Of a stretch of 25,241 nt of DNA, positions 1 to 25,241 are shown piece by piece; within the stretch, counting starts at the first letter, position 1, and each line of letters begins with the position of its first letter. The position numbers and the translations under genes are program-made. Location of the stretch: positions 1-25,241 of IMG/VR virus record IMGVR_UViG_3300035228_000179. One strand, given 5' to 3'. Origin of the DNA: a virus. Below the pieces are notes generated by a model. It was given only the letters and a program-made list of their open reading frames with translations. It was not told the origin of the DNA and made no database searches.

Positions 1-341
1 GGAGTGGTTTTGGTAATAGTGATGTTGACCTTACAGATACTAGTGAATCTTTTGGTCTTCCCGCTACTGCCGATCTTATGCTTGCTCTCATATCTACTGA
101 AGAGTTAGAGCAGTCAGGTCGTATCATGATCAAGCAACTCAAGAACAGATACAACGATGCTGCCTATTACAGACGCTTCACTGTAGGCATTGACAGATCA
201 AAAATGAAGCTGTATAATGTCGATGACTCTGAAGGTGATATCTTATCTTCTGATGCTCCTGAAGAGGAGACCATGGATCGCCTAGATGATATCTCTGACA
301 GGCAATCTAGACTAGACAAATTTTCCCAATTCGTAATTTAA
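1..341 (+). CDS. gp41: Replicative DNA helicase gp41 (DnaB-like), C-terminal end, 5' partial
   Basis: The reading frame is open from the left edge (first full codon at base 3) to TAA at 339-341, so only the last ~112 residues are present. The segment with LPATADLMLALISTEEL followed by IKQLKNRYND and RRFTVGIDRSKMKLY matches the end of the T4 gp41 helicase core, where the final strands and the arginine/lysine-rich stretch of the RecA-like domain lie. The remaining ~45 residues are acidic and look disordered. In T4, gp41 is the hexameric 5'-3' helicase that moves on the lagging strand and works with primase gp61, which is also in this window (8289-9284). The gene ends two bases before the mazG start, so the two are probably co-transcribed. 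The Walker motifs lie outside the window and could not be checked. Confidence 0.88.
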   Translation, partial: SGFGNSDVDLTDTSESFGLPATADLMLALISTEELEQSGRIMIKQLKNRYNDAAYYRRFTVGIDRSKMKLYNVDDSEGDILSSDAPEEETMDRLDDISDRQSRLDKFSQFVI

Positions 342-343
342 AC

Positions 344-748
344 ATGACCATTCAATTTGAACGCTATGAAGAATTTGTGGCAGCAGTTACTTCAGAGTGC
401 TCTACAAACTTTGTTGACTTTGCTGATCGTATCGGTGATCTTGATCGACAAGGTGCCAATATTGAGAGACTTCTTACTGCTGGTGTTGGAATTAATGCTG
501 AAGGGGGTGAGTTCCTTGAGATCATTAAAAAAATGGTCTTCCAAGGAAAACCGTGGAACGAAGATAACCGCGAGCATCTTATTATTGAGTTGGGTGATGT
601 TATGTGGTACGTTGCTCAAGCTACAATGGCACTTGATATATCCTTCGATGAGGTAATCGAAACTAATGTCAACAAACTCAAGAAGCGTTACCCTGGTGGA
701 GAGTTTAATGTTAACAACTCGGAAGTTCGTGCAGTAGGAGATCGTTAA
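344..748 (+). CDS. mazG: MazG-type nucleotide pyrophosphohydrolase
   Basis: The 134-residue protein carries the MazG all-alpha NTP pyrophosphatase signature: ExxE at E53-E56 (AEGGEFLEI) and ExxD at E82-D85 (IELGDVMWYV), followed by NVNKLKKRYPGGEF near the end. These acidic residues bind Mg2+ and the triphosphate in the family. Enzymes of this type hydrolyse (d)NTPs to monophosphates and PPi. In cyanophages a single-domain MazG is common, and its proposed jobs are trimming the nucleotide pool or affecting host ppGpp signalling; its true substrate cannot be read here. It starts two bases after the helicase stop, which suggests the same early or middle transcript. Length is normal for the single-domain phage form. 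The antisense frame across this gene is a shadow. Confidence 0.9.
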   Translation: MTIQFERYEEFVAAVTSECSTNFVDFADRIGDLDRQGANIERLLTAGVGINAEGGEFLEIIKKMVFQGKPWNEDNREHLIIELGDVMWYVAQATMALDISFDEVIETNVNKLKKRYPGGEFNVNNSEVRAVGDR

Positions 749-761
749 GATATTATAAAGG

Positions 762-785
762 ACCCTCCATTTGTGAGGGTTTCGT
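762..785 (+). terminator. Possible weak terminator after mazG
   Basis: ACCCTC (762-767) and GAGGGT (775-780) form a 6-bp stem with loop CATTTGT, followed by only TTTC. It sits 13 bases after the mazG stop. The short T-run makes it a weak intrinsic terminator or an mRNA-end stabiliser. Confidence 0.45.
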
Positions 786-817
786 GATAAAATATAGATG
801 TCTGACACCGAACTGCA

Positions 818-1027
818 ATGATCAACCTTCACGAACGATACGGGCACTATCTCCACACAAATAAAAAGCATGAAATTACTGGAGAAAAAGTGTTAACGTA
901 TGGTTGGGATGATGATGGTTCTGAACTTATCGGTTACTATGTAATCACCGAAAATCATAAGATGGTATTTTGTCCCAAAGGAAATTTAAAAACCAAGGAA
1001 GCGTGGCAGAGCGGTTTATTGCGTTAG
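818..1027 (+). CDS. Small hypothetical protein whose 3' end overlaps tRNA-Ser
   Basis: A 69-residue protein, not recognised. It begins MINLHERYGHYLHTNKK and is rich in charged and aromatic residues (YGWDDDGSELIGYYV), with no membrane segment. The last ten residues, after GNLKTK, and the stop codon are read from the tRNA-Ser gene (overlap 997-1027). The conserved part of the protein is therefore probably the first ~58 residues, and the tail may be an accident of the overlap. A seven-codon reading frame at 798-821 (MSDTELQ) ends in ATGA overlapping this start, which could couple initiation, because no clear Shine-Dalgarno sequence precedes it. Function unknown. Confidence 0.6.
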   Translation: MINLHERYGHYLHTNKKHEITGEKVLTYGWDDDGSELIGYYVITENHKMVFCPKGNLKTKEAWQSGLLR

Positions 1028-1083
1028 TCTTGAAAACTAATGTGTCTTCACGGGCACCGCTGGTTCAAATCCAGCCGCTTCCG
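997..1083 (+). tRNA. tRNA-Ser(UGA)
   Basis: A cloverleaf with an extra long arm can be drawn. The acceptor GGAAGCG (997-1003) pairs with CGCTTCC (1076-1082). The anticodon stem TTAGT/ACTAA encloses loop CTTGAAA with anticodon TGA. A long variable arm typical of tRNA-Ser follows, and the T arm is GCTGG/CCAGC with loop TTCAAAT. The discriminator base is G1083, as expected for serine. CCA is not encoded (TTT follows), so the host CCA-adding enzyme must finish it. The first 31 bases overlap the end of the upstream gene. Confidence 0.95.
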
Positions 1084-1088
1084 TTTCG

Positions 1089-1118
1089 TCCTCCTCTAAA
1101 TATTAGGGGAGGATTTTT
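1089..1118 (+). promoter_or_regulatory. Hairpin covering the ribosome binding site, with an internal late promoter motif
   Basis: TCCTCCTCT (1089-1097) pairs with AGGGGAGGA (1105-1113), one G-U pair, around loop AAATATT, followed by TTTTT. The 3' arm contains GGAGGA (1108-1113), the Shine-Dalgarno sequence eight bases before ATG 1122. The motif TCTAAATA (1095-1102), one base from the T4 late consensus TATAAATA, spans the end of the 5' arm and the loop. A read-through transcript would hide the ribosome site or terminate at the T-run. A transcript started from the late motif would lack the 5' arm. Confidence 0.65.
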
Positions 1119-1121
1119 CAT

Positions 1122-2552
1122 ATGGCAGCAATGACCATGAGTGATTACGGCAAGGATGCCCCCAGTGGGGGAGGTATTCGCTTGCGTATCCTTTATGATG
1201 CCATTGTCAACAGAGAAAAATTAGAACTTGATGGTGGCGGCGAAGCACTTATCATGACATCTGATAGTGTCTTGTCTGACATGAAAAAAGTTCTTGATGG
1301 TCAAATGTTATTTGACTCACCTGACAAATCAAATACAAATAATTTTGCATCAAAGTATACGGGCAAACCGGTACTTCAAGCAATACAAAAGAATGGAAAA
1401 CAAAATAAATTAACCAACATTAGATTCACGAAAATTAAAAAGACTACTGCTTTTGGGAGTAGTAAAGGATCTGGTGGAGGTGCAGATGCAACCGCTTTAT
1501 TTGAAGGAGCAGCGTGTTGGGTTACTGCTTACAGATATTCTTTAAAAAAAGATATTGATACTGACTATAACGTTACTTTAGATGATTTGAAGAAAGTATC
1601 ATCTTCAGTAGATACAGATAAATCAGTAGAAGAAATTCATAAATTTTTAGTTGATGATCCTGCATGGATGAAGTCAAGTATTAGAACCGCAAACAAGTTG
1701 TATGGTGCAACAAAATACCGGAACACCAATTTTAAATTTCATCGCGGAACAGGTATTGTTGATGTAGTAGAAAATCATTTCAAGAAAGTAAACGCAGCAG
1801 AAGGCAGACCATTTTCTAATATTAATAAGTGGACACCTGCTGACATCTATATGTGTGCAGGTGGATTTGATAATAGTATCATCACTAATGAAATGATATT
1901 TCAGGGTGGTATTAATAAAGTATTGTTGAATCTTATTAATGAAAAGAAACTGATAGGAGTGTCTTTAAAAAAAGTAGAGAGTGATGCTGCAAATCTGACA
2001 GAGCATAATTTTACGAAAGCATCGTTGACGGTAAAAAAACCATTTGTAAATGTTGGATCAAAGACTCTTTATAAGTCTATGGATATTTACGTAGAAGGAC
2101 AAGGTTTTCGAGTTCAGTTTAGAGCAACTGATAAAGAAGGTAAGACTTGGCAGGGTGAAGTTACGGGAACTGCTGCCAAACATGGTAAGATTGGTGGTGG
2201 TGTAATGAATTTCATCATGGAATCTGTTTATGGATCTGGAAAAGGTTTGTTTCAAGATTATTCAGACACAGCAGCAGTTGCTTCCGCAGCACAGATGGGT
2301 AATTTAGATACAAAAATATTAAATCTTGCTAAAAGTAACTCTAAATATATTATTAAAACTGGAGAAGTGGTTGATATTGATTTGATTAAAGAGATGAGAC
2401 CACAATGGAAGTTTGCAAAATATCTGGGGTTGGTGGTGACAGATGTTTTGATGAATGGTTCTAAAACTGAAAGAGATGAGTTGTCAACTAGAATATATTT
2501 GTATGCAACTTCTGCTTCTGATAATTCAGCACCGTACATTAAGGTTTCCTAA
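1122..2552 (+). CDS. Unknown 476-residue phage protein with PD-(D/E)XK nuclease-like motifs
   Basis: Not recognised with certainty. The middle of the protein resembles the restriction-endonuclease fold: a helix with E128 (ALFEGAACW), then NKWTPADIYM with D241, and about 40 residues later LIGVSLKKV with S281-L282-K283. This spacing and the SLK form (S in place of the usual D/E) occur in some PD-(D/E)XK nucleases, so a metal-dependent nuclease or a derived inactive fold is an inference. The N-terminus (SDYGKDAPSGGG) and a stretch near residue 115 (SSKGSGGGAD) are glycine-rich. No signal peptide or membrane segment is present. The stop TAA (2550-2552) shares one base with the next ATG, indicating translational coupling to the ligase-like gene. 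Late promoter motif and RBS hairpin lie upstream. A structural role is the main alternative. Confidence 0.8.
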   Translation: MAAMTMSDYGKDAPSGGGIRLRILYDAIVNREKLELDGGGEALIMTSDSVLSDMKKVLDGQMLFDSPDKSNTNNFASKYTGKPVLQAIQKNGKQNKLTNIRFTKIKKTTAFGSSKGSGGGADATALFEGAACWVTAYRYSLKKDIDTDYNVTLDDLKKVSSSVDTDKSVEEIHKFLVDDPAWMKSSIRTANKLYGATKYRNTNFKFHRGTGIVDVVENHFKKVNAAEGRPFSNINKWTPADIYMCAGGFDNSIITNEMIFQGGINKVLLNLINEKKLIGVSLKKVESDAANLTEHNFTKASLTVKKPFVNVGSKTLYKSMDIYVEGQGFRVQFRATDKEGKTWQGEVTGTAAKHGKIGGGVMNFIMESVYGSGKGLFQDYSDTAAVASAAQMGNLDTKILNLAKSNSKYIIKTGEVVDIDLIKEMRPQWKFAKYLGLVVTDVLMNGSKTERDELSTRIYLYATSASDNSAPYIKVS

Positions 2553-3757
2553 TGGCAAACGTAAAGCAACTAAAACATTTAGAACATCTTGAAGATGAAA
2601 TGCTCAACTATGGAGTTGACGGATGCAAAGCTGCTGTATCTTTCCTTAAGGAACTGAAAAAAATGCTGGGACATCAAGACAGCACTGGGTTTATGCAAAC
2701 CAAATGGGATGGAGCACCATCTGTTATTTGTGGTACTGATCCTGCTTCTGGATTGTTTTTTGTTGGCACTAAATCTGTCTTTGCGAAGACACAACCTAAA
2801 CTATGTTTTGCTGACCAACAAATTGATGAATGGTATGATGGAGATCTTGCTACCAAGTTAAAATTTTCTTTAAAATATTTTAGTTTATTAGGTATTAATG
2901 GAGTCATTCAAGGTGACCTTATGTTCACTGACTCTACTAGAAGAATCGAAACTATAGATGGTGAAAGATTATATACATTCAGACCTAATACTATTACATA
3001 TGGTATACCTGTAGATCATCCAATCGGTAAAGAAGTTGGTAGATCAAAAATTGGAGTAGTTTTTCATACTCATTACACTGGGGATGAACTTGCATCGATG
3101 CAAGCAAGAGCTGGTGCTCCAATTAATACTTTTAATAAGGTTACTGACGTTGCTGTGATTGCTAATGATACTCCTATGAATAGAGTTGGGTTCAGCACTA
3201 CAGAATTAAGAAAGTTTGACAGTCATATTCTGAAGATAGAGAGGATGTGTCAATTGTCTGGAGATTTTCTTGACAATCTTGTAGAAAATTTTGGTACTAC
3301 GGGAGATTCAAAATTTCACATATCATCGTACCTTAAACAATTTTTTAATTCAGAAATTAAGAACGCGAGAAGTATAACAAATGTTGATGACACTATTAAT
3401 GAGTTAGTTAACTTTTACGATGCTAAAATGCAGAAAGAGTTATCGAAAATTAAGACAGTTGATAATAGAACAAAGAAGTCTGCTTTAGTATACAAGAGTG
3501 AAAACTATGTAATTGATAACGTATATAAATTTAAAGCGATGATTGCTCTGTATAAAGAACTGCAAACAGTCAAGCAAATGGTTATAGATAAACTAGATCA
3601 CCTTGAAGAGTTTAGAACTTTTGTTCAGACAGAGAAAGGATATAAGGTCACAACTCCTGAAGGATATGTCCTTCACAAGGATGGTGATATGATTAAATTT
3701 GTCAATCGTCTTGAGTTTGCATACAACAACTTCACTTTACAGAAGCAATGGCGTTAA
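2552..3757 (+). CDS. Ligase-like covalent nucleotidyltransferase (KxDG motif), function unknown
   Basis: The 401-residue protein has an ordered set of motifs like those of DNA/RNA ligases and capping enzymes. Motif I is KWDG with K51, followed by GLFFVGTKSVFAK as a possible motif Ia. A motif III-like GVIQGDLMF lies in the middle with D where E is usual. Motif IV-like EGYV is at 370-373 and a motif V lysine in MIKFVNR is K382. In that superfamily the KxDG lysine is adenylylated or guanylylated. This reading is from motifs only: spacing between III and IV is long, with a helical, lysine-rich insertion around residues 210-360. The protein is translationally coupled on both sides, overlapping the next gene by ten bases. 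It could seal or modify RNA or DNA ends, or it could be a derived non-catalytic relative. Confidence 0.82.
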   Translation: MANVKQLKHLEHLEDEMLNYGVDGCKAAVSFLKELKKMLGHQDSTGFMQTKWDGAPSVICGTDPASGLFFVGTKSVFAKTQPKLCFADQQIDEWYDGDLATKLKFSLKYFSLLGINGVIQGDLMFTDSTRRIETIDGERLYTFRPNTITYGIPVDHPIGKEVGRSKIGVVFHTHYTGDELASMQARAGAPINTFNKVTDVAVIANDTPMNRVGFSTTELRKFDSHILKIERMCQLSGDFLDNLVENFGTTGDSKFHISSYLKQFFNSEIKNARSITNVDDTINELVNFYDAKMQKELSKIKTVDNRTKKSALVYKSENYVIDNVYKFKAMIALYKELQTVKQMVIDKLDHLEEFRTFVQTEKGYKVTTPEGYVLHKDGDMIKFVNRLEFAYNNFTLQKQWR

Positions 3758-4311
3758 ATTGTAAGACCTGCTACTTTACGTTTGGCAGATTCCAACCACC
3801 TACTACAGGACATAAAGAAAATTTTAATGGGGTAAAACGTGCTGCTGGTCAGCATGATTATCGCATCTATATTTCACAAACTGTAGACAATAAAGGTAGT
3901 AATCCATTACCACCTGATCGTAAGTTACATTACATGAACTTGATGTTTCCGGAACATCGTGGTAAAATATACTCTGGTCCAAAACAACCAGTTGCTATTC
4001 TTCAAGACATTATGATGGCGGACTATAATGAAGTAGTCTTTCTTGTAGGTTCTGATAGAGTATCTGCGATGCAGTTCTTGCATAAGTACAATGGAAAAGA
4101 CTTTTCTTTTAGGAAGATTACAATCGAATCTTCTGGCAGCAGAGATGCTGATGGAGACACGTTTGCTATCTCTGGTACAAAGATGAGGAGAGCAGCTTTT
4201 AATATGGACTACAAGATCTTTCGATCAGGTATCCCTCAATCCTTATCAGATAAAGATTGTAAGGCAATGATGATGGAAATTAAAAATAATCTACCAGCAA
4301 ATTTTAAATGA
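3748..4311 (+). CDS. HIGH-family nucleotidyltransferase, NMN adenylyltransferase-like
   Basis: The 187-residue protein shows both hallmarks of the HIGH nucleotidyltransferase superfamily. The N-terminal FGRFQPPTTGH (residues 12-22) has TTGH as the HxGH-type motif, and ISGTKMR (141-147) is the ISxTxxR motif that contacts phosphates. VVFLVGSDR (96-104) fits the central Rossmann strand. Relatives include nicotinamide-nucleotide adenylyltransferase, pantetheine-phosphate adenylyltransferase and cytidylyltransferases. The FGRFQPxTxGH form is closest to NMN adenylyltransferase-type phage proteins, which would make NAD+ from NMN and ATP. The exact substrate is not decidable here. It overlaps the ligase-like gene by ten bases and the next gene by four (ATGA), so the three proteins are made from one message. 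Confidence 0.85.
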   Translation: MALNCKTCYFTFGRFQPPTTGHKENFNGVKRAAGQHDYRIYISQTVDNKGSNPLPPDRKLHYMNLMFPEHRGKIYSGPKQPVAILQDIMMADYNEVVFLVGSDRVSAMQFLHKYNGKDFSFRKITIESSGSRDADGDTFAISGTKMRRAAFNMDYKIFRSGIPQSLSDKDCKAMMMEIKNNLPANFK

Positions 4312-4583
4312 AAAATTTTAAAAAACTACGTGAAGAAGCACTGCGTCAGCAGCACAGACAAGGTGATGTCTTTGTAGAGGGTGATGTTATTATGTCTTCA
4401 ATCACTGGAGATAAGGGAACAATCCATAGAGCAGGAGTAAACTACGTGATTGCTATTACAGAATCTGGTGATATGTTTAGAGCGTGGGTGAAGGATATCA
4501 GAGCAGTACAAGTAACAGACGCTATAAATAAAGAGAGGAAAAGTAGTATTTTCAATAATGGAAAGACAAAAACCAGTCAATAG
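4308..4583 (+). CDS. Small hypothetical protein, KOW/SH3-like
   Basis: A 91-residue protein of unknown function. The central segment from GDVIMSSITGDKGTIHRAG to the MFRAWVKDI part reads as a small beta barrel, similar in pattern to KOW or SH3-like folds (GDxV...GxxGxI...). The N-terminus is basic and helical (MKNFKKLREEALRQQHRQ). It starts in the ATGA overlap with the nucleotidyltransferase. Its last 26 bases overlap the following late gene, and a late promoter motif TATAAATA sits inside it at 4523-4530. The C-terminal ~20 residues are therefore constrained by both the promoter and the downstream start. Confidence 0.75.
   Translation: MKNFKKLREEALRQQHRQGDVFVEGDVIMSSITGDKGTIHRAGVNYVIAITESGDMFRAWVKDIRAVQVTDAINKERKSSIFNNGKTKTSQ
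4523..4530 (+). promoter_or_regulatory. Late promoter motif TATAAATA
   Basis: An exact match to the T4 late promoter -10 element recognised by gp55-type sigma. It lies inside the upstream coding region and 27 bases before the ATG at 4558, so it would drive the 402-residue gene late in infection. Confidence 0.65.
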
Positions 4584-5766
4584 TGTAAAACATAATGATG
4601 CCTTCTCCCAGGCACTGATCGAATCTTATGGTAAATGGGTAGGCGGCGCTGGATTTGGTTGGCATCTTAATGAAGATGGTATTCCAACACCAGAGAAAAA
4701 AGATTTAGGAGCTCCTGGTCCTGCTGGTGGTACTGATGCATCTACTTCTATCCCTGACCTTTCTGGTAAGGAAGAGAAAGAGTGTGATGACTTCTCCCAG
4801 AAGGATCCTAAAACAAACGCTGCTCCCCCTGATCCTGCTGCTAACCTGCGTACAGGTCAGGGTATGAAGTATTCTGTTGGAGCACAGATCAAAGATACTA
4901 CTAAAGTTGTTGCTCGTGAAGAGACTGAAGGGAAAAAGAAGTGTCCCGAATGTGGTGGAAAAGGTTGCTCTCACTGTGGAGACACAGGAGTTCACAAAAT
5001 GAAGAAGGAGGATGTTGATATCCTCGATGAAAAGAAAGGTCTTTACGCTAACATCCTTGCTAAAAAGAAGCGTGGAGAAGCACCTGCAAAGAAAGGTAGT
5101 AAGGACTATCCTGCTGCTGATGCCTTCGCTAAATCTGCAAAGACTGCAAAGAAAGAAGAAGTATCGTTTGAGTTAGGTGGCGAGACTTATATCTTCGAGA
5201 GAGAAGTAATCGAAGAAGGTAGTATGAAGGCAGCACGTAAGAACGTTGGTGCTTCTACTTGCTGGAAGGGTTACAAAGCATCCGGAACCAAGATGAAGGG
5301 TGGTAAGTCTGTTCCTAACTGTGTCAAAGAATACTTTGAAAAGGATCCCAAGACAGGTAAGATGGTCAAGAAGCACAACTGTGCAAAGAAAGTTAAGAAA
5401 GAAGGTCTTGAGTATTCTGTAGTTTCTGGTGAGCATACTATGCTCGAAGATGGAACTGTAACTCACTACGATATTATGAGAGAGAATACGATTCTCCACA
5501 ATGTTCCTGTCAACGAACTTGAGATCATGATCAGTGAAGTTCATGAGCACGTTGTAAACGATGACAAGAACAGAGAAGTTCTTGGTGAAAAGAAACTTGA
5601 TCCAGTTGGTAAGGCAGATGCTGATATTGACAACGATGGTGATGTAGATAAGTCAGACAAGTATCTACATGCTCGTCGTAAAAAAGTTACTAAACTGATT
5701 AACACCAAGAAGAAAATGAAGGAGCAGGCAGAACTTCAGAAGGAGATTGAAGAAGAAAAAAAGTAA
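4558..5766 (+). CDS. Late protein with zinc-finger-like and EF-hand-like motifs; zero-frame product of a frameshift pair
   Basis: 402 residues, very hydrophilic and lysine/glutamate-rich, probably modular and partly disordered. Visible parts: an N-terminal FSQALIESYGKWVGG helix; a proline/glycine-rich linker; a zinc-binding knuckle CPECGGKGCSHC (C129, C132, C137, C140) like a DnaJ repeat; a lysine-rich segment from EKKGLYANILAKKK to DYPAADAF; a cysteine-containing region 230-275; and near the end a DxDxDG EF-hand-type loop (D356, D358, D360, D362, D364, D367). Similar modules recur in cyanophage structural proteins, so a virion or assembly role is inferred. A late promoter motif precedes it. 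The last codons AAA AAG TAA form a slippery site (5757-5763) with a stem-loop behind it, so a longer 443-residue form is predicted. Confidence 0.85.
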   Translation: MERQKPVNSVKHNDAFSQALIESYGKWVGGAGFGWHLNEDGIPTPEKKDLGAPGPAGGTDASTSIPDLSGKEEKECDDFSQKDPKTNAAPPDPAANLRTGQGMKYSVGAQIKDTTKVVAREETEGKKKCPECGGKGCSHCGDTGVHKMKKEDVDILDEKKGLYANILAKKKRGEAPAKKGSKDYPAADAFAKSAKTAKKEEVSFELGGETYIFEREVIEEGSMKAARKNVGASTCWKGYKASGTKMKGGKSVPNCVKEYFEKDPKTGKMVKKHNCAKKVKKEGLEYSVVSGEHTMLEDGTVTHYDIMRENTILHNVPVNELEIMISEVHEHVVNDDKNREVLGEKKLDPVGKADADIDNDGDVDKSDKYLHARRKKVTKLINTKKKMKEQAELQKEIEEEKK

Positions 5767-5811
5767 CGTCCGCTACCGTTGAGGTTATGCCTGACCTCAA
5801 AGACGGAGCGG
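5741..5811 (+). promoter_or_regulatory. Predicted programmed -1 ribosomal frameshift signal (dnaX-like)
   Basis: Four parts are in the expected order. AGGAG (5741-5745) lies 11 bases before the heptamer A AAA AAG (5757-5763), whose phase matches the zero frame. The zero-frame stop TAA follows at once (5764-5766). After a six-base spacer comes a stem: CCGCT (5770-5774) with AGCGG (5807-5811), CCG (5776-5778) with CGG (5804-5806), and TTGAGGT (5779-5785) with ACCTCAA (5794-5800), loop of eight. That is 15 base pairs with a 1-base and a 3-base bulge. This is the same heptamer and layout as Escherichia coli dnaX. Confidence 0.8.
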
Positions 5812-5888
5812 AAGATGCTACTACTAAAAAGAAACATAAAAAATATGTTCTTAAGACCATTGAAAAACAAAGGTTGAAAGATAAATAA
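5763..5888 (+). CDS. Minus-one frame extension of the 402-residue protein (41 codons), or separate 33-residue ORF
   Basis: After a -1 slip on A AAA AAG, reading continues GTA ACG TCC and runs 41 codons to TAA at 5886-5888, giving a 443-residue fusion. The added tail begins VTSATVEVMPDLKDG and ends KKKHKKYVLKTIEKQ..., basic and soluble, matching the composition of the upstream protein. An ATG at 5787 could also start an independent 33-residue protein, but that start lies in the loop of the stem and has only GAGG two bases before it, so independent initiation looks poor. The stop overlaps the late promoter motif for the next gene. The frame is too short for ordinary gene finders. Confidence 0.65.
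   Translation, partial: VTSATVEVMPDLKDGAEDATTKKKHKKYVLKTIEKQRLKDK
5880..5887 (+). promoter_or_regulatory. Late promoter motif GATAAATA
   Basis: Seven of eight bases match TATAAATA. It overlaps the stop codon of the frameshift extension and lies 25 bases before the ATG at 5913. Confidence 0.5.
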
Positions 5889-5912
5889 AAAGGTAGTCAT
5901 GCATTTAAAATT

Positions 5913-6113
5913 ATGTTAGCATTCTTACTTCCACTCGCATCAAAGATTATTACCGATGCAATCAACAAAATTCCAGAGAATGAAGAGCTCGGTGAGAAGA
6001 TGGTTGAGATCTGTCTTGTTATTCTTGCTAAAGCGGTTAAACTGACCAAGACTGATATGGATGATCAACTTCTTGAAGTTGTTTCAGCAGCAATTAAAAA
6101 CAGGGAAGAGTGA
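5913..6113 (+). CDS. Small amphipathic protein, unknown
   Basis: 66 residues. The first ~17 are hydrophobic (MLAFLLPLASKIITDAI) and a second helix EKMVEICLVILAKAVKL is hydrophobic or amphipathic, followed by a charged tail. The pattern fits a small membrane-associated or helical-bundle protein. A holin-like function is possible but not shown. It has its own late promoter motif upstream and a strong terminator right after, so it can form a single-gene late transcript as well as the end of the preceding unit. Confidence 0.7.
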   Translation: MLAFLLPLASKIITDAINKIPENEELGEKMVEICLVILAKAVKLTKTDMDDQLLEVVSAAIKNREE

Positions 6114-6120
6114 TAATATT

Positions 6121-6151
6121 GGGAGGGGTATATTGCCTCTCCCTTTTTTTT
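6121..6151 (+). terminator. Rho-independent terminator
   Basis: GGGAGGGG (6121-6128) pairs with CCTCTCCC (6136-6143), one G-U pair, loop TATATTG, followed by eight T. It ends the unit that closes with the 66-residue gene. The last T-run base starts the next late promoter motif. Confidence 0.9.
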
Positions 6152-6158
6152 ATAAATA
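6151..6158 (+). promoter_or_regulatory. Late promoter TATAAATA
   Basis: An exact match to the T4 late consensus, directly behind the terminator and 32 bases before the structural gene at 6191. This is the cleanest late promoter in the window. Confidence 0.8.
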
Positions 6159-6190
6159 CATATTAGGTAAATCACACGCGCTGAAAACTC

Positions 6191-6772
6191 ATGTCCCTAT
6201 ACGGAAGAACGGACAGCAACGCTAACAAAGCCAAAGCAGGCATTGGTATCGCAGCATCCGCACAAGCAAAGCAAACAATTTTTATTGACGACACCGAAGC
6301 AGCACTTGCCGAGAATAAGGCTCGTGGTTTGAACGCTCCTGGTTGGTGGTCATATTATACCTTCACTGATTGTGATGGTAACACCCGTCATAAGGCAGAG
6401 ATGCTAGTAACAATCGCTGGTCCTGAAGCGAACGCAGATGAGACCCAGGCAGACGACGCTGTAGCAGCAGACGTAAGCGTAGCAATCACTATCAATACAC
6501 AACCTGCAGATACTGCTGTTGCTGTTGGTGATGCTCTGCAACTTGTTCTTGCCGCTATCGCAACTCCTCCTGGAGATGCTTCCGTCCTCACGTATCAGTG
6601 GCAGAAGTTGTCTGATGCAAATCGTTGGGCAAATGTTTCTGGTGAGACTGCAACCACACTTGACGTTGCTTCTTATGCAGAAACTGATGCTGGTTCCTAC
6701 CGTGTCAAGATCAACTCTACTAATGGTGCTCCCGAAGTTACTTCTGCTACCGCAGTAGTTACAACTGCTTAA
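6191..6772 (+). CDS. Virion structural protein with Ig-like domain
   Basis: 193 residues. The N-terminal ~95 residues (MSLYGRTDSNANKAKAG, then LNAPGWWSYYTFTDCDG) match a conserved cyanomyovirus structural protein as I remember it. Residues ~100-192 form an Ig-like (I-set) domain: ITINTQPADTAVAVGD, then LTYQWQKL with the core Trp, and YAETDAGSYRVKI, the D-x-G-x-Y tyrosine corner. The usual disulfide cysteines are absent, as is common in phage Ig domains. Such domains decorate capsids or tails and are thought to bind surfaces weakly. The gene has its own late promoter behind a terminator, consistent with high late expression. GC is higher than in the flanking unknown genes, typical of strongly expressed structural genes. 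Confidence 0.85.
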   Translation: MSLYGRTDSNANKAKAGIGIAASAQAKQTIFIDDTEAALAENKARGLNAPGWWSYYTFTDCDGNTRHKAEMLVTIAGPEANADETQADDAVAADVSVAITINTQPADTAVAVGDALQLVLAAIATPPGDASVLTYQWQKLSDANRWANVSGETATTLDVASYAETDAGSYRVKINSTNGAPEVTSATAVVTTA

Positions 6773-6779
6773 TGATTAA

Positions 6780-7136
6780 ATGAAATTTGATGAATTGACG
6801 CCCGATAACTGGGTAATGTTTGCTATTAAACATTATAATAATCCAAGTTCAGTTACTTTTGATGACTTTAAAAAAGATCTAAATAAGATTAAGTACATCA
6901 AAAGGTTGTTTCGTAGATACGAAACACAGGGTGAATTAAAAACTCATCTTATATTAAATCATATTATTGTGATGTATAATGTGTTTGATGATGCCGCCAC
7001 GCCTCTTCTTTTCTATAAGATAGAGGCGACTCATTGGTCAGCATTAAAAGCATTTATACTAGTACTAAATCGCTTACCTGAATCTATAAACAAGGATGTA
7101 GATCAAGAATGTCTGAAGGAATTAAACCTACTGTGA
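6780..7136 (+). CDS. Conserved hypothetical protein
   Basis: 118 residues, helical, not recognised by function. The stretch from LKTHLILNHIIVMYNVFDDAATPLLFYKI to the WSALKAFILVLNRLP segment is hydrophobic but interrupted by polar residues, so it reads as a packed helical core rather than membrane. I recall similar proteins as common hypotheticals in cyanomyoviruses. It begins seven bases after the Ig-like gene and overlaps the next gene by 28 bases, so it probably rides on the same late transcript. Confidence 0.8.
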   Translation: MKFDELTPDNWVMFAIKHYNNPSSVTFDDFKKDLNKIKYIKRLFRRYETQGELKTHLILNHIIVMYNVFDDAATPLLFYKIEATHWSALKAFILVLNRLPESINKDVDQECLKELNLL

Positions 7137-7828
7137 ATGAAATGATGGCGGGAGATGGATCTGCATTGCAAATTCCTCCTGCGTTTGTCATGGTAAACCC
7201 AAGACAGCATCGTAGATATAAAAAAGCGAACCAGGATAGGGTGGATGGTCGTACTAAAGGTGCGAAGAAAATGCTGTCTCGTATAACTACACGTAAGAAA
7301 ATGAAAGAAGAACTAGAAACAAAAACTATTTCTGAAGCAGTTCCCTCGGAAACCGAGAGAGCGCAGAAACAGATCGGTCAGATGAAAAAACTGAACCGCG
7401 CTAAAGATCTGCAGAAAAAACGTGGTGAAGCAAAATCTAAAATGATGAATAAGACTAAAGAGATGGACACTCTTATGAAAGCCCGTATGTCGGACTTCAA
7501 GAAAAAAGCAGGTGACCAAACATCTAAACTTAAAAAAGAACAAACTGAACTGACTGATAATACTATGACTGAATCTACACAACAAGATGCATTGGATGTT
7601 GCAATGCAAGTAGCAACTTCTGAACTTAATCCGGGTGGCGAAACTTCTTTTGCCAAGATTAAATTTGGTGATGGATCTGAACAAAACCTAGATAATTTTT
7701 CAGCAAAAAGAATTGCTGCCTGCTATGCTCAACTGGAAGACAGTCAGCAACAGCAGTTTCGTTATATGCTAAACAAAGATGCTTCTACGTATCAATCTGC
7801 ACTAGACTTTGCTGTAAGAAATGTATAA
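7109..7828 (+). CDS. Lysine-rich coiled-coil protein, probably structural
   Basis: 239 residues. N-terminal part with IPPAFVMVNPRQHRRYKK; the middle (~60-155) is a long, highly charged K/E/M-rich helix (KKLNRAKDLQKKRGEAKSKM and onward), likely coiled coil. The C-terminal domain (~160-239) is a compact globular region with DNFSAKRIAACYAQL and DASTYQSALDFAVRNV. It is expressed from the late region and lies between structural-type genes, so a virion or assembly (scaffold-like) role is inferred, not proven. The stop codon TAA is embedded in the late promoter TATAAATA of the next gene. Confidence 0.8.
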   Translation: MSEGIKPTVNEMMAGDGSALQIPPAFVMVNPRQHRRYKKANQDRVDGRTKGAKKMLSRITTRKKMKEELETKTISEAVPSETERAQKQIGQMKKLNRAKDLQKKRGEAKSKMMNKTKEMDTLMKARMSDFKKKAGDQTSKLKKEQTELTDNTMTESTQQDALDVAMQVATSELNPGGETSFAKIKFGDGSEQNLDNFSAKRIAACYAQLEDSQQQQFRYMLNKDASTYQSALDFAVRNV

Positions 7829-7831
7829 ATA
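7824..7831 (+). promoter_or_regulatory. Late promoter TATAAATA
   Basis: Exact consensus; it contains the stop codon of the upstream gene (7826-7828) and lies 36 bases before ATG 7868. Confidence 0.7.
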
Positions 7832-7867
7832 CTTGAGTATTAATACGCACACTGGAATGTAAAGTTT

Positions 7868-8302
7868 ATGGCATTCGGTCTTGGTAGATTAGCAGTTCTT
7901 GAAAGTAAACTGGATATTTATGAAGATCTCTCCAAAGAGATGCTTGACAAACTCGAAAGAGCAGTAGGTACAATCTCCGAAAACAGTAACAGAGTTGCTG
8001 TAATCTTGGAGCGCCATGAAAATCGTTTGGATGAATCTGATAGAGCAGATAAACTCATCATCAATATGATTGAAGAGATGAAAGTTCGTCATGATAAAGA
8101 TGCTCTTCTTTTCCACGAAAGAATGGGTAAGATGCAAAAAAGAATTGAAAGTAATACTAAATTTGTGATCGGAACCACTGCGGTGCTGACCACTCTTGTG
8201 ACAGTATTACAAGTGATCCCACCGTTCATTAAAGAGTTGACAAGAATGGGCCCGTCTGCTATTATAGGCACAGTAAGTCCTTCCATACGTGAGCTATCTT
8301 GA
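7868..8302 (+). CDS. Coiled-coil protein with one C-terminal membrane segment
   Basis: 144 residues. Residues ~8-97 form a long heptad-patterned helix (LAVLESKLDIYEDLSKEMLD, then ERHENRLDESDRADKLI). A single hydrophobic segment follows (~99-121, VIGTTAVLTTLVTVLQVIPP) and a short tail. The topology suggests a membrane-anchored coiled coil, as in spanin-, holin-accessory or tail-fibre-anchor proteins, but nothing identifies the function. It has its own late promoter and overlaps the primase start by 14 bases. Confidence 0.8.
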   Translation: MAFGLGRLAVLESKLDIYEDLSKEMLDKLERAVGTISENSNRVAVILERHENRLDESDRADKLIINMIEEMKVRHDKDALLFHERMGKMQKRIESNTKFVIGTTAVLTTLVTVLQVIPPFIKELTRMGPSAIIGTVSPSIRELS

Positions 8303-9284
8303 TACAAAATATATCAGTATGGTATCTGCTTCATTGCAGAGATTTAAAAGAGTAAAGACAGACCTCTATAACTTCCGATGCCCGTACTGCGGAGACTCCC
8401 AGAAGCATCAGAACAAAGCACGAGGGTATCTCTTTAAGATAAAGAATGATTATGTCTACAAGTGTCACAACTGTGGCGTAGGTAGAACATTTACTAACTT
8501 CTTAAAAGATAATAATACAATGCTTCATGACGAGTATGTTATGGAGAGATATCGTGATGGGTTAACTGGTAAAAATAGTCAGACTAAAGAACCAAAGTTC
8601 GAGTTTAAGAAACCAGTATTCAAGAAATCAAAACAAGACATACAACTACAGAAGATTTCAGACCTAAATATTTCTCACCCGGCAAGACAATATCTTGAGC
8701 AACGAAAAATTGAAGATTTAGATTACTTTTTTTACTGTCCTAAATTTAAGGATTGGACTAATCAACAGAAAGAAACCTTCTCCGACATGAGAGGTGATAG
8801 TCCACGTATAATTCTGCCTCTTTATACAGCAGATAAGAAACTATTTGGTTTCCAGGGTAGAGCACTATCCAAAGCAACAAAACTACGTTACATAACGGTG
8901 ATTCTTGATGAGAATCAACCGAAACTTTTTGGTCTCGATAAGGTAAATTTAAATGAAAGAGTCTATATCACCGAAGGACCGTTTGACAGTACGTTCATTC
9001 GCAATTCGATTGCTATGTGTGGAAGTGACGTTCATGTTGATCGTGGGGTTTATCGCGATATTGTCTGGGTCTATGATAATGAACCGAGAAATGCCGAGAT
9101 CGTTAAACGAATCATCCGTACCATTGATCAAGGAGACCCAGTAGTTATTTGGCCCAAATCTATATCGCAAAAAGATATCAATGATATGGTATTGTATGGT
9201 CACGACGTACAAAGCGTGGTAGAATCGAATACTTACAGCAAACTAGAAGCAACCCTTAAACTGAACGAATGGAAAAAAGTATGA
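8289..9284 (+). CDS. gp61: DNA primase gp61
   Basis: 331 residues. The N-terminal zinc ribbon is CPYC (C31, C34) with KCHNC (C59, C62). The TOPRIM-type catalytic core has VYITEGPFDS with E229 and VYDNE with D263, then KDINDMV, as in T4 gp61 and DnaG relatives. It makes the short RNA primers for lagging-strand synthesis and acts with helicase gp41, encoded at the left edge. The start is taken as GTG 8289 because SYLDTKYI aligns in pattern with the T4 gp61 N-terminus before the zinc ribbon; ATG 8319 is an alternative. It overlaps the upstream gene by 14 bases and nrdA by four. Confidence 0.93.
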   Translation: MSYLDTKYISMVSASLQRFKRVKTDLYNFRCPYCGDSQKHQNKARGYLFKIKNDYVYKCHNCGVGRTFTNFLKDNNTMLHDEYVMERYRDGLTGKNSQTKEPKFEFKKPVFKKSKQDIQLQKISDLNISHPARQYLEQRKIEDLDYFFYCPKFKDWTNQQKETFSDMRGDSPRIILPLYTADKKLFGFQGRALSKATKLRYITVILDENQPKLFGLDKVNLNERVYITEGPFDSTFIRNSIAMCGSDVHVDRGVYRDIVWVYDNEPRNAEIVKRIIRTIDQGDPVVIWPKSISQKDINDMVLYGHDVQSVVESNTYSKLEATLKLNEWKKV

Positions 9285-11590
9285 GCATCAATGTAGAAAA
9301 GCGCGACGGCATGGTTGAGTCTCTCAACTTGGATAAAGTTCACAAGATGGTAGAAGAAGCATGTCAAGGTCTCGCAGGAGTTTCTGCATCACAAGTTGAG
9401 ATGAGTTCAGGGATTCAATTTTATGATGGTATCACCACGGATGCAATTCAAGAAATCTTAATTCGTTCTGCTTCTGATCTTATTGATTTGGATCATCCTA
9501 ACTATCAGTTTGTTGCTGCACGTTTGCTGCTGTTTGGTCTTCGTAAGGAAGCGTTCCATAAGAACATTTGGAAAGAAGGCATGCCTTCTGTGTTTGATGT
9601 TGCTGCATATAATGCTACGATCAACAGAGTCTACGATGAAGAAATCCTAGATAAGTATAGTGATGAGGATTGGATCAAAGTTAACTCGTGGATCGATCAT
9701 GACCGTGACTACTTGTTTACCTATGCTGGTTTACGTCAGGTAGTAGATAAGTATTTGGTTCAGGATCGCAGTGCTGGAGATGTTTACGAGACGCCCCAGT
9801 ACATGTATATGATGATTGCATTAACTCTCTTTGCAGAGTATCCCCTTTCTACGAGACTCGATTATGTCCGAAGATACTACGACGCGATCTCCAAACACAA
9901 AATCAACATCCCAACACCAATCATGGCAGGAGTGCGAACACCACTTCGACAGTTTGCTAGCTGTGTTCTTGTTGATAGCGATGACTCCCTCGATAGTATC
10001 TTTTCTAGTGACATGGCGATTGGCCGCTACGTTGCTCAACGTGCGGGAATCGGTATCAACGCAGGCAGAATCCGTGGAGTCAACAGTAAGATCCGAGGGG
10101 GAGAAGTTGCACACACTGGCGTTATTCCTTTCCTTAAAAAGTTTGAATCAACTGTACGATGCTGCACGCAAAATGGGATTCGTGGAGGATCAGCAACAGT
10201 CCACTTCCCAATCTGGCACCAAGAAATAGAAGATATTATTGTTCTCAAGAACAATAAAGGTTCAGAAGACAATCGAGTGAGGAAACTTGACTACTCAATC
10301 CAACTTTCAAAACTTTTCTACGAACGTTTCATTGCGAATGGGGAGATTAGCTTATTCTCACCGCACGACGTACCAGGTTTGTATGATGCTTTTGGTACTG
10401 ATTCATTTGACGCTTGCTATGTGGACTATGAATCAGATCAGTCTGTTCCAAGAAAGACTATCGGCGCACAAAAACTCATTCTGGATATCCTGAAGGAGAG
10501 AGCAGAGACTGGTCGTTTGTATCTTATGAACATCGACCACTGCAATTCACATTCATCTTTCAAAGACAAGGTGAATATGAGTAACCTATGTCAGGAGATT
10601 ACACTTCCCACAGATCCATTGACTCATATTGATGGTGAAGGAGAGATTGCTTTGTGCATTCTATCTGCTATCAACGTTGGTAAACTAAAGTCCTTTGATG
10701 AGATGGAAGAGTTATGTGACCTTGCTGTTCGTGGTCTTGAAGAACTCATTGACTACCAACAGTATCCTGTAAAGGCAGCAGAAGCGTCTACAATCAATCG
10801 TAGATCTCTTGGGGTGGGTTATATCGGTTTAGCACATTACCTTGCCAAGCAAGGGTGTATGTACGATTCTCCGGAGACGGTGAAAGTAGTTCACGAACTT
10901 ACAGAATCATTCCAATATAATCTACTCAAAGCATCTAACCAGATTGCAAAAGAGAAAGGACCATGTGGTTACTTTAATCGTACTAAATATGCCGATGGTA
11001 TCCTTCCTATCGATACCTATAAAAAAGATGTCGATGAACTAGTAGCACCAGAATACAACTATGATTGGGAAACTTTACGATCCGATATTGCCACACACGG
11101 TTTACGACACAGTACATTGTCCGCACAGATGCCATCGGAAAGTAGTTCCGTTGTGTCAAACGCAACCAATGGAATCGAACCTCCTCGTGGATACTTGTCC
11201 GTTAAAAAGTCAAAGAAAGGTCCTCTTAAGCAGATTGTTCCACAGTACAATACTCTTAAAAGTAACTACACTCTTCTTTGGGATATGCCTAGTAATACAG
11301 GTTATATTAATGTTGTCGCCGTAATGCAGAAGTTCTTCGACCAGGCAATCTCTGGTAACTGGAGTTACAATCCATCTAACTATGAGAACAATGAAGTTCC
11401 TGTATCTGTTATGGCAGGTGACTTCCTGAATACATATAAGTATGGTTGGAAGACATCTTATTATCAGAACACTTACGACAATAAAAACGATGAGGTAGAA
11501 GAAGAAAAGGAAGAGAAACAATCCATAGAAGACTTATTAACACAAATTTTAGACACCGAGGAAGAAGCCTGTGACAGTTGCGCGATTTAG
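9281..11590 (+). CDS. nrdA: Ribonucleoside-diphosphate reductase, alpha subunit (class Ia)
   Basis: 769 residues from ATG 9281 (ATGA overlap with primase); an in-frame ATG at 9269 would add four. An N-terminal ATP-cone (~1-90, INVEKRDGMVESLNLDKV) suggests allosteric activity control. Catalytic features are intact: FASCVLVD and LCILSAINVG supply the reducing cysteine pair, MSNLCQEI holds the N-C-E radical cysteine and glutamate site, SYYQNTYD carries the tyrosine dyad of the radical pathway, and the tail ends CDSCAI, the redox shuttle cysteines. Length is close to the E. coli enzyme. With NrdB it converts NDPs to dNDPs for phage replication; a glutaredoxin at 21069 may reduce it. No intron or homing endonuclease interrupts the gene. 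Confidence 0.97.
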   Translation: MSINVEKRDGMVESLNLDKVHKMVEEACQGLAGVSASQVEMSSGIQFYDGITTDAIQEILIRSASDLIDLDHPNYQFVAARLLLFGLRKEAFHKNIWKEGMPSVFDVAAYNATINRVYDEEILDKYSDEDWIKVNSWIDHDRDYLFTYAGLRQVVDKYLVQDRSAGDVYETPQYMYMMIALTLFAEYPLSTRLDYVRRYYDAISKHKINIPTPIMAGVRTPLRQFASCVLVDSDDSLDSIFSSDMAIGRYVAQRAGIGINAGRIRGVNSKIRGGEVAHTGVIPFLKKFESTVRCCTQNGIRGGSATVHFPIWHQEIEDIIVLKNNKGSEDNRVRKLDYSIQLSKLFYERFIANGEISLFSPHDVPGLYDAFGTDSFDACYVDYESDQSVPRKTIGAQKLILDILKERAETGRLYLMNIDHCNSHSSFKDKVNMSNLCQEITLPTDPLTHIDGEGEIALCILSAINVGKLKSFDEMEELCDLAVRGLEELIDYQQYPVKAAEASTINRRSLGVGYIGLAHYLAKQGCMYDSPETVKVVHELTESFQYNLLKASNQIAKEKGPCGYFNRTKYADGILPIDTYKKDVDELVAPEYNYDWETLRSDIATHGLRHSTLSAQMPSESSSVVSNATNGIEPPRGYLSVKKSKKGPLKQIVPQYNTLKSNYTLLWDMPSNTGYINVVAVMQKFFDQAISGNWSYNPSNYENNEVPVSVMAGDFLNTYKYGWKTSYYQNTYDNKNDEVEEEKEEKQSIEDLLTQILDTEEEACDSCAI

Positions 11591-11618
11591 AGTTGAGAGT
11601 CCAAAGCATATTGAAGGT

Positions 11619-12749
11619 ATGACAGTGTTTAACACTAACAAAGTTGATACCACTAAACAAAAAATGTTTTTTGGTGCTCCACTTGGAGTCCAAAGATACG
11701 ATCAATTTAAGTATCCAGTATTTGATAAACTAACCCAGACTCAACTGGGTTATTTTTGGAGACCAGAAGAAATATCATTACAAAAAGATCGTGCAGACTA
11801 TCAAACATTACGCCCCGAGCAAAAGCACATTTTCACTTCCAACCTTAAGTACCAGATCCTCCTGGATAGTGTACAAGGGCGTGGTCCTGGGATGGCTTTT
11901 GCACCTTATTGTTCTCTACCCGAGCTTGAAGGGGCAATGAATATCTGGCAGACTATGGAGATGATTCATAGTCGGTCCTACACATACATCATTAAGAATG
12001 TGTACCCAGATCCTACCGAGGTTCTTGATACTATTGTTGACGACGAGAGAATTCTTGAACGTGCCAAAAGTGTTACCTCTGCATACGATGAGTTTCTACA
12101 AGCAGCACAAGAATGGGGTGCTGGTAATCAATGGGAACATGCACTTGACGAAGTTCCTACAGCACAGTATGAACTACGTGAACTAAAGAGAAAACTTTAT
12201 AGAGCAGTTGTTAATGTATACATTCTTGAGGGTATTCGTTTTTACGTTAGCTTTGCATGTTCCTTTGCTTTTGGCGAACTTAAAATGATGGAGGGTAATG
12301 CCAAAATCATTGGACTGATTGCTCGTGATGAGTCACAGCATATGACTATTACTTTAAACATTATTAAGAAATGGTTGGAAGGTGATGACCCAGAGATGCG
12401 TGAGATTGCTAAAGAAGAAGAGCAAAACATCATTGAGATGTTCCGCGACTGTGTAGAGGAAGAAAAGAACTGGGCAGAGTATCTGTTTAAAGATGGTAGT
12501 ATGATCGGATTGAATGACAAACTGCTCTCCAAGTATGTTGAGTGGGTTGCCAACCGTCGTATGAAATCTATTGGTCTAAAACCTCTGTATGATATTCCTG
12601 CTAACAACAATCCACTACCATGGACAGAGCACTGGTTGAACTCCAAGTCTATGCAGGTAGCACCACAAGAGACAGAGGTTGAGTCCTATGTCATTGGTGG
12701 TATCAAACAAGACGTTGGTGAAAAAACATTCTCTGGATTTAAATTATGA
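11619..12749 (+). CDS. nrdB: Ribonucleoside-diphosphate reductase, beta subunit (class Ia)
   Basis: 376 residues from ATG 11619. This start is chosen because MTVFNTNKVDTTKQKMFFG matches the T4 NrdB N-terminus and GAAGG lies just upstream; a GTG at 11571 would add 16 residues. The di-iron ligands are visible: LLDSVQGR (Asp), MEMIHSRSY (Glu and His), ILEGIRFYVSF (Glu) and ARDESQHM (Glu and His). The radical tyrosine is in HSRSYTYI. The protein holds the tyrosyl radical that NrdA needs. It follows nrdA closely and overlaps the next gene by four bases. Confidence 0.97.
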   Translation: MTVFNTNKVDTTKQKMFFGAPLGVQRYDQFKYPVFDKLTQTQLGYFWRPEEISLQKDRADYQTLRPEQKHIFTSNLKYQILLDSVQGRGPGMAFAPYCSLPELEGAMNIWQTMEMIHSRSYTYIIKNVYPDPTEVLDTIVDDERILERAKSVTSAYDEFLQAAQEWGAGNQWEHALDEVPTAQYELRELKRKLYRAVVNVYILEGIRFYVSFACSFAFGELKMMEGNAKIIGLIARDESQHMTITLNIIKKWLEGDDPEMREIAKEEEQNIIEMFRDCVEEEKNWAEYLFKDGSMIGLNDKLLSKYVEWVANRRMKSIGLKPLYDIPANNNPLPWTEHWLNSKSMQVAPQETEVESYVIGGIKQDVGEKTFSGFKL

Positions 12750-13408
12750 GTGAGTGGAGTGCTAGAGAATTTATAAGTGACCCTCCACGATCTCCCTTTG
12801 CTCCAACCTGGAACTATACAATAGCAGAAAAACAAATTGATCTTGATCTTGATACTCTTTCTGATATTGTATTAGTAAAAGAAAACGAGATCAAAGATAA
12901 GTTTCCTGCCAGTGGTGACGGAAACACCGGTTTGGGTGATGAAAGTCTTACCTCCAGGTATAAACATTTTAATGTTTTAACTTGGGGGTTTCCTGTCACT
13001 GATCAGTTACATAAAGAGATTAAAACATTTCACAAACAATACTATAAAAGTTTGTTTGGTATTATGGAAAAAATACCCAAGGTTAGTATTAGATGTTGGG
13101 CTAATGTATTGAGAAAGGGAGAGCAAATTCAAAAACATTTGCATGCCACTCACCCTTATACATATCTTGGAGGACACTTTACTGTTACTTCTGGAAAAAC
13201 TTGTACGGTATATGGCAATCCTTATGATGAACACCAAGAATATCATGCAGAGAATGTACCAGGAAAACTAACTCTGTTTCCTAATTATCTTCCTCATTAT
13301 ACTTACGTTCATCAGGAAGACTACCCCAGAATTACTATTGCATTTGATCTTTGTCTATTAGACAAAAGATTTATACATGATGATTTAAACAATCTTATAG
13401 ATCTATGA
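12746..13408 (+). CDS. 2OG-Fe(II) oxygenase-like protein
   Basis: 220 residues. The C-terminal half shows the double-stranded beta-helix pattern of 2-oxoglutarate/Fe(II) oxygenases. There is a histidine cluster QKHLHATHP (H131/H133), GGHFTVTSG, then KLTLFPNYLPHYT (H184) and YPRITIAFDL (R195, which would bind the 2OG carboxylate). The LFP...H...R-I-x-I-x-F order fits the oxygenase family common in marine phages. Substrate unknown; phage members have been proposed to act on proteins, lipids or nucleotides. It is coupled to nrdB by the ATGA overlap and to the next gene by an overlap of four bases. The exact iron ligand among H131, H133 and H136 cannot be fixed by eye. Confidence 0.75.
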   Translation: MSEWSAREFISDPPRSPFAPTWNYTIAEKQIDLDLDTLSDIVLVKENEIKDKFPASGDGNTGLGDESLTSRYKHFNVLTWGFPVTDQLHKEIKTFHKQYYKSLFGIMEKIPKVSIRCWANVLRKGEQIQKHLHATHPYTYLGGHFTVTSGKTCTVYGNPYDEHQEYHAENVPGKLTLFPNYLPHYTYVHQEDYPRITIAFDLCLLDKRFIHDDLNNLIDL

Positions 13409-13629
13409 ACCCTGAAAAACCGAAAGCAATCCAAAACTATCTTGAAGTTATGGATAAGATGAACAGAATTGAGCAAACTCCAATTTTTTGGTGGACTAAA
13501 CTTGATGAACAAGAGTTCATGAAAACTATGCAGAAGTTTTGTTGGGAAAACAGTATTGATTTTAATATGATTAATTGGGGTAAGTTTCTTCGGGGAGAAC
13601 ATGTACCACAGTCGTGGGAAAATGAATGA
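13405..13629 (+). CDS. Small hypothetical protein
   Basis: 74 residues, soluble, rich in aromatic residues (TPIFWWTKLDEQEF, then FCWENSIDFNMINWGKF). Not recognised. It overlaps the oxygenase-like gene by four bases (ATGA), so it belongs to the nrd transcript and is its last gene before a 21-base gap. Confidence 0.75.
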   Translation: MNPEKPKAIQNYLEVMDKMNRIEQTPIFWWTKLDEQEFMKTMQKFCWENSIDFNMINWGKFLRGEHVPQSWENE

Positions 13630-13650
13630 ATATATTTTATAGGTGGTTAC

Positions 13651-13821
13651 ATGGCATTAGAGTGGAGAGAGAAACTGCTCGCAACAAACCTACCCAGTCA
13701 GGAGGAGAGAGACCTCCTGTCAAGAGGACCGAGCAGCCTAGCACAAGCGTGGAGACTAGGAGCAATGAAGTACAGATACAGATACCTGATCCGTGGGACC
13801 GATGAAGACACAGAGTGCTAA
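13651..13821 (+). CDS. Small basic hypothetical protein
   Basis: 56 residues from ATG 13651 to TAA 13819-13821, with AGGTGG as a ribosome site just upstream. The sequence is arginine-rich (SQEERDLLSRGPSSLAQAWR, then MKYRYRYLIRGTD) and probably helical. It overlaps the endonuclease gene by 20 bases. A perfect 7-bp inverted repeat CAGGAGG/CCTCCTG (13699-13719) lies inside it. Function unknown; the steady third-base variety and the coupled position argue that it is a real gene despite its small size. Confidence 0.6.
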   Translation: MALEWREKLLATNLPSQEERDLLSRGPSSLAQAWRLGAMKYRYRYLIRGTDEDTEC

Positions 13822-14134
13822 AGCAAAAGGTCGTAACTTACAGAAGTGGGTGAGACAAATGTTGATCGAGATGCTTGATGTCCATCCAGAGGACATTGAG
13901 TCTCGGTCTATGGGTGCAGGTGGGGAAGACCTGATAATGGCACGAGCTGCTAGACAAAAGTTCCCACACTCTATAGAATGTAAGAACGTTGAACGACTCA
14001 ATGTCTGGGATGCATACGAACAGGCAGCATCAAACTGTGGTGACTATGAACCTATCGTAGTCATGAAAAAGAATAGGAAGAAACCTTTAGTGGTTGTTGA
14101 TGCAGAATACTTCATCGGACTCTTTAATAAATAA
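13802..14134 (+). CDS. PD-(D/E)XK-type phage endonuclease
   Basis: 110 residues from ATG 13802 (GTG 13793 would add three). The N-terminus KAKGRNLQKWVRQML fits the opening helix of small phage nucleases. Then come SRSMGAGGEDLIM with the catalytic Asp (D in GEDLI) and SIECKNVE, the E-x-K motif. This order, D then ~15 residues then ExK, is the PD-(D/E)XK signature, and MGAGGEDL...IECK is typical of small Holliday-junction-resolvase- or VRR-like phage nucleases. A role in recombination, DNA packaging or host DNA breakdown is possible. It overlaps the upstream small gene by 20 bases. Confidence 0.82.
   Translation: MKTQSAKAKGRNLQKWVRQMLIEMLDVHPEDIESRSMGAGGEDLIMARAARQKFPHSIECKNVERLNVWDAYEQAASNCGDYEPIVVMKKNRKKPLVVVDAEYFIGLFNK
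14126..14133 (+). promoter_or_regulatory. Late promoter motif AATAAATA
   Basis: Seven of eight bases match TATAAATA; it overlaps the end of the endonuclease gene and lies 20 bases before ATG 14154. The region is A/T-rich, so chance occurrence is possible. Confidence 0.4.
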
Positions 14135-14153
14135 TAGAATACAGGATTATATT

Positions 14154-14318
14154 ATGCCTCGTGGAAAATTGACCAAGAATGATATCCTGGCAAAAGTTTA
14201 TCAATTGAAAACAGATTTATATACCGATGTCCATAAATCGAAGACTGGGCAGTGGCAAGATGGCGCTCACTATTTTTTAAACGAAGTATTAAAGTCTCTA
14301 GATGAATATAGATATTGA
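14154..14318 (+). CDS. Small hypothetical protein
   Basis: 54 residues starting MPRGKLTKNDILAKVYQLK at ATG 14154, which has AGGA eight bases upstream; longer starts in the same frame run into the previous gene and look non-coding. Helical, basic N-terminus, then GQWQDGAHYFLNEVLKSLDEY. Not recognised. It overlaps the next small gene by 17 bases. Confidence 0.7.
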   Translation: MPRGKLTKNDILAKVYQLKTDLYTDVHKSKTGQWQDGAHYFLNEVLKSLDEYRY

Positions 14319-14442
14319 GATAAACAAACTATTAGATCGAGTCAGGCGTATGAAAAATGATATGCTGTTTGAAGAACCGTGTCCCATTTATGAATCAGAC
14401 ATTGACGACTGGGAAGATTTCTGGTATAATGAAGACAAATAA
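14302..14442 (+). CDS. Small acidic hypothetical protein
   Basis: 46 residues from ATG 14302 to TAA 14440-14442, too short for most gene finders. It starts MNIDIEINKLLDRVRRMKND and ends in an acidic aromatic tail (DIDDWEDFWYNEDK). It is coupled to the upstream gene by a 17-base overlap, and fills the gap before the metallopeptidase gene. Function unknown. Confidence 0.6.
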   Translation: MNIDIEINKLLDRVRRMKNDMLFEEPCPIYESDIDDWEDFWYNEDK

Positions 14443-14453
14443 TTAATCACTAC

Positions 14454-15128
14454 ATGATCAAAACATTATTTGCTGCACTTGCTGCAGCTGCCTTGGTTAT
14501 TCCTGCTGCACAAGCAGAACCAATTAGGGAAAGTGAATACAAGACTATGCACTCTATGGGATGTATGCTACTAGGTGAATGCACCGATGATGTAGTGAAA
14601 GTAAACTCCATGCTTGACATCTCATCGGAGTATGATAACACTGAAGAATTCACTGGTGTCACTGGTGAGTTTCATAATATGTTGCACTCACTCAATCAAG
14701 TTGGAGTGAATGTATTCCTTGCCGACGAGAAGTATTTTCCGAAAGGACATCGTGGTGTCTATCATACTGTCTCCAATAACTTCTTTCTGAATAAGAACTT
14801 TATGGGGAAGCCTAACATCCTAATGATGGTTATGCGTCACGAAGGATGGCATGCAGCACAAGATTGTATGGCAGGCACGATTGACAACAGTCTGATTGCT
14901 ATCATCAAACCAGAGGATGATGTTCCTATGATCTGGCGTGTGATGGCAGAACGTACCTATCCTGATTCTGCTGTACCTTGGGAAGCAGAAGCACAGTGGG
15001 CAGGTAGAACAGAGAACATGACAATGAATGCTCTTGCTGCTTGTGCTGGTGGTAATATGTGGGAGGTTTATGAACCCACTGCTCTTACCAGAAAGTATCT
15101 GGTAGAGTCTGGATATATTAAAGAGTAA
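14454..15128 (+). CDS. Exported zincin-type metallopeptidase-like protein
   Basis: 224 residues. A clear Sec signal peptide (MIKTLFAALAAAALVIPAAQA, cut after residue 21 before EP) sends it across the inner membrane. The motif RHEGWH (HExxH at 129-133, followed by AAQD) is the zinc-binding and catalytic site of zincin metallopeptidases. E177 or E179 in VPWEAEAQWAG is a candidate third zinc ligand. Four to six cysteines outside the signal suggest periplasmic disulfides. In a lytic phage such a protein could cut periplasmic or outer-membrane proteins during lysis or be packaged in the virion; this is inference. It sits at the head of a run of membrane and lysis-type genes and shares one base with the next start. 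Confidence 0.72.
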   Translation: MIKTLFAALAAAALVIPAAQAEPIRESEYKTMHSMGCMLLGECTDDVVKVNSMLDISSEYDNTEEFTGVTGEFHNMLHSLNQVGVNVFLADEKYFPKGHRGVYHTVSNNFFLNKNFMGKPNILMMVMRHEGWHAAQDCMAGTIDNSLIAIIKPEDDVPMIWRVMAERTYPDSAVPWEAEAQWAGRTENMTMNALAACAGGNMWEVYEPTALTRKYLVESGYIKE

Positions 15129-15319
15129 TGTTTACCATCTGGATCCACGTTAAGGCATTCTTTGCTGTTGTAGTAGTGAGTTGTGCTCACCCTGCTAACT
15201 GGCAGCAGTGTATTAGGGTGGACCAGTGGTTAATACCAGAACTGGTTCATGCTTGGCAGATAAAAACTGGTGAGTATGTACCTTACCAGCAAGAGAAAGA
15301 ATACCTATCAAATAAATAG
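15128..15319 (+). CDS. Small protein with N-terminal hydrophobic segment
   Basis: 63 residues. The N-terminus MFTIWIHVKAFFAVVVVSCAH has a hydrophobic stretch ending in a cysteine (VVSCAHP), which could be a signal anchor or a lipoprotein-like signal (the -1 to -3 residues VVS are not a classic lipobox). The rest, WQQCIRVDQWLIPELVHAW, is soluble. It starts in the stop codon of the metallopeptidase gene (TAATG), so the two may act together. Function unknown. Confidence 0.65.
   Translation: MFTIWIHVKAFFAVVVVSCAHPANWQQCIRVDQWLIPELVHAWQIKTGEYVPYQQEKEYLSNK
15311..15318 (+). promoter_or_regulatory. Late promoter motif AATAAATA
   Basis: Seven of eight bases match TATAAATA; overlaps the stop codon at 15317-15319 and lies 21 bases before ATG 15340. 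Confidence 0.5.
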
Positions 15320-15339
15320 TACTACCTTGCTCTTTACTT

Positions 15340-15630
15340 ATGGACTCAACTCCACAAAAGAAAGAGGAATCTAAAAAGGAAAATAAATTTGAGTGGGCGG
15401 ATGAGGGTGTATCAACTCTTGTCCGTGTTGTTATTCTTGGGTGGTCAGCATCAATTCTGACTCTTAATTATGTGGCTATTCCTGGAGTTCCTCAAAAAAA
15501 CATCGATCCGACTTTTATAGCCAGCGTTTTTACGGGAACTTTGGCTACGTTCGGTGTCGTTCCGACTAAAAAGAAAGACGATTCAAAACAAGCACCTACA
15601 TTGGAGAAGAAAGATGCAAAAATTGATTAA
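15340..15630 (+). CDS. Two-segment membrane protein, holin-like
   Basis: 96 residues with a charged N-terminus (MDSTPQKKEESKKENKFEW), two hydrophobic segments (~27-46 TLVRVVILGWSASILTLNYV and ~57-75 around FIASVFTGTLATFGV) and a lysine-rich tail. Size, two membrane segments and charged ends match many phage holins, and a lysozyme-type gene lies 2.7 kb downstream. No sequence motif proves a holin, so the call is from topology and context. A late promoter motif lies just upstream. Confidence 0.7.
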   Translation: MDSTPQKKEESKKENKFEWADEGVSTLVRVVILGWSASILTLNYVAIPGVPQKNIDPTFIASVFTGTLATFGVVPTKKKDDSKQAPTLEKKDAKID

Positions 15631-15850
15631 TGGTGTCGCGTTATTATCTGGTTTAGTTTCTTTAGCTATCGTAGGGGGTGGTGCTTATCTGTATACACAA
15701 AAGGATGCGCTCATTGAGAGTGCTACAGCAGCAGCAACAAAGGCAGCAACAGAAGCAGTAACTAGTGCCCTTCCTGGGATGTTAGACTCTGCTATGCCAG
15801 AAGTTCCTGAACTTCCCGGCGCAACTGGCGGTGTTATTCCAGGTATGTAA
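15614..15850 (+). CDS. Small single-span membrane protein
   Basis: 78 residues from ATG 15614, with GGAGAAG upstream; in-frame starts further left lie deep inside the previous gene. Segment ~5-27 (INGVALLSGLVSLAIVGGGA) is a membrane anchor. An alanine-rich helix (SATAAATKAATEAVTSALPG) and a proline-rich end (MPEVPELPGATGGVIPGM) follow. It overlaps the holin-like gene by 17 bases and stops one base before the next start, so it is in the same unit. It could be a holin partner or spanin-like protein, or a virion protein; unknown. Confidence 0.7.
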   Translation: MQKLINGVALLSGLVSLAIVGGGAYLYTQKDALIESATAAATKAATEAVTSALPGMLDSAMPEVPELPGATGGVIPGM

Positions 15851-15851
15851 A

Positions 15852-16676
15852 GTGGATATTCGTGAGATTGTACCGATCGATATTAACGTAAATATCAGAG
15901 AACTAGATATCCCACCTATTGATATCTGGACTGCTCCTGCTGTTGGAAATACTAATGTAAGTGTACCACCGGTCACAATACAGTTAGGAACTCCTATCGT
16001 TAACATACCGGGTTGTGTTGAAGCTCACGAATCTAATAATGATTCTAAAACTATTGGTACGGATGATGAGAATGGTCTAGTCACTTATTGTGATGCGGGT
16101 GTTCCATCATTCAGTCCAATTGATTATGATAAAACTCAACTAAAATTTACTAAAGGTCCGACACCAACTCCTCAATTTAAAGGAGAGCAACCAAATAATT
16201 TAGAAGATACTACTCCACAACCTCCTATATCAGAGACATCTAAAAATATAACAAGCATTCAGTGTCCTACTCAAGAACAGTTAGATAAAGAACCCGTGGG
16301 GTTCCTGTTTGATAGTGGACGCAAAGAAGTATTAGGATACAAGTTGGTAGGAGACCAATGTATCCGAGAGGTAGGTGATGTACCTATCATCACACAAGTA
16401 TTAAATGGATTACCCCCAACTGGTGTTGTTATCACCACTGGGGGTATTGCTGTAGTTGCTACTACATCTGCACTGCTTGCTAAACCATTCGCTGACATTC
16501 TTCTGAAGGTAATCAAACCTACAGTGAAGAAAGTTCTGAAGAAGGTTGCTGCTATTCGGGGTAAGAAACCAAAGGTCGAGTCTGTAACGGAGCGCCGAGG
16601 AGAGCAGCGTCTTCGGAATGAAGCGATTGCAAAGCTTCGGTCTGTTGCGGCGAAGAGTCAGAAGAAGAAGAAATAG
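15852..16676 (+). CDS. Probable virion structural protein
   Basis: 274 residues from GTG 15852, one base after the upstream stop; GTG 15831 is also in frame but overlaps the previous gene. The N-terminal half is beta-rich and proline-rich (IPPIDIWTAPAVGN, then VPPVTIQLGTPIVNIPGCVE), a style seen in cyanophage structural proteins. The second half has an alanine/valine-rich hydrophobic stretch (VVITTGGIAVVATTSALLAK) and a strongly basic tail ending in KSQKKKK. The last 125 bases are also covered, in antisense, by the end of a minus-strand gene, so the two genes run into each other. Function is inferred only from style and late context. Confidence 0.72.
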   Translation: MDIREIVPIDINVNIRELDIPPIDIWTAPAVGNTNVSVPPVTIQLGTPIVNIPGCVEAHESNNDSKTIGTDDENGLVTYCDAGVPSFSPIDYDKTQLKFTKGPTPTPQFKGEQPNNLEDTTPQPPISETSKNITSIQCPTQEQLDKEPVGFLFDSGRKEVLGYKLVGDQCIREVGDVPIITQVLNGLPPTGVVITTGGIAVVATTSALLAKPFADILLKVIKPTVKKVLKKVAAIRGKKPKVESVTERRGEQRLRNEAIAKLRSVAAKSQKKKK

Positions 16677-17490
16677 GTTTAGGAATTAAGTGTACGTGCT
16701 CTTTAATAGCATTCTTATTCATTACCACAACATCAGCACATACATTTGCATACTTACTTCCAGGACGGAATATAATTCCTTGCTGCATTAGTGTTCCACA
16801 ATTCTTAAGTCTTGCGATCTCAAAATCTAATCTTTTATTGGCAGTAAGTTGTTTCATCATTGCGATGTTAGAAGTTGCTGCTTCTTTACATAGATCTTGT
16901 AACTTTTTATCTGTAGGTGTACTCCATGTCATAGAGAACCCTACACCTAAACTGTAGTTATTCTTCTGTCCTGTTCTAGTTTTTTTGGTGAACAGAATGT
17001 CTCCAGGATTATCAATACGTCCATCTGCAATATCATTTCCATCATCATCAAATGCTCCCATAGTATCAGTAACATCGTATACTGGGTCGTCATAATATGG
17101 TTCCCACGGTCTAGATGCAGACGTAGTTCCAGTTACATACGGGGAGAAGTTGCGAGTGGGACCCTGACACTGAATCCCGTTTCCGTATGTGTTTGTAATA
17201 TATGGTCCCTGAAGGACTTGTACAGCTTGGTTTGTAACGGAGCCTGAACTATTAGCCACAGGAGAAGCAGTAGCAGACACACCACCAATAGTTTCAGCAT
17301 AAGAAGGATTAGCAAATAATAAAGTTACTGCGAGAAGATACTTGTGGTATCGGTTATGCTTGTAACCTCGGTTTCTCTTTGAATAATTGTATGATTTTGA
17401 AGCCCTGGGCCAGAATAAGTTTCTGTGAACTGAAACGCTGCTCCCGGTGCCGTTTGTTGAAACGATGGTTTGCTTGTTACTCCCGTCCAT
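16552..17490 (-). CDS. Exported protein, start uncertain
   Basis: Minus-strand gene, 312 residues if it starts at the ATG complementary to 17488-17490. Residues 51-65 (YLLAVTLLFANPSYA, then ETIGG) look exactly like a signal-peptide core and cleavage site, which would place the natural start near 17345, but no ATG, GTG or TTG occurs there in this frame. Either the first 48 residues are real and overlap the upstream gene by 166 bases, or an unusual start, a frameshift or a sequence change is involved. The mature part has SLGVGFSMTWSTPTDKKLQ and six cysteines, compatible with an envelope protein. Its C-terminal end overlaps the convergent plus-strand gene by 125 bases. Not recognised. Confidence 0.62.
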   Translation of the reverse strand: MDGSNKQTIVSTNGTGSSVSVHRNLFWPRASKSYNYSKRNRGYKHNRYHKYLLAVTLLFANPSYAETIGGVSATASPVANSSGSVTNQAVQVLQGPYITNTYGNGIQCQGPTRNFSPYVTGTTSASRPWEPYYDDPVYDVTDTMGAFDDDGNDIADGRIDNPGDILFTKKTRTGQKNNYSLGVGFSMTWSTPTDKKLQDLCKEAATSNIAMMKQLTANKRLDFEIARLKNCGTLMQQGIIFRPGSKYANVCADVVVMNKNAIKEHVHLIPKPISSSSDSSPQQTEALQSLHSEDAALLGAPLQTRPLVSYPE

Positions 17491-17741
17491 GATGATGTCA
17501 CTCCATCTATAGTTACATTAGAAGCACCTGTTCCTGGGGAGAGGTTTCCAGATGCTGATACACCAGAACCAGTAGCAGAGTACTGATATCCGGTGCTATA
17601 ATCCATGCTATTAATTGTTTCTGTTATCTTTTGTGTAGTTTCTGTATGGCTAGACATACTTCCTTGAGAGAAGTTTGGTACTACCGGGACCGCCATTGCT
17701 GGAGATCCCAATAGAAATGCCATTAGAATTATCTTCTTCAT
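17325..17741 (-). CDS. Small exported protein, paralogue of the upstream one
   Basis: 138 residues on the minus strand. Signal peptide MKKIILMAFLLGSPAMA, cut before VPVVPNF. The mature part is serine/threonine/glycine-rich and beta-prone. It shares VPNFS and GAAFxF(S/T)(Q/E)xY with the neighbouring 165-residue protein, so the two look like diverged copies. No catalytic motif. The gene starts eight bases after its neighbour stops, and its 3' part overlaps the frame of the third gene. Confidence 0.7.
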   Translation of the reverse strand: MKKIILMAFLLGSPAMAVPVVPNFSQGSMSSHTETTQKITETINSMDYSTGYQYSATGSGVSASGNLSPGTGASNVTIDGVTSSWTGVTSKPSFQQTAPGAAFQFTETYSGPGLQNHTIIQRETEVTSITDTTSIFSQ

Positions 17742-17749
17742 GACAGTCC

Positions 17750-18247
17750 TTAATCGATTACAGTGATCTCACTCACGAATTGTCCAGTAGCTGTCGTGCC
17801 AGCTCCTCCAGCTGTCACTCCGATTACCCCTGCCGAAGTAATTGTACCAGCTAATGTTCCAGCAGTACCAGCAGTGTAAGAAGTTACATTACTGAAGTTA
17901 GGAACAGCTCCTACAGTAGGAGCAGCAGTTGGTACTACATCAGCCTGTGTATATGACTGACTAAATGAGAACGCAGCACCTGCTGTGTCTTGAGTGGCAG
18001 CAATAGTACCAGGAGCATATATTCCAGACGTAATCGTGCCAGCAGACACTGTGCCTGCTGTAGTACCGTCCGTAGTATCAATGTTTGAACCAGAGATACT
18101 AAATGAGGAACCAATTCGTGTCGCTTGCGTTCTAGCGGCGTCAACTGTAAGTTGAATACTAGAAGCATGTTTTGATACAAGTCCGCCTGCACTTGCTGCA
18201 GAAGCGGTCATCAGTAGCATTCCAAAAGCAATAATTGCTTTCTTCAT
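17750..18247 (-). CDS. Small exported Ser/Thr/Gly-rich protein
   Basis: 165 residues on the minus strand. Signal peptide MKKAIIAFGMLLMTASAASA, cut near AGG. The mature protein has a low-complexity, beta-rich make-up (TTAGTVSAGTITSGIYAPGT) resembling secreted or surface filament-like proteins, with GAAFSFSQSYT and AVPNFSNV shared with the next gene. No cysteine, no known domain. It is the first gene of the three-gene minus-strand unit and has a late promoter motif on its own strand 24 bases upstream. It may coat the virion, act in the host envelope, or be released at lysis; unknown. Confidence 0.72.
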   Translation of the reverse strand: MKKAIIAFGMLLMTASAASAGGLVSKHASSIQLTVDAARTQATRIGSSFSISGSNIDTTDGTTAGTVSAGTITSGIYAPGTIAATQDTAGAAFSFSQSYTQADVVPTAAPTVGAVPNFSNVTSYTAGTAGTLAGTITSAGVIGVTAGGAGTTATGQFVSEITVID

Positions 18248-18271
18248 TTGTAAAAGAACAAACTATAAAAA

Positions 18272-18279
18272 TATTTATA
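18272..18279 (-). promoter_or_regulatory. Late promoter TATAAATA on the minus strand
   Basis: The plus strand reads TATTTATA, so the minus strand has the exact late consensus. It lies 24 bases before the minus-strand ATG at 18247 and would drive the three exported-protein genes late. Confidence 0.7.
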
Positions 18280-18289
18280 CGAGCCAGGC

Positions 18290-18318
18290 TTGACAACCGG
18301 CTACATAGGTGATATGAT
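18290..18318 (+). promoter_or_regulatory. Sigma70-type promoter TTGACA-17-TATGAT
   Basis: TTGACA (18290-18295), 17-base spacer, TATGAT (18313-18318). Predicted start is near 18325, seven bases before the ATG of the lysozyme-type gene, so the message would have almost no leader. Confidence 0.7.
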
Positions 18319-18331
18319 AGGCACTGTCGTA

Positions 18332-18904
18332 ATGAAACGAATGATCTCACAAGCATTTATAGCTGCTGGTCTCTCATTCATGATTCCAGCGTCACTTCCA
18401 CCATTGGAAGGACCTGTATCTGTTCCTGTAATACAATACGAACCTACCTGGCAGTGTGAAGACTGCACTCCAGAGGAACAGTATGTACTTGCAGAACTAC
18501 AAGAACGAACAAAAATTACTGATAAGAATGCCCTTGCTACACTGATGGGGAACATCAAGCAGGAGAGTAAGTTCATCTCTAACATCTGTGAAGGTGGAGC
18601 TCGGGTGTCTTATACCCAATGCACTACTGGTGGATATGGTTTGATTCAGTGGACCAGTGCCGGTCGATACAAAGGTCTTGGCAGTTTCTGTGCTAAATAT
18701 CAATGCGATCCGAGCAGTTTATCTGGTCAGGTTCGTTGGATGATTAACGAACCGATCTTTCAGCAGTATCTTCCAGAGTTTGAAGGACGTGGATATTCTA
18801 TCTCACAGTACATGGTTCCTGCTTACTACTGGTTGGGGTGGGGTATTAAAGGTAACCGTGAAATCTATGCCTATGACTATAAAGACAAACTGATCCTAGT
18901 ATGA
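18332..18904 (+). CDS. Phage tail lysozyme-type protein (endolysin candidate)
   Basis: 190 residues from ATG 18332. The longer frame from TTG 18290 is rejected because it would start inside the -35 box. An N-terminal hydrophobic segment (MKRMISQAFIAAGLSFMIPA) could be a signal or signal-anchor. Residues ~64-185 match the phage tail lysozyme pattern: ALATLMGNIKQESKF with E78 as the likely catalytic acid, then GGYGLIQWTSAGRYKGL and the FEGRGYSISQYMVPAYYWLG segment. It would cleave peptidoglycan, either as endolysin or as a virion-associated lysin. The export segment suggests signal-arrest type release. Cysteines at 42, 45, 86 and 97 may form disulfides. It overlaps the next gene by four bases (ATGA). 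Confidence 0.82.
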   Translation: MKRMISQAFIAAGLSFMIPASLPPLEGPVSVPVIQYEPTWQCEDCTPEEQYVLAELQERTKITDKNALATLMGNIKQESKFISNICEGGARVSYTQCTTGGYGLIQWTSAGRYKGLGSFCAKYQCDPSSLSGQVRWMINEPIFQQYLPEFEGRGYSISQYMVPAYYWLGWGIKGNREIYAYDYKDKLILV

Positions 18905-19134
18905 CATATCCTGCACCAAAATATCTTAAAGACGACCCTTGGTTTGGTCCCGGTTGCTTCTCTCTTCATCAAACAGAATATAAACTTGCTTATGATCAAG
19001 CAGTTATTGAAAATCTATTACTTGATGATACCAATATAGAAGTAAAAAATATACATCAAGTGATGTATGACATTGCTACAGGTCATGGCAAAACTACTTT
19101 ACACCTTGGGGGATCAGAAAACTTTCATGGATAA
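18901..19134 (+). CDS. Small hypothetical protein
   Basis: 77 residues starting MTYPAPKYLKDDPWFGPG in the ATGA overlap with the lysozyme-type gene. Soluble, with FSLHQTEYKLAYDQAV and a helical middle; no domain recognised. It overlaps the next gene by eight bases. Co-expression with the lysozyme-type gene from the same sigma70-type promoter is likely. Confidence 0.68.
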   Translation: MTYPAPKYLKDDPWFGPGCFSLHQTEYKLAYDQAVIENLLLDDTNIEVKNIHQVMYDIATGHGKTTLHLGGSENFHG

Positions 19135-19339
19135 TGATTGGCGATACAGTGACGAACGTATGGAGATGAGACAAAAAGTTTATGGTCTCCTCCTGACAAA
19201 ATTTGGTTCTGCCCTTGACGACAATGGAGAACCTATGTATACTATGGACAGCATCACACAATGCTCTCACGACTGGGTGTCCCAAGGCAATGTAAGGACA
19301 GATGGTATAGTGGCATATTTTAAAGCATACTACGCTTGA
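19127..19339 (+). CDS. Small hypothetical protein
   Basis: 70 residues from ATG 19127 (MDNDWRYSDERMEMRQKVYG). A start at 19067 in the same frame is less likely because it would overlap the upstream gene by 68 bases and adds unlike sequence. Helical, acidic, ending VAYFKAYYA. The stop TGA (19337-19339) lies inside the -35 hexamer TTGACA of the RNA-cluster promoter. Function unknown. Confidence 0.68.
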   Translation: MDNDWRYSDERMEMRQKVYGLLLTKFGSALDDNGEPMYTMDSITQCSHDWVSQGNVRTDGIVAYFKAYYA

Positions 19340-19364
19340 CATTACCTCATCACTGTGCTACTAT
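19336..19364 (+). promoter_or_regulatory. Sigma70-type promoter of the tmRNA/tRNA cluster
   Basis: TTGACA (19336-19341), 17-base spacer, TACTAT (19359-19364). The predicted start near 19371 coincides with the expected 5' end of the tmRNA acceptor piece. The -35 box contains the stop codon of the upstream gene. Confidence 0.7.
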
Positions 19365-19370
19365 ATACAG

Positions 19371-19429
19371 TGTTCAAGAGGTTGCAAAGTCTGTTGTTCT
19401 GGACAGGGGTTCGATTCCCCTCACTTCCA
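19371..19429 (+). ncRNA. ssrA: tmRNA acceptor piece of a permuted two-piece tmRNA
   Basis: This ~59-base RNA supplies the T arm and the 3' acceptor strand. AGGGG (19405-19409) pairs with CCCCT (19417-19421) around TTCGATT. CACTTCC (19422-19428) and A19429 then form the 3' end. CACTTCC pairs over all seven positions with GGGGGTG at the start of the coding piece (19518-19524), and the third pair is G-U, the alanine identity mark; A73 also fits alanine. GGAC sits just before the T arm, as in E. coli tmRNA. TTGTTCT (19394-19400) can pair with GGAACAA (19564-19570) of the coding piece as helix 2. CCA is not encoded. There is no D arm or anticodon arm here, so it is not a tRNA. The 5' end is set by the promoter and is approximate. 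Confidence 0.85.
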
Positions 19430-19431
19430 TC

Positions 19432-19513
19432 GGGTAGGTGTCCGAGTGGTTAAAGGAGACGGACTGTAAATCCGTTAGCTATGCTTACGTTGGTTCAAAT
19501 CCAACTCTACCCA
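19432..19513 (+). tRNA. tRNA-Tyr(GUA), lying between the two tmRNA pieces
   Basis: Acceptor GGGTAGG (19432-19438) pairs with TCTACCC (19506-19512), discriminator A19513. Anticodon stem ACGGA/TCCGT encloses CTGTAAA with anticodon GTA. It has the long variable arm typical of bacterial tRNA-Tyr, and T arm GTTGG/CCAAC. CCA not encoded. Only two bases separate it from the acceptor piece and four from the coding piece, so its own processing by RNase P and a 3' nuclease would help free both tmRNA parts. Confidence 0.95.
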
Positions 19514-19517
19514 CTCT

Positions 19518-19655
19518 GGGGGTGCCATGGTTTCGACAGGGCAAAAAGGTTGTAATTGTTGACGGAACAAAACCCTAGATGCAAAAACATCTCATACTGC
19601 TGCGAATAATATCGTAGCATTCTCCCGCAGCACCGTTGCTGCCTAAATGGGAGAT
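19518..19655 (+). ncRNA. ssrA: tmRNA coding piece with tag reading frame
   Basis: The piece starts GGGGGTG, the 5' acceptor strand, followed by the tmRNA-conserved TGGTTTCGACAGGG. The tag frame reads GCG AAT AAT ATC GTA GCA ... GCC TAA (19602-19646) and encodes ANNIVAFSRSTVAA. The opening ANNIV and the FSR segment are hallmarks of cyanobacterial tmRNA tags, and the end VAA resembles the hydrophobic protease-recognition tail. GCT at 19599 just before could serve as the resume codon instead. TCTCCC (19621-19626) with GGGAGA (19649-19654), and GCAGC (19627-19631) with GCTGC (19638-19642), form the helix around the stop codon. It rescues stalled ribosomes by trans-translation, charged with alanine through the acceptor piece. 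The 3' end is approximate. Confidence 0.88.
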
Positions 19656-19714
19656 GGGGGATAGGTTATCCTTCTAATCCAATAACTCTTGGGGGTGCAA
19701 TGCCCCTTCTTTAT
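19656..19714 (+). other. Structured spacer after the tmRNA coding piece
   Basis: GGATA/TATCC around GGT (19659-19671) forms a small hairpin, and GTTAT (19665-19669) can instead pair with ATAAC (19682-19686), so a pseudoknot is possible. GGGGGTGCAATGCCCC follows, a G/C hairpin with a TTCTTT end. It may be the 3' end or processing region of the coding RNA or a weak terminator. No gene. Confidence 0.4.
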
Positions 19715-19788
19715 GGGCAAGTAGCTCAGATGGATAGAGCCACGCACTTCTAATGCGTTGGTCGGGGGTTCGAGTCCCTCCTTGCCTG
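19715..19788 (+). tRNA. tRNA-Arg(UCU)
   Basis: Acceptor GGGCAAG (19715-19721) pairs with CTTGCCT (19781-19787), one G-U pair. D arm GCTC/GAGC, anticodon stem ACGCA/TGCGT with loop CTTCTAA (anticodon TCT), T arm GGGGG/CCCTC with TTCGAGT. Discriminator G19788; CCA not encoded. Confidence 0.95.
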
Positions 19789-19802
19789 CTCTCTTTAAAA
19801 CT

Positions 19803-20000
19803 ATGTCAATTTATGATTTCGGTGGTCTTGATAAACACCCTGCTAATATCTTACGTTTAATCAGTGAGTTGGAAGGATCATATCAACTGTGTAAATACAT
19901 GGGGTTTGAAGAGGACATGAACACATTGAATGAGATGAAGAAACCTTATTACAAACTTTATTTCAAACTTAAACGAGAACAAAAATCCAAGGGCGATTAG
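19803..20000 (+). CDS. Small hypothetical protein between tRNA genes
   Basis: 65 residues from ATG 19803 (MSIYDFGGLDKHPANILRLI); the upstream in-frame ATG 19758 lies inside tRNA-Arg and is rejected. Helical, charged (YYKLYFKLKREQKSKGD). The last ten bases, including the TAG stop, lie in the acceptor and following bases of tRNA-Val. Function unknown; a coding gene placed between tRNAs on the same transcript. Confidence 0.65.
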   Translation: MSIYDFGGLDKHPANILRLISELEGSYQLCKYMGFEEDMNTLNEMKKPYYKLYFKLKREQKSKGD

Positions 20001-20062
20001 CGCAGCGGTAGCGCACCTCCTTTACACGGAGATGGTCACTGGTTCAAATCCAGTATCGCCCA
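19991..20062 (+). tRNA. tRNA-Val(UAC)
   Basis: Acceptor GGGCGAT (19991-19997) pairs with ATCGCCC (20055-20061), discriminator A. D arm GCGC/GCGC, anticodon stem CCTCC/GGAGA with loop TTTACAC (anticodon TAC), T arm ACTGG/CCAGT. CCA not encoded. It overlaps the upstream gene's end by ten bases. Confidence 0.95.
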
Positions 20063-20078
20063 TAGTATCTTTATACTA

Positions 20079-20396
20079 ATGAAAAAAGAAAAAATTAAAG
20101 ACCAGTTACAAGAAATTTATACAGAGTTAGCATACATTAGAGGTATGTTGGAAAATGTTAGTAATCAAATGCAAGAATTGCGAGAAGCAATTGGAATCAC
20201 ATCCAACAAAAATGAGGTGTTGCGGGTGTCCGAACCTTACGAGCATCCGTGGCACCAACATATCAGGAAAGGATCTATCTCTAATAGAGATAGTATCGAG
20301 TCCCCAGAAACAAAACGATACTACGAAGCTGTTACCGCAAGACTTGGTTTTTCAGGAGGAGAGGCGACGACGCAAGGTCCGTCGCATCGACTTTGA
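20079..20396 (+). CDS. Coiled-coil hypothetical protein, overlapping the next gene
   Basis: 105 residues if read to TGA 20396. The first ~38 residues (MKKEKIKDQLQEIYTELAYI and onward) form a clear coiled-coil helix before the overlap begins. The rest runs in a different frame over most of the zinc-ribbon gene (20155-20406) and looks less like evolved protein. So the start is believable while the length of the functional protein is uncertain. Unknown function. Confidence 0.5.
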   Translation: MKKEKIKDQLQEIYTELAYIRGMLENVSNQMQELREAIGITSNKNEVLRVSEPYEHPWHQHIRKGSISNRDSIESPETKRYYEAVTARLGFSGGEATTQGPSHRL

Positions 20397-20406
20397 AGAA
20401 CGATAA
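20155..20406 (+). CDS. Small zinc-ribbon-like protein
   Basis: 83 residues with CKNC (C6, C9) and CCGC (C22-C25) as a likely zinc site, then LTSIRGTNISGKDLS, and a basic C-terminus QEERRRRKVRRIDFEER. This layout, CxxC...HPTKxxCCGCPN and a final RRKRKVRKxDFE-type end, matches a small protein I recall as common in cyanophages, so this frame is favoured over the overlapping one. Probably nucleic-acid or protein binding; role unknown. Confidence 0.72.
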   Translation: MLVIKCKNCEKQLESHPTKMRCCGCPNLTSIRGTNISGKDLSLIEIVSSPQKQNDTTKLLPQDLVFQEERRRRKVRRIDFEER

Positions 20407-20424
20407 AACTATTACACAATCAAT

Positions 20425-21072
20425 ATGAAAATCTTTTTAGACACCGCTGACTACAACGCTATTGCTGAACGTTATCAAACTGGTTTGGTCGATGGTATCA
20501 CTACAAACCCTACACTGGTACGTAAGTCTGGTGTGAACTATGTTGATTTTATCAAGGCATTAGCAACTGACTTTACTTTTGAAAGCATCTCTGCTGAAGT
20601 AGAAGGGGAGTCTTGCTTTGAGATGCTTGTAAATGCTACCAAGTATCGTGATATTGGTGAGAATGTTACGATCAAACTGCCTCTCACTGTAGAGGGTCTG
20701 AAGGCATGTAAACAACTTACTGAACAAGGTGTTGAAACTAATGTAACACTGTGCTTCTCTGTTGCACAAGCAGTGATGGCAGCAAAGTCAGGTGCTACTT
20801 ATATCTCGCCTTTCATTGGTAGACTGAATGATAACTCCTTCAGTGGTGTTGAACTTGTGCGTTCTATCTCTGGACTCTATTGTGGTCAAGGTATTCGTAC
20901 CAAGATTCTTGCTGCCAGTTTGAGAGATGTCCACCACGTCTCCCGTTGTCTGCTGTATGGTGCTAACGTAGTCACGTTGCCGCCAGGTGTCTTTGATAAG
21001 ATGTATGATCACGTCCTCACTGATGCCGGTCTAAATATTTTCGCACAAGATTTCGCACAAATCAAAGCATGA
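20425..21072 (+). CDS. talC: Transaldolase TalC
   Basis: 215 residues, the short TalC/fructose-6-phosphate-aldolase type. MKIFLDTADYNAI opens the barrel; DGITTNPTL (23-31) and VTIKLPLT with K84, the Schiff-base lysine, are diagnostic, and SPFIGRLND and ILAASLRDVHHV follow as expected. It transfers three-carbon units in the pentose phosphate pathway. In cyanophages it is thought to steer host carbon away from the Calvin cycle to NADPH and ribose for nucleotides. The gene ends in the ATGA overlap with glutaredoxin, tying carbon flow and dNTP reduction on one message. Confidence 0.95.
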   Translation: MKIFLDTADYNAIAERYQTGLVDGITTNPTLVRKSGVNYVDFIKALATDFTFESISAEVEGESCFEMLVNATKYRDIGENVTIKLPLTVEGLKACKQLTEQGVETNVTLCFSVAQAVMAAKSGATYISPFIGRLNDNSFSGVELVRSISGLYCGQGIRTKILAASLRDVHHVSRCLLYGANVVTLPPGVFDKMYDHVLTDAGLNIFAQDFAQIKA

Positions 21073-21317
21073 GATTCACCATCTATTCCAAGTACGGATG
21101 TTCATACTGCAAGCAGATTAAGTTGCTGTTTGAATTGAACGAGTTCAAGTTTGTCGAACTTCATTTAGATAGAGACTTCGATAAGAATCAATTTTATGAG
21201 TTGTTCGGTGAAGGATCTACATTCCCTCAAGTTATTCTGAATGATAAGATTTCTTTGGGTGGATGCACAGAGACAGTAAAGTATTTGCAAAAAGAACAAA
21301 TTTGTTGTAACGTATGA
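21069..21317 (+). CDS. Glutaredoxin
   Basis: 82 residues with CSYC active site (C11, C14), the cis-proline TFPQV (P53) and GG (64-65), all in glutaredoxin order. It would pass electrons from glutathione to ribonucleotide reductase (nrdA/nrdB in this window), as T4 NrdC does. Two extra cysteines near the C-terminus (ICCNV) are unusual. Coupled to talC and to the next gene by four-base overlaps. Confidence 0.93.
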   Translation: MRFTIYSKYGCSYCKQIKLLFELNEFKFVELHLDRDFDKNQFYELFGEGSTFPQVILNDKISLGGCTETVKYLQKEQICCNV

Positions 21318-21538
21318 TTGATCCTAGTGAAATGATAGAAGTCAGTGAAGAAGAGTTTCAATCTGACTTCGATACCTATATGGAACGCATTGAAAGTGAT
21401 GGTGCATACTATCTGATCCGTCGTCCCGATGGTACTGCTGTTGTAGCAGCACCGGTTACCGAAGAGATCGAACCATACCTTGACATTATGCCGACATTAG
21501 ACTATAATGACGGAGTTGCTGAAGACCCTTCCTACTGA
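21314..21538 (+). CDS. Phd/YefM-like small protein
   Basis: 74 residues. IEVSEEEFQSDFDTYMERIE then YYLIRRPDGTAVVAAPV follows the pattern of Phd/YefM antitoxins (VS-x-x-EF, helix, then a beta strand with RxDGxxVAV). The C-terminal part is short and acidic and there is no obvious toxin gene next to it. The similarity is by pattern only. It could be a solitary regulator or an antitoxin against a host toxin. The stop TGA overlaps the next start by one base. Confidence 0.65.
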   Translation: MIDPSEMIEVSEEEFQSDFDTYMERIESDGAYYLIRRPDGTAVVAAPVTEEIEPYLDIMPTLDYNDGVAEDPSY

Positions 21539-21786
21539 TGAAAATTCTTCTTGAGCGTTTCCCATACCGCTACGTAGAGTGTGGTGTGTTGGAGACTAAT
21601 GGAATGCCTGACTTTCGTATCCAGAAAGCAGACTCCTATACTAAACGGTACAGTGATATGTACCTATGCGACAATCAAATGCAAATGCTAACTGCTATGG
21701 AAGACTTTGAATATACCAAGTGGTTAGATTCAGACAACGTTCCATGCTATGTTAAAGACACTGTAATTAATCAATATGACAACTAA
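21538..21786 (+). CDS. Small hypothetical protein
   Basis: 82 residues, soluble, with RFPYRYVECGVLETNGMPDF and DMYLCDNQMQMLTAMEDF. No domain recognised. It starts in the stop of the Phd-like gene (TGATG) and overlaps the next by 11 bases, so it belongs to the talC unit. Confidence 0.72.
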   Translation: MKILLERFPYRYVECGVLETNGMPDFRIQKADSYTKRYSDMYLCDNQMQMLTAMEDFEYTKWLDSDNVPCYVKDTVINQYDN

Positions 21787-22084
21787 TTCCCACTTGACTG
21801 ACGCACTTGATTCGGTTACTAAAGCACTGATTGAAGCTTTGGAGTCGAAAAATGAAGATCAGGTTGTAAAACTGTTTGAACTTTATAATAATATCAAAGC
21901 AGCACAACCAAAAGGCAATGGTATTTCAATCGATTTCACTTCACCTGCTTGGACTGACTTTGGTGCAGCATCCCCTGTAACCTTCAACGATGATGTAATT
22001 TCTTTTGCTGGTATAGGAGAAGTTCCTTATGGGGATACCATTATCTCTGGCGCAACAGGTGAAGACACCATCAGTCTTGGATAG
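21776..22084 (+). CDS. Hypothetical protein
   Basis: 102 residues. A helical N-terminal half (SVTKALIEALESKNEDQVVK) is followed by a beta-rich, glycine/threonine-rich half (GISIDFTSPAWTDFGAASPV, then GDTIISGATGEDTISLG). No signal or membrane segment. The last gene of the talC unit; non-coding DNA with a repeat begins right at its end. Function unknown. Confidence 0.72.
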   Translation: MTTNSHLTDALDSVTKALIEALESKNEDQVVKLFELYNNIKAAQPKGNGISIDFTSPAWTDFGAASPVTFNDDVISFAGIGEVPYGDTIISGATGEDTISLG

Positions 22085-22163
22085 ACTCTAAACTTATCCT
22101 GGTGGAGCTGGGTAGATTCATCTGCTGGTCCAGTCTCGGACAGACTATAAACCTGCCCTGGTG
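22083..22163 (+). repeat. Direct repeat pair in non-coding DNA
   Basis: AGACTCTAAACTTATCCTGG-TG (22083-22104) and AGACTATAAACCTGCCCTGG-TG (22142-22163) match at 18 of 22 bases, 59 bases apart. The first copy overlaps the end of the upstream gene. Confidence 0.7.
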
Positions 22164-22247
22164 CGGGTGCTTGCTACCGCCTGGTTTCTTGTTTCCAGTT
22201 AAAGAACAAGTGGCGTGCATGTGCTCCGGGGTGTGACAACCCCAACT
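22085..22247 (+). other. Non-coding region before tRNA-Gly, possibly a structured RNA
   Basis: No convincing reading frame. It holds most of the direct repeat pair and several possible stems: GTCC/GGAC around AGTCTC near 22128-22141, GCGG/CCGC around 22163-22180, CTTGTT/AACAAG near 22188-22210, and GGGGT/ACCCC near 22229-22244. The last stem lies just before tRNA-Gly. A processed small RNA is possible but not shown. Confidence 0.45.
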
Positions 22248-22318
22248 GCGGGATTAGTTTAGAGGCAAAACTAAAGGTTTCCAACCTTTCGTCATCGGTT
22301 CGATTCCGATATCCCGCT
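22248..22318 (+). tRNA. tRNA-Gly(UCC)
   Basis: Acceptor GCGGGAT (22248-22254) pairs with ATCCCGC (22311-22317), discriminator T. Anticodon stem AAAGG/CCTTT with loop TTTCCAA (anticodon TCC); T arm ATCGG/CCGAT with TTCGATT. CCA not encoded. Confidence 0.95.
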
Positions 22319-22320
22319 TG

Positions 22321-22340
22321 GGACACTAACCAAAGTGTCC
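22321..22340 (+). terminator. Hairpin after tRNA-Gly, possible terminator or processing signal
   Basis: GGACACT (22321-22327) and AGTGTCC (22334-22340) form a perfect 7-bp stem around AACCAA. No T-run follows, so it is not a typical intrinsic terminator. Confidence 0.45.
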
Positions 22341-22342
22341 AC

Positions 22343-22458
22343 TGTAGTAGAAATACTCATTTCTAACTACATAAATAAATGTTACAACTGTCACAGTGCC
22401 AGTTGTAACAAAACGAGACACGTCGAGTCTCTATTCATCTGTGGGTAAACACTCCACA
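22343..22458 (+). promoter_or_regulatory. Row of hairpins in the leader of the porin-like gene
   Basis: Four stems in a row: TGTAGTAGAAAT with ATTTCT-A-ACTACA (22343-22371, 12 bp, one bulge); TGTTACAACTG with CAGTTGTAACA (22380-22410, 11 bp perfect); GAGAC with GTCTC (22415-22431); TGTGG with CCACA (22440-22458). A late promoter motif CATAAATA (22370-22377) lies between the first two. No reading frame; the remaining 23 bases up to ATG 22482 hold AAAGGT as a weak ribosome site. Confidence 0.6.
22370..22377 (+). promoter_or_regulatory. Late promoter motif CATAAATA
   Basis: Seven of eight bases match TATAAATA. It would give the porin-like gene a ~100-base leader that starts with the perfect 11-bp hairpin at 22380. 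Confidence 0.5.
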
Positions 22459-22481
22459 AGTAAACAAAGGTATTAACAAAC

Positions 22482-22853
22482 ATGATCAAATCTGTATTCG
22501 CAGCAACCGCTGCTCTTTCTGTCTCTGCTGGTGCTGCTTTCGCTGGCCCCTACGTTAACGTCGAAACCAACGCTGGTTGGACTGGATCCGAGTACAACGG
22601 TGCTGGAACAGACCTGCACCTGGGTTACGAAGGTGCTCTTGGCGAAACTGGTTCATACTACGTTCAGGGTGGCGCTACCGTGCTGACTCCTGATGGTGGT
22701 AACGCTGACACCGTGCCTTCAGGCAAGGCAGGTCTTGGTTTGAGTCTGACTGAAGCACTCGGTGCATATGGTGAAGTATCCTTCGTAGGTTCAGGCGACG
22801 AAGATCTTGACCGTGGTTACGGAGCAAAATTGGGTGTGAAGTATTCCTTCTGA
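22482..22853 (+). CDS. Small exported porin-like beta-barrel protein
   Basis: 123 residues. Signal peptide MIKSVFAATAALSVSAGAAFA, cut before GPYVNVE. The mature part alternates polar and hydrophobic residues in short strands (VETNAGWTGSEY, DLHLGYEGAL, SYYVQGGATV, GLGLSLTEALGAYGEVSFVG) and ends in KYSF; a terminal aromatic residue is typical of outer-membrane barrels. At about 100 mature residues it is far shorter than true porins, so it may be a half barrel or oligomeric. Codon use is GC-richer and more biased than in neighbouring small genes, suggesting high expression or host origin. Similar short proteins, as I recall, occur in marine picocyanobacteria. A terminator follows. Confidence 0.75.
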   Translation: MIKSVFAATAALSVSAGAAFAGPYVNVETNAGWTGSEYNGAGTDLHLGYEGALGETGSYYVQGGATVLTPDGGNADTVPSGKAGLGLSLTEALGAYGEVSFVGSGDEDLDRGYGAKLGVKYSF

Positions 22854-22868
22854 TCTCTTGACAACTTT

Positions 22869-22876
22869 GCTATAAT
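22869..22876 (+). promoter_or_regulatory. Possible extended -10 promoter (TGcTATAAT)
   Basis: TG at 22868-22869, one base, then TATAAT (22871-22876). TTGACA at 22858-22863 is only seven bases away, too close to act as its -35. If used, transcription would start near 22883, inside the terminator stem, and would read the next gene. Confidence 0.4.
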
Positions 22877-22879
22877 ATG

Positions 22880-22903
22880 GGGGTCTTAACGACCCCTTTT
22901 TTT
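22880..22903 (+). terminator. Rho-independent terminator after the porin-like gene
   Basis: GGGGTC (22880-22885) pairs with GACCCC (22891-22896), loop TTAAC, then seven T. The next ATG follows at once at 22904. Confidence 0.9.
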
Positions 22904-23107
22904 ATGAAATTAGTTCTCAAATTCTTAACGAATCCAGGAACGCTGACCTCCCTTCTGTTGTTTGGGATGATAGCATTCATAGGGGCATTACATAACCATG
23001 CCCACTTCGCAATGAATCAAGATGCAGATGCTTATGTGAGACAGTGGTGTAGATCATCAGCAGAAAACAAAAAGACTTGCATCAGTTATGGTAGTTCGTA
23101 TGATTAA
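22904..23107 (+). CDS. Small membrane protein
   Basis: 67 residues from ATG 22904; an in-frame ATG 22877 lies in front of the terminator and is rejected. One membrane segment (~14-29, TSLLLFGMIAFIGALH), then HNHAHFAMNQDADAYVRQWC and a cysteine-containing tail. No Shine-Dalgarno: the start comes straight after CCCCTTTTTTT. Function unknown; the gene overlaps the next. Confidence 0.65.
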   Translation: MKLVLKFLTNPGTLTSLLLFGMIAFIGALHNHAHFAMNQDADAYVRQWCRSSAENKKTCISYGSSYD

Positions 23108-23420
23108 AAAGTATTTGGGATTCATTAAAAAGCTTCCCGAGAGACACTACTGGCCTATCTTTGTGTTCCTGTCTTTATACTTCATCGTTCCGATGAGTGA
23201 GATCACAGTTACACTGGCAGCAATTCTCTACTTTAAGTTTGAAACTAAAGTTAGACCTGTGATTGGTAGACTTACTAAAAGATTACCTGATTGGTTGAAG
23301 TATGGTGGTAGTATTATCTTCTTCCTTGTGATGATCGATGACACTATATTTTACGTGGTACTCATTGCTATAGCAGCGTGGAGCGCCAAGCAGGCAATCA
23401 AACGTAATGAGACTGATTAG
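23100..23420 (+). CDS. Three-segment membrane protein
   Basis: 106 residues from ATG 23100 (MIKKYLGFIKKLPERHYW); ATG 23088 in the same frame would add four. Hydrophobic segments: WPIFVFLSLYFIVPM, then EITVTLAAILYF, and GGSIIFFLVMIDD running into TIFYVVLIAIAAWSAK. Basic loops suggest inner-membrane location. Unknown function; it ends 14 bases before a terminator that also carries a promoter. Confidence 0.72.
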   Translation: MIKKYLGFIKKLPERHYWPIFVFLSLYFIVPMSEITVTLAAILYFKFETKVRPVIGRLTKRLPDWLKYGGSIIFFLVMIDDTIFYVVLIAIAAWSAKQAIKRNETD

Positions 23421-23432
23421 AAATAATTATCA

Positions 23433-23460
23433 AAGGAGGGCTTGACACCCTCCTTTTTTT
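23433..23460 (+). terminator. Rho-independent terminator with a promoter -35 box in its loop
   Basis: AAGGAGGG (23433-23440) pairs with CCCTCCTT (23448-23455), loop CTTGACA, followed by T to 23460. The loop contains TTGACA of the hli promoter. Confidence 0.88.
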
Positions 23461-23470
23461 GCTATATACT
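23442..23470 (+). promoter_or_regulatory. hli: Sigma70-type promoter TTGACA-17-TATACT
   Basis: TTGACA (23442-23447), 17-base spacer, TATACT (23465-23470); predicted start near 23477, 20 bases before the hli ATG. The spacer is the 3' arm and T-run of the terminator. Confidence 0.85.
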
Positions 23471-23496
23471 ATGTAAAGTTTCATTACAAAAGGTAA

Positions 23497-23706
23497 ATGA
23501 CTGTAACAACTGAAGACGGTGGACGTACAAACATGTATGCCACAGAACCCCGTATGTACACGGATCCTACCTACACTGACCGTTATGGTCTTGAAACACA
23601 CGCAGAACGTGCTGAAAAAGCAAACGGTCGCTATGCTATGATGGGTATCGTTGCAGGATTCATTTCGTATGCTGTGACTGGTAACTTTTTCTTTGGAATT
23701 ATTTGA
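23497..23706 (+). CDS. hli: High-light-inducible protein (HLIP)
   Basis: 69 residues. The C-terminal part EKANGRYAMMGIVAGFISYA has the ExxNxR chlorophyll-binding motif of the Lhc/HLIP helix, then VTGNFFFGII. The N-terminal ~35 residues are polar and particular to this copy (YATEPRMYTDPTYTDRYG). HLIPs sit in the thylakoid membrane, bind chlorophyll and carotenoid, and protect photosystem II under excess light. Expressed from its own sigma70-type promoter, so probably early; the stop overlaps the next start (TGATG). Confidence 0.93.
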   Translation: MTVTTEDGGRTNMYATEPRMYTDPTYTDRYGLETHAERAEKANGRYAMMGIVAGFISYAVTGNFFFGII

Positions 23707-23993
23707 TGCGGCTTACACAAGATGAACTTTGGCATCAGATTGCAGACCTTGGTTGGGATGTAAGACATGATGACATCGTAATTGAGATTGGAGGTACAGT
23801 AGTTTCTGGTATCAATCAAGGTGAGGATTACAACAAAAAGTGGGCAACTCCATATGGAGTGCGTAAATATAATAAGGATGCGTTTATCGTACTCAAAAAT
23901 CTATCTAGAAATGACGACACCAAGTCTCAACCCATGGATAGAGAACATGCACCTCACCACTTGAAAGATGCCAAACCCGAATCAACTGTATAA
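23706..23993 (+). CDS. Hypothetical protein between the hli genes
   Basis: 95 residues from ATG 23706 (MRLTQDELWHQIADLGWDVR). Soluble alpha/beta with IVIEIGGTVVSGINQGEDY and AFIVLKNLSRND; charged tail. Not recognised. Coupled to hli by the one-base stop/start overlap, so co-expressed. Confidence 0.72.
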   Translation: MRLTQDELWHQIADLGWDVRHDDIVIEIGGTVVSGINQGEDYNKKWATPYGVRKYNKDAFIVLKNLSRNDDTKSQPMDREHAPHHLKDAKPESTV

Positions 23994-23997
23994 AGAT

Positions 23998-24117
23998 ATG
24001 CAGAAATTGGATGACATGTATGAAGAACTTCTATGGCATCCAGATGACGAACTACAGTTCACCCATGATGGTGAACGCATAATCATTTTAAACACTACAT
24101 TGGAGAACAAAAAATGA
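23998..24117 (+). CDS. Small hypothetical protein upstream of the second hli
   Basis: 39 residues, ATG 23998 to TGA 24115-24117, starting MQKLDDMYEELLWHPDDELQ and ending in TTLENKK. Acidic. It fills the gap between two genes and overlaps the second hli by four bases (ATGA), which supports translation. Function unknown. Confidence 0.6.
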   Translation: MQKLDDMYEELLWHPDDELQFTHDGERIIILNTTLENKK

Positions 24118-24233
24118 AATTTGGATTTACAGAACAGGCAGAAATTCTTAACTCACGTCTTGCGATGTTAGGATTCGTTATTGCCGTTGGTACATATGCA
24201 ACAACAGGACAGATCATTCCCGGAGTTTTCTAA
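24114..24233 (+). CDS. hli: High-light-inducible protein, minimal 39-residue form
   Basis: 39 residues, almost only the HLIP helix: MKFGFTEQAEILNSRLAMLG and FVIAVGTYATTGQIIPGVF. EILNSR is the ExxNxR chlorophyll-binding motif; TGQIIPG is the usual end. It is shorter than the first hli and lacks an N-terminal extension. It overlaps the previous small gene (ATGA) and the next (TAATG), so it is in the same operon. Too short for many gene finders. Confidence 0.92.
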   Translation: MKFGFTEQAEILNSRLAMLGFVIAVGTYATTGQIIPGVF

Positions 24234-24364
24234 TGTTAATATTCGCATCAGTTTTGGTACTTCTCTTTGTTATTAATGCAACTTTATCCGATATTGATGT
24301 TGATGACGATGATCAAGGTGGTGACGGCGGTCTGATGACCCCGATCATGGTCCCCACTTCATAA
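24233..24364 (+). CDS. Small single-span membrane protein
   Basis: 43 residues from ATG 24233, in the stop of hli. A hydrophobic N-terminal helix (MLIFASVLVLLFVINATL) is followed by an acidic stretch SDIDVDDDDQGGDGG and LMTPIMVPTS. One membrane pass with an acidic tail. Its place right after hli and before psbA suggests a thylakoid-associated role, but no photosystem subunit is recognised. Followed by a terminator. Confidence 0.65.
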   Translation: MLIFASVLVLLFVINATLSDIDVDDDDQGGDGGLMTPIMVPTS

Positions 24365-24372
24365 ACTGTCAC

Positions 24373-24394
24373 AAGACCCTTCGGGGTCTTTTTT
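24373..24394 (+). terminator. Rho-independent terminator of the hli operon
   Basis: AAGACCC (24373-24379) pairs with GGGTCTT (24384-24390) around the stable TTCG tetraloop, then TTTT. Confidence 0.92.
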
Positions 24395-24402
24395 ATTGGG
24401 TG

Positions 24403-24408
24403 TATAAT
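24403..24408 (+). promoter_or_regulatory. Possible -10 box TATAAT before a 15-codon ORF
   Basis: A perfect TATAAT, with no matching -35 at 17 bases (the terminator lies there). If used, transcription would begin near 24415, at the Shine-Dalgarno of the short reading frame at 24421. Confidence 0.35.
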
Positions 24409-24420
24409 ATGGAGGTACGG

Positions 24421-24468
24421 ATGACCGAGCACCTTTTTGAGTATAATCACTCATCTTTCAGGGGTTGA
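24421..24468 (+). CDS. Candidate 15-residue leader peptide upstream of psbA
   Basis: ATG ACC GAG CAC ... TGA encodes MTEHLFEYNHSSFRG. A strong Shine-Dalgarno GGAGG (24411-24415) lies five bases before the ATG, better than that of most genes here. The stop TGA lies inside the psbA -35 box TTGACA. It may be a leader peptide, a small phage peptide or the remains of a longer gene. Confidence 0.35.
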   Translation: MTEHLFEYNHSSFRG

Positions 24469-24498
24469 CAAGGTATAGCACATCTGCTATACTAAATA
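24465..24498 (+). promoter_or_regulatory. psbA: psbA promoter: sigma70-type TTGACA-17-TATACT with overlapping late motif ACTAAATA
   Basis: TTGACA (24465-24470), 17-base spacer, TATACT (24488-24493). ACTAAATA (24491-24498) overlaps the -10 and is two bases from the late consensus, so the same spot could fire early with host RNA polymerase and late with phage sigma. Start near 24500 gives a ~160-base leader. Confidence 0.8.
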
Positions 24499-24499
24499 C

Positions 24500-24658
24500 A
24501 TCGGTTAGTTAAGGAATCAACATATTTCTTAACAGTTCGTAACACTCCTCAAACCAAGACCTATAGGGTGTATAAACACGTCTTTCATACCTCTGCCTAG
24601 GGCGCAGAGGAATAGTAAAACCATCATCTCCCTGATGATCTTACTTTTTTTCAAAACA
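24500..24658 (+). promoter_or_regulatory. psbA 5' leader with three hairpins and a late-like motif
   Basis: No gene. GTTAAGGAAT (24508-24517) pairs with ATTTCTTAAC (24524-24533); CCTCTGC pairs with GCAGAGG (around 24590-24610); ATCATC pairs with GATGAT (around 24623-24639), followed by CTTACTTTTTTT, resembling an attenuator. TATAAACA (24571-24578) is one base from the late consensus. No Shine-Dalgarno precedes the psbA ATG (TTTTTTTCAAAACA). Confidence 0.55.
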
Positions 24659-25241
24659 ATGGCAACAACTCTTTCAAGACAACAAACATCCCCATGGCAG
24701 AATTTCTGTGAGTGGGTGACATCAACTAACAATCGTCTTTATGTCGGTTGGTTTGGTGTACTGATGATCCCAACTCTGTTGGCGGCAACCATCTGCTTTA
24801 TCGTTGCTTTCGTAGCAGCACCCCCCGTCGATATCGACGGCATCCGTGAACCCGTAGCTGGTTCACTCATGTACGGTAACAACATCATCTCTGGTGCTGT
24901 TGTCCCATCCTCCAACGCAATTGGTCTTCACTTCTATCCCATCTGGGAAGCCGCATCACTCGATGAGTGGTTGTACAACGGCGGTCCTTTCCAACTGGTA
25001 GTCTTTCACTTCCTCATTGGTATCTATGCATACATGGGACGTGAGTGGGAACTGTCATACCGTTTAGGTATGCGCCCATGGATCTGTGTAGCATACTCTG
25101 CTCCAGTCGCTGCCGCGAGTGCAGTATTCCTCGTCTATCCTTTCGGTCAAGGTTCTTTCTCCGATGCTATGCCTCTTGGTATCTCTGGTACTTTTAACTA
25201 CATGCTTGTATTCCAAGCAGAACACAATATCCTTATGCACC
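24659..25241 (+). CDS. psbA: Photosystem II D1 protein, 3' partial
   Basis: 194 codons of D1 from ATG 24659 to the window edge. Landmarks are intact: [20 protein letters not shown] at the N-terminus, [16 protein letters not shown], the [15 protein letters not shown] segment, [16 protein letters not shown] and [10 protein letters not shown]. Numbering runs one behind the host protein, so E129 here corresponds to residue 130 (E form, as in high-light D1), Y160 to TyrZ and D169 to the manganese ligand D170. Phage D1 replaces the fast-turning-over host D1 and keeps photosynthesis going during infection. No intron appears in this part. GC and codon bias are higher than in neighbouring small genes, in line with host origin. 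Confidence 0.98.

Follow-up and report, generated by a model that had tools for sequence, protein, structure and literature searches.

A complete tRNA-Tyr(GUA) fills the IVS, the spacer between the two halves, of a circularly permuted, cyanobacterial-type two-piece tmRNA gene in the window, the whole 25,241-nt stretch of viral DNA analyzed here. The record, a virus contig of 25 kb, best matches the T4-like cyanophages S-CAM3 (64% of the query covered) and S-CAM1 (59%). The annotated features include genes for ribonucleotide reductase, DNA primase, and transaldolase. The best explanation of the locus, to which we assign a probability of about 0.8, is that a host-type two-piece tmRNA of a cyanophage acquired a functional phage tRNA-Tyr in its short excised spacer, and that maturation of the tRNA also cuts the tmRNA. 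The parts of the locus are as follows.

19336 to 19364, plus strand: sigma70-like promoter TTGACA-17-TACTAT with an extended -10 TGC, likely driving the tmRNA/tRNA-Tyr transcript
19371 to 19429, plus strand: 3′ half of the tmRNA, the acceptor piece, with T arm, CACTTCC, and discriminator A73, CCA not being encoded (direct reading, ARAGORN, cmscan; 19371 is an approximate start)
19430 to 19517, plus strand: IVS of 88 nt, composed of TC, the tRNA-Tyr, and CTCT
19432 to 19513, plus strand: complete nested tRNA-Tyr (GUA) (ARAGORN, RF00005, covariation)
19518 to 19706, plus strand: 5′ half of the tmRNA, the coding piece, with GGGGGTG acceptor strand, TTTCGAC loop, tag, and 3′ hairpin (cmscan)
19602 to 19646, plus strand: tag reading frame, ANNIVAFSRSTVAA followed by a stop, with residues at 19602–19643 and TAA at 19644–19646
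19691 to 19714, plus strand: terminal tmRNA hairpin (the hairpin of the RF01851 model), then a T-rich tail; possible intrinsic terminator

In the window, cmscan matched cyano_tmRNA (RF01851) at 19355–19706 (111.4 bits, E = 1e-29, gathering threshold 70) and tmRNA_permuted (RF04321) at 19380–19646 (87.1 bits, E = 9.8e-16, gathering threshold 47). ARAGORN called a permuted tmRNA (tmRNA*) at 19340–19737 enclosing a tRNA-Tyr(gta) at 19432–19514. The nested tRNA was missing from the whole-window cmscan table because only the best of overlapping same-clan matches is kept. When the IVS alone was compared with RF00005, a full-length tRNA was obtained at 19432–19513 (59.6 bits, E = 3.5e-13). This tRNA has a full cloverleaf, a GUA anticodon, and a long variable arm, and is set off from the tmRNA halves by 2 nt (TC) on its 5′ side and 4 nt (CTCT) on its 3′ side. 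By direct reading, the tmRNA acceptor stem is paired at 7 of 7 positions across the split and carries G3-U70 and A73. An earlier note on this DNA had described the permuted order, the two halves, the position of the tRNA-Tyr with two and four bases to spare, and the seven-position pairing with G3-U70 and A73. Direct reading, ARAGORN, and cmscan confirmed the layout, direct reading confirmed the pairing, and a second wobble, G4-U69, which had not been mentioned, was also present. The two software checks proposed in that note gave RF01851 and RF04321 matches far above their gathering thresholds and, in the permuted mode of ARAGORN, a tmRNA* call with the tRNA-Tyr inside. The tmRNA lies where the note had placed it (19371–19655), but that 3′ limit was short, as the gene runs to about 19706.

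The tag had been claimed to open with the ANNIV of cyanobacterial tags, and ANNIVAFSRSTVAA at 19602–19643 agrees with this. Its frame has a resume Ala, an AA end, and a stop. ARAGORN proposed a longer tag, AKTSHTAANNIV..., which is probably a start-codon guess, since an identical ...GCGAAYAAYATCGT context is found in host genes. Compared with the host tmRNAs of marine Synechococcus and Prochlorococcus (RF01851/RF04321), the gene order, tRNA-like domain, 7-bp split acceptor stem, G3-U70, A73, and ANNIV...AA tag are shared. The IVS differs, being 88 nt and tRNA-filled in the window and 5–29 nt without a tRNA in the hosts, and the window tag lacks the host QAAPVAA/QTAPVAA ending. Many cyanophage tags (L013, L016–L018, L020–L023, and others) end in ATA, VTA, VPA, or VAV, whereas host tags end in VAA. 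Some cyanophage tags are at least 24 residues long; unusual ends or lengths might alter recognition by host proteases. A circularly permuted tRNA gene was rejected as an identification, the nested tRNA being colinear and the permuted RNA being a tmRNA with a tag. The permuted tRNA genes of red algae and archaea (PMC3978253) share the placement of the 3′ half upstream of the 5′ half, but their outer ends are ligated into a one-piece tRNA via a circular intermediate, and their IVS is 1–74 nt, with no nested tRNA reported.

Flanking signals were examined for the transcript that would join the three RNAs. The promoter-like element upstream has 10 of 12 consensus matches, and the regional count of such elements was no higher than in shuffles. 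The same element, its distance unchanged, is present in S-CAM1, S-CAM3, AG-345-P14, and close relatives, and a TTGACN-TANNNT match was found in 23 of 67 phage loci compared with 85 of 3500 random windows. The intrinsic terminator search found 1, with 1.1 expected by chance. Elsewhere in the window are a tRNA-Ser (997–1083), a tRNA-Gly (22248–22318), a wcaG RNA motif (22130–22224, 67 bits), and a PhotoRC-II RNA motif (24530–24623, 72 bits).

Judged from aligned homologues, both RNAs are kept folded by compensatory changes. Among four distinct tRNA-Tyr homologues, five pairs carry changes in both partners and 96.9% of cells are paired, a level reached by 0 of 500 shuffles and lost when the partners were slid. 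In the tmRNA, the 7 acceptor pairs, G3-U70, and A73 were kept in 15 of 15 tRNA-containing phage loci. Pair 5:68, left free in the search pattern, occurs as G-C, A-U, C-G, and U-A over phages and hosts and is always paired; tRNA-bearing loci have G-C or A-U (A-U in two), and C-G and U-A occur in short-IVS phages and hosts. Because this covariation includes tRNA-bearing genes, the tmRNA halves keep pairing across the inserted tRNA. The minimum-energy fold likewise nests the tRNA inside the tmRNA acceptor stem, with a fold energy for the region no better than that of shuffles (z = −0.93).

The closest relatives of the window indicate what was added. S-CAM1 and S-CAM3 carry the same tmRNA and tag, followed downstream by tRNA-Arg/tRNA-Val as in the window, and their IVS is only 5 nt (CTCAT and TTCTT, respectively). 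A 5-nt IVS without a tRNA was also present in AG-345-P14 and Sf-FS3, and the permuted tmRNA of S-SSM7 aligns to tRNA-bearing relatives with the tRNA part absent. Since its nearest relatives have this five-base IVS, the window differs from them by a tRNA placed into that gap. Short IVS were found in 57 phage loci, at 4–9 nt save one of 29 nt. In 117 Prochlorococcus and Synechococcus genes, the host IVS was 5–29 nt without a tRNA, in a scan that covered gaps of up to 33 nt. An exact-pattern scan of 386 cyanobacterial genomes found no tmRNA with a 72–102 nt gap, and an exact two-gap pattern, run on 84,980 prokaryotic genomes, found no tmRNA whose IVS contains a T-arm motif. The covariance search gave RF04321 matches in 260 of 300 host-family genomes, with spans of at most 228 nt among the matches listed, compared with 267 nt in the window. 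A host-genome origin of the arrangement was rejected on the exact-pattern counts (0/386 and 0/84,980), which mean "not found by scans", as rare variants could escape any of the host scans other than the covariance search.

On viral contigs, the arrangement recurs. The earlier note had proposed looking for the same order in other cyanophages, and two IMG/VR pattern scans, read with ARAGORN and a script, yielded another 14 permuted tmRNAs of cyano type whose IVS holds a complete tRNA. The nested tRNA is tRNA-Tyr in L012, L014, L015, L018, L023, and L024, one kind of tRNA-Asn in L008, L013, L016, L017, L020, L021, and L022, and a second, different tRNA-Asn in L097; the L008 and L024 sequences end shortly after the tag half begins. 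The spacing from tRNA to halves is tight and nearly constant among these loci, and their tmRNAs often sit in tRNA arrays. Phage content on the contigs includes phage-type psbA, purC, and purN (L097), a minor coat protein plus a Peptidase_S74-domain protein resembling a tail fibre (L020), and a phage tail fibre (L023). All tRNA-in-IVS cases come from metagenomic contigs, and blastn with four tRNA-bearing tmRNAs as queries returned no isolate phage with the arrangement. Identical tRNA-in-IVS junctions in other contigs (L012, L015, L024) rule out an assembly artefact, and chance juxtaposition was rejected, as several contigs share both junctions and spacing. It is therefore very improbable that the locus has decayed, or was assembled as a chimera, and makes neither RNA: the same junctions occur in several contigs, short-IVS isolates share the halves, the tag frame is intact, and the stems are paired with compensatory changes.

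The histories of the tRNA and the tmRNA are discordant. On trees of the mature halves, tRNA-bearing and tRNA-free tmRNAs interleave, requiring 3 changes for Tyr and 5 for Asn; the alignment is short (about 200 columns), making single branches unreliable, and the counts do not separate gain from loss. A single vertically inherited insertion was rejected by the AU test for Tyr (p = 0.0003) and for Asn (p = 0.00096 without L097; p = 3e-10 for all Asn). Between the window and L018, identity is 67.8% in the tmRNA halves and 96.6% in the IVS, while between L018 and L023 it is 99.0% in the halves and 91.1% in the IVS. This mismatch indicates that the tRNA moved, or was converted, independently of the tmRNA. 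Separate viral lineages have thus repeatedly placed tRNAs in the tmRNA IVS, and the arrangement is recurrent and phage-associated. The same data bear on whether the position itself is of any benefit. The IVS could be a neutral landing site at which tRNA cassettes recombine and are tolerated because the spacer is removed anyway, the nesting not being selected. The frequent gain and loss (3 and 5 changes), the disagreement between tRNA and tmRNA histories, and the frequent location of these tmRNAs in the tRNA arrays of tRNA-rich cyanophage regions would all fit, and phages may simply carry more mobile tRNAs. However, the repeated occurrence of different tRNAs at one exact spot with tight spacers, together with none found in 386 cyanobacterial genomes, suggests something beyond drift. 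We give the neutral site somewhat less than even odds; it is compatible with our best explanation and differs only in denying a benefit of position.

We propose the following route for a functional tRNA passenger. The upstream promoter would produce a single transcript of 3′ half, tRNA-Tyr, and tag half, whose tmRNA acceptor stem would close around the tRNA cloverleaf in the precursor fold. Such ends in tRNA arrays are substrates of RNase P and RNase Z, and the ordinary activity of these enzymes would therefore free the tRNA and separate the tmRNA halves. The earlier note had likewise proposed that both tmRNA pieces could be released by processing of one tRNA, an idea with which the anatomy agrees. 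In this way the ends of the tRNA and the tmRNA would be matured by the host's RNase P and RNase Z (or exonucleases) to give three RNAs. The freed tRNA-Tyr would serve decoding; the window is a 25 kb fragment, and further tRNA-Tyr copies elsewhere in the phage are possible. The two tmRNA pieces would pair and, once charged by host AlaRS, enter trans-translation with SmpB, whose supply by the host is assumed. The tRNA would be a mobile passenger that phages gain, lose, and exchange, and its processing may aid separation of the halves without being essential. Close relatives with a 5-nt IVS and no tRNA indicate that the tRNA is not required for that separation.

Permuted tmRNAs outside the cyanobacterial type raise another reading of the nested element. 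An IMG/VR scan gave 21 such genes with a T-arm motif in an 83–100 nt IVS (L089–L096, L098–L110), mostly beta-type; those loci that were scanned score with beta_tmRNA or tmRNA_permuted. All 21 are on viral contigs, some of which may not be phage. ARAGORN called no complete tRNA in the IVS of these 21 loci. Two loci were scored with RF00005: the L106 IVS, with D and T arms within an extended stem, reached 44.8 bits, and the L091 IVS 25.7 bits, below the gathering score. Long closing stems appeared in the folds of four non-cyano IVS. A decayed tRNA in L106 is well supported, and the remaining elements may be decayed tRNAs as well. These loci would suit a nested tRNA that is mainly a processing module, its cloverleaf recruiting RNase P and RNase Z to open a tight acceptor loop, with decoding secondary or absent. 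The recurrence of tRNAs and tRNA-like elements at the IVS on viral contigs, and the failure of the scans to find them there in prokaryotic genomes, point the same way. Yet a short IVS without any nested tRNA evidently suffices in 57 phage and 117 host genes, and the cyano-type elements retain an intact anticodon arm that compensatory changes maintain, as would suit a tRNA used in decoding. We consider a mainly processing role unlikely, at perhaps one chance in a few; it is the main rival of greater novelty, and the functional tRNA passenger is favoured. A broader version is similarly doubtful, in which nested tRNAs, or elements derived from them, would serve phages time and again as self-excising spacers of split RNA genes: cleavage of one transcript by host tRNA maturation enzymes would yield a decoding tRNA and an assembled two-piece tmRNA in fixed ratio, with decay of the tRNA to a pure processing element in beta-type phages.

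Published two-piece tmRNAs include some from marine phages, one of them a cyanophage (PMC9004378). The methylophage Melnitz tmRNA described there is likewise a permuted tmRNA of a marine phage, but it is of alphaproteobacterial type and linked to a glutamine riboswitch, with no nested tRNA reported. The earlier note knew of no published case with a tRNA inside. One precedent exists, a permuted tmRNA with an intact tRNA-Ala in the IVS from GCA-2688965 sp002688965.2, a nominally archaeal MAG, which was called unique (2025, PMC11915505). Compared by description, it shares with the window an intact tRNA gene in the IVS of a permuted tmRNA, and differs in being a single, possibly misbinned MAG, in carrying tRNA-Ala, and in not being reported as phage. 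For phage tmRNAs the note's statement stands, as a text search, with subscription journals largely outside its coverage, found no paper on nested tRNAs. In the pipeline of PMC11915505, a tmRNA call that overlapped a strong tRNA was retained only if the gene was permuted and gave a strong hit. Rejection of this kind may add to the scarcity of such genes, and annotation pipelines can conceal them by discarding any tmRNA call that a tRNA overlaps. Here one gene is nested in the portion excised from another, split RNA gene, an arrangement that arises repeatedly on viral contigs and for which one published cellular case was found. It offers a naturally occurring test case for the separation of a two-piece tmRNA by host RNase P and RNase Z, and would link the tRNAs carried by phages to ribosome rescue through a single transcript.

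Longer IVS of 103–133 and 150–180 nt held structured or other inserts, with no complete tRNA called by ARAGORN. An identical 168-nt IVS lies in a divergent permuted tmRNA (RF04321, 85 bits) in L238 (about 5323–5490), L239, and L241; it has no Rfam match of its own, and its fold is no better than shuffles. L233 and L235 share an identical 131-nt IVS with differing tag halves, and this IVS contains an ORF starting MQAKPKLRRILFVCDNIQYG.
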